A DNA stretch of 56,600 nt from positions 1-56,600 of the forward strand of contig JALHRB010000019.1 in assembly GCA_022841665.1 (NCBI GenBank). The letters run 5' to 3'. The notes below the pieces were generated by a model. The model did not search any database. It saw only the letters and a program-made list of their open reading frames with translations, and was not told where the DNA came from. This document shows positions 1-56,600 of the stretch, piece after piece. Source of the stretch: Pseudolabrys sp. (GTDB taxonomy: Bacteria > Pseudomonadota > Alphaproteobacteria > Rhizobiales > Xanthobacteraceae). The position numbers and the translations under genes are program-made. Numbering within the stretch: the stretch's first letter is position 1; each line of letters begins with the position of its first letter.

Positions 1-2
1 TC

Positions 3-185
3 GTCATGCGCTGGATGGACCCCGAAGTGCAGGGCCGCTACGGCACCATGGTCTACGTCCGCTGCGCGCCCGAAGGCGCCAAGCGCCCGCCCGCGCGCAA
101 GCCGGCGGCCAAGCCTGCCGCCAAGCCTGCGGCCCAGCCGAAGCCGGCGGCAGCGCCGGCCAGGCCGGCCCAGCCGGCGCGCTGA
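3..185 (+). CDS. C-terminal end of a hypothetical Pro/Ala/Lys-rich protein (5' truncated by the window)
   Basis: An open frame enters from the left edge and stops with TGA at 183-185. The visible part begins with an ordered-looking stretch (RWMDPEVQGRYGTMVYVRC) and then becomes a low-complexity tail of KPAAKPAA-type repeats. Such tails are common at the ends of secreted or envelope-linked alphaproteobacterial proteins. The N-terminal domain that would define the function lies outside the window, so I give no function. A palindromic repeat starts 14 bases after the stop. Confidence 0.55.
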   Translation, partial: VMRWMDPEVQGRYGTMVYVRCAPEGAKRPPARKPAAKPAAKPAAQPKPAAAPARPAQPAR

Positions 186-198
186 CCTTGCAATCCTG

Positions 199-313
199 GT
201 CATTGCCGGGCTTGACCCGGCAATCCATGATGCCGGTCGGCAAAGGCAGTCTTACGTAAAGTGACCGTTCCTGGCCGCTCATCATGGATGCGCGGGTCAA
301 GCCCGCGCATGAC
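199..313. repeat. Two-hairpin dispersed repeat (GCCGGGCTTGACCCGGC type)
   Basis: The left end is GTCATTGCCGGGCTTGACCC with its own hairpin; the right end is CGCGGGTCAAGCCCGCG followed by CATGAC. Both ends keep the family's outer GTCAT/ATGAC inverted termini. The inner ends CCATGATG and CATCATGG are also inverted. The right arm reads through as MDARVKPAHDA, a spurious N-terminal extension of the following MFS gene. Confidence 0.85.
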
Positions 314-328
314 GCCGTCTGTGTGGCC

Positions 329-1522
329 ATGACCTACCATGTGCGCGACTTCTTCACCGGCCGCTGGCGCGCCGTGCCGGTGCTCGGCGTCACGCAGATC
401 CTGTCCTGGGGCACGATCTTCTACACGCCGGTGCTGATCGTGCCGCTGATCGCGGCCGAGCGCGGGTGGTCGATCTCCTTCACCATGGGCGGCTTCTCGG
501 TCGGTCTGCTGACCGCGGGCCTGGTCGCGCCTTATGTCGGCCGCTCGATCGACCGCGTCGGCGGGCATGTCGTCATGACCGTCGGCTCGCTCATCGGCGC
601 GCTCGGCCTGTTCCTGATCGTGCACGCGGCGCACCCTGCCGCGTACTACGGCGTATGGATGGTGCTCGGCGTCGCCATGGCGGCGAATCTTTACGACTCC
701 GCCTTCGCCACGCTTGGGCGCATCTTCGGCGCCGCCGCGCGGCGGCCCATCACCGCGCTGACACTTGCCGGCGGCTTCGCCTCGACGGTGAGCTGGCCGG
801 TGACGCATGTGCTGCTCGAGAGCGCCGGCTGGCGCGGCACCTATCTCGTTTACGCCGCGCTGCTCGCCTGCGTTTCGGCGCCGCTGCATGCGCTGGCGCT
901 GCCGCGCCTGCGCGCCGAAGCCGATCTGCCGCGCACAGGCGAAACGCAAGCGCCCGCCAAAGTGCTGCCGCCGCACGGGCTGCCCTTCGTCCTCGTGGCG
1001 TCGGCCTTCGCGATCTATGCCTTCGTGCCGTCCGGCCTGTCGGCGCATCTTCTGGCCATCTTCGCGCGCAGTGGCATCGACGCCGGCACCGTGGTGATGA
1101 TCGGCGCGCTGTTCGGCCCGGCGCAGGTCGGCGCGCGGCTGATCGAGTTTTCTTTCGGCAAAGACCTGCATCCCTTGTGGGTGGCGCGCTTCGCGCTCGG
1201 CACCTTGCTGTGCGCCTTCGTGATGCTCGCGATCCTCGGCGTCTCGGGGCCGGTCGCCGCCGCCTTCGCGCTGATGTTCGGCGGCGCCAATGGGCTCGTC
1301 ACCATCACGCGCGGCGCGGTGCCGCTCGCGCTGTTCGGCGCTTCCGGCTACGGGCGCCTGATGGGGCGGCTGGCCGGGCCGTTCCTGCTGGTGCAGGCGG
1401 CCGCGCCGCTGGTGATGGCCTTCGTGGTGGAGCGCATCTCCGACGCCGGCGCGCTCGCGCTCGCCGCCGGCTTTGCCGCCAGCGCGCTTGTTTGCTTCGT
1501 GCTGATCCGAAGGCCCGTTTAG
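329..1522 (+). CDS. MFS transporter
   Basis: A 397-residue, very hydrophobic protein with about twelve membrane segments in two halves, separated by a polar loop near residues 190-215 (RLRAEADLPRTGETQ). The loop after the second helix has GRSIDRVGG, a form of the major-facilitator motif A between helices 2 and 3. The length is normal for the family, and inner-membrane secondary transport is expected. The substrate cannot be read from the sequence. I chose ATG 329 because the in-frame ATG at 284 lies inside a dispersed repeat. It is transcribed alone, converging on cheZ. Confidence 0.85.
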   Translation: MTYHVRDFFTGRWRAVPVLGVTQILSWGTIFYTPVLIVPLIAAERGWSISFTMGGFSVGLLTAGLVAPYVGRSIDRVGGHVVMTVGSLIGALGLFLIVHAAHPAAYYGVWMVLGVAMAANLYDSAFATLGRIFGAAARRPITALTLAGGFASTVSWPVTHVLLESAGWRGTYLVYAALLACVSAPLHALALPRLRAEADLPRTGETQAPAKVLPPHGLPFVLVASAFAIYAFVPSGLSAHLLAIFARSGIDAGTVVMIGALFGPAQVGARLIEFSFGKDLHPLWVARFALGTLLCAFVMLAILGVSGPVAAAFALMFGGANGLVTITRGAVPLALFGASGYGRLMGRLAGPFLLVQAAAPLVMAFVVERISDAGALALAAGFAASALVCFVLIRRPV

Positions 1523-1528
1523 CGTGGA

Positions 1529-2113
1529 TTAGGCGAATATCTTGTCGATGTCGCGCTGGCTCGCATGGCCGGCGTCGCCGTCGAGCTTCGGCCCGTTGAC
1601 GAGGTCGGTGCCGGGCTTGCCGGCCGGGTAGGGGACGACTCCGGCGCGGCCCGCGCGCGCGAGCATGGCGTTGACCTGGTCCTCGATGGTGCCGAGCATC
1701 GTCATCACCTTCTCGATGCGCTGACCGGCGAGATCCTGGAAATTGCAGGACTCGTAGATATTGACGACGGCTTCCTGAATCTCGTGTGTCAGGCTGCGCA
1801 CATAGTCGCCCTTCAGCGTGGCGGCGAGCGACTTGGCGTTGTCGTCGATGCGCTCGACATGGCCGAGGATGGTCTGCGTCGCCTTGTCCATGCTGTCGAC
1901 GGCGGCGGCGAGCTCCTCGCTGGCGCGCGCGAGGCGGCGCTCCTTGCCGTCGCCCACCAGCGCGGTGAGTTCGCGTTTGTGGCGCGCCAGCATGTCCTGC
2001 ATGACGCCGAGGTCGTGCTGCAACGCGCTCTCCTCCGCAGCGCGCGGATCGGCCGGCGCGGCGCGACGCGACGCCGGAAGCATCTGCTCGATGCGGAAGA
2101 CTTTACGCTGCAC
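1529..2113 (-). CDS. cheZ: CheZ-family protein phosphatase
   Basis: A 194-residue, mostly helical protein. It carries FQDLAGQRI at residues 125-133, matching the DLTGQ active-site motif of CheZ, so D127 and Q131 would be the catalytic pair. The C-terminus SQRDIDKIFA resembles the short CheY-binding tail of CheZ, joined by a Pro/Gly-rich linker (residues 155-183). CheZ dephosphorylates CheY-P in the chemotaxis or motility pathway. The start is GTG 2113, since no ATG fits. A single-domain CheY is encoded at 22708-23109, but no other che gene is nearby. A perfect 10-bp inverted repeat lies just upstream. Confidence 0.85.
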   Translation of the reverse strand: MQRKVFRIEQMLPASRRAAPADPRAAEESALQHDLGVMQDMLARHKRELTALVGDGKERRLARASEELAAAVDSMDKATQTILGHVERIDDNAKSLAATLKGDYVRSLTHEIQEAVVNIYESCNFQDLAGQRIEKVMTMLGTIEDQVNAMLARAGRAGVVPYPAGKPGTDLVNGPKLDGDAGHASQRDIDKIFA

Positions 2114-2127
2114 GCTACGCCCCCAAT

Positions 2128-2158
2128 CAGCCGTTGACGCTTTCTACCTCAACGGCTG
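2128..2158. promoter_or_regulatory. Perfect inverted repeat between cheZ and the L,D-transpeptidase gene
   Basis: CAGCCGTTGA at 2128-2137 is followed after 11 bases by TCAACGGCTG at 2149-2158, a perfect 10-bp match. It sits 15 bases upstream of the cheZ GTG and upstream of the divergent transpeptidase gene. It could be an operator or a transcript hairpin. It does not resemble the dispersed repeats elsewhere in the window. Confidence 0.5.
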
Positions 2159-2294
2159 TTAATTCCAGGTTGCAGTCTCGTGAAACCGCGCGTTTACCAT
2201 GACGGGGCGCGTTTTACGCAAAATAAACGCTAAGGCATCGCGCTGCACGCGCGCTTTACCATTCGGTGGCGGTTTGCGTTCTGTACTGCCGCGC

Positions 2295-3038
2295 ATGGTC
2301 CGCGCTTTCACCCTCGGCTTGGCTGGATTGCTGTTGAGCGGCGTCGCGTCAGCGCAGCAGATGCTGCCGTCGACGCCGCAGATGGTCGTCGTCGCGCAGC
2401 CGCCGCAGATGCAGGCCAATCTCGGCGGCGGCTTCATCGAGTTCGTCTTCGGCGGGTCGTCCCAGCGCTATGCGCCGCCGCCGCAATACATCGCGCCGCC
2501 GACGGCCTATGGCGATCCGGCGCAGCGGCCGCTCTACGCCAGCACCGGCCCTGCCGGTCAGATGCTCGATCCGCAGGCGCCCGACACGCGCATCGATCCG
2601 CGCTTCCTGCGCCAGGAGGTCGACTACCGCGGCAGCGAGGCGCCCGGCACCATCGTGATCGATACGCCGAACCACTTCCTCTACCTGGTGGGCGAAAACG
2701 GCAAGGCGATGCGCTACGGCATCGGCGTCGGCCGCCCGGGCTTCACCTGGTCGGGCGTGCACGCGGTCTCCGCGAAAAAGGAATGGCCGGACTGGGTGCC
2801 GCCGAAGGAGATGCTGGAGCGCCAGCCCTACCTGCCGCACTTCATGCCCGGCGGCCCGAACAACCCGCTCGGCGCGCGCGCGCTTTATCTCGGCTCGACG
2901 CTCTACCGCATCCACGGCTCCAACGAGCCGTGGACCATCGGCCAAAACGTGTCGTCGGGTTGCATCCGCATGCGCAACGCGGACGTCATCGACCTCTACA
3001 GCCGCGTGAAGGTCGGCACCAAAGTCGTGGTGCTGTAA
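2295..3038 (+). CDS. Secreted L,D-transpeptidase (YkuD domain)
   Basis: A 247-residue protein with a signal peptide (MVRAFTLGLAGLLLSGVASA, cleavage after ASA). A Pro/Gln-rich stretch follows, then a YkuD domain from about residue 115 to the end. The catalytic signature is present: His in HGSNEPW and Ser/Cys in SSGCIRM, with the nucleophile Cys near residue 223. Such enzymes make 3-3 peptidoglycan cross-links or attach lipoprotein to peptidoglycan in the periplasm. ATG 2295 starts the signal peptide; the in-frame ATG at 2199 would add 32 polar residues. It is divergent from cheZ. Confidence 0.9.
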   Translation: MVRAFTLGLAGLLLSGVASAQQMLPSTPQMVVVAQPPQMQANLGGGFIEFVFGGSSQRYAPPPQYIAPPTAYGDPAQRPLYASTGPAGQMLDPQAPDTRIDPRFLRQEVDYRGSEAPGTIVIDTPNHFLYLVGENGKAMRYGIGVGRPGFTWSGVHAVSAKKEWPDWVPPKEMLERQPYLPHFMPGGPNNPLGARALYLGSTLYRIHGSNEPWTIGQNVSSGCIRMRNADVIDLYSRVKVGTKVVVL

Positions 3039-3043
3039 CTCTT

Positions 3044-3150
3044 GTCATTCCGGGACGGCGCGAAGCGCCGGACCCGGAATCCAGACACTAGCAAAATCAT
3101 TGGTTCTGGATTCCGGATTCGCACGCCTAAAGCGTGCGCCCCGGAATGAC
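3044..3150. repeat. Two-hairpin dispersed repeat (ATTCCGG type)
   Basis: The left hairpin is GTCATTCCGGGACGGCGC...CCGGAATCCAG; the right hairpin is CTGGATTCCGGATTC...CCCGGAATGAC. The outer ends are inverted (GTCAT/ATGAC). The loop of the right arm differs from the left (CACGCCTAAAGCGTG). It sits in the convergent gap between the transpeptidase and DUF2076 genes. Confidence 0.85.
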
Positions 3151-3159
3151 AGTTGAATG

Positions 3160-3900
3160 TTACGCCGTATCGCCGCCGCCGAAATCGCCGCCGTCGAAGT
3201 CCGCATCGGCGACGTCCTCGCTGAAATCGTCATTGCCGCCCAACAGGCCGGCCGCCTGCGGGTCGTCGACCGCGCCATGCCGGCTGCCGCCGATCTCGTT
3301 TAAGCCCGCTTCGCGCGCAAGGTCGCTGCCGGCCGCGCTGTTGTCCCAGGGCGAGCTTGCGCCCGCGCCTTGCTGCGTGTCGGCGAAGGCGCTGCCGCCA
3401 CGCTGGCCGAACAGCGAGGAGATCGAATTCATCAGCAGCGCGCCGCCGACCACGCCGGCTGCTGTGGCCGCCGCGGTGCCGAGGAACGAGCCGCCGCCGC
3501 CGAAGCCGCCACCAGGTCCAGCACCCTGCATGGCTGCGCCTTGCGGCGCGGCATTGGCGCCGAGCGCGCCGCCGGTATTCCATCGTGAATCGGGCTCGGC
3601 CGTGCGCACGCTCGGCACCGAGGTGCGGCGGCCCGTGAATGTTTCGCGCATGCTGTCGAGGAAGCTTGGGGTCTCGCGCGGCGCGTCTTCTTCGCCGCCC
3701 AGTTCGCGAATGCGCGCGTCGGCGCGCTTGAGCGCCTCGTCCTGCACCAGCACGCTTTGCACCAGCGCGTAGACCGCGTGCGGCGCGCGCTTGAGCCCGT
3801 CGGCGATGGCGCGCTCGGCCTCGGCGTCGCGCGGCGCCGTCTCCAGGCGGGCGAGGCGTTCGAACAGCTCGTCAACCAGTTGGCGTTCCTGCGGCGTCAT
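3160..3900 (-). CDS. DUF2076 family protein
   Basis: A 246-residue protein starting MTPQERQLVDELFERL, the characteristic beginning of DUF2076, so ATG 3900 is preferred over an upstream in-frame start at 4008. Residues 1-70 form a helical N-terminal domain. A Gly-rich region (GGGFGGGGSFLGTAAATAAGVVGGALL) follows, with one possible membrane segment. The tail is acidic and disordered, ending FDGGDFGGGDTA. The family has been annotated as a periplasmic ligand-binding sensor, but I see no signal peptide and make no functional claim. It lies 31 bases beyond the stop codon of the deacetylase gene. Confidence 0.8.
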   Translation of the reverse strand: MTPQERQLVDELFERLARLETAPRDAEAERAIADGLKRAPHAVYALVQSVLVQDEALKRADARIRELGGEEDAPRETPSFLDSMRETFTGRRTSVPSVRTAEPDSRWNTGGALGANAAPQGAAMQGAGPGGGFGGGGSFLGTAAATAAGVVGGALLMNSISSLFGQRGGSAFADTQQGAGASSPWDNSAAGSDLAREAGLNEIGGSRHGAVDDPQAAGLLGGNDDFSEDVADADFDGGDFGGGDTA

Positions 3901-3931
3901 CGCGTCCTCCCAAGACGAGTAGACCGGATAT

Positions 3932-4795
3932 CTAGGCAGCCGCTCCGCCGTCGCCAGAGGGCTGCGCCAGTGTGACGCCGTGGTCGGCGAGCGTCGCCGG
4001 GAAAGCATCCGAATTGAAAAAGGCGAATTCGTGCTCGCGCAGCGTGGTCACGGGGTCGAGCCCTTTTAGCGCCTCATCGACGAAGCCCGGATGACACATG
4101 ATCAGCCCACCGTCCGGCAGGCCCTTGAGGAAGCGCGGGAAAATGCGGGCGAAGCGGGCCTTGTCGCTGAACACATAGGCGCCCGCGAAGGCGGGGTTGC
4201 TGGCCAGCCCGCGTTGCATGGCCTGCGATTTGAAGCCGAGACTGAGCACGTCGAGCGCGAGGCCCTTATGGTCCGGCAGCAGCCAGGCCGAGCGCGCGCG
4301 GCCGCATTGGCGCACCCAGGCATTAGGCGCGATCTCGGCCACCACCGTGAGGAAGGCGTCGCGCACCGTCGGCAGCAGCTGCACGTGCTGATGGCCGTCG
4401 ACGAAGTCGGGCAGGTGGCCGAAAGCCGACAGGAACGCTTGCAGTTGCGTGGCGATCTCGATGGTGAGCGGCTCGGGCGTCAGCCGCCGCGTCATCGCCA
4501 GCCTGGTCATCTCGCCGATCGTCGGGAAGGCGCCGTCGCGCAGCGGCGCAAAGCCTTTGCTCAGCGGCTTGAACGGCGCGGTCAGCGTGACGTGCAGGCC
4601 GAGCGCGGCGCGCTTCTTGCCGGAGTTCAGCGTCTCCAGCGCGTCGGCTTCGTCGGCGCCAAGGTGAGGCGCCGCGGTCATCACCGAGGTGGCGTTGAGC
4701 CGCCCGCGCAGGATCAGTTGACGGATCGCCTCGTTGATGCCGGGCGCCATGCCGTAATCGTCGGCGCAGAGCCAGATCCGGCGGGAGGGGCTCAC
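3932..4795 (-). CDS. ChbG/HpnK/YdjC-family carbohydrate deacetylase
   Basis: A 287-residue protein with the family's metal-binding pieces: CADDYGM (residues 10-16, Asp pair), GLHVTLT near residue 86, and the His pair of DGHQHVQLLP near residue 133. The family removes N-acetyl groups from sugars; members act on chito-oligosaccharides (ChbG), hopanoid-linked GlcNAc (HpnK) or undecaprenyl-phosphate-GalNAc (NaxD in Francisella). The start is GTG 4795, overlapping the GT2 stop by four bases (GTGA), so the two are translationally coupled. That coupling favours a polyprenyl-linked sugar as substrate. No other hopanoid genes are present, which weakens the HpnK assignment. Confidence 0.82.
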   Translation of the reverse strand: MSPSRRIWLCADDYGMAPGINEAIRQLILRGRLNATSVMTAAPHLGADEADALETLNSGKKRAALGLHVTLTAPFKPLSKGFAPLRDGAFPTIGEMTRLAMTRRLTPEPLTIEIATQLQAFLSAFGHLPDFVDGHQHVQLLPTVRDAFLTVVAEIAPNAWVRQCGRARSAWLLPDHKGLALDVLSLGFKSQAMQRGLASNPAFAGAYVFSDKARFARIFPRFLKGLPDGGLIMCHPGFVDEALKGLDPVTTLREHEFAFFNSDAFPATLADHGVTLAQPSGDGGAAA

Positions 4796-5835
4796 TCCGC
4801 CGCGCGCGCGGCCGCCGGCCGCGCCTTCGGCGTTTCGTCCGCGCTCTTCACGCTGTGGTCGGCGACGAAATAGACCGGCCGCGCCTTGATCTCGTTCAGC
4901 ATCTTGCCGATGTATTCGCCGAGAATGCCGATCATCAAAAGCTGCACGCCGCCGATCACCATGACGCTGACCACGAGCGAGGGATAGCCGGGGACATCCT
5001 TACCAAACAGGATGGTCTCCAGCAGGATCCACAAGCCGAACACGATCGCGCTGGCGGCAAGCAGCGCGCCCAAGAGGCTGGCGAGCCGCAGCGGCGCGAC
5101 GGTGAAGGACGTGAGGCCTTCGATCGACAGGCCGATCAGCGTCCAGACGTTCCAGGTCGTCTTGCCATGCGCGCGCGCCGCCGGTTCGTAGTCGACGCGC
5201 ACCTGGCGGAAGCCGATCCAGCTCGACATGCCTTTGAAGAAGCGGTTGCGCTCCGGCATCTGCTTGAGCGCGGCGGCCGCGCGCGGCGACAGCAGGCGGA
5301 AGTCGCCGGCATCCTCCGGAATCTTCTGCCGCTGGCCCCAGTTGATCATGTCGTAGAACCAGCGCACGCCGAGCCGGCGCAGGTAAGGCTCGTTCTCGCG
5401 GTGCGCCTTGGCGGTGTAGACCACGTCGTAGCCGTCCTCGAGCCAGCGCGACACCAAAGTGTCGATCAGGCTGGGCGGATGCTGGCCGTCGCCGTCCATG
5501 AACATGATGGCGTCGAGGCGCGCGTGCTCAAGCCCGGCGAGCAAGGCGGCTTCCTTGCCGAAGTTGCGCGACAGCGACACCACCTGGACGTCGAGCGCGT
5601 GGGCGGGCAGCGCCTTGGCGACGTCATTGGTGTCGTCGCGGCTGCCGTCGTCGACATAGACCACCTCGACCTTGAGCCCGCGCTTCATTTTCAGATGGCG
5701 GGCCATCTCGGCGATGCGCTCGTGCAGGGCGTGCAGGCCCTTGGCCTCGTTGAATACCGGCACCACGATCGACAGCCCGGAGCCGGTCCGCGAACGCGCC
5801 GTTCGGCCGCCTGATCGGGTCGCTTTTGCCGCCAT
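4792..5835 (-). CDS. Polyprenyl-phosphate glycosyltransferase, GT2 family (GtrB/DPM1/ArnC-like)
   Basis: A 347-residue protein with a cytoplasmic GT-A domain: SIVVPVFNE (22-30), VDDGS (61-65) and FMDGDGQHP (112-120, the DXD-like metal site). Two C-terminal membrane helices (about 251-275 and 287-309) and a short polar tail follow. This architecture belongs to enzymes that load a sugar from a nucleotide donor onto undecaprenyl or dodecaprenyl phosphate. It overlaps the deacetylase gene downstream by four bases and is divergent from gtrA, 122 bases away. The sugar is unknown; a coupled deacetylase suggests an N-acetylated hexosamine. Confidence 0.88.
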   Translation of the reverse strand: MAAKATRSGGRTARSRTGSGLSIVVPVFNEAKGLHALHERIAEMARHLKMKRGLKVEVVYVDDGSRDDTNDVAKALPAHALDVQVVSLSRNFGKEAALLAGLEHARLDAIMFMDGDGQHPPSLIDTLVSRWLEDGYDVVYTAKAHRENEPYLRRLGVRWFYDMINWGQRQKIPEDAGDFRLLSPRAAAALKQMPERNRFFKGMSSWIGFRQVRVDYEPAARAHGKTTWNVWTLIGLSIEGLTSFTVAPLRLASLLGALLAASAIVFGLWILLETILFGKDVPGYPSLVVSVMVIGGVQLLMIGILGEYIGKMLNEIKARPVYFVADHSVKSADETPKARPAAARAAE

Positions 5836-5957
5836 TTTCTTGACCTGCTGCTCGCTTTTTTCGGCCCGTTTCTATACCGCACCGGGGCGGCGCTGTCGCC
5901 TGCCGGTTCCGCGCCCGCCGGGGTAGGCACACGCCCGCAAAATGCTATGAAAGAGCG

Positions 5958-6419
5958 ATGATTCCGGCGCCCCTCAAGCCACTCCTGGACCGGCTGACCC
6001 TCGCCTGGCACGAGCGCGCGGTCGCGCTCAAGGCGATCAGCTTCGCCTTTGTCGGCGTCATCAATACCGCCATCGATTTCAGCATATTTTGGACGGCGGC
6101 CACGCTTTTCAAGTGGCCGCTGGTGCCGGCCAACGTGCTGGCCTGGATCGTGGCGGTGACCTTCTCCTATGTGATGAACTCCTTCACCACCTTCGGCCCG
6201 GAGTCCGGCCACGCGCTGCGCTGGCGCGACTATGCGACCTTCGTGGCCTCCGGCGTCGCCGGCATGGTGGCGAGCACTGCGACCTTGTTCGCGCTCTCCT
6301 ACGTGCTGCCGCTGGCGCTGGCCAAGCTCCTGTCGATCGCGGTCTCCTTCGCGGTCAACTTCTCGCTGTCTCATTTCGTGGTTTTCCGCGCGCGACGCCC
6401 GCGCGGCGATGCCCGATAA
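5958..6419 (+). CDS. GtrA-family membrane protein
   Basis: A 153-residue protein with four predicted membrane helices: about residues 27-47, 53-72 (VPANVLAWIVAVTFSYVMNS), 92-112 and 117-142. It has the GtrA signature FVGVINTAIDF near residue 32 and a basic C-terminus. GtrA proteins are thought to flip, or help flip, polyprenyl-phosphate-linked sugars made by GtrB-type enzymes. The divergent neighbour is such a GT2 enzyme, so the pairing is coherent. threonine synthase follows 33 bases downstream on the same strand but is probably unrelated in function. Confidence 0.85.
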   Translation: MIPAPLKPLLDRLTLAWHERAVALKAISFAFVGVINTAIDFSIFWTAATLFKWPLVPANVLAWIVAVTFSYVMNSFTTFGPESGHALRWRDYATFVASGVAGMVASTATLFALSYVLPLALAKLLSIAVSFAVNFSLSHFVVFRARRPRGDAR

Positions 6420-6452
6420 TAGCCGGCCTTTGAACCTCGCCTGGAATCCGCC

Positions 6453-7694
6453 ATGCGGCACGACGACAACCTGACGGCCGAGCGGCCGAGCTTCGTCACG
6501 CATCTGGAATGCGCCATGACCGGCGAGCGGCACGAGGCCGACCAGATCCACAATCTTTCGCGCGCGGGCAAGCCGCTCTTGGTGCGCTACGATCTCGCCG
6601 GCGTGCGCAAGGCGCTGACCAAAGGCGCGCTGGCGGCGCGGCCGGCCGACTTGTGGCGCTACCGCGAATTGCTGCCGGTGCGCAAGGCGAGCGACATCGT
6701 CAGCCTGGGCGAGGCGATGACGCCGATCATCCGCACGCCGCGCGTCGCCAAGAAACTCGGCGGCGGCGACATCCTGGTGAAGGACGAGGGCCGGCTGCCG
6801 ACCGGCTCGTTCAAGGCGCGCGGCCTCGTCATGGCGGTGTCGATGGCCAAGGCGCTCGGCATCAAGCACATGGCGATGCCGACCAACGGCAATGCCGGCG
6901 CCGCGCTCGCGGCCTACGCGACGCATGCCGGGATCAAGACCACGATCTTCTGCCCGGAGGACACGCCGGAAGTGAACGTCTCCGAGATCGCGTTGCAGGG
7001 CGCAACCGTCTACCGCGTCAACGGGCTGATCGACGACTGCGGCAAGATCGTCGGCGAGGGCAAGGCGAAGGCCGGCTGGTTCGACACCTCGACGCTGAAG
7101 GAGCCCTACCGCATCGAGGGCAAGAAGACGATGGGGCTGGAGCTTGCCGAGCAGCTCGGCTGGCAGGTGCCGGACGCGATCTTCTATCCGACCGGCGGCG
7201 GCACCGGCTTGATCGGCATGTGGAAGGCCTTCGCCGAGTTGGAGGAGATCGGCTTCATCGGCAACAAGCGCCCGCGCATGATCGCCGTGCAGGCGGCCGG
7301 CTGCGCGCCCATGGTGAAGGCCTTCGAGGAAGGCAAGGAGCACGCGCCGCGCTGGGAGAATGCGCACACCATCGCCTCCGGCATCCGCGTGCCGCAGGCG
7401 GTCGGCGATTTCCTCATTTTGCGCGCGGTGCGCGAGAGCGGCGGCTTCGCCATCGCGGTCGAGGACCCAGCGATTCAATCGGCGCTCGACGAAATGGCGC
7501 GCGAGGAGGGGCTGCTGCTGTGCCCGGAGGGCGCGGCGACTTACGCGGCCTACAAGCAGAGCCTGGCCGACGGGCGCGTGTCGAAGACCGACCAGGTGGT
7601 GCTGTTCAACTGCGCCAGCGGGCTGAAATATCCGCTGCCCAAGATCGAGCGCCGGCTCGACCGCTTGAAGCCGATCGACTACGCGGGCTTGTAG
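6453..7694 (+). CDS. thrC: Threonine synthase
   Basis: A 413-residue fold-type II PLP enzyme. PLP lysine is K121 in TGSFKARG; the phosphate-binding loop PTGGGTG lies near residue 248; substrate loop PTNGNAGAA follows at about 148. The N-terminal THLECAMTGERHEADQIHNL segment matches the entry segment of the shorter Bacillus/plant-type synthase rather than the longer fungal/E. coli type. It converts O-phosphohomoserine to threonine. Some related PLP enzymes (threonine/serine dehydratases, diaminopropionate ammonia-lyase) share this fold, but the N-terminal segment favours threonine synthase. A dispersed repeat follows the stop by two bases. Confidence 0.85.
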   Translation: MRHDDNLTAERPSFVTHLECAMTGERHEADQIHNLSRAGKPLLVRYDLAGVRKALTKGALAARPADLWRYRELLPVRKASDIVSLGEAMTPIIRTPRVAKKLGGGDILVKDEGRLPTGSFKARGLVMAVSMAKALGIKHMAMPTNGNAGAALAAYATHAGIKTTIFCPEDTPEVNVSEIALQGATVYRVNGLIDDCGKIVGEGKAKAGWFDTSTLKEPYRIEGKKTMGLELAEQLGWQVPDAIFYPTGGGTGLIGMWKAFAELEEIGFIGNKRPRMIAVQAAGCAPMVKAFEEGKEHAPRWENAHTIASGIRVPQAVGDFLILRAVRESGGFAIAVEDPAIQSALDEMAREEGLLLCPEGAATYAAYKQSLADGRVSKTDQVVLFNCASGLKYPLPKIERRLDRLKPIDYAGL

Positions 7695-7696
7695 CT

Positions 7697-7797
7697 GTCA
7701 TTCCGGGCGAGCGCATCGCGCGAGACCCGGAATCCAGTACTCCGCAGCTTCACGAAAAGAACACGGAATACTGGATCCCCGCTTTCGCGGGGATGAC
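7697..7797. repeat. Two-hairpin dispersed repeat, mosaic arms
   Basis: Left arm of the CCGGG...CCCGG type with ATTCCGG/CCGGAATCC; right arm of the unrelated CCCCGCTTTCGCGGGG type. The inner sequence AATCCAGTACTCCGCAG...AATACTGGATC is partly inverted. Outer ends are GTCAT and ATGAC. It fills the convergent gap between thrC and hisG. Confidence 0.85.
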
Positions 7798-7811
7798 CTT
7801 TGAGTGTTCGC

Positions 7812-8783
7812 CTACAGCCCCGCCTCGAGCTTCGCGTAGAGCGGGTTGTCGCGCGAGAACACGTAGCCGAGATCGGCCACCGCCACGGCCTGCGCGCCGC
7901 GCTCGCGCAAGTAGCTGGTGAGCGCGTAGACCTGGCTAGGCGGGCAGTGCAGCGTCAGCATGCCCGACGAAGTCGGCCCGCCGAACGGCGTCTCCACGCC
8001 GAATTTCTGTTTCGCCGCGTCGACCAGCGCCGCGTCGCAGGCGGCAAAGCGGGCGCGCACCTCGCGGAACGCTTTCGCGCGCGCCTGCGCGGCGATGCGG
8101 TCGAGGATGACGCGCGCCAGCTCGCGCTGCTCAGGCCCCCATTCGGAGGCGCGCGCGGCGACCAGATTGGCCTGCGAGCGCAGGATGGTGCCGTCGTCGA
8201 CGATCTTGAGCCCGTTGGCGGCGAGCGTCGTGCCGGTGGTGGTGATGTCGACGATCAGCTCGGCGGTGCCCGCGGCGGGCGCGCCTTCGGTCGCGCCGGA
8301 GCTCTCGACAATGCGATAGTCGATCACGCCCTGCGCGGAAAAGAAGTCGCGCGTGAGATTGATGTATTTGGTCGCCACCCGCATCTTGCGGCCGTGGTGG
8401 TGGCGGAAGGCGGTGGCGACGTCGTCGATGTCGGCCATGGTGCGCACGTCGATCCAGGCCTGCGGCACCGCGACCACGACATTGGCAAATCCGAAGCCGA
8501 GCCCTTCGATCAGCACCACGCGGCGGTCGGCGTCGGGGATCATCTCGCGCACCAGGTCCTCGCCGGTGACGCCCATGTGCACGGCGCCCGCGGCGAGCTG
8601 CGACGTGATTTCGGAGGCCGACAGATAAGCGATCTCGACGCCGTCGAGGCCGGCGACAGCGCCGCGATAGTCGCGCGCGCCGCGCGGCTTGATCAGCGTG
8701 AGGCCGGAACGCGCGAAGAAGGCTTCGGCGTTTTCCTGCAGGCGGCCCTTGGCGGGCACGGCGATGACGAGCGGGGCGCTCAT
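7812..8783 (-). CDS. hisG: ATP phosphoribosyltransferase catalytic subunit
   Basis: A 323-residue enzyme of the first histidine-biosynthesis step, condensing ATP with [14 protein letters not shown] at the N-terminus and the PRPP-binding segment [13 protein letters not shown] near residue 200 are clear. It is about 100 residues longer than the short HisG that normally needs HisZ. The extra C-terminal part (from about [17 protein letters not shown] to the end) looks like the regulatory domain of long-form HisG. hisZ nevertheless lies immediately upstream with a four-base overlap. I chose ATG 8783 (MSAPLVIAV) over 8819. Confidence 0.92.
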
Positions 8784-9931
8784 GCCGCGCCTCCATAGAT
8801 GGCGAGGCGCTCGATCCATACCGCGAAGCCGACGGCGGGGATCGGCTCGGCCGCGCCCAGGCGCGTCAGCAGGCCGTCATAGCGGCCGCCCGCCACCAGC
8901 GGATCGCCGGTGCGGTCCGGGTCGGTCAGTTCGAACACGAAGCCGGTGTAATAGTCGAAGCCGCGCCCGAACGCGGTCGAGAAGCGCACGCGCTTCACGT
9001 CGATGCCGCGCGCGGCCAGGAAGCCGGTGCGGCTCTCGAACAGATCGAGCGCGGGGCCGAGCGCGTCGGTCATCGACGCTTCGGCCGCGAGCGCGCGCAA
9101 TTCGGCCGCCGCCTCGTCAGGATCGCCCGCGACGGCGAGGAAGCGCTCGATCAGGGAGCGCACTTCGCGCGGCAGCTTGGCGGAAGCGCCGAGCGCCGAC
9201 TGCTCGAGGAAGCGGTCGGCGATCTCGCCCACCGAGCGGCCGCCGACGGCGTTGATGCCGGCGATCGAGAGCAGGTCGGTGACCAGCGCGTGCGCGCCCT
9301 TCGGATCGGAGCCGGCGAGCGCCGCCAGCACGCCCTGGTATTCGGGACGCGCATTGTTGCCGCCGAGCACCAGGCGGTCGAGGTCCTGCGCCAGGTTGGC
9401 CTTGCGGTTGAAGTCCTTCACCAGCCGGCGCTTCCAGGCCGGCGGCAGGTCGAGCGCGGCGACCAGGCCGGCAAACAGCGCCACGTCGCCCGTCTGCACC
9501 ATAGGCGCGCCAAGTCCATAATGCGCGGTCGCCTCCAGCCCGAGCGCGAGCATCTCGGCGTCGGCGGCGGCTTTGTCGGGGCGGCCGAAGCTCTCGATGC
9601 CGGCCTGCAGGAATTCGGCCGGCGCGTCGCTGCGGTGACGGAAGACCGGCCCGAGATAGCAGAAGCCGGCCGGCTGCCCGGCCGCGGGCGAAGCCAGGTA
9701 GTCGCGGGAAACCGGGATGGTCAGGTCCGGCCGCAGGCAGAACTCGGCCCCGCCCGGCGCGGTCGTCAAATACATGCGCTTGCGGATGTCTTCGCCGGAC
9801 AGGTCGAGGAAGGGCTCGGCCGGCTGCAGGATGGCGGGCGACAGCCGCGCATAGCCCGAGCGCTCGTAGGAAGCGACGAGCGCCTCCGCCCGCGCATCGG
9901 GGCCTTTCGCCTGGTTTGTTCTAGCGTCCAT
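8780..9931 (-). CDS. hisZ: ATP phosphoribosyltransferase regulatory subunit (HisS-like)
   Basis: A 383-residue protein resembling the class II catalytic core of histidyl-tRNA synthetase but without its C-terminal anticodon-binding domain. It has [17 protein letters not shown]-like motif 2 surroundings ([13 protein letters not shown]), [11 protein letters not shown] (the HisA-type motif) and [12 protein letters not shown] (motif 3 region). HisZ forms the regulatory part of the HisG complex. It overlaps hisG by four bases (ATGA), so it is the first gene of a two-gene operon. True HisS is separately encoded at 12097-13644. Confidence 0.9.
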
Positions 9932-10185
9932 CGCCGTCCCGTTTCCGGCCGTCCCGCCGGTTAGGGCGGCCCTTTAGCACGGCAAGCTTAAGGATTCGAC
10001 GCCGTTCGTGCGCCGGCCTTAACGGTCGTGGAAGCCAAATATCTGACATCGTTAACGAAAATTCTCGGCTTGATGCCATGAACGGCGTTCGTGATTTACT
10101 TGGCTGGCATGCGGTGAATACCCGCCCGGGTAAGACAATTTCAACGCAACCGGCGTTGACTAGGTCTGGGACGAGGACTCTAGCC
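9932..10185. other. Divergent intergenic region between hisZ and the SnoaL-like genes
   Basis: This 254-base stretch must hold the promoters for hisZ (leftward) and the SnoaL-like pair (rightward). It is more AT-rich around 10035-10070 (CATCGTTAACGAAAATTC). I see no convincing -10/-35 pair, repeat or reading frame. An in-frame ATG at 10078 would extend the first SnoaL gene by 36 residues that do not resemble its paralogue. Confidence 0.4.
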
Positions 10186-10650
10186 ATGACCGATTCAATA
10201 TCCCGCGCCACGGTAGACGCCTTCTACGAGGCCTATGCCGCGCGCGATGCCCAGAGGGTGGGGGAGTTCCTCGCCGACGACGTCAATTGGACCATCAGCG
10301 GTCCGGTGGACCTGCTGCACTTTTGCGGCACGCGCCACGGCAAGGCCGCGGTCATGGACGTGATCGCCCGTCAGGTGCCGGAGGTCTTCCATATTTTCAG
10401 CTTCGTGCCGGAGTCGATTTTGATCGACGGCAACCGGGTCGCGACCCTGAACCGCCTGTCGGCGCGCCGCGCGGAAGACGGCCGCGTGATCAGCTACCGG
10501 CTCGCGCACTTCCTGCATTTCCGCGACGGCAAGGTGGTCGAGAATGTCTCGCTGATCGACAGCTACGACGCGGTCGAGCAGGTGCTCGGCCATCCGCTGG
10601 CCGCGCGTGACAGCCAGGCGGCGGATGATTGCGGCTTAGTGCCGGTGTGA
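10186..10650 (+). CDS. SnoaL-like (NTF2-fold) protein, first of a tandem pair
   Basis: A 154-residue protein of the NTF2/SnoaL superfamily. TVDAFYEAYAARDAQRVGEFLADDVNWTI is the typical opening helix and strand, and HFLHFRDGKVVENVSLID the typical closing strands. These cone-shaped domains are small-molecule enzymes or ligand binders; the substrate is not inferable. I chose ATG 10186 because it lines up with the start of the neighbouring paralogue. No signal peptide is visible. The two paralogues are 25 bases apart and obviously related along their length, including the shared ending DAVEQVLGHPLA. Confidence 0.8.
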   Translation: MTDSISRATVDAFYEAYAARDAQRVGEFLADDVNWTISGPVDLLHFCGTRHGKAAVMDVIARQVPEVFHIFSFVPESILIDGNRVATLNRLSARRAEDGRVISYRLAHFLHFRDGKVVENVSLIDSYDAVEQVLGHPLAARDSQAADDCGLVPV

Positions 10651-10675
10651 ATCCACGCCAAAGGTCGGAGGCCAT

Positions 10676-11143
10676 ATGACGGCATATTCGGTCCCGCGAG
10701 CCGTGGTTGACGCCTTCTATCAGGCCTACGCCGTTCGCGACGTCGAACGGATCGGCGCGTTCCTGCACGACGAGGTGCAGTGGACCGTGAGCGGCCCGGC
10801 CGATCTCTTGCCCTTCTGCGGCACCTGGCGCGGCAAGCCGGCGGTGGTCGACCTGATCGGGCGGCGCGTGCCCGGCGTGATCCGCGCCGTCAGCTTCGTG
10901 CGGCAGGTCTATGTGGTGTCGGGCGATCAGCTCGCGATGCTCAACCGCCAGACCGCCAAGCGCACCGACGACGGTCGCGTGATCAGCTTCCGCGTGGCGA
11001 ACTTCATGCGCTTCCGCGACGACAAGGTCATCCAGAATTTCTCGCTGCTCGACAGCTTCGACGCGGTCGAGCAGGTGCTCGGCCATCCGCTGGCCGTTGC
11101 CGACGGTCAGACCGTCGCCGCGGGCGACCTCGTCGCCCTCTGA
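10676..11143 (+). CDS. SnoaL-like (NTF2-fold) protein, second of a tandem pair
   Basis: A 155-residue paralogue of the preceding gene. It has the same VDAFYQAYAVRDVERIGAFL opening, the same WTVSGPADLLPFCGT segment and the same DAVEQVLGHPLA ending. A GGAG sits six bases before ATG 10676. The tandem arrangement suggests gene duplication followed by divergence of pocket residues (for example HFCGTRHGKAAV versus PFCGTWRGKPAV). It may form a heterodimer with its neighbour, since NTF2-fold proteins usually dimerise. It converges with the transglutaminase gene, ten bases away. Confidence 0.8.
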   Translation: MTAYSVPRAVVDAFYQAYAVRDVERIGAFLHDEVQWTVSGPADLLPFCGTWRGKPAVVDLIGRRVPGVIRAVSFVRQVYVVSGDQLAMLNRQTAKRTDDGRVISFRVANFMRFRDDKVIQNFSLLDSFDAVEQVLGHPLAVADGQTVAAGDLVAL

Positions 11144-11152
11144 CGCCGCCCG

Positions 11153-12022
11153 TCAGTCCTGCGTGACCGCGACCTCGACCGTCATGCCGAGGAAATCCGC
11201 CGCGCTGCCTTCGTAACTGCCCGAAATCGGAATCGCCTGCGAGGGGTCGCGCGTCACCGCGACGCGGATGAGATTGTCGCCGCCGATAATGATGTCGGTC
11301 GGATCGTATTCGATCCAGCCGGCGCCCGGCAGGTAGACCTCGGCCCAGGCATGCGTCGCGGCGGTCGCCGGCGTGGCGTCGCCTTTGTCGAGCGCGGGAT
11401 CGTAGAGATAGCCCGACACGAAACGCGCGCCGAAGCCGAGGTAGCGCGCCGCCTCGATGAACACCAAGGCGAAGTCGCGGCAGGCGCCGGTCTTGCTCTG
11501 CAAGGTTTCGGCAGGCGGCTGCGTGCCGGCCTCGTGCCGCTCGGCATAGACGATGACGGGCTTGAGCGCGGAGTTCATGGCGGCCAGCAGGTCGGCGGTG
11601 CGCATCGGCCGCGACGTCACGAATCCGTCGGCCCAGCGCGCCAGCACGCCGGCCGGATCGGGATAATGCTGCTCGAGCAGGCGGCCGAGATCGACGCGGT
11701 CGTTGCTGGAATAGATGAAGGGATAGAACTCGGCCTCCGGCGCGATCGGGAACACCAGGCCGTTGAGGCCGTAGCGTTCCAGCTTGAGCGTGGAGGAGAT
11801 CGTCAGCGTGGCGGCCGGCGCCTGGAAGTCGACCAGCGCGACCGAGTTGCCGAACACGTCGTGCAGCCAGCGCACCTGGCCCGGCGGGGAGAGGGTCAGT
11901 TCGGCCCCGACCAGCCGCAAATCGTGGCTGTCGCGCGGCCGCAGCATCAGCCGGTGCTGACCGAAGGCGACCGGGTGGGCATAGCGGTAGGTGGTGGCGT
12001 GCCGCACCGTCAGAAGACGCAT
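11153..12022 (-). CDS. Transglutaminase-like cysteine peptidase family protein
   Basis: A 289-residue protein starting MRLLTVRHATTYRYAHPVAF, the hallmark of the bacterial transglutaminase N-terminal domain. A transglutaminase core follows, with Cys in TGACRDFAL, His in ATHAWAEVYLP and Asp in IEYDPTD, so the catalytic triad is intact. No signal peptide is seen, so it is probably cytoplasmic. Family members often neighbour circularly permuted ATP-grasp and alpha-E genes, but those are absent here. The gene lies 74 bases downstream of hisS on the same strand and separates hisS from hisZ-hisG. Confidence 0.87.
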   Translation of the reverse strand: MRLLTVRHATTYRYAHPVAFGQHRLMLRPRDSHDLRLVGAELTLSPPGQVRWLHDVFGNSVALVDFQAPAATLTISSTLKLERYGLNGLVFPIAPEAEFYPFIYSSNDRVDLGRLLEQHYPDPAGVLARWADGFVTSRPMRTADLLAAMNSALKPVIVYAERHEAGTQPPAETLQSKTGACRDFALVFIEAARYLGFGARFVSGYLYDPALDKGDATPATAATHAWAEVYLPGAGWIEYDPTDIIIGGDNLIRVAVTRDPSQAIPISGSYEGSAADFLGMTVEVAVTQD

Positions 12023-12096
12023 CGTGTCACCTGCAGCAGGATCATCCCCAGCGGAGATGCAAACGGCGCGCCAGCCGATCCGTTCCTGCTGAAGTT

Positions 12097-13644
12097 TTAG
12101 GCGATGCCGTGCCGGGCGAGCAGCTTGCGCACCGCCTCGACCAGTTCGCCTTCCTTGACCGCGAATTGCGCCTCGGCCTGCTTTTTCAGGTAGTCGTCGC
12201 GCTCTTTCGACAGGCCGGCGATTTCGGCGCCCAGGATCAGGTCCTTGATCTGCACCTCGCCTTTGGCCTTCTCGTCGCCGCCCTGGATGACCGCGCAAGG
12301 CGAGCCGCGCCGGTCGGCATATTTCATCTGGTTGCCGAAGTTCTTCGGGTTGCCGAGATACAATTCGGCGCGGATGCCGGCGTTGCGCAGGTTCGTGACC
12401 ATGCGTTGGTAGTCGGCGATGCGGTCGCGGTCGAACACGGTGACGACCACCGGGCCGGGCGCCGGCTTCGATGCGATCTTGCCGAGCGCGGTGAGCGCCG
12501 CCTGCAAACGCGACACGCCGATGGAGAAGCCGGTCGCGGGCGTTGGCTCGCCGCGGAAGCGCGACACCAGGCCGTCGTAGCGGCCGCCGCCGCCGACCGA
12601 GCCGAAGCGCACCGGGCGGCCTTTTTCGTCGCTGATCTCGAAGGTGAGTTCTACTTCGTAGACCGGGCCGGTGTAGTATTCGAGGCCGCGGACGACGGAT
12701 TGATCAATGCGAATTCGGTCACGTGTGTATCCGGCGGTCGCCACGAGGGACTCGATCTGCTGGAGTTCGTCCAAGCCAGTATTGCGCAAATCCCAACCGG
12801 GCTTGTTCGTATCGCCGTCTGGATACCAAATTTCGCCAGACACACCCAGCAATGGTTCATCATCGGCTGGCGTTAGTTGTCGTAATACAAGTCCAATTTG
12901 CTCGTCGGATAACAAAGCTCCTGCGGTGAAATCTCCTTTCCCTGGCTCGCCTCCGTCCCATCGGCCTGAACCAAGCAACTGCCTAACCCCCGTGACACCC
13001 AACCGATCTAACTTATCGATTGCTCTCAGCACCATAAGTCGCCGCTTAGCATTCTCCTCACCGCCAATGCCGATGCCTTCCATCAATCCGTCCAGCACCT
13101 TCCGATTATTCACCTTCACGACGTAGCTGCCGCGCGGAATGCCCAGCACTTCCATCGTGTCCGCCGCGAGCATGCACATCTCGGCGTCGGCCGCGATGGT
13201 CGGCGCGCCCACGGTGTCCGCATCGAACTGCATGAACTGGCGGAAGCGGCCCGGGCCCGGCTTCTCGTTGCGGAACACCCAGCCGAAGCGATACGAGCGA
13301 TAGGGCAGCGTAATGTGCTCGGTGCCGATGCGCTCCGCCACGTAGCGCGCCAGCGGCGCGGTCAGGTCGTAGCGCAGCGACAGCCACTGCTCGTCGTCGT
13401 CCTGGAACGAGAACACGCCTTCGTTCGGACGGTCCTGGTCGGGCAGGAACTTGCCGAGCGCGTCGGTGTATTCGATCGCCGGCGTTTCCACCGGCTCGAA
13501 GCCGTAGCGTTCGAACTGCAGCCTTATCTTCTCCACCATGTCGCGCGTGGCGGCGATCTCGGCCGGGCCGCGGTCGGCCAGGCCGCGCGGCAGGCGGGCC
13601 TTGAGCTTCTGCGGCTTGTTGGATTTTGCAGGTTTGTCCGTCAT
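12097..13644 (-). CDS. hisS: Histidyl-tRNA synthetase
   Basis: A 515-residue class II synthetase that charges tRNA-His. Motif 2 surroundings ([21 protein letters not shown]), the histidine-specific RGLEYYTG motif near residue 320 and motif 3 ([13 protein letters not shown]) are present. The C-terminal anticodon domain runs from about residue 405. From about 12690 to 13120 (residues 175-315, the domain inserted between motifs 2 and 3) the DNA has much lower GC and different codon use: 160 G+C of 300 at 12781-13080, by hand count. The frame stays open, so the gene looks functional. Confidence 0.95.
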
Positions 13645-13691
13645 CGTCGGCCTACATACCAGACACGCGGATTACGGCAACGCCCGTATCC

Positions 13692-13778
13692 GTCATGGCC
13701 GGGCTTGTCCCGGCCATCCATGCCTTTAAGAGTATAGTCAGCGAAGACTTGGATGCCCGGCACAAGGCCGGGCATGAC
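13692..13778. repeat. Two-hairpin dispersed repeat (GGCCGGGCTTGTCCCGGCC type)
   Basis: Left arm GTCATGGCCGGGCTTGTCCC plus CGGCCATCCATG; right arm TGGATGCCCGGCACAAGGCC plus GGGCATGAC. It closely matches the repeat at 37649-37736, including the inner spacer ending. It lies in the divergent gap between hisS and the aminotransferase gene. Confidence 0.88.
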
Positions 13779-13796
13779 GGCTGACAGGGTGGCGTC

Positions 13797-15140
13797 ATGG
13801 CACAGGCTCAGAATCAAGCAAAAACCGGCATTCCCAACGATCTCGAACCCTATTGGATGCCGTTCACCGCCAACCGCGCCTTCAAGGCGCGGCCACGCAT
13901 GATCGCCGGCGCCAAGGACATGCACTACATCGCCGCCGACGGGCGCAAGCTGCTCGACGGCTCGGCCGGTCTCTGGTGCACCAATGCCGGCCACAATCGC
14001 GCGCCGATCGTCCAGGCGATCCAGCAGCAGGCGGCCGAGCTCGACTACGCGCCGGCCTTCCAGTTCGGCCATCCCAAGGCCTTCGAGCTGGCAGCGCGCG
14101 TCGCCGCCCTCGCGCCGGGCGACCTGGACCACGTGTTCTTCTGCAATTCCGGCTCGGAAGCCGTCGACACCGCGCTCAAGATCGCGCTCGCCTATCACAA
14201 CGTGCGCGGCAACGCCGGGCGCGTGCGCCTGATCGGGCGCGAGCGCGGCTATCACGGCGTCGGCTTCGGCGGCATCGCCGTCGGCGGCATCGTCAACAAC
14301 CGCAAGCAGTTCGGCGCGCTGGTCGCCGGCGTCGATCACCTGACCACGACCTATAACCGCGCCGAGCAGGCCTTCTCGCGCGGCGAGCCGGAGTGGGGCG
14401 CGCATCTCGCCGACGAGCTCGACCGCCTGGTGGCGCTGCACGACGCTTCCACCATCGCGGCGGTGATCGTCGAGCCGCTGGCGGCCTCCACCGGCGTGAT
14501 CGCGCCGCCCAAGGGCTATCTCGAGCGCCTGCGCGCCATCTGCGACAAGCACGGCATCCTGCTGATCTTCGACGAGGTCATCACCGGCTACGGCCGCATG
14601 GGCTATGCGTTTGCCGCCGAGCGCTACGGCGTGGTGCCCGACATGATCACCTTCGCCAAGGGCATCACCTCGGGTGCGGTGCCGATGGGCGGCGTGCTGG
14701 TGCGCAAGGGCATCTACGACGCCTTCATGAAGGGCCCCGAGCACGTGGTCGAGCTGTTCCACGGCTATACTTATTCGGCGCATCCGCTCGCCTGCGCGGC
14801 TGGCCTCGCCACGCTCGACCTCTACCGCGAGGAGGACCTGTTCGCCCGCGCGAAGAAGCTGGAGCCGTTGTGGATCGACGCCGCGCTCGCACTCAAAGGG
14901 CTGCCGAACGTGCTCGACATCCGCCCGTGCGGGCTGTGCGTCGGCATCGACCTCGCCAGCAAGCCGGACGGCGTCGGCAAGCGCGGCCTGCAGGCGCTGG
15001 ACGCCGGCTTCTTCGACCACGACTTCATGTTCCGCGCGGTCGGCGACACGCTGGCGCTGTCGCCACCGCTGATCGTGAGCGAAAGCCAGATCGGCGAGAT
15101 GTTCGACAAGCTCGCCAAGGTCATCAGGCAGGTGGCGTGA
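13797..15140 (+). CDS. Class III aminotransferase, probably omega-amino acid:pyruvate (beta-alanine:pyruvate)
   Basis: A 447-residue PLP enzyme. N-terminal NDLEPYWMPFTANRAFKARPR and DGSAGLWCTNAGHNR match omega-amino acid:pyruvate transaminases. FCNSGSEAVDTALK gives the cofactor phosphate loop, IFDEVITGYGRMG the Asp that contacts PLP nitrogen, and ITFAKGITSGAVPMG the PLP lysine near residue 288. The reaction moves an amino group from beta-alanine or another terminal amine to pyruvate. Its exact substrate range is uncertain. It is monocistronic, divergent from hisS, and starts 19 bases after a dispersed repeat. Confidence 0.87.
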   Translation: MAQAQNQAKTGIPNDLEPYWMPFTANRAFKARPRMIAGAKDMHYIAADGRKLLDGSAGLWCTNAGHNRAPIVQAIQQQAAELDYAPAFQFGHPKAFELAARVAALAPGDLDHVFFCNSGSEAVDTALKIALAYHNVRGNAGRVRLIGRERGYHGVGFGGIAVGGIVNNRKQFGALVAGVDHLTTTYNRAEQAFSRGEPEWGAHLADELDRLVALHDASTIAAVIVEPLAASTGVIAPPKGYLERLRAICDKHGILLIFDEVITGYGRMGYAFAAERYGVVPDMITFAKGITSGAVPMGGVLVRKGIYDAFMKGPEHVVELFHGYTYSAHPLACAAGLATLDLYREEDLFARAKKLEPLWIDAALALKGLPNVLDIRPCGLCVGIDLASKPDGVGKRGLQALDAGFFDHDFMFRAVGDTLALSPPLIVSESQIGEMFDKLAKVIRQVA

Positions 15141-15147
15141 CCTGCTT

Positions 15148-15175
15148 CCCTCTCCCCGTTCTGCACGGGGAGAGG
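15148..15175. repeat. Single-hairpin repeat (CCCTCTCCCC...GGGGAGAGG type)
   Basis: CCCTCTCCCCG and CGGGGAGAGG form one hairpin around TTCTGCA. It matches the arm type found inside the oxoprolinase gene at 54500-54635. It starts seven bases after the aminotransferase stop and may also act as a transcript-end structure. Confidence 0.7.
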
Positions 15176-15279
15176 TGCAGAAAGCCTCCCTTGCGCCAGG
15201 TCAACAGCGGGCTACCGCGGTCGGCTAAATTTGCCATACTTCGGTCCGGGGCGGGCCGCCGCATGACAAAGGCCGATCC

Positions 15280-16281
15280 GTGAAGCGCAGACACATTCTC
15301 ATCGCCATCGTTCTTGTACTGCTGCTCGGCGGCGCCGCTTGGTGGCGCCTCGGTAGCGGCCCGCAAGTGGCGGCGGTGGCCGCTGCGCGCGGCACCGCGG
15401 TCGAGATCGTCTACGCCACCGGCGGGGCCGAGCCGGTACGCTGGGCCAAAGTGGCCAGCGTCATCCGCGACCGCATCGTCGACATCTGCTACTGCGAGGG
15501 CAAGACCGTCGCCAAGGGCGACGTGCTGGTCCGTCTCGACGACCGCGAGGTGCAGGCGGGCCTCAAGGAGCTAAAGGCGCGCGAAGGTTTCCTCCAGCGC
15601 GAAATGGCGCGCGTCAGCGAGTTGATCGGGCGCGGCGCCGCCACCACGCAGGCTTTCGAGCGCGCCGGCATGGACCTGCAGACCGTGCAGGGCCTGATCT
15701 CGGTGCAGACCGAGAAGATCGGCGACTACACCATCGTCTCGCCGATGGACGGCGTCGTGCTTCGCCGCGACGGCGAGATCGGCGAGATCGCCGAGTCGGG
15801 GCAGGTGCTGTTCCGCGTCGGCGTGCCGAAGCCGCTGCAGGTGGTGGCCGAGGTCAACGAAGAAGACATCCCGCGCGTGGCGGTCGGCCAGAAGGTGCTG
15901 TTCCGCACCGATGCCTTCCCGGACCGGCAGCTCGAAGGCAAGGTCAGCGAGATTACGCCGATGGGCGACGTCGCGGCCAAGACCTTCCGCATCAAGATTG
16001 CGCTGCCCGACGACACCCCGCTCAAGCCCGGCATGAGCGTGGAAGCCAATATCGTCACCCGCGAGAAGCCGAACGCGCTCTTGATCCCGGCCGATGCGTT
16101 GCGCGGCAACGCCGTGTTCGTGATCGATGGCGGCCGCGTGCGCCGCCGCGAGGTGACGGTCGGCATCCGTGGCACGCGCGCGGTCGAGGTGCTCTCGGGT
16201 CTTCAGGATGGCGAGCGCGTCGCCTCGCCGGCGGCTACCGACCTCACGGACGGCGCCCGCGTGCGCGTGACGAGCCCATGA
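15280..16281 (+). CDS. Periplasmic adaptor (membrane fusion) subunit of an ABC export system
   Basis: A 333-residue HlyD/MacA-type adaptor. It has an N-terminal membrane anchor (ILIAIVLVLLLGGAAWW), a lipoyl-like half (about 60-95), a short helical hairpin (about 90-155), the second lipoyl half with YTIVSPMDGVVLRRDGEIG, and a beta-barrel domain from about 185. GTG 15280 is used, with AAAGG at 15268-15272. It overlaps the permease gene by four bases, forming an operon with permease and ATPase. These systems export lipids, peptides or macrolides, usually through an outer-membrane channel not encoded here. Confidence 0.87.
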   Translation: MKRRHILIAIVLVLLLGGAAWWRLGSGPQVAAVAAARGTAVEIVYATGGAEPVRWAKVASVIRDRIVDICYCEGKTVAKGDVLVRLDDREVQAGLKELKAREGFLQREMARVSELIGRGAATTQAFERAGMDLQTVQGLISVQTEKIGDYTIVSPMDGVVLRRDGEIGEIAESGQVLFRVGVPKPLQVVAEVNEEDIPRVAVGQKVLFRTDAFPDRQLEGKVSEITPMGDVAAKTFRIKIALPDDTPLKPGMSVEANIVTREKPNALLIPADALRGNAVFVIDGGRVRRREVTVGIRGTRAVEVLSGLQDGERVASPAATDLTDGARVRVTSP

Positions 16282-17513
16282 ACCTCGTCCTCGACATCGC
16301 CTGGACGCATGTGCGCGCCCGCGTGCGGCAAACCGGCTTTGCGGTGGCCGGCGTCGCCACCGGCGTCGGCTTTTCCATCATGATGGCGGCGCTGATGCAG
16401 GGCTCGCAGGAGGACTTCACCAACCGCCTGGTCAACACGCTGGCGCACATCACGGTGTCGGACGAGCGGCGGGCGCCGCCACCGCAACCGGCCGAAAGCA
16501 CGTTCCAGGCCGCGGAGATTCACGGGCTGACGCCGGAAGCGCGCCGGCGCGGCATCAAGAACCCGCTCGCCACCATGGCCGCGCTGGAAGCCTGGCTCCC
16601 CGGCGCGGTCGGGCCGTCGGTGAAGGTGCAGGCGATCATCCGCTATGCCAACCACGACGTCGCGACCAGCGTTACCGGCATCGACCCGCGGCGCGAAGCC
16701 CAGGTGTCCGATCTGCCGAAGCAAATGCGCGGCGCGACGCTGACCGCGCTGTACCGCGCCACCAACGCCATCATCATCGGCGACCGGCTGTCGGAGAAGA
16801 TCGGCGCCCGTATCGGCGCCAATATCACGCTGCAGACCAGCGAGGGCGCGCGCATCAGCGCGCAGGTGGTCGGCTTCTTTCACACCGGCGTGCGCCAATT
16901 CGACGAGAGCGGCGCCTACGTGCTGACCAAGACCGGGCAGATTCTCTCGCGGCAGACCGGCCTCATCAACGAACTGCGGGTGCGCCTGCGCGATCCGATG
17001 AATTCACGCGAGATCGCATCGCGCATCGAGAACGACACCGGATACAAGTCGGTGTCCTGGCAGGAAGCGAATGAAGACCTGATCAGCACCTTCATCATCC
17101 GCAACATCATCATGTACACGGTGGTCGGCGCCATCCTGTTGGTGGCGAGCTTCGGCACTTACAACATCATCTCAACCATCACGCACGAGAAGGCGCGCGA
17201 CATTGCCATCATGAAATCGCTGGGCCTGAGCGAGCAGACCGTGCGCTCGATTTTTGTGATCGAGGCCATGATCATCGGTCTCGCCGGGGCGCTTGCCGGC
17301 TTCCTGCTCGGCTATCTGCTGTGCCTGGCGCTCGGCTCGGTCGAGATCAAGAATCCGTTTATCGATTCCGACCGGCTGCCGCTGGCCTATACTTACAAGC
17401 ACTATCTGCTGGCCGGCATGGTGGCGCTGGTGTCCTCGGTTGCCGCCGGCTACCAGCCGGCGCGCAAGGCCGCGCGCGGCAATCCGGTCGAGATCATCCG
17501 GGGCGCGACATGA
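16278..17513 (+). CDS. ABC transporter permease, FtsX/MacB type
   Basis: A 411-residue permease. It has one N-terminal membrane helix (GFAVAGVATGVGFSIMMAALM), a large periplasmic MacB-PCD-like domain (about 45-265), then three C-terminal helices (about 272-295, 325-350, 372-392) with the FtsX-like EKARDIAIMKSLGLSEQTVRSIF coupling segment. It ends RKAARGNPVEIIRG, a typical FtsX-domain terminus. It overlaps both neighbours by four bases. Together with the adaptor and ATPase it forms a MacAB/DevBCA-like exporter split over three polypeptides. The cargo cannot be inferred. Confidence 0.88.
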   Translation: MNLVLDIAWTHVRARVRQTGFAVAGVATGVGFSIMMAALMQGSQEDFTNRLVNTLAHITVSDERRAPPPQPAESTFQAAEIHGLTPEARRRGIKNPLATMAALEAWLPGAVGPSVKVQAIIRYANHDVATSVTGIDPRREAQVSDLPKQMRGATLTALYRATNAIIIGDRLSEKIGARIGANITLQTSEGARISAQVVGFFHTGVRQFDESGAYVLTKTGQILSRQTGLINELRVRLRDPMNSREIASRIENDTGYKSVSWQEANEDLISTFIIRNIIMYTVVGAILLVASFGTYNIISTITHEKARDIAIMKSLGLSEQTVRSIFVIEAMIIGLAGALAGFLLGYLLCLALGSVEIKNPFIDSDRLPLAYTYKHYLLAGMVALVSSVAAGYQPARKAARGNPVEIIRGAT

Positions 17514-18220
17514 ACGGCGCGGCGAAAACGCCGCTGATCGAGGCGCGCGGCGTCACGCGTATCCTGCCCGGCATCGTGCCGACCACGCTGGTGCAAAACA
17601 TCGACCTTGTGATCCGCGAGAACGAATTCGTGGCGATCACCGGGCCGTCCGGCTCCGGCAAATCGTCGTTGTTGTACCTGCTCGGCCTGCTCGACCTGCC
17701 GACGTCAGGCGAGGTGCTGATCCGCGGCCGCAATACGACGCATATGGACGAGGAGGAGCGGGCTTTGACGCGGCTGTCGCTGCTCGGCTTCGTGTTTCAA
17801 TTCCATTTTTTGTTGCCGGAATTCACCATCTTGGACAACGTCATGCTGCCGATGCGTGCGCTTGCGCGGCTGTCGCTGCCGCAGCAGCGCGACCGCGCGC
17901 GTGATCTGCTCGCGAGCCTCGGCCTGGGCGATCACGTGCACAAGACCCCGGATCAGCTCTCCGGCGGCCAGCGCCAGCGCGTCGCCGTGGCGCGCGCGCT
18001 TGCCAACGAGCCGCCGGTGATCCTCGCCGACGAGCCGACCGGCTCGCTCGATTCCAGGTCGAGCGAACAGGTGTTCGAGCTGCTGCGCGACCTGGTCGAG
18101 AAACAGGGCAAGACGGTGGTCGCCGTCACCCACGACCTCGATCTCGCCGACCGCATGCATCGAGAGATCAAGCTGATGGACGGCGCAATCGTCGTCGACG
18201 AAGTTCAGGCGCGGCGCTAA
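17510..18220 (+). CDS. ABC transporter ATP-binding protein (MacB/LolD/DevA type)
   Basis: A 236-residue ATPase with Walker A GPSGSGKSS near residue 45, Q-loop FVFQFHFLLPEFT, signature LSGGQRQRVAVARAL and Walker B VILADEPT, followed by the D-loop and switch His in VVAVTHD. All catalytic residues are present. ATG 17510 overlaps the permease stop. This subclass powers mechanotransmission by FtsX/MacB permeases rather than classical import. It is the last gene of the operon and converges on a small membrane protein gene across an 86-base gap in which I see no clear terminator. Confidence 0.92.
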   Translation: MNGAAKTPLIEARGVTRILPGIVPTTLVQNIDLVIRENEFVAITGPSGSGKSSLLYLLGLLDLPTSGEVLIRGRNTTHMDEEERALTRLSLLGFVFQFHFLLPEFTILDNVMLPMRALARLSLPQQRDRARDLLASLGLGDHVHKTPDQLSGGQRQRVAVARALANEPPVILADEPTGSLDSRSSEQVFELLRDLVEKQGKTVVAVTHDLDLADRMHREIKLMDGAIVVDEVQARR

Positions 18221-18306
18221 GGCCGTGTGTCCAAATTCCCGGACGGTCGGCAACTAATCAATAAAGGCCAGGCAATTCAGGTCCGGCGCTCATCCGTGCC
18301 GGTCGG

Positions 18307-18606
18307 TCAGGTAAGGCTCAATACCACCATTCCGGCAACCGTGACGATGCGTGCGAGGTCGGCCCAGCGGCGCTCGCCCCGATAGCGCCCGGCCGAACGC
18401 CAGACGCCGACCGTTACGACGATATTATAGGGTACTGACAGCACGTAACCGACGACGAAGGCCGCGACAAGGCGGTCGTTCATGATCAACGCCAGAAAAA
18501 GAATGGAAGTGAGCGCGTTGACGGCAATTCCGCCGGCCACCGCCCAGTTCCAGAATGCCTGCGGCAGCGGCAGGTCTCCTCGCCAAAGGCGGCTCAAGAC
18601 GCTCAT
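18307..18606 (-). CDS. Small hypothetical membrane protein
   Basis: A 99-residue protein with three likely membrane helices: about residues 17-42 (FWNWAVAGGIAVNALTSILF), 46-68 and 82-98. A short amphipathic N-terminus (MSVLSRLWRGDLPLPQAFWN) precedes them and a basic loop (RSAGRYRGERR) separates the last two. I do not recognise the family. It lies 32 bases downstream of the GT39 gene on the same strand, so co-transcription is possible. Confidence 0.6.
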   Translation of the reverse strand: MSVLSRLWRGDLPLPQAFWNWAVAGGIAVNALTSILFLALIMNDRLVAAFVVGYVLSVPYNIVVTVGVWRSAGRYRGERRWADLARIVTVAGMVVLSLT

Positions 18607-18638
18607 GGAGCGGCTCCGGTTCGCTATCGATCGCGTTT

Positions 18639-20183
18639 CTACTCCCGAACGGCCCGTGCATATGCCGGCCGCGGCAGCAGGATCGCCCAGCCGACATTGA
18701 GGCTGTCGCCGCCGAAGCGGTAGCGCAGGCGGAACGGCGGCTGCACGGCGGCGTCGCCGGCAATGGTGCGAAACACGGGCGGCAGCGCGTTTAACTCACC
18801 CGCGGTCCACACCACCACGGCGCCGCGCGCGCGCAAATCGTTGAGGTCGATCCAAGGCGCGCGCTCCGGCCGGCCGTCGATCAGGACGCGCGGATGGTCG
18901 GGCGAATAATGCGCGACATTGCCGCCGTCCCACATGCTGCCGACGACATAGGCCAGCTTCTGCCCCGTGACGGCGCGGTAGCGGTCGGTGATCTCGCGCG
19001 CCAGATCCGCGCCCGGATAGAACACGGCGCGGTAGCGGTGGTCGTAGCGCGGCAGCACGCCGTAATTGCCGATGAAGGCGATGGCGAGCGCGGCGAACAC
19101 GATGCCCCAGTTGAGCAGCACGCGGCCGAGGCGGGCCTGGTCGAGCACGCGGCGCGCGCTCAGCACCGCGAACACGCCGAGGAACAGCCAGAGCGGATAG
19201 CCCCACATCGCCACCGTGCCGCGGCCGGAGACCGCCGACATCGCCAGCACCGTCGCCATCGGGCCGAAGGCGAGCCAGGCCACGATGCGCCGGTCGAAGG
19301 CGTCGGCGGCGAGCGCGACCGGCGCGTCGCCGCGCCGCCGCGGCCAGATGAGCGGCAGCGCGATCAAGAGCGACGGAACGAGGAAGAAAGCCTGGCTGAT
19401 CGTGAACTGCAGCGGCCGCCAAAGATGGTCGTACCAGCCGCGCGGCAGCACGGCGCGGTGCTCGGCATATTTGAACGGCAGGAAATCGTTCTGCACCAGC
19501 CATACGAGATGCGGCGCCGCCACGACGAGCGCGACCGCGGCGGCGATATAGGGCCCCGGCGTCTTCAGTGCCGCGCGCGCGTCGCGGTCGACGAGCAGGA
19601 ACAGCGCCAGCGGCGCCGCCAGCACGATCACGAAATATTTGGCCCACAGCGCCAGGCCGAGCGCGAGACCAAGCAACAGCCAGTCGGCGATGTGCCTGCC
19701 GCGCAGCGCGCGGTGGAAGGCAAAACCCGCCAGCGCCCAGAACGGCAGCTGGATGACGTCGTGATTGAACTTGGCGGCGGTGTAGTTGAAGTAGTGCAGG
19801 CCGTCGACGATCAGCACCGCCACCAGTGCGCCGGCGGGTCCGACGAGCGGGCGGGCCATCATATAGACGATGGCCAGCGCCGCCAGCACCGCCGCCTGCG
19901 CCAGCAGGTAATATGCGAAGTCCAGCCCGACCGTCCGGTGGACGATCTCGATGAGCCACCACGGCAACGGCGGCAGCTTGTCGTAGCCGAGCTGCCATTC
20001 GCGCCCGTAGGTGAGGGCCTCGATCAGGTCGAGCGGCAGATTGGGATAGAGCGCGGTCGGCAATACGGTCCACACCGCCGCGTGCAGCGCCAGGATGATG
20101 GCGAGCGCCCGGGCGGGCGAGGCGGCGGCCTTGGCGGCCAAAGAAGGGCGGGGCGGTTCCAAAGGGCTCAAGTTCCTGCGCAT
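18639..20183 (-). CDS. Glycosyltransferase family 39 (PMT/ArnT-like) membrane protein
   Basis: A 514-residue GT-C enzyme with about eleven to twelve membrane helices and a soluble C-terminal part from about residue 395. The first periplasmic loop has LDLIEALTYGREWQLGYDKL, matching the acidic catalytic loop of GT39 enzymes, and LPPLPWWLIEI follows. ArnT-type enzymes use polyprenyl-phosphate sugars to decorate lipid A or other periplasmic acceptors. The matching donor-making set (GT2, deacetylase, GtrA) is at 3932-6419. I chose ATG 20183 (MRRNLSPLEPP), since the longer start at 20285 adds an Arg-rich leader unlike the family. Confidence 0.83.
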   Translation of the reverse strand: MRRNLSPLEPPRPSLAAKAAASPARALAIILALHAAVWTVLPTALYPNLPLDLIEALTYGREWQLGYDKLPPLPWWLIEIVHRTVGLDFAYYLLAQAAVLAALAIVYMMARPLVGPAGALVAVLIVDGLHYFNYTAAKFNHDVIQLPFWALAGFAFHRALRGRHIADWLLLGLALGLALWAKYFVIVLAAPLALFLLVDRDARAALKTPGPYIAAAVALVVAAPHLVWLVQNDFLPFKYAEHRAVLPRGWYDHLWRPLQFTISQAFFLVPSLLIALPLIWPRRRGDAPVALAADAFDRRIVAWLAFGPMATVLAMSAVSGRGTVAMWGYPLWLFLGVFAVLSARRVLDQARLGRVLLNWGIVFAALAIAFIGNYGVLPRYDHRYRAVFYPGADLAREITDRYRAVTGQKLAYVVGSMWDGGNVAHYSPDHPRVLIDGRPERAPWIDLNDLRARGAVVVWTAGELNALPPVFRTIAGDAAVQPPFRLRYRFGGDSLNVGWAILLPRPAYARAVRE

Positions 20184-20311
20184 AAACGGCAAAGCGGCGT
20201 TACCATAGCAGGACTTCGCTGTTGCGCGGACCCGCCGCCTCAGGAACATTGGGGGCAGGCGGCGCGAATCGGGGCGCCTGTGCACGCGCGCCCGCCGCCC
20301 GGGATCAAGGC

Positions 20312-21625
20312 ATGCGTCGGCTCAGCGCCATCTTCATCGCGGTCTGTATGGTGCTCATCGCCGCCTCGCTCGGCGCGGTGCTTTATCTCGGCTTCAAGGT
20401 CGATCCGCGCACCGCCGCCATCGCGGCCGTGGCCGCGCTCACCGGCATGGCGATCTACAACGCCATCAGCAGCCGCCTGCGGGACCGCGGCGAACTCGGC
20501 GACCAGATCGGCGACCTGTCGCGCGGCACCGCCGACCTCGCCCGCCAGGTGGCGGAACTGTCGCGCCGCCTCAACGCCATCGAAAGCAACGTCAACGCCA
20601 CCGTCGAACGCGCCCGCGGCGCCTTCGACCCGCTCTCCACCGAGATCGGCGAGCTCGGCACGCTCGTGCGGCAGGTTGCCGAAAGCGTGGCCGCCCACGA
20701 AACGATCCTGCAGAAGCAGGGCGTGATGCCCATGCATTCGGTGTCGTCGCCCCTCAGCCTGGCGGCGGCCGATGCGCCGCTCACCTTGAGCGAGAACGAC
20801 ACGGTGAGCGCACGCCGCCTCGGCACCATGAGCCGCGACGGCATCGCCGACATGGTGGTGCGGGCGATCGACGACAGCCGCATCGATCTCTATTTGCAGC
20901 CGATCGTCACGCTGCCGCAGCGCAAGGTGCGCTATTACGAGGCGGTGTCGCGCCTGCGCACCATCGAGGGCGACATCATCCCGGCCGCCGACTTCATCGA
21001 CGTCGCCGAGAGCGCCGGGCTGATGCCGAAGATCGACAACCTGCTCGTCTTCCGCTGCGTGCAGGTCGTGCGCCGCCTGCAGCTCAAGAGCCGCGATGTC
21101 GGCCTGTTCTGCAACATCAGCGGCGCGACGCTCACCGACGCCGTTTACTTCCGCCAGGTCCTCGATTTCATGGACGCCAACCGCGCGCTCGCCGGCTCGC
21201 TGATGTTCGAGTTCACGCAGGAGGCCTACCGCAATTTCGGGCCGATCGAGCACGAAAGCCTGGCGGCCTTGGCCGAGCGCGGCTTCCGCTTCTCCATGGA
21301 CCACGTTGCCGACCTGCGCATGGAGGCCAAGGAGCTGGCCGACCGCTCGTTCCGTTTCTTCAAGGTGCCGGCCACGCTGTTGCTCAACAAGACGACGCCG
21401 GCGCAGAGCGATATCCACCCCGAAGACCTCGCCGACCTTCTGGCGCGCTCCGGCATCGATCTCATTGCCGAGCGCATCGAGAACGAGAGCATGGTGGTCG
21501 ATCTGCTGGACTATGACGTACGTTTTGGCCAGGGCTTCCTGTTCTCCGCCCCGCGCCCGGTGCGGGCCGAGGCCCTGCAAGGGGCCGACAAGGGAGAAAC
21601 CGGCGAATTGGCCGCGGCCGGCTGA
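20312..21625 (+). CDS. EAL-domain protein with two N-terminal helices and a coiled coil (TipF-like)
   Basis: A 437-residue protein with two membrane helices (about 5-28 and 34-52), a coiled coil (about 58-125, LSRGTADLARQVAELSRRL) and an EAL domain (about 185-425). Key EAL positions are partly kept: E in YYEAVSR (EAV instead of EAL), N in FCNISG, E in FEFTQEA, K in FFKVP, E in AERIENE and Q in QGFLF. The DDFGTG loop is replaced by MDHVAD. This pattern and layout fit TipF, a c-di-GMP receptor in flagellar assembly in Caulobacter, rather than an active phosphodiesterase. ATG 20312 starts the first helix. Confidence 0.8.
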   Translation: MRRLSAIFIAVCMVLIAASLGAVLYLGFKVDPRTAAIAAVAALTGMAIYNAISSRLRDRGELGDQIGDLSRGTADLARQVAELSRRLNAIESNVNATVERARGAFDPLSTEIGELGTLVRQVAESVAAHETILQKQGVMPMHSVSSPLSLAAADAPLTLSENDTVSARRLGTMSRDGIADMVVRAIDDSRIDLYLQPIVTLPQRKVRYYEAVSRLRTIEGDIIPAADFIDVAESAGLMPKIDNLLVFRCVQVVRRLQLKSRDVGLFCNISGATLTDAVYFRQVLDFMDANRALAGSLMFEFTQEAYRNFGPIEHESLAALAERGFRFSMDHVADLRMEAKELADRSFRFFKVPATLLLNKTTPAQSDIHPEDLADLLARSGIDLIAERIENESMVVDLLDYDVRFGQGFLFSAPRPVRAEALQGADKGETGELAAAG

Positions 21626-21636
21626 CGCGGCTCCTT

Positions 21637-21765
21637 ACCTCCCCCTGCAAGGGGGAGGTCGTCTGCCGTAGCGTAAGCGAAGGCCGACGGGTGGGGGTCG
21701 ATTCCCTGCGGCAGGTATTTCATGTAATGACCCCCACCCTGACCCTCCCCCTTGCAGGGGGAGGG
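21637..21765. repeat. Two-hairpin dispersed repeat (CCTCCCCCTGCAAGGGGGAGG type)
   Basis: Left arm ACCTCCCCCTGCAAGGGGGA plus GGT; right arm CCCTCCCCCTTGCAGGGGGA plus GGG. GTGGGGGTC and GACCCCCAC form an inner inverted pair. It occupies the gap between the EAL and HAD genes, and its right arm contains the most distal in-frame TTG of the HAD gene. Confidence 0.82.
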
Positions 21766-21802
21766 AACGAGAGCCCGTGCCGGGCAACCGAAAGACATCA
21801 CT

Positions 21803-22660
21803 TTGCCGCCGCTGATCCCGCATTTTTCCGCTCTCGCCGCCGACTACGACGTGGTGCTGTCCGACATCTGGGGCGTGGTGCATAACGGCCTGGTTTCGTT
21901 TCCGCATGCCTGCGACGCGCTCATGCGCATGCGGGCGCGCGGCGCCATCGTGGTGCTGGTCACCAATGCGCCGCGGCCGAGCAACGTGGTGGCGCGCCAG
22001 CTCGACCGGCTGCACGTGCCGCGCGAGGCCTATGACGCCGTCGTTTCCTCCGGCGACGTCACCCGTGGGGTGATCGAGGAGCGCCGCGGCAAGACCGTGT
22101 TCCATCTCGGCCCCGAGCGCGACAAGTCGATCTTCACCGGGCTGAACGTGCAGTTCGCCCCACTGGAGAGCGCCGATTACGTCATCTGCTCCGGCCTCGA
22201 CGACGACGACGAGGACACGCCCGACGACTATCGCGGCCAGCTCGAGATCATGCTCAAGCGCAAATTGTTCATGGTCTGCGGCAATCCGGACGTGGTGGTG
22301 GAGCGCGGCGACAAGCTCGTCTATTGCGCCGGCTCGGTGGCCGACCTCTACGCCACCATGGGCGGCGAGGTGCTCTATGCCGGCAAGCCCTATCGGCCGA
22401 TCTACGACATGGCGCTGGCCAAGGCGGACGCCGCGGCCGGCAAGAGAATCCCGCGCAAGCGCGTGCTGGCGGTCGGCGATTCGGTGCGCACCGACCTGAA
22501 GGGCGCGCACACCGCCGGCATCGACTTCCTGTTCGTCACCTCCGGCATCCACGCCGAGGAGCTGGGCGGGCGCGACAAGCCCGACGCCGGCGCGCTCAAA
22601 GGCGTGTTCGCCGCCGCCGGCGAACTGCCGAAGGCGGTGATGCGCGAATTGGTGTGGTGA
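21803..22660 (+). CDS. HAD-superfamily hydrolase, TIGR01459-like (class IIA)
   Basis: A 285-residue protein with the HAD class IIA layout: nucleophile motif VVLSDIWGVVHNG near residue 20, motif II VLVTNAPRP, a C2 cap in the middle, and the C-terminal AVGDSVRTDLKGA motif. It belongs to the NagD-like phosphatase group commonly encoded near ribF in Rhizobiales. The physiological phosphoester is unknown. No ATG exists upstream of the conserved motif. I prefer TTG 21803, because the only earlier in-frame start (TTG 21752) lies within a repeat. It converges with cheY. Confidence 0.8.
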   Translation: MPPLIPHFSALAADYDVVLSDIWGVVHNGLVSFPHACDALMRMRARGAIVVLVTNAPRPSNVVARQLDRLHVPREAYDAVVSSGDVTRGVIEERRGKTVFHLGPERDKSIFTGLNVQFAPLESADYVICSGLDDDDEDTPDDYRGQLEIMLKRKLFMVCGNPDVVVERGDKLVYCAGSVADLYATMGGEVLYAGKPYRPIYDMALAKADAAAGKRIPRKRVLAVGDSVRTDLKGAHTAGIDFLFVTSGIHAEELGGRDKPDAGALKGVFAAAGELPKAVMRELVW

Positions 22661-22669
22661 CACTTGATT

Positions 22670-22694
22670 GTCGTCCCCGCGAACGCGGGGAACG
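22670..22694. repeat. Half copy of the dispersed repeat (CCCCGCGAACGCGGGG)
   Basis: GTCGTCCCCGCGAACGCGGG plus GAACG is a single arm with the family's outer GTCGT end; no right arm follows. It lies nine bases after the HAD stop in the convergent gap with cheY. Confidence 0.65.
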
Positions 22695-22707
22695 GGTACG
22701 GCGCAGC

Positions 22708-23109
22708 TTACGCCGCCGGCGTCTGCTCTTCCGGGAAGACCGCGTCGATCTTGTTCTTCAGCGTCTGCGCATTGAACGGCTTGACGATATAGTTCGACAC
22801 GCCGGCCTTCTTGGCGGCGATCACGTTCTCGGTCTTCGATTCCGCCGTCACCATGATGAAGGGGATGCTCGAGAGATCGGGATCGGCGCGCACCTCCTGC
22901 AACAGGTCGTAGCCGGTCATCGGCTCCATGTTCCAGTCGGAGATGACGAGGCCGTATTTGCGCTCGCGCATCTTGGCGAGCGCCACCGAGCCGTCGCTGG
23001 CGTCGTCGATGTGTTCGAATCCGAGCTGCTTGAGCAGGTTGCGGATAATGCGGATCATCGTGTTGTAGTCGTCGACGACCAAAACCGGTATCGACAGATC
23101 GACAGCCAT
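22708..23109 (-). CDS. cheY: CheY-like single-domain response regulator
   Basis: A 133-residue receiver domain with no output domain. The acidic pair is D13-D14 (VVDDY), the phosphorylation site D58 (VISDWNMEPMTG), T88 in MVTAES and K110 in YIVKPF, all intact. Such proteins bind the flagellar switch or act as phosphate sinks. A CheZ-like phosphatase lies at 1529-2113, and the two could form an unlinked CheY/CheZ pair. ATG 23109 is preceded by GGAGGGGGA. The upstream gap has a TTAA-N7-GTAA sequence close to the CtrA box. Confidence 0.9.
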   Translation of the reverse strand: MAVDLSIPVLVVDDYNTMIRIIRNLLKQLGFEHIDDASDGSVALAKMRERKYGLVISDWNMEPMTGYDLLQEVRADPDLSSIPFIMVTAESKTENVIAAKKAGVSNYIVKPFNAQTLKNKIDAVFPEEQTPAA

Positions 23110-23193
23110 GGCGCATCCCCCTCCTGGGGCCCTCCCGCAAGGTTGGCGGAAAATACCAGTGGGGCTTGAATAACCCGTTAATTTGAAAGTTTG

Positions 23194-23208
23194 TTAACCG
23201 CAAGGTAA
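23194..23208. promoter_or_regulatory. CtrA-box-like sequence between cheY and ribF
   Basis: TTAA at 23194-23197, seven bases, then GTAA at 23205-23208. This differs from the CtrA full-site pattern TTAA-N7-TTAA by one base. It is 85 bases upstream of cheY and in an AT-rich stretch (23165-23210) that stands out from its surroundings. CtrA controls motility genes in many alphaproteobacteria. The site is a hypothesis based on pattern only. Confidence 0.35.
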
Positions 23209-23284
23209 CCGTAGCCCGCGTCCAAAGGTTCGACCCCCTGAAATATCGAGCCGAAAACCCCGAAACAGAGCCTCGCGCCGCCCG

Positions 23285-24268
23285 ATGAGCCAGCCCCCGA
23301 AAACATTCCATGTGGTGCGCGGCGGCGCCCACGGCCTCGATCCCGGGCCCTTGCGCGGGGCGGTGGTGGCGATCGGCAATTTCGACGGCGTCCACCGCGG
23401 CCACCGGGCGGTGATCGCGGCCGCGCGCAAGCGGGCGCGCAAGCTCGGCCGCCCGGCGGCGGCGCTGACCTTCGCGCCGCATCCGCGCCAGTTCTTCAAG
23501 CCACAGGAGCCGCTGTTCCTGCTCTCGGCCGAGCGCGAAAAGCTGCGCCTGCTTTCCGCGACCGGCCTCGACGGCGCGGTCATCATGCGCTTCGACGCCG
23601 CGCTCGCCGGCACCTCGGCACAGGATTTCGTCGAGCGCATCCTGGTGGAGAAGCTCGGCGTCGGCGCCGCGATGATCGGCTTCGACTTCCATTTCGGCCA
23701 GAACCGCGGCGGCTCGCCGGCCTATCTGGCGGAGCAGGGGCAAAAGCTCGGCTTCGCGGTCGAGGTTGTGCCGCCGCTGGAGGACGAAGGCCGTCCGGTT
23801 TCGTCGGGCTCTGTGCGCGCGGCGCTGTCGAAAGGCCGCGTGGTGGAGGCGGCCGAATTGCTCGGCGCGCCCTGGTTCGTCTCCGCCGAGGTGATCCACG
23901 GCGAGAAGCGCGGGCGCGAGCTCGGCTTCCCCACTGCCAACATGCGGCTCGATCCCGCCTGCGGCCTCAAGCACGGCATCTACGCGGTGCGGGTCGCCGC
24001 CGGCGACATGCGCTACGACGGCGTCGCCAGCTTCGGCCGCCGCCCGACGTTCGACAACGGCGCGCCGCTGCTCGAGGTCTTCCTGTTCGACTTCGACGGC
24101 GACCTCTACGGCCAGGCGATCGACGTCGCCTTCATCGGCTGGGTTCGCCCCGAGCGGAAGTTCGACGGCATCGAGGCGCTCAAGAAGGCGATGAGCGCCG
24201 ACGCCGCGCAGGCCAAGGACGCGCTCCGCCGCGCCGGCAAGGCCTTCCCGAAGCTGGGGGATATATAG
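23285..24268 (+). CDS. ribF: Bifunctional riboflavin kinase/FAD synthetase
   Basis: A 327-residue enzyme making FMN and then FAD from riboflavin. The N-terminal FAD synthetase domain has [15 protein letters not shown] (about 29-43) and the nucleotidyltransferase ending [14 protein letters not shown]-like (here [14 protein letters not shown], about 175). The C-terminal riboflavin kinase domain has [12 protein letters not shown] near residue 215 and [26 protein letters not shown]. Length is standard. It heads the conserved ribF-ileS-lspA order, with ileS starting 50 bases later. I found no FMN riboswitch-like structure upstream. Confidence 0.95.
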
Positions 24269-24317
24269 GCGGCAAGCGCCTTGTCCGGCCCGGAATCCCC
24301 CTGCTACAAGCCCTGCC

Positions 24318-27300
24318 ATGTCGAAGCCCGAGCGCGATTATTCCGAGACCCTGTTCCTGCCGCAGACGGATTTTCCGATGCGTGCCGGCCTGCCGCAGAA
24401 GGAGCCCGAGCTCCTCAAGCGCTGGCAGGAGACCGATCTCTACAAAGAGCTGCGCGAGAGCGCCAAGGGGCGCGAGAAGTTCGTGCTGCACGACGGCCCG
24501 CCTTACGCCAACGGCAACATCCACATCGGCCACGCGCTCAACAAGATCCTCAAGGACGTGGTGACGCGCAGCCAGCAGATGCTCGGCTACGACTCGAACT
24601 ACGTGCCGGGCTGGGACTGCCACGGCCTGCCGATCGAGTGGAAGATCGAGGAGGAGAACTACCGCGCCAAGAACAAGGGCAAGCCGAACTTCTCGACGCC
24701 GGAGGCGATGGTCACCTTCCGCCAGGAGTGCCGCGCCTATGCCGAGCACTGGCTCAACGTGCAGCGCGAGGAGTTCAAGCGGCTCGGCGTCGAGGGCGAC
24801 TGGCAGCACCCCTATACGACGATGAGTTTCCCGGCCGAGGCGCAGATCGCGCGCGAACTGATGAAGTTCGCCGCCAACGGTACACTGTATCGCGGCTCCA
24901 AGCCCGTGATGTGGAGCGTGGTGGAGAAGACCGCGCTGGCGGAGGCCGAAGTCGAGTACGAGGATTACACGAGCGATACGGTGTGGGTGAAGTTTCCGGT
25001 CAAGAAACTCGAGCCCAAGGCTAAGTTCGAAGGCGAAGACATTGGCGAATGGGATCGTATCTGGCGTAAGGCTTCCGTCATCATTTGGACCACGACTCCG
25101 TGGACGCTTCCAGGCAACCGCGCGATCAGTTTCTCTCCAAAAGTGGAATACGGACTATACGAAGTAAAAGAAGCCCCTGAAGGTAATTGGGCCAAGGCCG
25201 GCGAATTCTACATCTTGGCCCAAAAACTTGCGGCCGACGTATTCAAGAGCGCAAAAGTATCTGAAGGCGCGTATGCGCTGAAGCGAACCTTATCCAACCT
25301 CGATTTTTCCGATGCTGAGTGCTGGCATCCTTTGAAGTCGCTAGGCGGTTACGATTTCATTGTGCCGCTACTAGCAGGCGATCATGTTACGGACACGGAC
25401 GGCACCGGCTTCGTGCACACCGCGCCCGGCCATGGCCGCGAGGACTTCGACGTTTGGACGGCCAACCGCGCATCGCTGGAAGCGCGCGGCATCAATCCGT
25501 CGATTCCCTACACCGTCGACGAGAACGGCGCCTTCACCGAGGCCGCGCCCGGCTTCACGGGCAAGCGCGTCATCAACGACAAAGGCGAGAAGGGCGACGC
25601 CAACGAGGCGGTGATCAAGGCGCTGGTCGAGGCGGGTATGATCATCGCGCGCGGCCGCCTCAAGCACCAATATCCGCACTCCTGGCGTTCGAAGAAGCCG
25701 GTCATCTTCCGCAACACGCCGCAGTGGTTCATCGCCATGGACAAGGGCATCGACAAGCCCTCCGACACGCTGCGCGCCCGCGCGCTGTCCGCCATCAAGG
25801 CCACCCGCTGGGTGCCGGCGGCCGGCGAGAACCGCATCAACGGCATGATCGAGTCGCGCCCCGACTGGGTGATCTCGCGCCAGCGCGCCTGGGGCGTGCC
25901 GATCGCCGTCTTCATCAAGGAGAAGCCGGACGGCTCGGTCGAGATCCTCGACGACCCCGAGGTGAAGGTCCGCATCGTCGAGGCCTTCGAGGCCGAAGGC
26001 GCCGACGCCTGGTACCGGCAAGGCGCGCGCGAACGCTTTCTGGGCAAGCGCGCCAACGAGCCGTGGAAGAAGGTCGACGACATCTGCGACGTCTGGTTCG
26101 ATAGCGGCTCCACGCACGCCTTCGTGCTGGAGGACCCCGAGCACTTCCCCTCGCTCGCCGGCATCAAGCGCAGAATCGACGGCGGCCGCGACACCGTGAT
26201 GTACCTGGAAGGCTCCGACCAGCACCGCGGCTGGTTTCATTCCTCGCTGCTGGAGTCGTGCGGCACGCGCGGGCGCGCGCCCTTCGACGTCGTGCTGACG
26301 CACGGCTTCGTGCTCGACGAGAACGGCCGCAAGATGTCCAAGTCGCTCGGCAACGTGGTCGCGCCGCAGGACGTGATCAAGCAGTCCGGCGCCGACATCT
26401 TGCGCATGTGGGTCTGCGCCTCCGATTACGCCGACGACCTGCGCATCGGCCCGGAAATCCTCAAGACCACCGCCGACACCTACCGCAAGCTGCGCAACAC
26501 CGTGCGCTGGATGCTCGGCTCACTCGCGCATTTCCATGAGGAGGACCGCGTCGCGCGCGACAAGATGCCGGAGCTGGAGCGGCTGATGCTGCACCGCTTG
26601 GCTGAGCTCGACTTAGCTGTGCGCAAGGCCTATGCCGATTTCGACTACAAGCGCATCTTCGCCGCGCTGTCGGCCTTCATGACCGCGGACCTGTCCGCCT
26701 TCTATTTCGACATCCGCAAGGACACGCTCTACTGCGACCCGCTCTCGTCGGTGAAGCGCAAGGCGAGCCTCACCGTCATCGACCACCTGTTCCGCTGCAC
26801 GGTGACCTGGCTTGCGCCCATGCTCTGCTTCACGGCCGAGGAGTCGTGGCTGTCGCGCTACGGCGCCGGCGCCAAGTCGGTGCATCTGGAGGCGTTCCCC
26901 GAGGTGCCCGCCGCCTGGCGCGATGACAAGCTCGCCGAGAAATGGCGCAAGGTGCGCATCGTGCGCGGCGTCGTCACCGGCGCGCTGGAGATCGAGCGCG
27001 CGCAGAAGCGCATCGGCTCGTCGTTGGAGGCGCATCCGATCGTGCACGTGTCGAACGCGGAGCTTTACGAGGCCGTCGTCGACGTCGACATGGCCGAGGT
27101 CTGCATCACCTCTGCGCTGACGTTGGTTGCCGACGAGGGCCCGGCAAACGCTTTCCGGCTGCCGGACGTTGCCGGCGTCGCGGTGATGCCGAATCTCGCC
27201 GAAGGCACCAAATGCGCGCGCTCGTGGAAGATCCTCACCACCATCGGCGCCGATCCCGCTTATCCGGATGTCAGCCCGCGCGACGCGCAGGCGCTGCGCG

Positions 27301-27332
27301 AGTGGGAAACGGCGCGCAAGGCCGCAGGGTAG
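24318..27332 (+). CDS. ileS: Isoleucyl-tRNA synthetase
   Basis: A 1004-residue class I synthetase. HIGH is at residues 69-72, KMSKS at about 672-676, and the editing-domain Thr-rich motif [11 protein letters not shown] is near residue 257. The C-terminal tRNA-binding region from about 700 is complete, so the protein looks functional. Between roughly 24960 and 25390 (residues 215-357, within the CP1 editing insertion) GC falls to about half: 88 of 180 at 25141-25320 by hand count, with codons such as TTA, CTA and GTA that are rare elsewhere here. The frame is uninterrupted. Confidence 0.97.
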
Positions 27333-27357
27333 GGGCAGGGCAAGCAACTATGTTACT

Positions 27358-27484
27358 GTCGTCCCCGCGCAGGCGGGGACCCATAACCACCGGACCTCGA
27401 CGAAAGGCCGGACTGAGGCAGTTGCGATACCTGCCTCACGAAATTGAAACGACACGGCGTATGGGCCCCGCCTGCGCGGGGCGA
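27358..27484. repeat. Two-hairpin dispersed repeat upstream of the GIY-YIG gene
   Basis: Left arm GTCGTCCCCGCGCAGGCGGG plus GACCCATA; right arm GTATGGGCCCCGCCTGCGCG plus GGGCGA. The inner part is longer than in other copies and includes GACTGAGGCAG...CTGCCTCA. It starts 25 bases after the ileS stop and ends 15 bases before the nuclease ATG. Confidence 0.82.
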
Positions 27485-27499
27485 AGTTGATATCGTCGC

Positions 27500-27781
27500 A
27501 TGTATTACGTCTACATGCTCGCGAGCAAACGTCATGGCACCTTGTACATCGGCGTGACCAATGACCTTCGCACAAGGCTCGAATTGCATCGTATGGGCAA
27601 AGGCTCTGAGTTCGTCAGGCAGTACAATGTCCATCGTCTGGTGTATGTCGAGTCCTACGAGAATGCAGAAGATGCAATTCGTCGTGAGAAACAACTAAAG
27701 AAATGGAATCGCGATTGGAAGATTCGGCTGATCGAGGAAGAGAATTTGGAATGGTGCGATCTCAGCCATTTGATCTCGTGA
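27500..27781 (+). CDS. Small GIY-YIG nuclease domain protein
   Basis: A 93-residue, single-domain GIY-YIG protein. YYVYMLASKRHGTLYIGVTNDL contains both catalytic signature strands (YVY and YIG), followed by the Arg in NDLRTRLELHR and the Glu in YENAEDAIRREKQLKKW. It belongs to the stand-alone group of small GIY-YIG proteins, whose role is poorly known; they lack extra DNA-binding domains. GC is about 48% (115 of 240 at 27541-27780, by hand), far below neighbours. Repeats begin 16 bases before and 11 bases after it. The cassette sits between ileS and lspA, which are normally adjacent. Confidence 0.88.
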   Translation: MYYVYMLASKRHGTLYIGVTNDLRTRLELHRMGKGSEFVRQYNVHRLVYVESYENAEDAIRREKQLKKWNRDWKIRLIEEENLEWCDLSHLIS

Positions 27782-27791
27782 TTATTCCGAT

Positions 27792-27930
27792 GTCGTCCCG
27801 GGCGAGCGAGCGAGGCCCGGGACCCATACGCCGTGTCCTATCGATAAGCTGCGGCGTCTGGGTCCCCGCCTTCGCGGGGACGACAAAATGTAAGATGCGG
27901 CGTCTGGGTCCCCGCCGGCGCGGGGACGAC
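27792..27930. repeat. Two-hairpin dispersed repeat with duplicated right arm
   Basis: Left arm GTCGTCCCGGGCGAGCGAGC plus GAGGCCCGGGACCCATACG. The right arm (GCGGCGTCTGGGTCCCCGCC...GGGGACGAC, 34 bases) occurs twice, at 27851-27884 and 27897-27930, separated by 12 AT-rich bases. The two copies differ only in the hairpin tip (TTC versus GGC). It ends five bases before the lspA ATG. Confidence 0.85.
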
Positions 27931-27935
27931 AGAAC

Positions 27936-28454
27936 ATGAGCCGCTCGTCTTCCTACCTCCGTGGCCCGTTCACCCGCTTCGGCCTTGCCGTAGCGGCGGT
28001 GGTTTGCCTGCTCGACCAGGCCAGCAAGGTCTACCTGCTGTTCGTCCACGACCTCGCCGCCAACCCGATCCGCCTGGGGCCGTTCTTCGATTTCGTGCTC
28101 ACCCGCAACACCGGCATCAGCTACGGCCTGTTCGCGACCGAGGGCGCGCTCGGCCAGTGGATCCTGCTCGCCGTCAAGGCCGGCGCCGTGGCGCTGCTCT
28201 GGGTGTGGCTGGCGCGGGCGACGGACAGGCTTACGGCGCTCTCCCTTGGCCTGATCGTCGGCGGCGCCCTCGGCAATGCCATCGACCGCCTGGCCTACGG
28301 CTGGGTGGCCGATTTCGTCTATTTTCACATATGGACTGCCACCTGGCGCTTCGACTGGTACGTTTTTAACCTAGCCGATGTAGCCATCGTTGCCGGGGTC
28401 ATAGGGCTGTTGTATGAGTCCCTGGCAGGGGAACGCGCCGCAAAAGCGCCCTGA
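27936..28454 (+). CDS. lspA: Signal peptidase II (prolipoprotein signal peptidase)
   Basis: A 172-residue inner-membrane aspartic peptidase with four membrane helices. It cleaves the signal peptide of diacylglyceryl-modified prolipoproteins. The catalytic aspartates are D117 in GNAIDRL and D148 in FNLADVAI; TRNTGISYGLF near residue 56 is the conserved first motif. Length is normal. It is normally the next gene after ileS; here a GIY-YIG cassette intervenes, so its promoter may lie in, or be reached through, the repeat that ends just before its start. Confidence 0.95.
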   Translation: MSRSSSYLRGPFTRFGLAVAAVVCLLDQASKVYLLFVHDLAANPIRLGPFFDFVLTRNTGISYGLFATEGALGQWILLAVKAGAVALLWVWLARATDRLTALSLGLIVGGALGNAIDRLAYGWVADFVYFHIWTATWRFDWYVFNLADVAIVAGVIGLLYESLAGERAAKAP

Positions 28455-28524
28455 TCCGCCGCGATACTTGATGAAAGCCCCGTTGAATTCCATGGGGAAT
28501 TCCACGTTTCTAGGCCAGGATCGG

Positions 28525-29244
28525 ATGAGATCGATGCGCCCGACACGCCTGACGACGAAATTCCAGTTCACCGCCGCCATTTTCGGCCTGGCGCTCTGCG
28601 CCGCCCTCGTGGCGGTCTCCGGGCCGGCCCGCGCTGCCGATGGCGATGCCGAGGGCGATAGCGAAGCCTTCGACAGCAAGATTCTCCGCAGCATTCTCGA
28701 AGGGATCGGCCTGCGTCGGGACGGTCCCAACATCAACTACCAGGAGCGCGCCCCGCTGGTCATTCCGCCGCGGCTCGATTTGCCGCCGGTAGAGACCAAT
28801 TCGGCCGCTGCGAGCAATCCGGCCTGGCCAAAGGATCCGGACGTGCAGCGCGCCAAGGAAACCGCGGCGCGCGAGCGCGCCAGGACGAAATGGGCGGACG
28901 AAGCCCAACTCGAAGATCAGCGCGTGTTGCGCCCGGACGAGCTGGCTAAGGGCCGCACTAACCGGCCTAGCCGCGACGACGGCTACCGCACGCCGTCGCA
29001 TGGCTATGGCAGTCAGGAATCGCCCTCGGTGCTCGGCTACACGGGCAATATCTTCAGCAAGTTTTTCGGCAGAGACGAGGAAGTCGCCCAGTTCACCAGC
29101 GAGCCGCCGCGTGCTCAGTTGACCGATCCGCCGCCCGGCTATCGGACGCCATCGCCGGCGCAGCCCTATGGGCTGGGCAAGGCCGATCCCAAGCCGGCGT
29201 CGGGGTCGGGCGACTACGCTACGGACCACGTCACGCCGAAATGA
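28525..29244 (+). CDS. Hypothetical secreted protein with a Pro-rich C-terminal half
   Basis: A 239-residue protein with a cleavable signal peptide (TAAIFGLALCAALVAVSGPARA). It has a short conserved-looking segment FDSKILRSILEGIGLRRDGPNINYQERAPLVIPPRLDLPP, followed by a charged, disordered half (KETAARERARTKW...) and repeated PPPGYRTPSPAQPYG-like motifs. I chose ATG 28525, with AGGA at 28516; the frame is open further upstream into lspA. The family is unfamiliar. Its place between lspA and two M16 proteins suggests a periplasmic role. Confidence 0.65.
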   Translation: MRSMRPTRLTTKFQFTAAIFGLALCAALVAVSGPARAADGDAEGDSEAFDSKILRSILEGIGLRRDGPNINYQERAPLVIPPRLDLPPVETNSAAASNPAWPKDPDVQRAKETAARERARTKWADEAQLEDQRVLRPDELAKGRTNRPSRDDGYRTPSHGYGSQESPSVLGYTGNIFSKFFGRDEEVAQFTSEPPRAQLTDPPPGYRTPSPAQPYGLGKADPKPASGSGDYATDHVTPK

Positions 29245-29305
29245 CGGATGCGGCGTTGCGGCCGCTTCCACCTGTTCCCGATTTTGCGGATAGCGTGCCG
29301 GTCGC

Positions 29306-30700
29306 ATGAGCCGGCGCGAGAAAGATTCGGAGCCCTTGCACGTGCGTAGACCGCTGATCGCTGCGCTTGCCGCTGCCACGCTCATTTTTGCCGCCGAAGC
29401 CGGCCACGCGTCGGGCGGCAAAGTATTCGACTACAAATTGGCCAACGGCCTCGAGCTGGTGGTCATTCCCGACCGCCGCGCGCCCGTCGTCACCCACATG
29501 ATCTGGTACAAGGTCGGCGCCGCCGACGAGACGCCCGGCAAGTCGGGCCTCGCCCATTTCCTCGAGCACCTGATGTTCAAGGGCACGGCGGTCAATCCGG
29601 CCGGCCGCTTCTCGCAGGTGGTCGCCCGCATCGGCGGCCAGGAGAACGCCTTCACTTCCAACGACTATACCGGCTACTTCCAGCGCGTGCCGAGCGACCG
29701 GCTCAAGACCGTGATGGAATTCGAGGCCGACCGCATGACCGGGCTGCAGCTCACCGACGCGGTGGTGCTGCCCGAGCGCGACGTCATCCTGGAAGAGCGC
29801 AACCAGCGCACCGAGAACAATCCGCGCGCCCGCCTGGGCGAGCAGATGTCGGCCGCGCTCTATCTCAACCACCCTTACGGCAAGCCGGTGATCGGCTGGC
29901 GCCACGAGATGGAGCAGTTGTCGCGCGACGACGCGCTCGCCTTCTACAAGCGCTTCTACGCTCCCAACAACGCGGTGGTCGTGATCGCGGGCGACGTTGA
30001 GCCGGAGGCGATCCGTGCGCTCGCCGAACAGACCTACGGGCGGCTGGCGCCGAACAAGGCCGTTCCTGCCGTGCGCCTGCGTCCGCAGGAGCCGCCGGCG
30101 GCCTCCGCGCGCACGCTCACGCTCGCCGATCCGCGCGTCGAGATGCCCTCCGTGCAGCGCGACTACCTGGTGCCGTCGTTCCACAGCGGCAAGCCCGGAC
30201 AATCGGACGCGCTCGAAGTACTCGCGCATGTGCTCGGCAGCGGCAGCAACAGCCGGCTCTACCGCGCGCTGGTCGTCGACAAGCAGGTCGCCGTCTCGGC
30301 CGGCGCCTGGTACGAGGGCAGCGCACTCGACATGACCAAATTCGGCGTCTACGTCTCGCCGCGCCCGGGCGTGACCCTGGAGCAGGCCGAGGCCGCCGCC
30401 GACGCGGTGATTGCCGACGTGATCGCCAACGGCGTCAGCGCGGAAGAGCTCGAGCGCAGCAAGACGCGGCTGATCGCCGACGCCGTCTATGCACAGGACA
30501 ACCAGGCCACCATGGCGCGCTGGTACGGCAGCGCGCTCACCACCGGCGCCACCGTCGCCGACGTGCAGCGCTGGCCCGAGCGCATCCGCGCGGTCAGCGC
30601 AGCGCAGGTGCAAGAGGCCGCGCGCGAATGGCTGCAGAAGCAGCGCTCGGTCACCGGTTATCTGATCAAGCAGGCGGCGCCGCCGGAGAAGCGTTCATGA
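29306..30700 (+). CDS. M16-family zinc metallopeptidase (catalytic member of a pair)
   Basis: A 464-residue protein with an N-terminal hydrophobic segment (PLIAALAAATLIFAAEAGHA) consistent with export. The inverted zinc motif HxxEH is present as H84-F-L-E87-H88 in GLAHFLEHLMFKGT, with the distal Glu in the following helix. Two M16 domains are visible, the second near residue 215 onward. Related alphaproteobacterial pairs act in the periplasm on small peptides. It overlaps the next gene by four bases (ATGA), so the two are probably made in equal amounts. A shorter start (GTG 29342) is possible. Confidence 0.9.
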   Translation: MSRREKDSEPLHVRRPLIAALAAATLIFAAEAGHASGGKVFDYKLANGLELVVIPDRRAPVVTHMIWYKVGAADETPGKSGLAHFLEHLMFKGTAVNPAGRFSQVVARIGGQENAFTSNDYTGYFQRVPSDRLKTVMEFEADRMTGLQLTDAVVLPERDVILEERNQRTENNPRARLGEQMSAALYLNHPYGKPVIGWRHEMEQLSRDDALAFYKRFYAPNNAVVVIAGDVEPEAIRALAEQTYGRLAPNKAVPAVRLRPQEPPAASARTLTLADPRVEMPSVQRDYLVPSFHSGKPGQSDALEVLAHVLGSGSNSRLYRALVVDKQVAVSAGAWYEGSALDMTKFGVYVSPRPGVTLEQAEAAADAVIADVIANGVSAEELERSKTRLIADAVYAQDNQATMARWYGSALTTGATVADVQRWPERIRAVSAAQVQEAAREWLQKQRSVTGYLIKQAAPPEKRS

Positions 30701-32028
30701 CCAGGCTTTTCGCATCGATCGCGCTCGCCGCATTCGCCTTCCTCGCCGGCGCGGGCGCCGCCTCGGCGATGAAGATCGAGAAGATCGTCAGCCCGTCCGG
30801 CATCGAGGCCTGGCTGGTGCGCGAGCAGGCGACGCCGCTGGTGGCGCTCAATTATGCCTTCCACGGCGGCTCCAGCCAGGACAGCGCGGACAAGGCCGGC
30901 ATCGCCAACTTGACCGCCGGCCTGCTCGACGAAGGCGCCGGCGACCTCGACAGCAAGGCCTTCCACGAGCGGCTGGAAAGCCGCGCCATCGAAATGAGCT
31001 TCCGCGTCGGCCGCGATTATTTCTACGGCTCGCTGCGCACGCTCAACGAAAACCGCGACGAGGCCTTCGACCTGTTGCGCCTCGCGCTTACCAAGCCGCG
31101 CTTCGACGCCGGCGCGGTCGAGCGCGTGCGCGGGCAGGAACTGGCCTCGCTGCGGCGCGAGACCACCAATCCCAACAATCTTGCCAGCCGCCGCTGGTGG
31201 GAGACGGCCTTTCCGGATCATCCTTACGGCCGCGAGACCAAGGGCACGCTGGAAACGGTGCCGCGCATCGGCGCCGACGATCTGCGCGACTATGTGCGCC
31301 GCGTCTTCGCGCGCAACGAGCTGACCATCTCCATTGTCGGCGACATCGACGCCAAGAAGGCCGGCGAGATGATCGACCGCGCCTTCGGCGCGCTGCCGGC
31401 CAAGAACGACCTCAAGCCGGTGCCAGCCGCGTCGCCGCGCGGCCTCGGCCGCCGCATCGTCATCAATGTCGACGTGCCGCAGGCGGTGGTGAACTTCGGC
31501 GGCAACGGCATGGAGCGCAAAGACCCCGACTTCATGGCCGCCTATATCGTCAACCACATTCTCGGCGGCGGCAGCTTCTCCTCGCGTCTCTATCGCGAGG
31601 TGCGCGAGAAGCGCGGGCTGGCCTATGGCGTCTCCGACAGCCTGGTCTGGTTCAGGAGCGCGGCGGTCGTGCTCGGCGGCACCGCCACGCGCGCCGACCG
31701 CACCGCGGACGCGCTCGGCATCATCGAGCAGGAAACCAGGCGCATGGCCGAGGAAGGCCCGACCGCCGAGGAGATGGCCGCGGCCAAGTCCTTCCTGAAG
31801 GGCTCCTATGCGCTCTCCCTCGACACCTCGTCCAAGATCGCGGCGCAGCTCACCCAGATCCAGATCGACAACCTCGGCATCGACTACATCGACCGCCGCG
31901 GCAGCCTGATCGACGCCGTGACCATCGAGGACGCCCGGCGGGCCGCCAAGCGCCTCTATGGCGGCGGCATGCTGGTCACCGTGGCCGGCCGGCCAAAGGG
32001 CCTGGAGTCGAGCGGAACCGCGGAGTAG
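30697..32028 (+). CDS. M16-family protein lacking the zinc-binding motif
   Basis: A 443-residue protein with a signal peptide (MTRLFASIALAAFAFLAGAGAASA). The region equivalent to HxxEH reads IANLTAGLLDEGAGD, without the two His residues, so it should not bind catalytic zinc. The rest of the fold is kept, including the R/Y-containing GGGSFSSRLYREVREKRGLAYGV segment of the second domain. Such inactive partners form heterodimers with an active M16 subunit, as in mitochondrial processing peptidase and bacterial pairs. The loss looks old rather than a fresh mutation: the frame is intact and the overlap with the active gene is retained. Confidence 0.88.
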   Translation: MTRLFASIALAAFAFLAGAGAASAMKIEKIVSPSGIEAWLVREQATPLVALNYAFHGGSSQDSADKAGIANLTAGLLDEGAGDLDSKAFHERLESRAIEMSFRVGRDYFYGSLRTLNENRDEAFDLLRLALTKPRFDAGAVERVRGQELASLRRETTNPNNLASRRWWETAFPDHPYGRETKGTLETVPRIGADDLRDYVRRVFARNELTISIVGDIDAKKAGEMIDRAFGALPAKNDLKPVPAASPRGLGRRIVINVDVPQAVVNFGGNGMERKDPDFMAAYIVNHILGGGSFSSRLYREVREKRGLAYGVSDSLVWFRSAAVVLGGTATRADRTADALGIIEQETRRMAEEGPTAEEMAAAKSFLKGSYALSLDTSSKIAAQLTQIQIDNLGIDYIDRRGSLIDAVTIEDARRAAKRLYGGGMLVTVAGRPKGLESSGTAE

Positions 32029-32047
32029 GGCGGGCGTTTCACATGCC

Positions 32048-32155
32048 GTCATGCCCCGCGAAAGCGGGGCATCCAGTAGTCCGCAGCATTCGAGTGTCCG
32101 TATCTCATTACAAATATCCGGGGTTACTGGATCGTCCGCTTGCGCGGACGATGAC
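32048..32155. repeat. Two-hairpin dispersed repeat, mosaic arms
   Basis: Left arm GTCATGCCCCGCGAAAGCGG plus GGCATCCAG; right arm CTGGATCGTCCGCTTGCGCG plus GACGATGAC. The two hairpins are of different sequence types but keep the outer GTCAT/ATGAC and inner ATCCAG/CTGGAT inversions. The spacer includes TCATTACAAATATCC. It lies between the M16 pair and pgi. Confidence 0.85.
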
Positions 32156-32173
32156 AGCCCGTAAGGATTGTGC

Positions 32174-33487
32174 ATGTCCCTGAATCAATCCATCGACAGC
32201 GCCCTTGAGAAGTCCGTCGGCCCGCACGGCGTCGACGATGCCGCGCTCGCCGCCGCCTTGGCGCGCACGGAAGGCGCGCTCGACCGCCTGCGCCAGCACT
32301 ATGCCGAGGGCACGCTGCCGCTGCTGCGGCTGCCCGAGAAGCAGGACGACCTTGCGGAAATTCGCGCCGCCGCTGCGAAGCTGAAGGACGGCGCGACCGA
32401 CGTCGTCGTGCTCGGCACCGGCGGCTCCTCGCTCGGCGGGCAGACTTTGGCGCAGCTTGCGGGCTACGCGGTGCCCGGCGTCGGCGCCTTGCGCGCGCCG
32501 CCGCGCCTGCACTTCATCGACAATCTCGACGCGCTGTCGTTCGAGACCATGCTGGGCAAGCTGCCGCTTTCCACCACGCGCTTCGTCGCCATCTCCAAGT
32601 CCGGCGGCACCGCCGAGACGCTGATGCAGACCATCGCGGCGTTGACGGCGTTGAAGAACGCCGGCGTCGACGCCGGCACGGCCTTTTTCGGCATCAGCGA
32701 GCCGGCCAAAGCGGGAAAACGCAACGGCCTGCGCGACCTGCTCACGCATCACAAGGTGACGCTGCTCGACCACGACACGCAGGTCGGCGGCCGCTATTCG
32801 GCGCTGACCAATGTCGGCCTGCTGCCGGCGGCCGTGTTCGGCCTCGACATCGCCGCCATCCGCACCGGCGCCGGCGCCGCGCTCGCGCCCGTGCTGGCGA
32901 AGAAGAAGCCTGCCGAGGTGCCGGCCGCGCTCGGCGCCGCGCTCGCCGTGTCGCTGGCCGAGAGCAAAGGCAAGTCGATCGGCGTGCTGATGGCCTATGC
33001 CGACCGGCTCGAGCGCCTGACGCGCTGGTACGTGCAGCTCTGGGCCGAGAGCCTCGGCAAGGACGGCAAGGGCACCACGCCGCTGGCGGCGCTCGGGCCC
33101 GTCGACCAGCACAGCCAGGTGCAATTGTTCATCGCCGGCCCGCGCGACAAATTGTTCAATGTCGTGCTGGTAAAGAGCGCGGGTCTCGGGCCGCGCATGG
33201 ACGCCGAGTTGGCGAAGCTTGCCGGCGAGCCGGGCTTTGCCGGCAAGACCATCGGCGATCTCGCCGCCGCCGAAGGGCGCGCCACCGCCGAGACGCTCGC
33301 CAAGAACGGTTGCCCGGTGCGCACCTTTACGCTCGACAAGCTCGACGAGGCCACGCTTGGCGAACTGATGATGCACTTCATGCTGGAGACCATCGTCGCC
33401 GCGCACCTGATGGGCATCGACGCCTTCGACCAGCCGGCGGTGGAAGAAGGCAAGGTGCTGGCGAAGAAGTATTTGATCGGCTCGTAG
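32174..33487 (+). CDS. pgi: Glucose-6-phosphate isomerase
   Basis: A 437-residue phosphoglucose isomerase of the shorter bacterial length class. It has the sugar-phosphate loops VVVLGTGGSSLGGQTL near residue 77 and AISKSGGTAETLMQTI near 140, and the active-site segment GPVDQHSQVQLFIAGP near 314, which holds the conserved Gln-His. The enzyme interconverts glucose-6-P and fructose-6-P in the cytoplasm. ATG 32174 follows AAGGA at 32163-32167. Repeats bracket the gene on both sides, so it is probably monocistronic. Confidence 0.92.
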   Translation: MSLNQSIDSALEKSVGPHGVDDAALAAALARTEGALDRLRQHYAEGTLPLLRLPEKQDDLAEIRAAAAKLKDGATDVVVLGTGGSSLGGQTLAQLAGYAVPGVGALRAPPRLHFIDNLDALSFETMLGKLPLSTTRFVAISKSGGTAETLMQTIAALTALKNAGVDAGTAFFGISEPAKAGKRNGLRDLLTHHKVTLLDHDTQVGGRYSALTNVGLLPAAVFGLDIAAIRTGAGAALAPVLAKKKPAEVPAALGAALAVSLAESKGKSIGVLMAYADRLERLTRWYVQLWAESLGKDGKGTTPLAALGPVDQHSQVQLFIAGPRDKLFNVVLVKSAGLGPRMDAELAKLAGEPGFAGKTIGDLAAAEGRATAETLAKNGCPVRTFTLDKLDEATLGELMMHFMLETIVAAHLMGIDAFDQPAVEEGKVLAKKYLIGS

Positions 33488-33497
33488 CCACTCCTTT

Positions 33498-33582
33498 GTC
33501 ATCGCCGGGCTTGACCCGGCGATCCCGATAAGGGACGCATTGCCTTCTTAAACGGGATGGCCGGGACAAGCCCGGCCATGAC
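33498..33582. repeat. Two-hairpin dispersed repeat abutting arfB
   Basis: Left arm GTCATCGCCGGGCTTGACCC plus GGCGATCC; right arm GGATGGCCGGGACAAGCCCG plus GCCATGAC. It ends only five bases before the arfB start, so it occupies the expected ribosome-binding region (ATGACAAGCC). Confidence 0.85.
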
Positions 33583-33587
33583 AAGCC

Positions 33588-34010
33588 GTGTTGAAGGTCA
33601 CCGACACCATCTCCATCGACGACTCCGAGCTCGAGGAGTCCTTCGTGCGTTCGTCCGGCCCCGGCGGGCAGAACGTCAACAAGGTGTCGTCGGCCGTGCA
33701 GCTGCGTTTCGACGCGCGCCATTCGCCCTCGCTGCCGAACGACGTCGCCATAAGACTGATGAAGCTGGCCGGCAAGCGCCTGACCAAGGAAGGCGTCATC
33801 GTCATCGTCGCGCAGGAGCACCGCGACCAGTCGCGCAACCGCGCCGAGGCGCGCGAGCGGCTGTTCGACCTGATCCGGCAGGCGGCGGTGAAGCCGGTGC
33901 CGCGGCGCAAGACCAAGGTGCCCAAGGCAGCCAAGCGCAAGCGCCTGGACGAGAAAAAGCACCGCGGCGGCATCAAAAGCCTGCGCCGGGGCAGGCCGGG
34001 CTTCGATTAA
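33588..34010 (+). CDS. arfB: Alternative ribosome-rescue factor B (peptidyl-tRNA hydrolase, YaeJ-like)
   Basis: A 140-residue protein with the release-factor GGQ motif at residues 26-28 (SSGPGGQNVNKVSS) and a basic, lysine/arginine-rich tail (from about 100, RRKTKVPKAAKRKRL) that threads into the empty mRNA channel of stalled ribosomes. It lacks the codon-recognition domains of RF1/RF2. The start is GTG 33588 or TTG 33591; no ATG fits. The start is immediately after a dispersed repeat, so the usual ribosome-binding sequence is missing or weak. It is followed by mutL after 88 bases. Confidence 0.92.
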   Translation: MLKVTDTISIDDSELEESFVRSSGPGGQNVNKVSSAVQLRFDARHSPSLPNDVAIRLMKLAGKRLTKEGVIVIVAQEHRDQSRNRAEARERLFDLIRQAAVKPVPRRKTKVPKAAKRKRLDEKKHRGGIKSLRRGRPGFD

Positions 34011-34098
34011 GGCTGAATAACGGGGGTAGGCCCGTCCGTTGCCTCGCAGCGGCCGGATTGCGCCGATAAAGTCGGCCTGCATTCGAATCAGGCCTCTC

Positions 34099-35901
34099 AT
34101 GCCCGTCCGCCAGCTCTCCGAATCGATCGTCAACCGCATCGCCGCCGGCGAGGTGGTCGAGCGCCCGGCGAGCGTCGTCAAGGAACTGGTCGAGAACGCG
34201 CTCGACGCAGGCAGCCGCCGCATCGACGTGCTCACCGACGGCGGCGGCCGCCGCCTCATCCGCGTCACCGACGACGGCGAGGGCATGACGCGCGCCGACC
34301 TCGACCTTGCGGTCGAGCGCCACGCCACCTCCAAGCTCGCCGGCGACGACCTTTTGTCGATCCACACGCTCGGCTTCCGCGGCGAGGCCTTGCCCTCCAT
34401 CGGCTCGGTCGCGCGGCTGACCATCACCACGCGGCACGCCGCCGAGCCGCATGCCTGGACGCTCACCGTCGATGCCGGCGCGAAGTCGGAGATCAAGCCG
34501 GCCGCGCTTACCGGCGGCACCACGGTCGAGGTGCGCGACCTGTTCTACGCCACGCCGGCGCGCCTGAAATTCCTCAAGACCGACCGCAGCGAGGCCGAGG
34601 CCGTGCGCGAGGTGGTGCGCCGCCTCGCCATGAGCCGCCCTGACGTGGCCTTCACGCTCGCCGGCGAGGAGCGCGCCCCGGTCACCTGGGGGCCGGCGGC
34701 GGACAATCTGGCGCGGCTGGGCGACGTCATGGGCGCCGACTTCCGCGCCAACGCCATTGCCATCGCGGCCGAGCGCGAAGGCGTGCGGCTCACCGGCTTC
34801 GCCGGCCTGCCGACGTTGTCGCGCGCCAACTCGCTCGGGCAGTATCTCTTCGTCAACGGCCGGCCGGTGCGCGATAAGCTCCTGGTCGGCGCCGTGCGCG
34901 CGGCCTATGCCGATTACCTGCCGCGCGATCGCCATCCGCTGCTTGCGCTGTTCGTTACGCTCGATACGCGCGAGGTCGACGTCAACGTGCACCCGGCCAA
35001 GACCGAGGTGCGCTTCCGCGACGGCGCGCTGGTGCGCGGGCTGATCGTGCGCGCGCTCAAGGAGGCGCTGGCGCGCGAGGGCCAGCGCGCGGCGACCACC
35101 GGCGGCGGCGCCACCATCGCCACCTTCCGCCCGGCCGCGGCGATGCCGCGCCGCGGCGGCTACGACTGGCGCAATTCGCCGGCGCGCCCGCCCGGTTACG
35201 TGTCGCCGCGCAGCGCCACCGCGCTCGGCTTCGCCGAAGTGGCGCAGGCCGCCTTCGACGTCGGCGGGCCTTCGGCCGACGCCGCCGTAGCCCGCTTCGC
35301 GCCGCAGCCGGATCTGATCGAGCGCCCGCTCGGCGCCGCCCGCGCGCAGGTGCACGAAACCTACATCGTGGCGCAGACGCGCGACGGCCTTGTCATCGTC
35401 GACCAGCACGCCGCGCACGAGCGCATCGTCTACGAGCGCATGAAGGCGGCCATCGCGCAGGCCGGCGTGGCGCGGCAGATCCTGCTCATCCCCGAGATCG
35501 TCGAACTCGACGAAGCCGACGCCGCGCGCCTCGTCGCGCGCGCCGACGATCTGGCGCGGTTCGGCCTCGTCATCGAGTCCTTCGGCCCCGGTGCGGTGGC
35601 GGTGCGCGAGACGCCGTCCATGTTGGGCGAGATCGACGTAAAGGGTCTGATCCGCGATCTCGCCGAGCACATGGCCGAATGGGACGACGAATTGCCGCTG
35701 GAGCGCCGCCTGCTGCACGTCTCGGCGACGATGGCCTGCCACGGCTCGGTGCGCGCCGGCCGCCGCCTCAAGCCGGACGAGATGAACGCGCTGCTGCGCG
35801 AGATGGAGGCCGTGCCCAATTCCGGCCAGTGCAATCATGGCCGGCCGACGTATGTCGAGTTGAAGCTCACCGATATCGAAAGGTTGTTCGGGCGGCGCTG
35901 A
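34099..35901 (+). CDS. mutL: DNA mismatch repair protein MutL
   Basis: A 600-residue protein. The N-terminal GHKL ATPase has [17 protein letters not shown] and [10 protein letters not shown] within residues 30-100. The C-terminal dimerisation domain has [12 protein letters not shown] at about 435-446, matching the DQHA-x2-E-x4-E metal motif of endonuclease-type MutL and unlike the E. coli protein. The linker (about 335-410) is Ala/Pro/Arg-rich. ATG 34099 ([20 protein letters not shown]) is the family start. MutS is not in the window. Confidence 0.96.
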
Positions 35902-35911
35902 ATTCTCCGCT

Positions 35912-35997
35912 GTCATGCCCGCGAAAGCGGGCATCCAGTACGCCGCAGTCTATCGATAAGTCCGGAAGTACTGGGTCCCCGCCTTCGCGGGGACGAC
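35912..35997. repeat. Two-hairpin dispersed repeat, mosaic arms
   Basis: Left arm GTCATGCCCGCGAAAGCGGG plus CATCCAGTA; right arm TACTGGGTCCCCGCCTTCGC plus GGGGACGAC. The centre has TCTATCGATAAGT, a sequence shared with the centres of other copies (27838, 41096). It lies in the convergent gap between mutL and rsmD. Confidence 0.85.
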
Positions 35998-35998
35998 A

Positions 35999-36553
35999 TC
36001 ACGGCGCCCGCAAAAACACCAACTCCGTATCGTCGTACGTCCGCCGCTCCAGCTCCTCGAATCCTTCCGGCGCCGTGAAGCCCGCGTCCGCCGCTTCCTC
36101 GACCACGACCAAAGCGTCGGGCTTCAGCCAGCCGCCGTCGCGCGCGGCCGCGAGCGCTTTCTCCGCCAGGCCCTTACCATAAGGCGGATCGGCGAACGCG
36201 AGCGAGAACGGCTCCAGCGGATGGCAGGGCCCGAGCTTGGTCGCGTCGCGGCGGAAGATGCGCGTCGTTCCGCCCAAGCCCAGCGCCTCGGTATTGGCGC
36301 GCAGCAGCGCGCGCGCCTCCACGCCGTCGTCGACGAACAGCACGAAGGCCGCGCCGCGCGATGACGCCTCGATGCCGAGCGCGCCGGTGCCGGCGAACAG
36401 GTCGAGCACGCGCGCGCCACTGACCGGGTCGCCATAGGCGTGCATGAGAATGTTGAACAGCGCTTCGCGCAGGCGGTCGGCGGTCGGCCGCAAGCCGTCG
36501 CCTTTCGGCCCGGCGATCGGCCGCGAGCGCAGGCGTCCGCCGACCACGCGCAT
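35999..36553 (-). CDS. rsmD: 16S rRNA guanine-N2 methyltransferase RsmD
   Basis: A 184-residue SAM-dependent methyltransferase that modifies G966 of 16S rRNA. It has MRVVGGRLRSRPI at the start, the SAM loop VLDLFAGTGALGIEASSRGA near residue 50, and the catalytic ADPPYGKG motif near residue 123. Start ATG 36553 overlaps the rluB stop by one base (TAATG), so translation is coupled to rluB. The stop lies next to a dispersed repeat shared with the convergent mutL gene. Confidence 0.93.
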   Translation of the reverse strand: MRVVGGRLRSRPIAGPKGDGLRPTADRLREALFNILMHAYGDPVSGARVLDLFAGTGALGIEASSRGAAFVLFVDDGVEARALLRANTEALGLGGTTRIFRRDATKLGPCHPLEPFSLAFADPPYGKGLAEKALAAARDGGWLKPDALVVVEEAADAGFTAPEGFEELERRTYDDTELVFLRAP

Positions 36554-37638
36554 TATTTCTGTCTCGGATACTTGGGCCGCGGACCACTGGAGCGATCGGG
36601 GCGGCGGCGCTTCTTGTGAATCGGCCTGCGCCTCTTGTCGTCTTCTTGAGGACGGCTCTGCCACTTGCTCTTGTCATTCCGGTCGCGCGCGCCAGCGCGC
36701 GGGCCGGAATCCATAACCCCTGTCTCACGTCTATTGCTCCGACCGGGAGTATGGATTCCGGGCTCCGGCCTTCGGCCGGCCCCGGAATGACGGTGTGGTG
36801 CGTCGCGTCCCTCGCGCCCGCGCGGCGGCTTGGGGTGCGCCGCCGCCGCGCGCGCCTCGTCGTCGCCGAGCGGCGCGTCGAAATCCGCTTCTGCAAGCTT
36901 GATGATCTCCGGTCCCAGCGCCTTGCGCAGCGCCGGCGTCTCGACCTCCTTCACCGCGCACTCCTCGATCGGCCCGAGTTCGAAAGGCCCGAAGGCGATG
37001 CGGATCAGCCGGCTCACTTTGAGCCCGAGCGACTCCATCACCTTGCGCACTTCGCGGTTCTTGCCCTCGCGAATTCCGACATTGAGCCAGCAATTGGATT
37101 CGAGCTGCCGCTCGAGCGTCGCCTCGATCGGCCCATAGTGCACGCCTTCGACGGTCACGCCTTTGCGCAGGCCGTCGAGCACTTCTTGCGTGACGCGGCC
37201 GAGCGCGCGCACGCGGTAGCGGCGCAGCCAGCCGGTCGCCGGCAGTTCCAGCACGCGCGCCAGCCCGCCGTCATTGGTCAGCAGCAGCAGGCCTTCGGTG
37301 TTCATGTCGAGCCGGCCGACGCTGATGAGGCGCGGCAGGTTCTTCGGCAGTGCCGCGAAGATGGTCGGCCGCCCTTCCGGGTCGGAATGCGTGGTGACCA
37401 GCCCGCGCGGCTTGTTGCAGAGGAACAGCCGCGTGCGCGCCTTGCGCGGCAGCGGCTGGCCGTCCACGACGATGCGGTCGCTGGGCTTGACGTTGAGGGC
37501 AGGGGACGCGATCGCCTTGCCGTTGACCGACACGCGGCCGGCCGCGATCCAGGCTTCCGCCTCGCGCCGCGAGGCGAGCCCCGCCCGCGCGATCACCTTG
37601 GCGATCCGTTCGCCTTCATGGGCAGGTTTGTCGGCCAT
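36553..37638 (-). CDS. rluB: 23S rRNA pseudouridine synthase, RsuA/RluB family, with a repeat-derived C-terminal insert
   Basis: A 361-residue protein: S4 RNA-binding domain (about 8-60), then the RsuA-type synthase domain with catalytic D111 in VGRLDMNTEGLLLL and KNREVRKVMESLGLKVSRLIRI near residue 205. The enzyme makes pseudouridine in 23S rRNA helix 80-type sites. The C-terminal tail from about 265 is basic and disordered. Residues about 282-322 are encoded by a complete dispersed repeat (36673-36791) read in frame. ATG 37638 is used; the longer frame runs into another repeat. TAATG coupling links it to rsmD. Confidence 0.9.
   Translation of the reverse strand: MADKPAHEGERIAKVIARAGLASRREAEAWIAAGRVSVNGKAIASPALNVKPSDRIVVDGQPLPRKARTRLFLCNKPRGLVTTHSDPEGRPTIFAALPKNLPRLISVGRLDMNTEGLLLLTNDGGLARVLELPATGWLRRYRVRALGRVTQEVLDGLRKGVTVEGVHYGPIEATLERQLESNCWLNVGIREGKNREVRKVMESLGLKVSRLIRIAFGPFELGPIEECAVKEVETPALRKALGPEIIKLAEADFDAPLGDDEARAAAAHPKPPRGREGRDAPHRHSGAGRRPEPGIHTPGRSNRRETGVMDSGPRAGARDRNDKSKWQSRPQEDDKRRRPIHKKRRRPDRSSGPRPKYPRQK
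36673..36791. repeat. Complete dispersed repeat inside the rluB coding sequence
   Basis: Left arm GTCATTCCGGTCGCGCGCGC...GGGCCGGAATCCAT; right arm ATGGATTCCGGGCTCCGGCC...CCCCGGAATGAC. The 119-base unit has both hairpins and both outer ends and resembles the intergenic copy at 3044-3150. It is translated in rluB as HSGAGRRPEPGIHTPG and onward to GPRAGARDRN without breaking the frame. Confidence 0.9.
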
Positions 37639-37648
37639 GTCTCTCCAC

Positions 37649-37736
37649 GTCATGGCCGGGCTTGTCCCGGCCATCCATGTCTTTCTTGCAGACCGTGTAT
37701 AAAGACGTGGATGCCCGGCACAAGGCCGGGCATGAC
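37649..37736. repeat. Two-hairpin dispersed repeat (GGCCGGGCTTGTCCCGGCC type)
   Basis: Nearly identical to 13692-13778 in both arms, with a different 15-20 base centre (TTTCTTGCAGACCGTGTATAA). It fills the divergent gap between rluB and tadA and ends nine bases before the tadA ATG. Confidence 0.88.
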
Positions 37737-37745
37737 GGAGACTCG

Positions 37746-38192
37746 ATGCCCGCGCCCTCATTCATGGAGATTGCCCTCGACGAAGCCCGCGCGGCGGCCG
37801 CGCGCGGCGAGGTGCCGGTCGGCTGCGTCGTCGTGCGCGATGGCGCGGTGGTGGCGCGCGCCGGCAACCGCACGCTCGCCGACAAGGACCCGACCGGTCA
37901 TGCCGAGTTGCTGGCGATCCGGCAGGCGGCGGCCGCGCTCGGCAGCGAGCGGCTGACCGATTGCGATCTCTATGTGACGCTGGAGCCCTGCGCCATGTGC
38001 GCGGCGGCGATGTCGTTTGCCCGCATCCGGCGGCTCTATTTCGGCGCGGGCGACCCCAAGGGCGGGGCGGTGGAGCACGGCGTGCGCTTTTTTTCGGCGC
38101 CCACCTGCCACCACCGGCCGGAAGTCTATGGCGGCATCGGCGAGAGCGACGCCGCCATCCTGTTGCGCGACTTCTTCCAGGCCCGCCGCTAG
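37746..38192 (+). CDS. tadA: tRNA-specific adenosine deaminase (nucleoside deaminase family)
   Basis: A 148-residue zinc deaminase. The catalytic site is H52-A-E54 in TGHAELLAIRQ with zinc cysteines C82 and C85 in LEPCAMCAAA; ARIRRLYFGAGDPKGGAVEH is the TadA-type segment. TadA converts A34 of tRNA-Arg(ACG) to inosine. I chose ATG 37746, because the upstream in-frame start lies in a dispersed repeat (translating as DVDARHKAGHD). The rsmD-rluB-tadA neighbourhood is a known rRNA/tRNA-modification cluster in Rhizobiales. Confidence 0.93.
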   Translation: MPAPSFMEIALDEARAAAARGEVPVGCVVVRDGAVVARAGNRTLADKDPTGHAELLAIRQAAAALGSERLTDCDLYVTLEPCAMCAAAMSFARIRRLYFGAGDPKGGAVEHGVRFFSAPTCHHRPEVYGGIGESDAAILLRDFFQARR

Positions 38193-38201
38193 ACGGCGGG
38201 T

Positions 38202-38441
38202 TCAGCGTTCCCAGAAGGCCTTGCCGGTTTCGCCATCGCGCTGGCCAGGCGTAAGGCCAAGCCGGGACAGTTCGAAGTCGCCGAGGCCGGCAAGGAAAGC
38301 GCGTTCTTCAAGCCGCGCTGCCCAAAGGCGCAGGCGGCGGCGCGCTCGCCGCACGAGGCCGGCCGGCAGCCGGGCGGCCTGCCCGGCGCGAAATCCGGCA
38401 AAGCCGGGGAGGGCGAGAGCATTGTCATGGCATGTCCTCAT
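38202..38441 (-). CDS. DUF1127-like small basic protein
   Basis: A 79-residue, Arg-rich protein: RLRLWAARLEERAFLAGLGDFELSRLGLTPGQRDGETGKAFWER. The end matches the DUF1127 pattern (Leu...LxDxxLxRxGL...E..K.FW). Small DUF1127 proteins in alphaproteobacteria bind RNA or act in stress and phosphate-related regulation, but only some are studied. ATG 38441 lies five bases after the stop of the metallo-beta-lactamase-fold gene, so the two probably form an operon under the same TetR-type control. The gene is compact and easily missed because two longer, meaningless frames overlap it. Confidence 0.72.
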   Translation of the reverse strand: MRTCHDNALALPGFAGFRAGQAARLPAGLVRRARRRLRLWAARLEERAFLAGLGDFELSRLGLTPGQRDGETGKAFWER

Positions 38442-38445
38442 GGGG

Positions 38446-39201
38446 TCACGCCGCCGCGCTGAACAGCGTTTCGCGCAGCGCGCCGTTGACGCGGCGGTCG
38501 TACTCGTCCGCCAGCGCGTGCAGCGCCGACGCGCCATCGCCCTGGAATGACGGCCCGTGCATCAGCGCCAGCGTTTTCGGCGCGTACTTGGCGAGGCCGC
38601 GAATGGTCTTGCCCATGCCGGGATTGAGCGCCGAATACTGGAACAGGTTTTCGCCTTCCAGTGCCGCGCCGACGATGTCCTTGTCGGTCAGCGCCGGACC
38701 GTCGCCGAGTTGGGTGAACAGGTCGCCGCACAGGAGCGTGCCGGTCGATTCCTCGTACATCACGCCGGCGTCCCAGCCGTGCGGCGTATGCGGGGTATCG
38801 ATGAAGCGCACGCGCTTGCCGCCGCCGAGATCGATGACCTCGCCGTCGTTGAGAATGCGCGGAGGGCGGTCGGCGAAGTCGTTGAGCGACACCATGCTGC
38901 CGGTATTGCCGTGCGCGGCCTGCGCCTGCGGGGCGGCGGCGAGCCATTCGTTCATGGCGCCGCATTCGTCGGCCTCGAAATGGCCGTAGCTGATCCAGCG
39001 CAGCTTCTCCGGCGGGATGATGCGGCGCACGGCGTCCAGGTTGAGCGGAAACATCTTGCGCAGGCCGGTGTGGAACATGAGCGGCTCGTCGCCCAGCACG
39101 AGAAACTGGTTGAAGACGAAGCCGGCGGGCGGGGCGATCTCGGGCACGAAGGTCGAGAGGCGGTAGATGCCGTCGGCGATTTCATTGACTTTGGTTTCCA
39201 T
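38446..39201 (-). CDS. MBL-fold metallo-hydrolase, flavodiiron/ODP-like
   Basis: A 251-residue metallo-beta-lactamase-fold protein. H74-x-E76-x-D78 in YGHFEADECGAMNEW resembles the H-x-E-x-D ligands of flavodiiron-type proteins rather than HxHxDH. DTPHTPHGWDAG and LLCGDLFTQLG supply further ligands (His and Asp). It has no flavodoxin domain, so it may be an ODP-like di-iron protein sensing or reducing oxygen or NO, or a hydrolase. ATG 39201 (METKVNEIADGIYRL) is chosen over 39237. It is divergent from a TetR gene and followed by the DUF1127 gene. Confidence 0.83.
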   Translation of the reverse strand: METKVNEIADGIYRLSTFVPEIAPPAGFVFNQFLVLGDEPLMFHTGLRKMFPLNLDAVRRIIPPEKLRWISYGHFEADECGAMNEWLAAAPQAQAAHGNTGSMVSLNDFADRPPRILNDGEVIDLGGGKRVRFIDTPHTPHGWDAGVMYEESTGTLLCGDLFTQLGDGPALTDKDIVGAALEGENLFQYSALNPGMGKTIRGLAKYAPKTLALMHGPSFQGDGASALHALADEYDRRVNGALRETLFSAAA

Positions 39202-39231
39202 GGCGGGTCTCCAGGACAGGGGTAAATTTCG

Positions 39232-39299
39232 ATGCACAATGGCGTATAATGAAATTTCGGCCTTGTCAATATTGAATGCACATGATAGTGTATTGAAAT
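39232..39299. promoter_or_regulatory. Candidate operator pair between the MBL-fold and tetR genes
   Basis: Two 24-base direct repeats, 39232-39255 (ATGCACAATGGCGTATAATG...) and 39276-39299 (ATGCACATGATAGTGTATTG...), match at 17 of 24 positions, spaced 44 bases apart. Between them is the palindrome CAATATTG (39267-39274). The minus strand has TTGACA (39269 to 39264), and the plus strand has TATAAT (39245-39250). The 100-base gap is strikingly AT-rich. The layout suits a divergent promoter controlled by the TetR-family protein. Confidence 0.55.
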
Positions 39300-39301
39300 A
39301 A

Positions 39302-39874
39302 ATGGCACGAACCTACACCCTGAAAAAGCGGGCCGAGCAGCAGGCGGAGACCCGCCAGCGCATCGTCGAGGCGGCTGTCGAGCTGCACAGCGCCATTGGG
39401 CCTGCGCAGACCAGCCTGAGTATGGTGGCGGAGAAGGCCGGCGTTCAGCGCCACACGCTCTATGCCCATTTCCCGGACGAGCGGGCTTTGCTGGTGGCCT
39501 GTTCGGGCTTGACGGCGGAGCGCGCTCCGCTGCCGGACGCCACGCCGTGGCGCGCGATCGCGGACCGGCAGGAACGCCTGCGCACGGGGCTCACGGAAAT
39601 CTACGGCTGGTATGAGCGCAACGCGACGCGCGCGGCCTGCGTGCTACGCGACGCCGAGAGTCACGCGCTCACCCGGGAGATATCGAAGATGCGCTTCGGG
39701 CCGTTCATGGCGGCCTACCACGAGGTGCTCGGCGAAAAGCTCGACGCCCGGCAACGCGCGGTCCTGCACCTCGCGCTGAGCTTCTACACCTGGCGGAATC
39801 TGGTGTCCGAGAGCGGCCTTCAGCCGGCGGTCGCGGTCGCGGTGATGGTGCAGGCGATCGAAGGCGCGGGGTAG
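39302..39874 (+). CDS. TetR/AcrR-family transcriptional regulator
   Basis: A 190-residue regulator. The N-terminal helix-turn-helix spans about residues 14-60: RQRIVEAAVELHSAIGPAQT, then LSMVAEKAGVQRHTLYAHFPDE, which is the TetR recognition helix and following turn. The C-terminal ligand/dimer domain is helical, with no recognisable inducer class. It is divergent from the MBL-fold gene across a 100-base gap carrying two near-matching direct repeats. It is most likely the autoregulated repressor of that gene and of the DUF1127 gene downstream. Confidence 0.88.
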   Translation: MARTYTLKKRAEQQAETRQRIVEAAVELHSAIGPAQTSLSMVAEKAGVQRHTLYAHFPDERALLVACSGLTAERAPLPDATPWRAIADRQERLRTGLTEIYGWYERNATRAACVLRDAESHALTREISKMRFGPFMAAYHEVLGEKLDARQRAVLHLALSFYTWRNLVSESGLQPAVAVAVMVQAIEGAG

Positions 39875-39880
39875 CGCGCC

Positions 39881-40045
39881 TTACGCCAGCTTGTCGACGA
39901 GCTTGCCCATGCCCGGCGGCGGCGGGGCCGGCTGCGGCGGATTGTCGTTCGCGGCGGCGGCCGTGGCCTCGCGCGGTGGCTGTTGCTCTTGCGCTGTTCC
40001 GGTCTTCGCCATGATGGCCTTGATACCGATGCTGCTGTCGCTCAT
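39881..40045 (-). CDS. Small hypothetical protein with a Pro-rich tail
   Basis: A 54-residue protein: MSDSSIGIKAIMAKTGTAQE at the N-terminus, then Ala/Gln/Pro-rich linker with ANDNPPQPAPPPPG, ending GMGKLVDKLA. The last ten residues could form a short amphipathic helix. AAGGA lies seven bases before ATG 40045, so translation is plausible. It converges with the TetR gene, six bases apart. I do not recognise it; it carries no domain I can name. The strong ribosome site and normal third-position GC are the only support. Confidence 0.55.
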   Translation of the reverse strand: MSDSSIGIKAIMAKTGTAQEQQPPREATAAAANDNPPQPAPPPPGMGKLVDKLA

Positions 40046-40159
40046 GAAATGTCCTTCATTGAGCGCGCACCGTAGTGCCGAGGTCTCAAAATAATGCCTC
40101 CGCCGGCGTTGCAATTGGCGGCGGCGCGGAAAGGCTTTGTTGACTCTGATGAAGTCGCT

Positions 40160-40323
40160 GTCGTCCCGGGCGAGCGCTGCAAGCGCGAGGCCCGGGACCC
40201 ATACGCCGCGGCCTATCGAGACGGCACGGCGTATGGGTCCCCGCCAACACAAGTCGGCTATAGCCGACTTGTGAACTTTGAGTGGCAGACATCGGGTAGA
40301 CCCGATGTCTGAGCGGGGATGAC
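40160..40323. repeat. Composite dispersed repeat with two inserted palindromes
   Basis: Left arm GTCGTCCCGGGCGAGCGCTG...GGCCCGGGACCCATACGCCG; right arm starts GTATGGGTCCCCGCC and ends GCGGGGATGAC, but the hairpin tip is replaced by about 67 bases. These contain a perfect 26-base palindrome (40248-40273, centre GGCTATAGCC) and a 12-bp inverted pair (40286-40297 with 40300-40311, CAGACATCGGGT, loop AG). Confidence 0.85.
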
Positions 40324-40343
40324 AACACCTTACGCGCCCGCGT

Positions 40344-40370
40344 CACCTCTCCCAGAAAGCGGGGAGAGGG
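40344..40370. repeat. Single-hairpin repeat (CCTCTCCC...GGGGAGAGG type)
   Basis: CACCTCTCCCAGAAAGCGGG plus GAGAGGG resembles the arm at 15148-15175. It lies eight bases from the end of the cupin gene and may end its transcript. Confidence 0.65.
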
Positions 40371-40377
40371 CAGAACA

Positions 40378-41037
40378 CTACTTCTTCACCGCGAACGCGA
40401 TCGCCGCGTCGGCATAGATTTTGTACGCTTGCGTCTTCGGCTTGGCCTTGTCGTCTTCGTTGACATACTGGATCGAGCTTTTGCCAAGCAGCGCCTGCGG
40501 CAGGATCATCACGCGGATGAAGCGGCTCGCCGTGTCGGCGGCTTGCGCGAACACCGGGTCGGGTCCGGCCTCGTACCAGGCGCCGCCCGGCCCGTAGGAG
40601 GTCGAGCGCCCGTGCGTGTCGATGCGGATGCCGCCCTCGATCAGGCAGCGGATGCCCGGGCCCTGATGCGTGTGCATAAACGCGCAGCCGCCGGGCGGGA
40701 AGGCGACGCTGTCGGCGCGCATCAGCAGATCGCCCTTCGGCAGCGTTTCCAGGAACGCCGTGAACTTCTCGTGCGTCGCCATGCCGGGCGCGTTCGCCGT
40801 GGTCGAGCCCTGGTCGCCGCGCGCCAATTCCCAGCGCCAGCAGGTGACGCCGGCCACAGACGGCTTCACCGTCACCGTGCCTTCGCCCTGCCAGCCTTCG
40901 CCCGCATTGATGGTCTTGCCCTCGATGACGGCGGCGCCGTGCACCACGAATATGAACCGCGGTAGCGGCGGCAGTTCGAACACGACATTCTCGGCGCTCG
41001 ACAGAACGTCTTCATACAGGCGCAGGACAGGGTGCAT
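40378..41037 (-). CDS. Cupin-domain protein
   Basis: A 219-residue beta-rich protein that appears to hold two cupin barrels. The second (about residues 90-190) has the metal-site pattern SVAFPPGGCAFMHTHQGPGIRCLIEGGIRIDTHG, with His in HTH and Glu in IEGG, plus GPGGAWYEAGPDPVFA. The first (about 20-85) shows FELPPLPRFIFVVHGAAVIEG without an obvious His set. Possible roles are sugar or small-acid binding or dioxygenation; the sequence does not choose. No signal peptide. ATG 41037 is the only sensible start. It is monocistronic, flanked by repeats. Confidence 0.75.
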   Translation of the reverse strand: MHPVLRLYEDVLSSAENVVFELPPLPRFIFVVHGAAVIEGKTINAGEGWQGEGTVTVKPSVAGVTCWRWELARGDQGSTTANAPGMATHEKFTAFLETLPKGDLLMRADSVAFPPGGCAFMHTHQGPGIRCLIEGGIRIDTHGRSTSYGPGGAWYEAGPDPVFAQAADTASRFIRVMILPQALLGKSSIQYVNEDDKAKPKTQAYKIYADAAIAFAVKK

Positions 41038-41058
41038 TACTCACTCCGGCACTATTCT

Positions 41059-41152
41059 GTCGTCCCCGCGAAGGCGGGGACCCATACGCCGAAGCCTATC
41101 GAGAGTACACAGCGTATGGGTCCCGGGTCTCGCTGCGCTCGCCCGGGACGAC
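41059..41152. repeat. Two-hairpin dispersed repeat, mosaic arms
   Basis: Left arm GTCGTCCCCGCGAAGGCGGG plus GACCCATACGC; right arm GCGTATGGGTCCCGGGTCTC...GCCCGGGACGAC. The central CCTATCGAGA is shared with other copies. It lies between purD and the cupin gene, both on the minus strand. Confidence 0.85.
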
Positions 41153-41178
41153 AGGAGAGCGAAAGCAGCCGCAACAAT

Positions 41179-42453
41179 CTACTTCTCTCTCTCGATCGCG
41201 CGCCAGCCGATGTCGCGGCGGCAGAAGCCGCCCGGCCACCGGATCTTGTCGACCGCCTCATAGGCGCGCGCCTGCGCCGCGCGCACCGTCTTGCCGCGCG
41301 CGCAGACGTTGAGCACGCGCCCGCCGGTGGCGAGGATCTTGCCGCCTTCGGCCGTGGTGCCGGCATGGAACACCTGCACGTCCGGCACCTGCGCCGCCGC
41401 CTCTAACCCTTTGATCGGCGTGCCCTTCTGGTAAGCGCCGGGATAGCCCTTGGCCGCCATCACCACGGTGAGCGCCGCGTCGTCATACCAGCGCAGGTCG
41501 AAGTTCTTCAGCTGCCCGTCGCGCGCGGCGACAAGCGCCGGCACCAGGTCCGACATTAGCCGCATCATCAGCACCTGCGTCTCCGGGTCGCCGAAGCGCA
41601 CATTGTATTCGATGAGCTGCGGTCCCTTCGCCGTGATCATCAGCCCGGCGAACAGCACGCCCTTGTAGGGCGCGCCCATGGCCTTCAATGCGCGCACGGT
41701 GGGATGGATGATCTCGTCCATCACGCGCTTGTTCATCTCCGCCGTCATGATCGGCGCCGGCGAATAGGCGCCCATGCCGCCGGTGTTCGGGCCCTTGTCG
41801 CCGTCGAACACGCGCTTGTGGTCCTGCGCCGAGGCGAGCGCGATCGCGGTCTCGCCGTCGCACAGCGCGAAGAACGAGGCTTCCTCGCCGACCATGCATT
41901 CCTCGATTACGATCTCCCAGGCGGGCATGCCGAGCCCGCCGCCGAACATCATGTCGATGGCGTCCTCGGCTTCCTTCACCGTCTCGGCCACCACCACGCC
42001 CTTGCCGGCGGCGAGCCCGTCCGCCTTCACCACGATCGGCGCGCCCTGCGCGCGCACGTAGTCCTTGGCCGCGGCGGCGCCCTTGAAGCGCTGGTAGGCG
42101 GCGGTCGGGATGTTGTTCGCCTTGCACAGGTCCTTGGTGAAGCCTTTGGAGCCTTCCAGCCGCGCCGCCCATTTGCCCGGCCCGAAGGCCTTGATGCTGG
42201 CTTTCTCCAGGTCGTCGACGATGCCGGCGCAGAGCGGCGCCTCCGGCCCGACCACGACCAGGTCGATACCGTAGTTCTTGGCGAAGGCAATGACGGCTGC
42301 GTGGTCGGCAAGGTCGAGCGCCACGCACGCTGCCTCCTGCGCGATGCCGGCATTTCCGGGGGCGCAGTAGAGCTTGGTCGTCAGCGGGCTGGCGGCGATC
42401 TTCCAGGCCAACGCGTGCTCGCGGCCGCCGGAACCGAGGATGAGGATGTTCAT
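41179..42453 (-). CDS. purD: Phosphoribosylamine-glycine ligase (GAR synthetase)
   Basis: A 424-residue ATP-grasp enzyme for the second step of purine synthesis. [20 protein letters not shown] is the family start. Residues 115-180 hold the ATP-grasp lid, including [20 protein letters not shown] near 143. [14 protein letters not shown] near 225 and [14 protein letters not shown] near 285 carry ATP- and Mg-binding residues. Length and motifs are standard. It is 90 bases downstream of the zinc-ribbon gene on the same strand; the intervening GGGGCCCAAAGCCCC could be a weak terminator hairpin. Confidence 0.96.
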
Positions 42454-42543
42454 GCTTTTCCGCCCATTGCCGCTCTCGGTTAGCGGGCGGGGAGGGCGGG
42501 GACAAGGGGCCCAAAGCCCCTGTCGACAGGATCGGTCCCGCCG

Positions 42544-42777
42544 CTAGAAATGCGGGTGGGCGGTGCGCTCTTCCACGTGGTGGATGAAATCCTGGATCGT
42601 CTCGTGGTCGCGCATGTGGCCGATGCCGGTGAAGCGCAGTTCTTCGTGGCAGGTCGGGCAGCGCACGCGGTCGCCGTGGACCACGCGGCTCAGACGCTCG
42701 TGGAAGGTCGTGCGGCAATCCGGACAGCGGATCCTGATCCTGACATTCTCGATTTCGCGCTCATGCGGGTTGGTCAT
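42544..42777 (-). CDS. Small zinc-ribbon protein
   Basis: A 77-residue protein: IRCPDCRTTFHERLSRVVHGDRVRCPTCHEELRF carries two CxxC pairs (C18/C21 and C40/C43), spaced as in a zinc ribbon. A charged C-terminal tail follows with a His/Glu-rich HMRDHETIQDFIHHVEERTAHPH. It could bind zinc and RNA or protein; I do not recognise the family. ATG 42777 is divergent from xseA with 102 bases between. A much longer frame on this strand, running over xseA, is not credible as a coding sequence. Confidence 0.72.
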   Translation of the reverse strand: MTNPHEREIENVRIRIRCPDCRTTFHERLSRVVHGDRVRCPTCHEELRFTGIGHMRDHETIQDFIHHVEERTAHPHF

Positions 42778-42879
42778 GGCATCGCCCCTTCGGCCCCAAG
42801 GATGAGCTAAAAGGGTTGACGAGAGCTTGCAGGGGGAAACGGTATTCCGCGGACGGCCGCGAGAGCGTATACGCGAGCC

Positions 42880-44424
42880 ATGGCAAGCTCCAGAATCGGC
42901 GCGGAAGGCGAAGCCGCCCCGCGCGCCAATTTGCAGGAATGGACCGTTTCCGAGCTTTCGGCGGCGCTCAAGCGCACGGTCGAGGATACCTACGGTTTCG
43001 TCCGGGTGCGCGGCGAGGTTTCGGGCTTCAAGGGCGCCTCGCCCTCCGGCCACTGCTATTTCCGCCTCAAGGACGACAAGGCGGTGCTCGAAGGCGTGAT
43101 CTGGAAGGGCACCTACGGCCGCATGCGGGTGAAACCGGAGGAGGGCCTCGACGTCATCGTCACCGGCCGGCTGACCACCTTCCCCGGCTCGTCCAAGTAC
43201 CAGATCGTCATCGACACGCTGGAGCCCGCCGGCATCGGCGCGCTCATGAAGCTCCTGGAGGAGCGCAAGAAGAAGCTCGCCGCCGAAGGCCTGTTCGACG
43301 AAGCGCGCAAGCAGCTGCTGCCGTTCCTGCCCGACGTGATCGGCGTCGTCACCTCGCCGACCGGCGCCGTCATCCGCGACATTTTGCACCGGCTGGCCGA
43401 CCGCTTTCCGCGCCGGGTGCTGGTCTGGCCGGTGCGCGTGCAGGGCGAGACCTCGGCGGCGGAAGTCGCCAACGCCATCGAAGGCTTCAACGCGCTGCCG
43501 GAACGCGGCCCGCTGCCGCGGCCCGACCTCATCATCGTCGCGCGCGGCGGCGGCTCGCTGGAAGACCTGTGGTCGTTCAACGAGGAGATCGTGGTGCGCG
43601 CGGCCGCCGCCAGCATGATCCCGCTCATCTCGGCGGTCGGCCACGAGACCGACATCACGCTCATCGATTTCGCCTCGGATCGGCGCGCGCCGACGCCGAC
43701 GGCGGCGGCCGAGATGGCGGTGCCGGTGCGCGGCGAATTGCTCGCGCGCATCGCCAAATTGGCCGAGCGCAAGCTCGCCTGCTGGCAGCGCGGCATCGAG
43801 CAGCGCCGCAAGGAATTGACGCTGCTCACGCGCGCGCTGCCGAAGGACATCCTGGCCGCGCCGCGCCAGCAGCTCGACGCGCTGGCCGAACGCCTGCCGC
43901 GCGCGCTGCGCGCCAATGCGCAGATCCACCACACGCAATATTCCCGCGTCGCCTCGCGGCTGGCGCCGCAGCTCTTGCGCACCACGGTCGAGCGCCGGCG
44001 CGAACGCTACGAGAACCTGAATCGCCGCTTGCGCACCAGCCTGGTCGCCAATGCGCAGGCGCATCGCGCGCGGCTGGCGCGCCACCGCGACCGCGTCACC
44101 GCCTGCGGCAATGCCGCCCGCCGCGCCATGGCGACGCTGCTCGCCCAGCGTGGCGCCCGGCTCGAGCGCGCCGAGCGCCTGCTCGCCGCCTTCTCCTATC
44201 GCGAGGTGCTCAAGCGCGGTTTCGCGCTGGTGCGCGACGGCGGCGGACTGCCGCTGCACAGCGCCTCGGCCGTCGCCTCGGGCATGCGCCTCGACATCGA
44301 ATTCGCCGACGGCCGCGTTGCCGCCGTGGCCGATGGGGGTGGCAAGCCGGCCGCGCCGCCGGCGCCCCGCCCGAAGCCGCATCCGCGCGGCGAGGGCGGT
44401 GGCGGGCAGGGCAGCCTGTTTTAG
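42880..44424 (+). CDS. xseA: Exodeoxyribonuclease VII large subunit
   Basis: A 514-residue nuclease subunit. The N-terminal OB-fold (about 22-115) starts [26 protein letters not shown]. The catalytic domain (about 140-330) has [17 protein letters not shown] and [20 protein letters not shown], and [28 protein letters not shown] (here [14 protein letters not shown]). A long Arg-rich helical region follows and ends [21 protein letters not shown]. The small subunit XseB is not in the window. The enzyme degrades single-stranded DNA in repair. ATG 42880 is in a divergent gap with the zinc-ribbon gene. Confidence 0.95.
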
Positions 44425-44506
44425 CCGCGGTGCCTCGGCATTTTCAGGGTTTCGCTCGCGCCGCCGAGCGATTATGTTGGGCTCTGCAACCGCCCCGGAG
44501 ACCGCC

Positions 44507-44731
44507 TTGCTCAACCGCTACGATCGCTCGCCGCCGATGAATGGCGAAGCCGAGGTCAAATACCTCGACGGCGATTTCCGCGTGCTCAAGCCCGGCGCCT
44601 TCGTGCGCTGCGCGGTCACCGGCGTGGCGATCCCGCTCGAGGAGCTGAAGTACTGGAGCGTCGACCGCCAGGAGGCCTATGCCTCGCCCGAGGCGGTCCT
44701 GCTGCGCTACCGCGAGCAGATGTCTAACTAG
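44507..44731 (+). CDS. DUF2093 family protein
   Basis: A 74-residue protein (from TTG 44507): EVKYLDGDFRVLKPGAFVRCAVTGVAIPLEELKYWSVDRQEAYASPEAVLLRY is the DUF2093 signature. I prefer TTG 44507 because GGAG lies six bases before it at 44497-44500; ATG 44474 is an in-frame alternative adding 11 residues. The protein has no known function. Its last eight bases overlap the end of lpxK on the other strand (CTAACTAG, with a stop codon for each). It follows xseA by 82 bases. Confidence 0.82.
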   Translation: MLNRYDRSPPMNGEAEVKYLDGDFRVLKPGAFVRCAVTGVAIPLEELKYWSVDRQEAYASPEAVLLRYREQMSN

Positions 44732-45728
44732 CCCGGCGCACGGCGGCCATCGCGGCCTTCTGCAATTCTTCCGCCTCTCTTATCTCCATGCGCACCGGCA
44801 GCACGTGCGACTTGGCCGCGAGCGCGGCGAGCGAGGGGTCGCCGGCCATGCGCGCGTGATCCTTTTCGGTGGTGATGAGCGCGAGCGCTTCGTGCTCGGC
44901 GTCCATCACGAGAGCGGCCGCTTCCTCCGCGCTGAACACGTGATGGTCGGGGAAGGCGCGCTTCTGCGCGATGGCGAAGCCGGCTTCCGTCACGGTCGCA
45001 AAGAACTTCTCCGGATCGCCGATGCCGGCGAAAGCGAGCACCTTGCGCCCCTTCAGGTCGCCGATCGCGGCCGTGTCGGGCACCAGCTTGCCATGCCACA
45101 CCGGCAATCGCTGCGCCTGCGCCGCGGCGATGACGTCGCGCGCGCCGGTCTCGTCACCCACCACCAGCAACGCGTCGCAGCGCGCGAGCTGCGCGTCGAG
45201 CGGCGCGCGCAGCGGCCCCGCCGGAAACACGCAGCCGTTGCCGATGCCGCGCCGGCCGTCCACCACCGCAAGCGTGAAATTCTTGGCCAGTGTGCCGTTC
45301 TGCAAGCCGTCGTCCATGATGACGACGTCCGCGCCCTGCGCGCGCGCGAGCCCAGCCCCGACGACGCGGTCGCGCGCAATGATGGTCGGCGCCACGCGCG
45401 CCAGCAGCAGCGCCTCGTCGCCCACCAGCGCGGCGCTGTCGGCCTGCGGATTGATGCGGCGCGGCCACTTCTCGCTGCCGCCATAGCCGCGGCTCAGGCA
45501 AAACGGCTTCAAGCCGGCCGCCGCCAGCATTCCGGCAAGCGCGATCGCGGTCGGCGTCTTGCCGGCGCCGCCGAGCGTGAAATTACCGACGCAGATCACC
45601 GGCACGCCGGCGCGCGTGCCGGGCCCCGCCATGCGCTGCGCCGCCACCAGGCCGTAGACCGCCCCAAGCGGCGCCAGCAGGCTCGATGCGAGCCCCGCCT
45701 TGCGCCACCAGAAGGCCGGGTCACGCAT
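44724..45728 (-). CDS. lpxK: Tetraacyldisaccharide 4'-kinase
   Basis: A 334-residue kinase of lipid A synthesis that phosphorylates the 4'-position of the tetraacyl disaccharide. The start MRDPAFWWRKAGLASSLLAPLGAVYG gives a membrane-associated N-terminal helix, and VGNFTLGGAGKTPTAIAL (about 50-67) is the Walker A motif. DDGLQN near residue 135 carries the catalytic Asp pair. Its start overlaps the waaA stop by eight bases; it is the last gene of the minus-strand envelope operon and overlaps the DUF2093 gene tail to tail. Confidence 0.95.
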   Translation of the reverse strand: MRDPAFWWRKAGLASSLLAPLGAVYGLVAAQRMAGPGTRAGVPVICVGNFTLGGAGKTPTAIALAGMLAAAGLKPFCLSRGYGGSEKWPRRINPQADSAALVGDEALLLARVAPTIIARDRVVGAGLARAQGADVVIMDDGLQNGTLAKNFTLAVVDGRRGIGNGCVFPAGPLRAPLDAQLARCDALLVVGDETGARDVIAAAQAQRLPVWHGKLVPDTAAIGDLKGRKVLAFAGIGDPEKFFATVTEAGFAIAQKRAFPDHHVFSAEEAAALVMDAEHEALALITTEKDHARMAGDPSLAALAAKSHVLPVRMEIREAEELQKAAMAAVRRAS

Positions 45729-47025
45729 TTTCGGTCCGCCGATGCAGTTGAAGCTGCATGAGATAGGGGTCGAGCGCATGCAGCGTACGCTCGAGCGCGC
45801 CGCCCAGTCTGTCCACCGTCGTGCGCGCAGCCGCGGCGACGCTGTTGCGCAGCGCCGGCTGCGCCAGCATGGCGGCAAAGGCCGCCGCCAGCCGCTCGCC
45901 GTCGCCGATGATTTCGGCGCCGTGCGCCTGGTCGAGCGCGCCGTAGATCTCCGCGAAATTCCACACATGCGGCCCGTGCAGAATCGCCGCGCCGAGCTTG
46001 GCCGGCTCGATCGGGTTCTGCCCGCCATGCGGCACCAGCGAGCCGCCCATGAACACGACCGGCGCCAGCCGGTACAGAAGTCCGAGCTCGCCCACGGTGT
46101 CGGCGACGTAGATATCCGTGTCGCGCCTGGGCAGTTCGCCGCGCGAGCGCAGCGCCACGTTCAGGCCGTTGGCCTGCGCGTAGACCGCGATCTCCGAGCC
46201 GCGCTCGGGATGGCGCGGCGCGATCACCGTCAGCAGGCCGGGGAAGTTCGTGCGCAGCCGCCGGTGCACGCCGACGATCATGTCTTCCTCGCCGGCATGG
46301 GTGGAGGCCCCCGCCATCACCGGCCGCTGGCCGACCGCCGTTTGCAGTTCGTGCAGCCGCTGCGCGTTGGCGGGCGGCGGCGGCACATCGAGCTTGAGGT
46401 TGCCGGTCGTGACGATGCTGGGCGCGCCCAGCGCGCCGAGCCGCTCCGCGTCGCCCGGCGTGCGCGCCATGCACAAATCGAAGCGCTTGAGCAAATTGAC
46501 GATGGCGGCCGGCAGATGCGTCCAGCGATGGAATGAGTTTTCCGACAGCCGCCCGTTCACCAGCACCATCGGCACGCCGCGGCGCGAGGTTTCGATTACC
46601 ATGTTCGGCCAGAGGTCGGATTCCACGAACAGCGCAAGGTCCGGCTGCCAGTGGCCGAGGAATCGGCGCACGAAGCGCGGCACGTCGAGCGGCACAAACT
46701 GGTGGATCACGCCCGGCGGCAGGCGCTGTTCGGCGAGCCCGCCCGACGTCACCGTGCCGGAGGTGACCAGCATGTTCACCTCGCGCGCGCTGATGCGCTC
46801 GATCAGCGGCAGCACGCTCATCAGTTCGCCGACGCTGGCGCCGTGCAGCCAGACCAGCGGCCCCGCCGGCCGCTCCATGCGGCTCTCGCCGCGCCGCTCG
46901 CCGACGCGCAGCCGGTGCTCCTTGCCGCGGCGCAGGCGCTGCGCCAGCAAGAGCGGCGTGAACGGCATGGCGGCGGCGGAGAACAGCCGGTAGGCCTGCA
47001 ACGCAACCGGCAGACGATCGCTCAC
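45721..47025 (-). CDS. waaA: 3-deoxy-D-manno-octulosonic acid transferase
   Basis: A 434-residue GT30 enzyme that attaches Kdo to the lipid A precursor. It has an N-terminal membrane segment (LPVALQAYRLFSAAAMPFTPLLL), WLHGASVGELMSVLPLIERI near residue 58 (with the catalytic-site Glu), and VMAGASTHAGEED near residue 235, then GSLVPHGGQNPIEPAKLGAAI near 330, the GT-B donor-site motif. The start is GTG 47025, overlapping the DUF374 stop by four bases. Together with lpxK it builds the inner part of lipopolysaccharide. Confidence 0.95.
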   Translation of the reverse strand: MSDRLPVALQAYRLFSAAAMPFTPLLLAQRLRRGKEHRLRVGERRGESRMERPAGPLVWLHGASVGELMSVLPLIERISAREVNMLVTSGTVTSGGLAEQRLPPGVIHQFVPLDVPRFVRRFLGHWQPDLALFVESDLWPNMVIETSRRGVPMVLVNGRLSENSFHRWTHLPAAIVNLLKRFDLCMARTPGDAERLGALGAPSIVTTGNLKLDVPPPPANAQRLHELQTAVGQRPVMAGASTHAGEEDMIVGVHRRLRTNFPGLLTVIAPRHPERGSEIAVYAQANGLNVALRSRGELPRRDTDIYVADTVGELGLLYRLAPVVFMGGSLVPHGGQNPIEPAKLGAAILHGPHVWNFAEIYGALDQAHGAEIIGDGERLAAAFAAMLAQPALRNSVAAAARTTVDRLGGALERTLHALDPYLMQLQLHRRTENA

Positions 47026-47723
47026 GGCGCGCCGCTCCCTTTGCCTGCTGCGAGCGCGTAGGCGTGTTTGGTCAGCCGGTTGAGTTCGTCCTCGACTTGC
47101 TTGCGCGCGGCTTCGAGCGTGTCGGCGTCGGCCTCGCGCGGCACGAGGATCGGCTTGTCGGTCACCATCGCCAGCCGGCTAAATGGCAGGTTGACGACGC
47201 TGCGGTCCCAGCTGTCGAGTTCGATATAGCGGCTGGTGGCGACCGCCACTGGATAGATCGGGCGGCCGGAATATTGCGCGAGCTTGATCACGCCCAGGCC
47301 GCAGACGCGCGCGACCTTCGGCACGTCGGCGGTCAGCGCCACGTTGTAGCCTTCCTCGAGCGCCTGGATCATTTCGGAAAGAGCCGAGGCGCCGCCCTTG
47401 CGCGTGAACTCGCCGTTATGCGCGCCCGAGCCGCGGATGGTGCCGACGCCGAGCTTCTCGGCCGCGCGCGCATTGATCTCACCGTCGCGATGACGCGAGA
47501 TCAGGACCTTGGCGCGATGCTCGGGCTTCTTGATGAACGGCAACATGAAATGCTGGCCATGCCATGCGGCGATGATCACCGGCGGCCGGATGGTCTCGTA
47601 GATGTCCGGCGGGTCGAGGATAACCCGGCTGGTGCGCCATACCAGCTTCAGATAGCCGGCCCCCAGCGTTCCCACGACGCTCTGGAAGCCGGGTGAGGCG
47701 ACAATCCGCTTGAGCGATGGCAT
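47022..47723 (-). CDS. DUF374 family, putative lysophospholipid/lipid A acyltransferase
   Basis: A 233-residue protein of the DUF374 group of LPLAT-like acyltransferases. It has an N-terminal hydrophobic segment and PVIIAAWHGQHFMLPFI near residue 50, equivalent to the HX4D acyltransferase motif but with a differing spacing, plus ISRHRDGEINARAAEKLG and GSGAHNGEFTRKGGASALSEMI. The likely role is transfer of an acyl chain to lipid A or another lipid; the acceptor is unproven. ATG 47723 precedes a family-like start (MPSLKRIVASPGFQ). It sits directly before waaA and lpxK in one operon, supporting an LPS role. Confidence 0.82.
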   Translation of the reverse strand: MPSLKRIVASPGFQSVVGTLGAGYLKLVWRTSRVILDPPDIYETIRPPVIIAAWHGQHFMLPFIKKPEHRAKVLISRHRDGEINARAAEKLGVGTIRGSGAHNGEFTRKGGASALSEMIQALEEGYNVALTADVPKVARVCGLGVIKLAQYSGRPIYPVAVATSRYIELDSWDRSVVNLPFSRLAMVTDKPILVPREADADTLEAARKQVEDELNRLTKHAYALAAGKGSGAP

Positions 47724-47736
47724 CGGCACCTGGCTG

Positions 47737-47985
47737 TTAGCGCGTCGAGCCGCCGGCCGTCTCGGGGTCGAGCAGGCGGTGCAGGTGGACGATGAAATAG
47801 CGCATATGGGCGTTGTCGACGGTCTGCTGCGCCTTCGCCTTCCAGGCGACGTAGGCGCTGGCATAGTTGGGGTAGACGCCGACGATGTCGACCTTGTCGA
47901 GATCCTTGAATTCGGTGCCGCCGAGCGCGGTGAGCTCGCCGCCGATAACGAGATGGAGAAGCTGCGGTTTTCCGGGTTCGGACAT
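47737..47985 (-). CDS. DUF4170 family protein
   Basis: An 82-residue protein: HLVIGGELTALGGTEFKDLDKVDIVGVYPNYASAYVAWKAKAQQTVDNAHMRYFIVHLHRLLDPE is the DUF4170 signature. It is small, soluble and without a signal peptide, with alternating beta strands. The function is unknown. It is 13 bases upstream of the DUF374 acyltransferase gene and downstream of cysQ, so it probably belongs to the same envelope operon, and its product may act with lipid A enzymes. Confidence 0.83.
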   Translation of the reverse strand: MSEPGKPQLLHLVIGGELTALGGTEFKDLDKVDIVGVYPNYASAYVAWKAKAQQTVDNAHMRYFIVHLHRLLDPETAGGSTR

Positions 47986-48056
47986 GCTCGATCCTGTTGA
48001 CGATGCCCCGGCGGCGGATGGCTGGCGGGCCGGACGGCCCTGGTAGCGGAGGAACT

Positions 48057-48854
48057 CTACGCGAATTCCGGCATCCGGTCGCGTACCAGCTCGATCAGCG
48101 CACCGTGGCGGGCGGGACCGGCGGCGATGAGCGCGCCGTGCACGACTTTGGGCCGGTTGAAACGCAGTTCCCGGCCGGCAAGATCGGTCATCACGCCGCC
48201 GGCTTCGTGCACCAAAAGGTCTGCCGCCGCAAGGTCCCAGTCGTGGCTGCCCCCGGAAGAAAATGCGGCGTCGAGGGCGCCGTGCGCGACGCGCGTCAGG
48301 CGCAGAGCGAGGGAATGTACTTTCGGCTGCGGTAGAATAGCGGGCGCGATCTTTTCGAGCTTTTCCAAATAGCGTTTCGGCCCGGCCACCTTGGCGCCGG
48401 TCATGTCCTCGCCGGCGTTCGGCCGCATCGGCTCGCCGTTGAGGGTGGCGCCTCTGCCGCGCACAGCGAGGAACATCTCCTCCGTCACCGGCGCATAGAG
48501 CGCGGCCAGCACCGGCCGGCCGTCCTCCACCAGCGCCACCGAGATGGTCCAGTCGGTGCGGCCGGAGATATAGGCGCGCGTGCCGTCGATCGGGTCGACG
48601 ATCCAGGCCTGCCGCATCGCGCGCGCAGCGGCCTCGTCCTCGGTCTCCTCCGACAGCCAGCCGGCGCCCGGCGTCAGCTTTGGCAGCCTCTCGCGCAAGA
48701 GGTCGTTGACCGCGATGTCGCCTTCGCTCACCGGCGAATCGTCGTCGCCTTTGGTCCAGCGCTTGAACGGGCGGCGCGAGGTGACGCGCGCGAGCTCGCC
48801 CGCCTCGCGCATGACGGCTTCCAGCGCATCGCGCAGCGCGTCATTGGCCGGCAA
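48057..48854 (-). CDS. cysQ: 3'(2'),5'-bisphosphate nucleotidase / inositol monophosphatase family
   Basis: A 265-residue phosphatase of the inositol-monophosphatase superfamily. WLSEETEDE near residue 70, WIVDPIDGTRAYISGRTDWTISVALVEDG near 88-116 and the SGGSHDWDLAAADLLVHEAGG motif near 213-233 give the three Mg-binding sites. CysQ hydrolyses 3'-phosphoadenosine 5'-phosphate in sulfur metabolism; inositol phosphatase activity cannot be excluded. TTG 48854 is used because GGAGGGG lies just upstream, and it overlaps the pmbA stop by 14 bases. ATG 48812 is a shorter alternative. It is 71 bases upstream of the DUF4170 gene. Confidence 0.87.
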   Translation of the reverse strand: MPANDALRDALEAVMREAGELARVTSRRPFKRWTKGDDDSPVSEGDIAVNDLLRERLPKLTPGAGWLSEETEDEAAARAMRQAWIVDPIDGTRAYISGRTDWTISVALVEDGRPVLAALYAPVTEEMFLAVRGRGATLNGEPMRPNAGEDMTGAKVAGPKRYLEKLEKIAPAILPQPKVHSLALRLTRVAHGALDAAFSSGGSHDWDLAAADLLVHEAGGVMTDLAGRELRFNRPKVVHGALIAAGPARHGALIELVRDRMPEFA

Positions 48855-50202
48855 CGGTCAGCCCCTCCAGCCGCACGGTCGGCGCGTTGGTGCCGTAGCG
48901 GAAGACGAGATCGTTGGCCGGCGTCAACGTGCGGAAGATGTCGAACAAGTGCCCGGCGATGGTGACCTCGCTCACCGCATAGGTGCGCTGGCCGTTTTCG
49001 ATCCAGAAGCCGGAGGCGCCGCGGCTGTAGTCGCCGGTCACCATGTTGACGCCCATGCCGATCAGGTCGGTGACGTAGAAGCCGTCCTTGATGTCGGCGA
49101 TCAGGTCGTCCGGCGACAGCTTGCCCGCTTCCAGATGCAGGTTGCTTGGCGCCGGCGATGGCACCGACGACACGCCGCGCGAGGCATGGCCCGTGGTGGC
49201 GAGCCCCAGTTCGCGCGCGGTGGCGCAGTCCAGGATCCAGGAATTCAGCACGCCGTCCTCGACCAGCGCCAGCGTCTTGCCGGCGACGCCTTCGCCGTCG
49301 AAGGGATGCGAGCGCAGCCCGCGCTTGCGCAAGGGATCGTCGATAATGCGGATGCCGTCGGCGAAGATCTTCTGGCCCATCTTCTCGCGCAGGAAGCTGG
49401 TCTTGCGCGCGACCGACGCGCCGTTCACGGCGCTGGCGAGATGCGACACCAGCGAGCCGGCGATGCGCGGGTCGAACACCACCGGCACCTTGCGCGTCGC
49501 CACCTTGCGCGGGTTGAGCCGCGCGATGGCGCGCTCGCCCGCGGTGCGGCCGATCTTTTCCGGGCTGTCGAGGTCGGCCGCGTGCCGCACGCTCGAGTAA
49601 TCGTAGTCGCGCTCCATGCCGGTGCCTTGCCCGGCGATCGCCGTCATCGACAGGCCGTGGCTGGAGCCGAGGTAGGCGCCGCGGAAACCGGTCGAGGTCA
49701 CCAGGACCATGCCGCCGATGCCGGCCGAGGCGGAGGCGCCGCCCGACTTGGCGACGCCGGCAACCGCGAGGCCCGCCTCCTCGGCAGCCCGTGCCCGCTG
49801 CTCCAGCTGTGCCACCGTCGGCAAGGCGCGGTCGATCAGATCGAGGTCGGGAAAACTGTGCGCGAGCAGGCTCGCGTCCGCGAGCCCGGCATATTTGTCT
49901 TCCGGCGCGGCCTTGGCCATCGCCACCGCGCGCTGCGCGAGCTCGGCGCCGGCATTGGCCACGTCGTTGGTCGAGACCACGGCCTGGCGGCGGCCGACCA
50001 GCACGCGCAGGCCGAGATCGTCGCCCTCGGCGCTTTCGGATTCCTCCACGTTGCCGTCGCGCAGTTCGAGCGACAGCGACAGCGAGCGCACCGCCACCGC
50101 GTCGGCGGCGTCGGCGCCGGCCGCAAGCGCGGCCTTCACCAGGCGCTCGGCGCGGTCGGTGAGGGCGGTCTGGTCGAACAGGGACGCGGCGGGGGCGAGC
50201 AT
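48841..50202 (-). CDS. pmbA: PmbA/TldE-family metalloprotease component
   Basis: A 453-residue protein of the TldD/PmbA group. NVEESESAEGDDLGLRVLVGRRQAVVST near residue 55 and the long beta-rich C-terminal region (SRGASGFWIENGQRTYAVSEVTIAGHLFDIF, about 390) are the PmbA pattern. TldD/TldE heterodimers cleave unfolded peptides, as in microcin B17 maturation; TldE contributes no zinc motif itself. Its partner TldD is not in the window. ATG 50202 opens the operon pmbA-cysQ-DUF4170-DUF374-waaA-lpxK. Confidence 0.92.
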   Translation of the reverse strand: MLAPAASLFDQTALTDRAERLVKAALAAGADAADAVAVRSLSLSLELRDGNVEESESAEGDDLGLRVLVGRRQAVVSTNDVANAGAELAQRAVAMAKAAPEDKYAGLADASLLAHSFPDLDLIDRALPTVAQLEQRARAAEEAGLAVAGVAKSGGASASAGIGGMVLVTSTGFRGAYLGSSHGLSMTAIAGQGTGMERDYDYSSVRHAADLDSPEKIGRTAGERAIARLNPRKVATRKVPVVFDPRIAGSLVSHLASAVNGASVARKTSFLREKMGQKIFADGIRIIDDPLRKRGLRSHPFDGEGVAGKTLALVEDGVLNSWILDCATARELGLATTGHASRGVSSVPSPAPSNLHLEAGKLSPDDLIADIKDGFYVTDLIGMGVNMVTGDYSRGASGFWIENGQRTYAVSEVTIAGHLFDIFRTLTPANDLVFRYGTNAPTVRLEGLTVAGQ

Positions 50203-50291
50203 GCGGGGGCTTTCGTTTCCACTCAGATGGCGCTGCGTCAGCGCCGTTCAACCGGCCATTCGGACAAATTGAGCAGGCCGCGGCAACACCT

Positions 50292-50327
50292 CGTCAATCA
50301 TGCTTCGCAACGCCGCGTCAATCATGC
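50292..50327. promoter_or_regulatory. 12-base direct repeat in the pmbA/DUF6101 divergent gap
   Basis: CGTCAATCATGC occurs at 50292-50303 and again at 50316-50327, exactly 24 bases apart (about two helical turns and a bit). It lies 90 bases from pmbA and 70-100 bases from the DUF6101 gene. This spacing suits two binding sites for one dimeric regulator. It is not part of the dispersed two-hairpin repeat family. Confidence 0.4.
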
Positions 50328-50395
50328 ACGACAAAGCCCGCGCGGCTACTCCCGGTTAACCCCGTCCTTTAAGCGGTTTCCGACGCCTTTCTGCC

Positions 50396-51010
50396 ATGAT
50401 CGGCCTTGCGACCGGGCACATAAGCCTGGCGCGGGAGAGTTTGAGGCGTCAGATGCGAAGTGGCGGATGCCCCGCCGGGTCGAGCCGCGGGCTGCGGCTC
50501 GACCCGTTCGCCCTGCCGGTGCGTTATGCGGCGAGCGATGCCGCGGCGGACGGGCGGGAGCGAGAGATCGAGCTTCATCGCGAGCGCGTGGTGCTGCGCC
50601 GTTGCGTCGGCGGCATGCGCATGGCGCTCAATATGCCGCTGTCGGCCTTCGCGGGCATTGCCCTGCGCATGAAAGCCGAGGAGGGCGGCGTTTCCATCGT
50701 TCTTGCGCACAAGGATCCGGGCCTCGCGCTACCGCTGTCCGTCACCGCGGATGCCGACGACGCCATGGCCGATTGGCGCAGCTGGGGTGCCGTGCTCGGG
50801 CTGCCGCTGCTGGTCGAGGAAGAAGAAGGCACGCGTGACGCTTTCGCCCGCCTGGGCCAAGTGCGCGTCGCCCGCCCGCGTCCCCGCCGCCGCCGCCGCA
50901 GCGCGCTCAAGAAGCGCCGGCCGTCGATGCTGATGCGCCGCGCGCCCGGCAAGCTCACCGAGACGACGCCCGTGCACCGCGGCGAGCGCGAGATCATCGC
51001 GCGGAATTGA
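50396..51010 (+). CDS. DUF6101 family protein
   Basis: A 204-residue protein. RGLRLDPFALPVRYAASDAAADGREREIELHRERVVLRR is the recognisable core, as in DUF6101 proteins of Bradyrhizobium-like bacteria. The ADDAMADWRSWGAVLGLPLLVEEEE segment follows, then a basic stretch (RPRPRRRRRSALKKRRPSML) and the ending VHRGEREIIARN. The domain before the basic tail looks PilZ-like in length and strand order, but I cannot confirm it. The start is uncertain: ATG 50396, TTG 50441 or ATG 50453, the last with GAGG nearby. No signal peptide. Confidence 0.78.
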   Translation: MIGLATGHISLARESLRRQMRSGGCPAGSSRGLRLDPFALPVRYAASDAAADGREREIELHRERVVLRRCVGGMRMALNMPLSAFAGIALRMKAEEGGVSIVLAHKDPGLALPLSVTADADDAMADWRSWGAVLGLPLLVEEEEGTRDAFARLGQVRVARPRPRRRRRSALKKRRPSMLMRRAPGKLTETTPVHRGEREIIARN

Positions 51011-51018
51011 CCGCAGCC

Positions 51019-51097
51019 GTCATCGCCCGCGCAAGCGGGCGATCCAGTCGCAGCCATGTTGGTGTTTACTGGATGCCCCGCTTTCGCGGGGCATGGC
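51019..51097. repeat. Two-hairpin dispersed repeat, mosaic arms
   Basis: Left arm GTCATCGCCCGCGCAAGCGG plus GCGATCCAGT; right arm ACTGGATGCCCCGCTTTCGC plus GGGGCATGGC. The right outer end is degenerate (ATGGC rather than ATGAC). It separates the convergent DUF6101 and secreted-protein genes. Confidence 0.8.
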
Positions 51098-51106
51098 AGC
51101 GATAAC

Positions 51107-51475
51107 TTACTTGCACCTTCGCAGCTTCACCGTGCCGCCGGGCTGCTGCACCATCTCGACATGGTCGTCGTCGATGCGGCGCAGCGTGTAGGTCGTATGG
51201 CCGTTGCTGATCTGCCCGGTGGTGAACGTGTCGACCACGCGCCAGCGCGACGGCCCGTCATTCGTCACCGATTTGTTGCGATAGGCCGGCACGCCGCCTT
51301 TGCTGTCGGTGCGCGTGCTGCCGTTGAAGCCGATGACGCGCAGCTTGCCGCAGTCGATCGGCCCCTTCTCGCCGCTGGTGCTCTGCCCCCAGCGCCCGGA
51401 CAGCGGATAGGCGTCGGCCAAAGCCGGCGCGGCGAGGGCGATGAGAACGAGCGCGGTTAGAATCGGGGTGCGCAT
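51107..51475 (-). CDS. Small secreted hypothetical protein
   Basis: A 122-residue protein with a signal peptide (MRTPILTALVLIALAAPALADA). The mature 100 residues contain YPLSGRWGQSTSGEKGPIDCGKLRVIGFNGSTRTDSKGGVPAYRNK and end TVKLRRCK, giving two Cys (C42-like DCGK and the penultimate C) that could form a disulfide. It looks like a compact beta protein of the periplasm. I do not recognise the family. Its GC and codon use match neighbours. The gene is 78 bases downstream of the oxoprolinase end on the same strand, in a gap containing nothing else obvious. Confidence 0.7.
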   Translation of the reverse strand: MRTPILTALVLIALAAPALADAYPLSGRWGQSTSGEKGPIDCGKLRVIGFNGSTRTDSKGGVPAYRNKSVTNDGPSRWRVVDTFTTGQISNGHTTYTLRRIDDDHVEMVQQPGGTVKLRRCK

Positions 51476-51553
51476 GGCGTCAAGCCTCGCACCCGGCCCG
51501 GCAAAAGCAAGCGTCCGGCGGCACGATCCTTAACGGTCGGCAATTGACTTCAA

Positions 51554-54500
51554 TTAGCCAGGCTTGCGCCCGCATCCCCCCGCCGTCGGGCTCTGGATGA
51601 TCACCGCCTCGCCGCCGTCGATGGTCGTCTCGTCGCAGCCCTTGAGCCGTTCCATGCGGCCGTCCTTGCGGCGCGCCCAGTTCTCGCCGACCTGGCCGGC
51701 CTCGCCGCCGTCCAGCCCGAAGGGCCGCACGCGGCGGTGCCCGGACAGGATGGTGCACTCCATCTTCTCCAGGAAGCGGATGGTGCGGCGGATGCCGTCG
51801 CCGGCGTTCCATCGGCCCTTGCCGCCCGAACCTTTGCGGATGTGGAAGTCCTCCAGCACCACGGGATAGCGGAACTCAAGCACTTCCGGATCGGTCAGCC
51901 GCGTGTTGGTCATGTGGGTGTGGACGGCGTCGGTGCCGGGAAAGCCCGGTCCGGCCGGCGAGCCCGAGCAGATCGTCTCGTAGTACTGGTATTTGGCGTT
52001 GCCGAAGTTGAGGTTGTTCATGGTGCCCTGCGCGGCGGCGAGCGCGCCGAGCGCGCCGAACAGGCAGTTGGTCACCGCCTGCGACACCTCGACGTTGCCG
52101 GCCACCACCGCGGCCGGATATTCCGGCGTCAGCATGGTCTTCTTCGGGATGACGATCCTGATCGGCCGCAGGCAGCCGGCGTTCATCGGGATGTCGTCGT
52201 CCACCATCACGCGGAACACGTAGAGCACGGCCGCGCGCGCCACCGGCTCCGGCGCGTTGAAGTTGGTCGGCTGCTGCGGGCTCGTGCCGGTGAAGTCCAC
52301 CGTCGCCTCGCGCTTCTTCTTGTCGACCGTGATCTTCACCTTGATGACGGTGCCCTGGTCCATCTCGTAGGCGAACTCCGAGTCGTGCAGCCGGTCGAGC
52401 ACGCGCCGCACGCTTTCGGCGGCGTTGTCCTGCACGTGCTTCATGTAGGCCTTCACCACCGGCAGCGTGAACTGCTTCACCATCTTGCGCAGCTCGGCGA
52501 CGCCCTTCTCGTTGGCCGCGATCTGCGCCTTCATGTCGTTGACGTTCTGCACGGGATTGCGCGCCGGGTACTTCGCGCCGGTGAGCGCGGCGTAAAGCTC
52601 CTTCTCGCGGAAGCGGCCGCGGTCCACCAGCTTGAAATTGTCGAACAGCACGCCTTCCTGCTCGATGGTGACGGCGTTGGGCGACATCGAGCCGGGCGAA
52701 ATGCCGCCGACGTCGGCATGGTGCCCGCGCGAGGCCACCCAGAACAGGATTTGCCCCCTCCCTTTCCCTCCCCCGCTTGCGGGGGAGGGTAGGGTGGGGG
52801 TCTCGAACACCGGCGTGCAGACGGTGATGTCGGGCAGATGCGTGCCGCCGTTGTAGGGCGCGTTGATGACGTAGACGTCGCCCGGCTTGATCCTGCCCTT
52901 GTTGTCGCGGATGACCGTCTCCACCGAGCGGTCCATGGAGCCGAGATGCACCGGCATGTGCGGCGCGTTCGCCACCAGCGTGCCGTCATGCGCGAACACC
53001 GCGCAGGAGAAGTCGAGCCGCTCCTTGATGTTCACCGAATAGGCGGTGTTCTGCAACGACACGCCCATCTGCTCGGCGATCGACATGAAGAGATTGTTGA
53101 ACACCTCCAGCATCACCGGGTCGGCATGGGTGCCGATCGCGTGCGTGCGCTTGAGCTTCTTGGCGCGCGTGAGCACGAGGTGGTTCTTGGCGGTCAATTC
53201 GGCCTGCCAGCCGGGCTCGATCACCACGGTCTGGTGCGGCTCGACGATGATGGCGGCGCCCTTGACCTTGGCGCCGGGCCTGAGCTGCTCGCGCGTATAG
53301 ACGTTCGCGGCATGCCACGCGCCTTGCGAAAAGAATTTGGTGCGCCGTGCCGGCTTCGGCAGCGCCGCGCGCGTGCGCTTGACCGCGCGCTCGTTGAACT
53401 TCGCGCCGCCGCCGACCGCCTCGACCGACACCGCCTCGACCACGAGCTGCTTGGAACGGTCGATGAAGCCGAAACGCGCCTTGTGCGCCTTCTCGAAGGC
53501 GCGCTGCATGGCGGGCAGGGCGCCCGCGTCCACCACCAGCGCGGTGTCGGTGCCGGCATAACGAATGTGCGCGCGCACGAAGACCTCGATCTTGCCGGCC
53601 GCCACGCCCTGGCCGGCGACCTCGGTTTTGGCCTCGCGGCCGAGCCGCTTGCCGGTGCGCGCGATCTCCTGCGCCGCCTTGGCGCCGTAGGGCAGCTCGA
53701 TCGCCTGTTCTCTTGTCGCCCGGATGTCGGCCAGCCCCATGCCGTAGGCCGACAGCAGCGACGAGAACGGGTGGATGAGTACGCGCGTCATGCCGAGCGC
53801 GTCGGCGACCAGGCAGGCATGCTGCCCGCCGGCGCCGCCGAAGCAGTTGAGTGCGTAGCGCGTCACGTCGTAGCCGCGCTGCACGGAAATCTTCTTGATC
53901 GCGTTCGCCATGTTCTCGACCGCGATCTTGATGAAGCCGTCGGCGATCTCCTCGCCGGTCATCGCGCGGCTTTGCTTCAGGTTCACTTTCTGCGCGAGGT
54001 TGTTGAAGTCGTGCCGCACCGTGCCGAGGTCGAGCGGCTCGTTTTGCGCCGGGCCGAAGATCTTCGGGAAGAAATCGGGGATCAGCTTGCCGGCCATCAC
54101 ATTGGCGTCGGTGACCGTCAGCGGGCCGCCGCGCCGGTAGCAGGCCGGCCCCGGATTGGCGCCCGCCGAGTCCGGTCCCACGCGGAAGCGCGCGCCGTCG
54201 AAATGCAGGATCGAGCCGCCGCCGGCCGCCACCGTGTGGATCAGCATCATCGGCGCGCGCATGCGCACGCCGGCGACCTCGGTCTCGAAGGCGCGCTCGT
54301 ATTCGCCGTCGAAGTGCGACACGTCGGTCGATGTGCCGCCCATGTCGAAGCCGATGAGCCGGTCGAAGCCGGCCTGTCGCCCGGTTTCCGCCATGCCGAC
54401 CACGCCGCCGGCGGGTCCCGACAGGATGGCGTCCTTGCCCTGGAACAGCTCGGCCGCCGTCAGCCCGCCCGAGGACATCATGAACATCAGGCGGATTTTC

Positions 54501-55354
54501 CCTCTCCCCGCGTGCGGGGAGAGGGTGGCGAGATCGGCGGAGCTGATCGAGCCGGGTGAGGGGGCTTCATCGCGAGTCTGAGCGCTTGGAAGCGCCCCCT
54601 CACCCCGACCCTCTCCCCGCACGCGGGGAGAGGGAGCACCACCGCTCTGCATCTCCCTCGCCACCGTCGCCACATAGCGCCGCAGGATCGGCGACAGATA
54701 GGCATCCACCACCGTGGTGTCGCCGCGCCCGACCAGCTTGATTAGCGGCGAGACCTCGTGGCTCACCGACACTTGCGCAAAGCCCATCGCGCGCGCGATC
54801 GCCGCCACGCGCTTCTCGTGCTCGGGGAAGCGGTAGGCGTGCATGAACACGATCGCCACCGCGTCGATGCCGTCGCGCCTGGCCGCTTCGAGATCGGCGC
54901 GCACGGCGGCAAGCTCCGGCTCCTTCTCCACCGTGCCGTCGGCGCGCACGCGCTCGTCCACTTCCGCCACGCGTTCGTACAGCATGTCCGGTTTGACGAT
55001 GTGACGCGCAAAGATCTTCGGCCGCGCCTGGTAGCCGATCTTGAGCGCGTCGCGGAAACCTTTGGTGATCAGTAAGAGCGTGCGGTCGCCCTTGCGTTCC
55101 AGCAGCGCGTTGGTGGCGACCGTCGTGCCCATCTTCACGGCATTGACGCGGCCCGCCGGGATGGGCTCGCCCGCCTTCAGCCCGAGGAGGTCGCGGATGC
55201 CCTGCACCGCGGCGTCGGCATAGGCCTCCGGGTTCTCGGACAAGAGCTTGTGCGCCTGCAGCGTGCCGTCCGGCCGCCGTGCCACCACGTCGGTGAAAGT
55301 GCCGCCGCGGTCGATCCAGAAATCCCAGAGTTGCGGCGCGGTCTTGGCGGGCAT
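51554..55354 (-). CDS. Fused 5-oxoprolinase / hydantoinase A-B family protein with two repeat-derived inserts
   Basis: A 1266-residue single-chain HyuA-HyuB fusion. The N-terminal HyuA part (about 1-690) has [20 protein letters not shown], the actin-like ATP site [13 protein letters not shown] and [17 protein letters not shown]. The HyuB part (about 735-1265) includes [33 protein letters not shown] and [16 protein letters not shown]. Such fusions hydrolyse 5-oxoproline or hydantoins with ATP. Two stretches, about residues 240-285 and 851-867, are encoded by dispersed repeats read in frame and fall in loops that homologues lack. I chose ATG 55354 ([13 protein letters not shown]). Confidence 0.9.
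52753..52800. repeat. Dispersed repeat inside the HyuB half of the oxoprolinase gene
   Basis: Minus-strand reading gives [18 protein letters not shown], inserted between TPVF and [11 protein letters not shown]. The DNA is GCCCCCTCCCTTTCCCTCCC...GGGGGAGGGTAGGGTGGGGG, a CCCTCCC/GGGAGGG-type arm, shorter than the family unit (48 bases). The frame is preserved. Confidence 0.8.
54500..54635. repeat. Complete dispersed repeat inside the HyuA half of the oxoprolinase gene
   Basis: Both arms are CCCTCTCCCCGCG...GCGGGGAGAGGG hairpins (54500-54525 and 54610-54635), with inner GTGAGGGGGC and GCCCCCTCAC also inverted. The minus-strand product is [20 protein letters not shown]...[13 protein letters not shown], about 46 residues, between REMQ and [10 protein letters not shown]. 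No frameshift or stop is introduced. Confidence 0.88.
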
Positions 55355-55558
55355 GGGGTGAGGCCTTGTCAAAAGAGGGCCGCACTATGTCCGCTCCCGC
55401 GCCGGTAAGACAAGCCCGCGTACGCCTGTCCGCAAGTCCCATCCCACGTCGTGTTGAAACCTGTTGCCTGACACCCGCGGCTTGAAGACGGCGGGCGCCG
55501 AAGCGGCCGTCGCGGCCGACAGGAAATAAGACGCGGGCTTCGTTGGCCTGCGCGCCTT

Positions 55559-55600
55559 GGCAGCGCACGGGTCCGCGAGGCTCCGTGCGCTGCCGTATTT
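55559..55600. terminator. Strong hairpin downstream of the OmpA-family gene
   Basis: GGCAGCGCACGG at 55559-55570 pairs perfectly with CCGTGCGCTGCC at 55583-55594 around a 12-base loop. It starts 22 bases past the OmpA-family stop (55616, minus strand), the usual place for a terminator. However, the T-rich run (TATTTT, 55596-55601) follows it only on the plus strand, so it would be a better plus-strand terminator. It may serve as a bidirectional stop or belong to an unseen plus-strand RNA. Confidence 0.5.
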
Positions 55601-55615
55601 TGACGGGCGCGTCCG

Positions 55616-56600
55616 TCAGCGTTCGGCCTGCGCCATTAGCGGCGTGATGCGGCGCACCGCCACGCGGCGGTTGACGGCAGATGGGCCGTCGGTCGGCTCC
55701 TTGAGGAATTCCTCGCCGTACCCTTGCGTGACCAGGTTCTCGGCCGGCACCTGGAATTCTTCCGTCAGCGCCACCGCGACCGCTTCCGCACGCCGGTCCG
55801 ACAGCGACAGGTTGTCCTCGACGGCGCCGACCGCATCGGTATGGCCCTCGATCAGGAACACCTCGCGCGGATTGCGCTCGATGGCGCGGCTGAGCCCTTG
55901 CGCGATATTGGCGAGTTGGTCCATCTGGCCGGGGGTGAGCTGCCACGAGCCGGTTTCGAAATTGACGTCGAGATCGACCCGCGGCATGCGCTCGCGCAGC
56001 GGATCGCTGTAGCGCACTTGCTCGAGCGTGTAGCGGCGCTCGATCGTATCGACCGGCGGCGCGATGAACGCGGCGAAGATATCCGCCGCGCTCGCCCGCC
56101 GCGCGTCGACGATGTAGCGCTCGCGCGGAATGCGGATGCGCGGCGGCGGCAGGTCCACGAATATCCCGGCGCTGGGCCCGCGCCGCCGGTTGTCGATGAT
56201 GACGACCTCGCGGCCGCGCGCGTCGCGGCGCGCGCGCCGGATCAGCCGCCCGTCGGCGCCGGTGACGGTGACGATGCTGATGCCGTTCGGGCGCGCGATG
56301 ACCGTGAAAGTCTCGCTGCCGCGGCGGTCGACGCGCACGTTGCGCGCGCCGACGGCAAAGCGCTGCGTCTCGTTGTGCCGGATGATCATGCGATTGTTCT
56401 GGCGCACGATGGTGCGGTCGCCTTCGCTGATGACGGTGCGGTTGCCCTGGCGGACTTCGCGGCGGTCGCGCCGCACGTCGTCCATCTGCCGCTGCGGTTG
56501 CGTATTGTCGCGCCGGATGAACTCGCGGGCGTCGCGCGGCTTCGTTGGCGGCGGCGCGGCGGCGGGCGCGGCCTGTTGCTGCGTCGCCGCGGGTGCGGCG
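55616..56600 (-). CDS. OmpA-family outer-membrane protein (5' truncated by the window)
   Basis: At least 328 residues; the frame stays open through the right edge, so the N-terminus and signal peptide are missing. The visible N-terminal part is Ala/Pro-rich (QQQAAPAAAPPPTKPRD), then a long Arg-rich region with RDRREVRQGNRTVISEGDRT and repeated NRxII-type segments. The C-terminal OmpA domain (last ~110 residues) has DLDVNFETGSWQLTPGQMDQL, IEGHTDAVGAVEDNLSLSDRRAEAV and QGYGEEFL, the peptidoglycan-binding pattern. The Arg-rich linker is unusual for this family. It probably anchors the outer membrane to the cell wall. Confidence 0.88.
   Translation of the reverse strand, partial: AAPAATQQQAAPAAAPPPTKPRDAREFIRRDNTQPQRQMDDVRRDRREVRQGNRTVISEGDRTIVRQNNRMIIRHNETQRFAVGARNVRVDRRGSETFTVIARPNGISIVTVTGADGRLIRRARRDARGREVVIIDNRRRGPSAGIFVDLPPPRIRIPRERYIVDARRASAADIFAAFIAPPVDTIERRYTLEQVRYSDPLRERMPRVDLDVNFETGSWQLTPGQMDQLANIAQGLSRAIERNPREVFLIEGHTDAVGAVEDNLSLSDRRAEAVAVALTEEFQVPAENLVTQGYGEEFLKEPTDGPSAVNRRVAVRRITPLMAQAER

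What the first reader, a model, noticed from the sequence alone, without database searches (positions are those of the whole stretch)
24960..25390. Second low-GC block, in the CP1 editing domain of ileS
88 of 180 bases at 25141-25320 are G or C, with TTA, CTA, GTA and AAA codons that are rare in the rest of the window. It covers residues about 215-357, within the CP1 insertion, including the Thr-rich editing motif. HIGH and KMSKS regions are normal. Seeing the same event in two aminoacyl-tRNA synthetases of one window, each limited to an inserted domain, is unlikely by chance. It suggests exchange of editing or insertion modules, for example as resistance to a synthetase inhibitor or adjustment of editing.
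Basis: partly seen in the sequence, partly recalled or inferred. Interest (0 to 1): 0.75.

Follow-up and report, generated by a model that had tools for sequence, protein, structure and literature searches.

The report
Swapped low-GC blocks in tRNA enzymes
In this bacterium and its sister species, one inner or end segment of several enzymes that handle transfer RNA appears to have been replaced again and again by very different, AT-richer versions, while the rest of each gene stays almost unchanged; why it happens and where the new pieces come from is unknown.

Summary
ileS (24318-27332) has a sharp GC3 drop at residues ~235-357 (0.54 against 0.92). In the genus (Pseudolabrys, inferred from one record title) the same block is low in GC in 15 of 39 ileS copies, scattered over the tree (at least 12 changes among 36 rows). 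In four close pairs the flanks are 89-92% identical and the block 56-64%, with edges near residues 221-228 and 336-344. Silent sites in the block are far more changed than in flanks or spacers, so simple relaxation fails; replacement by divergent DNA fits best. The hisS insertion domain and the C-terminal half of cysS behave alike; mnmE has a variable low-GC tract in nearly every species examined; valS a smaller block. In a 270-gene comparison of two species the five strongest blocks are in tRNA enzymes, one of them only a tail, with ascertainment caveats. No donor was found. Editing motifs are present, so resistance or altered editing is unsupported. Local hypermutation or selection remains a serious rival.

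The parts
24318..27332 (+). ileS, isoleucyl-tRNA synthetase, 1004 aa
   Evidence: Pfam PF00133 E 6e-129 and Anticodon_1; closest solved chains are named isoleucine--tRNA ligase, E 3e-209
24960..25391 (+). divergent low-GC block, residues 215-358: N-terminal part of the CP1 editing insertion (domain name from general knowledge), including the Thr-rich motif; maximum-likelihood GC3 drop at residues 235-357 (25020-25388)
25002..25070 (+). hypervariable-length loop, residues ~229-251, between KFPV and [10 protein letters not shown]; in two relatives it holds an in-frame palindromic repeat
   Evidence: alignment; repeat copies
25086..25118 (+). conserved Thr-rich editing motif [11 protein letters not shown] (residues 257-267) inside the block
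   Evidence: translation, alignment
25401..25436 (+). conserved second editing motif [12 protein letters not shown], just after the right edge of the block
   Evidence: translation, alignment
12100..13644 (-). hisS, histidyl-tRNA synthetase (coding part without stop)
   Evidence: Pfam PF13393 E 2e-39; solved HisRS relatives
12646..13110 (-). low-GC block of hisS (insertion domain, about residues 179-333; most variable at 206-290), same kind of feature
   Evidence: LR 74.9; genus comparison; residues 222-284 not aligned to the best HisRS structure

Best explanation
In Pseudolabrys the outer segments of a few tRNA enzymes (CP1 of IleRS, the insertion domain of HisRS, the C-terminal half of CysRS, perhaps part of ValRS and MnmE) are replaced repeatedly and independently by divergent, AT-richer homologous segments. 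Most likely, DNA from other, unsampled alphaproteobacteria recombines at the strongly conserved stretches on each side of the segment, so that catalytic core, reading frame and key motifs are kept. Shown: sharp edges, block-only divergence, strongly raised silent change, many independent origins in ileS, concentration in tRNA enzymes in the genes sampled. Inferred: recombination as the mechanism, an outside source, and selection (probably diversifying, by an agent or partner that meets the tRNA-bound enzyme) as the reason these genes are hit. The window's ileS block is one such derived block.
For: Close pairs: L005/L009 flank 92.3% nt, block 63.5%; L014/L018 91.4/58.7; L007/L037 89.4/55.6; L006/L024 91.1/64.0. 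The best divergent block lies within residues 221-344 in these four pairs and at 228-361 for window against L031, 2lnLR 98-147 against at most 28 in 200 permutations; window against L002 gives 79 (residues 230-362). Two control pairs with conserved blocks show none there. 4-fold sites in the ileS block differ 0.56-0.63 (37-41 sites, JC 1.0-1.4) against 0.19-0.24 in flanks for the four pairs; cysS G033/G004 0.72 (18 of 25) against 0.25. Spacers of G004 and G033 average 79% identity (39 compared). GC3 at amino-acid-invariant positions is 0.56 in 13 low blocks and 0.86 in their flanks. Genus-diagnostic residues: 14 low blocks 41 genus, 62 order, 93 other; their flanks 655, 90, 83. In the C-half, several low blocks are nearest to other families (L031 to an f2 genome, 0.72); genus as one clade rejected at p-AU 0.035. 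At least 12 state changes among 36 rows. The five top-ranked of 270 genes are tRNA enzymes. Seen in the single-contig genome G004, in frame, so not a bin artefact there.
Against: No donor: best window-block matches are 63% over full length and 69% over part in 397 order genomes, 61% and 71% in 391 family genomes, 58% in the genome-contig scan, 54% in plasmids, 41% in phages, and 20 residues in one viral contig. Strongly diverged blocks are nearly always AT-richer (the low class is defined by GC3), although sampled Rhizobiales relatives are mostly GC-rich. Block GC3 runs as a continuum from 0.44 to 0.86. Silent divergence of the block is raised even between two high-GC species (cysS 0.41 against 0.21, ileS 0.31 against 0.23 and 0.25 against 0.15). 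mnmE is low in nearly all 29 copies; its silent excess and that of hisS are small. Only 39 of 104 spacers could be compared, so the spacer mean may be too high. The family is not rejected as one clade (p-AU 0.184), and the window's own block falls in a weakly supported group with most of genus and family. ileS and cysS states correlate (rho 0.52, p 0.006, n=27, not corrected for phylogeny), which separate imports do not predict.
Confidence: 0.5

Rival explanations
1. Evolution in place: the segment sits in a tolerant outer domain and, in some lineages, accumulates substitutions and in-frame indels very fast under relaxed or diversifying selection, drifting to the AT-richer mutational equilibrium because codon selection is locally ineffective.
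For: Low blocks have GC near, and a little below, that of spacers (0.46-0.56 against 0.59 in G004). Continuum of GC3 values. Silent divergence already raised between high-GC pairs. mnmE tract low in nearly every species. Long terminal branches for low blocks. Correlation of ileS and cysS states. No donor found.
Against: In ileS and cysS same-amino-acid codons are changed 2-3 times more than in flanks, and 4-fold divergence (JC 1.0-1.4; over 2 in cysS) exceeds spacers (JC about 0.24 at the mean, 0.55 for the most diverged of 39), which needs a locally raised mutation rate. Several fast-evolving genes of the G004/G033 comparison keep high GC3.
Confidence: 0.32
2. Old alleles shared across species: several ancient block types are kept in the genus by balancing or frequency-dependent selection and sort or recombine between species.
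For: Low blocks lack genus-diagnostic residues and partly carry the order consensus; low and high states alternate between close species.
Against: Almost no two low blocks are alike: apart from L021/L042 (0.78) and L040 with the high-GC L025 (0.76), each of the 15 low blocks is at most 0.67 identical to any other genus block over residues 270-358 (L006 matches only its own second record L142). Within-species variation could not be examined.
Confidence: 0.1
3. Selfish palindromic repeats insert into permissive loops of these genes and then decay, creating low-GC, hypervariable tracts.
For: In-frame, multi-copy inverted-repeat elements sit in ileS of L007 and L026 and in leuS of the window's genome.
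Against: The elements are GC-rich (0.63-0.67 with their edges), and the window's low-GC block covers more than 100 codons of alignable protein with no similar copy elsewhere in the 457-kb sample.
Confidence: 0.04
4. Assembly or binning artefact (chimeric contigs).
For: Many of the genomes are fragmented assemblies.
Against: Present in the single-contig genome G004 in ileS and cysS, and smaller in valS, in frame; the two-contig genome G019 has a milder ileS dip (L023).
Confidence: 0.02

Closest known systems
Mosaic genes made by intragenic homologous recombination (for example mosaic penA of Neisseria; recalled, not searched)
   Same: A divergent segment with sharp edges inside an otherwise vertically inherited essential gene.
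   Different: Here it recurs at the same place in over a third of the ileS copies, nearly each time with a different sequence, in several genes of one functional class, and with no donor identified.
Horizontal transfer and homeoalleles of aminoacyl-tRNA synthetases (PMC3191353, seen only as a listing with the start of its abstract; the term homeoalleles is recalled)
   Same: Synthetase genes are known to be exchanged between lineages.
   Different: Known cases as I recall them concern whole genes; here only an inner or terminal segment changes while the core is vertical.
Rickettsial palindromic elements inserted in protein genes (recalled; Rickettsia papers only listed)
   Same: In-frame inverted-repeat inserts occur in ileS of two relatives and in leuS of this genome.
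   Different: They do not account for the low-GC block.
Mupirocin resistance by a second ileS (recalled)
   Same: Involves variation of IleRS.
   Different: One strong ileS match in G000, catalytic core of normal composition.

Membership tests
Intragenic recombinant (mosaic) gene | Divergence confined to one segment with sharp edges | tested here: met
   2lnLR 98-147 against at most 28 in 200 permutations for five pairs
Intragenic recombinant (mosaic) gene | Block tree conflicts with flank tree | tested here: met
   Genus one supported clade with flanks, rejected as one clade with the block at p-AU 0.035; weak, since few columns and the family is not rejected (0.184)
Intragenic recombinant (mosaic) gene | Synonymous as well as amino-acid sites diverged in the segment | tested here: met
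   ileS and cysS; hisS and mnmE only slightly
Intragenic recombinant (mosaic) gene | Identifiable donor or parental sequence | tested here: not met
   Window block only: no close match in order, family, genome contigs, plasmid, phage or viral scans
Functional bacterial IleRS | HIGH and KMSKS regions and both editing motifs present | tested here: met
   Translation and alignment, Pfam; activity not testable here
Inhibitor-resistance exchange of IleRS | Change at or near the inhibitor site, or a second copy | tested here: not met
   Core composition normal; one ileS match in G000 at E 1e-100, the next listed match, E 1.6e-18, is valS
Inhibitor-resistance exchange of IleRS | Resistance phenotype | not testable with these tools
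   needs enzyme assays

The most novel reading that the evidence does not exclude
Outer, tRNA-contacting domains of several tRNA enzymes in this bacterial lineage are under recurrent diversifying selection, kept variable by domain-cassette exchange, because an as yet unknown agent (toxin, phage factor or small molecule) recognises the enzyme-tRNA complex: an arms-race surface on essential housekeeping enzymes.
Probability: 0.15. Interest if true: 0.9.

Novelty: new variant of a known kind. Interest (0 to 1): 0.62.

Why it matters
Essential tRNA enzymes are often used as stable phylogenetic markers (general knowledge). A lineage in which their outer domains are swapped or hyper-diversified in many species while the cores are conserved would show how modular these enzymes are, would mislead trees built on them, and may point to an unknown selective agent aimed at tRNA enzymes. 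It is testable with strain-level genomes and enzyme assays.

Tried and rejected
Donor searches with the window's block in order, family, all-species contigs, plasmids, phages and viral contigs found nothing close; blocks of other species were not used as queries there. Relaxation to neutrality rejected for ileS and cysS because same-amino-acid codons and 4-fold sites are more changed than flanks and spacers; not excluded for hisS and mnmE. Palindromic elements rejected as the cause. Apparent low-GC blocks in TctC, flagellin, TolB and PdhB genes dropped as over-long N-termini (inferred from where the family domain begins). argS dropped as a domain case: its variable part is a Lys/Ala-rich N-terminal stretch; a loop of an MFS transporter likewise. 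Variable N-terminal parts of rho, lptG and lptD ORFs not followed. Link between ileS and cysS states is not significant with independent pairs (median p 0.375). Paper searches listed no report that I recognised as this pattern; the library is limited to open-licence papers and I saw only the listings.

Rows left out: of 43 genus genomes, 39 gave an ileS copy over the block. L040 (frameshift) was left out; L011 from the low group; L036 from 47 and 78; L041 from 78; one partial cysS locus (L337) and one mnmE locus with an internal stop (L360), which used 29 of 30 loci fetched for each (41 and 42 genomes matched); L339, reported with a stop, was kept. hisS used 30 of 40 genomes with matches. One search tested 270 of the 303 orthologs. 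In one search, 39 of 104 ORF-free stretches could be compared. leuS was compared only over the part held in the loci. Not examined: alaS, gltX, glyQS, pheST, trpS, tyrS; argS only in one pair. In one search my labels proS and serS were exchanged and the lysS-like gene is epmA; one search corrected the names.

Full report
What is there. The window gene at 24318-27332 (+) is ileS. Residues 215-358 (24960-25391) are poor in G+C: 88 of 180 bases at 25141-25320. GC3 is 0.54 at residues 235-357 and 0.92 elsewhere (2dlnL 102.5). The block begins after a conserved stretch ([34 protein letters not shown]), contains the Thr-rich editing motif and ends just before the second editing motif.

Is it unusual in this genome? 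I sampled 400 kb of the same genome by contig number plus the window. With a test that demands 60 GC3-rich codons on each side, ileS is first (LR 100.5) and hisS second (74.9) of 300 genes of at least 200 codons; the next lies in pyruvate dehydrogenase E2 (32.7). The hisS block covers the insertion domain. The window is part of the sample, which favours these two genes; the other 400 kb gave no block of this strength.

The genus. One record title (L142, a Pseudolabrys MAG contig of the same length as, and identical in ileS to, that of G013) points to Pseudolabrys. Of 43 genus genomes, 39 gave an ileS copy over the block; 15 have block GC3 under 0.65 with GC3-rich flanks (one of them, L040, has a frameshift further on). 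High-GC blocks of close species are alike (up to 0.98). The low ones are at most 0.67 identical to any other genus block over residues 270-358, except L021/L042 (0.78) and L040 with L025 (0.76). On the flank tree low and high states are mixed, at least 12 changes for 14 low rows of 36. Low-GC variants of the same block also occur outside the genus, for example L043 and L044, L144 and L148, while most Bradyrhizobium relatives have none.

Sharp edges. In close pairs the divergence is confined to the block: L005/L009, L014/L018, L006/L024 and L007/L037 have flanks 89-92% identical in DNA and blocks 56-64%. A scan for the most divergent block finds residues 228-344, 221-336, 227-339 and 227-344, and for the window against its nearest relative L031 residues 228-361; 2lnLR 98-147 against maxima of 19-28 in 200 permutations; window against L002 gives 79 against 22. 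Control pairs L010/L015 (best block elsewhere, 23.6 against 23.3) and L004/L032 (14.8 against 22.9) show nothing there. L024/L032 show a second place, residues 866-959.

Relaxation or replacement? At amino-acid-invariant positions GC3 is 0.56 in 13 low blocks and 0.86 in their flanks; high blocks have 0.85. Codons for the same amino acid are changed 0.50-0.57 of the time in the block against 0.20-0.24 in the flank for the four pairs; 4-fold sites give JC distances of 1.0-1.4 against 0.2-0.3. Spacers between genes of G004 and G033 are 79% identical on average, 61% at worst (39 of 104 stretches comparable). A coding block more diverged at silent sites than spacers is hard to explain by loss of constraint alone; it needs older DNA brought in, or a raised local mutation rate. 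Against this, the block is somewhat raised at silent sites even between high-GC species (0.25-0.41 against 0.15-0.23). The low blocks have lost the genus-diagnostic residues (41 genus, 62 order, 93 other states, against 655, 90, 83 in their own flanks). This test is softened by 13 other family members, mostly Bradyrhizobium, whose blocks give 69, 40, 73. Over residues 270-358 several low blocks are as near to other families as to their genus (L031, L011, L009, L039, L018, L001). In the block tree the genus is rejected as one clade at p-AU 0.035, but the family is not (0.184), and few columns support the tree. L021 and L042 keep mostly genus-like residues (9 and 7 of 14) and look like older or in-place cases.

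Other genes. Nine synthetases and epmA were compared in four or five genomes (names checked). Besides ileS and hisS, valS shows a smaller block in G004 (min50 0.40, rest 0.95, GC3 0.60 against 0.91 in G026) and an AT-rich insert in G011; leuS of the window's genome has an insert of about 42 residues that is a palindromic repeat; thrS, serS, proS, aspS, metG and epmA show nothing below 0.54. Four syntenic regions of G004 and G033, 270 genes tested, were scanned for internal blocks. By identity the top five are ileS (149.9), argS (135.5, a Lys/Ala-rich N-terminal stretch), cysS (125.4; identity 0.42 against 0.92, GC3 0.47 in G004 and 0.85 in G033), hisS (102.5) and mnmE (93.9); a TPR protein follows (67.5), and valS is tenth (47.6). 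cysS was named and mnmE, a tRNA-modifying GTPase. All four regions were chosen because they hold synthetases, and the ileS/hisS and valS ones because a block was already known; only cysS, mnmE and argS were found blind. In the genus, cysS has a low C-terminal half (GC3 0.60 or less) in 12 of 29 copies, the window's genome included (0.55). The mnmE tract has GC3 0.45-0.69 in all 29, below its N-terminal half in nearly all (hardly in G063, whose whole gene is AT-rich). States of ileS and hisS correlate weakly (rho 0.39), ileS and cysS more (0.52, p 0.006; not significant in independent pairs).

Donor. None found for the window's block: order (397 genomes), family (391), genome contigs, plasmids, phages, viral contigs. 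The listings are capped, best first. Donors of other species' blocks were not sought in these.

Interpretation. Replacement of outer domains by divergent, AT-richer homologous DNA through the conserved stretches on both sides explains edges, silent divergence and scattered origins. Its weak points are the missing donor, the nearly constant AT-richness of the derived blocks, the continuum of GC3, the mild silent excess between high-GC species, and mnmE. Fast evolution in place with a locally raised mutation rate is the main rival; I moved a little weight to it after rechecking the high-GC control pairs. Why tRNA enzymes are hit is open: the affected segments are outer domains that, from general knowledge of these families, contact tRNA or lie near its binding site, and diversifying selection on them is the boldest reading not excluded. 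Nothing points to inhibitor resistance or altered editing: both editing motifs are present in the 55 aligned copies, with small variants such as APSHG in L019, and the core is normal.

Known or new. Mosaic genes and exchange of whole synthetase genes are known. A recurrent, domain-limited replacement in several tRNA enzymes of one genus was not seen in the listings of eight paper searches of an open-licence library. I rate it a new variant of a known kind.

Noticed in passing
L229 (leuS of the window's genome, G000:C3); L007 and L026 (ileS): In-frame palindromic repeat elements inside leuS of this genome and inside the CP1 loop of ileS in two relatives; the leuS one has 16 and the L007 one 23 blastn hits in the 457-kb genome sample, some hits being the two orientations of one copy.
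   Followed up: partly
window 13689-13780, 33498-33582, 37641-37743, 282-322: Full or partial copies of the palindromic element found in ileS of L007 and L026.
   Followed up: no
L024, ileS residues 866-959 (window numbering): A second divergent low-GC block near the C-terminus of ileS, against the close relative L032.
   Followed up: partly
L327 (cysS) and L356 (mnmE) of the window's genome: Low-GC C-terminal half of cysS (GC3 0.55; 0.92-0.97 in the first 300 residues) and a low-GC tract in mnmE (GC3 0.14-0.55 over residues 341-460).
   Followed up: yes
L043 (ileS of another family, G036): An extra stretch of about 41 residues soon after the second editing motif, unique in the alignment.
   Followed up: no
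L268:15427-17736 (argS of G004): Lys/Ala-rich, length-variable stretch upstream of the argS domain; may be a real tail or an over-long ORF.
   Followed up: no
G019 mnmE (L360) and G065 cysS (L339): One in-frame stop codon reported inside each match; sequencing error or real, not checked.
   Followed up: no
window 27471-27860 and 39101-39410: Other low-GC stretches of the window; the first lies between ileS and the next gene, the second around the start of two divergent ORFs.
   Followed up: no
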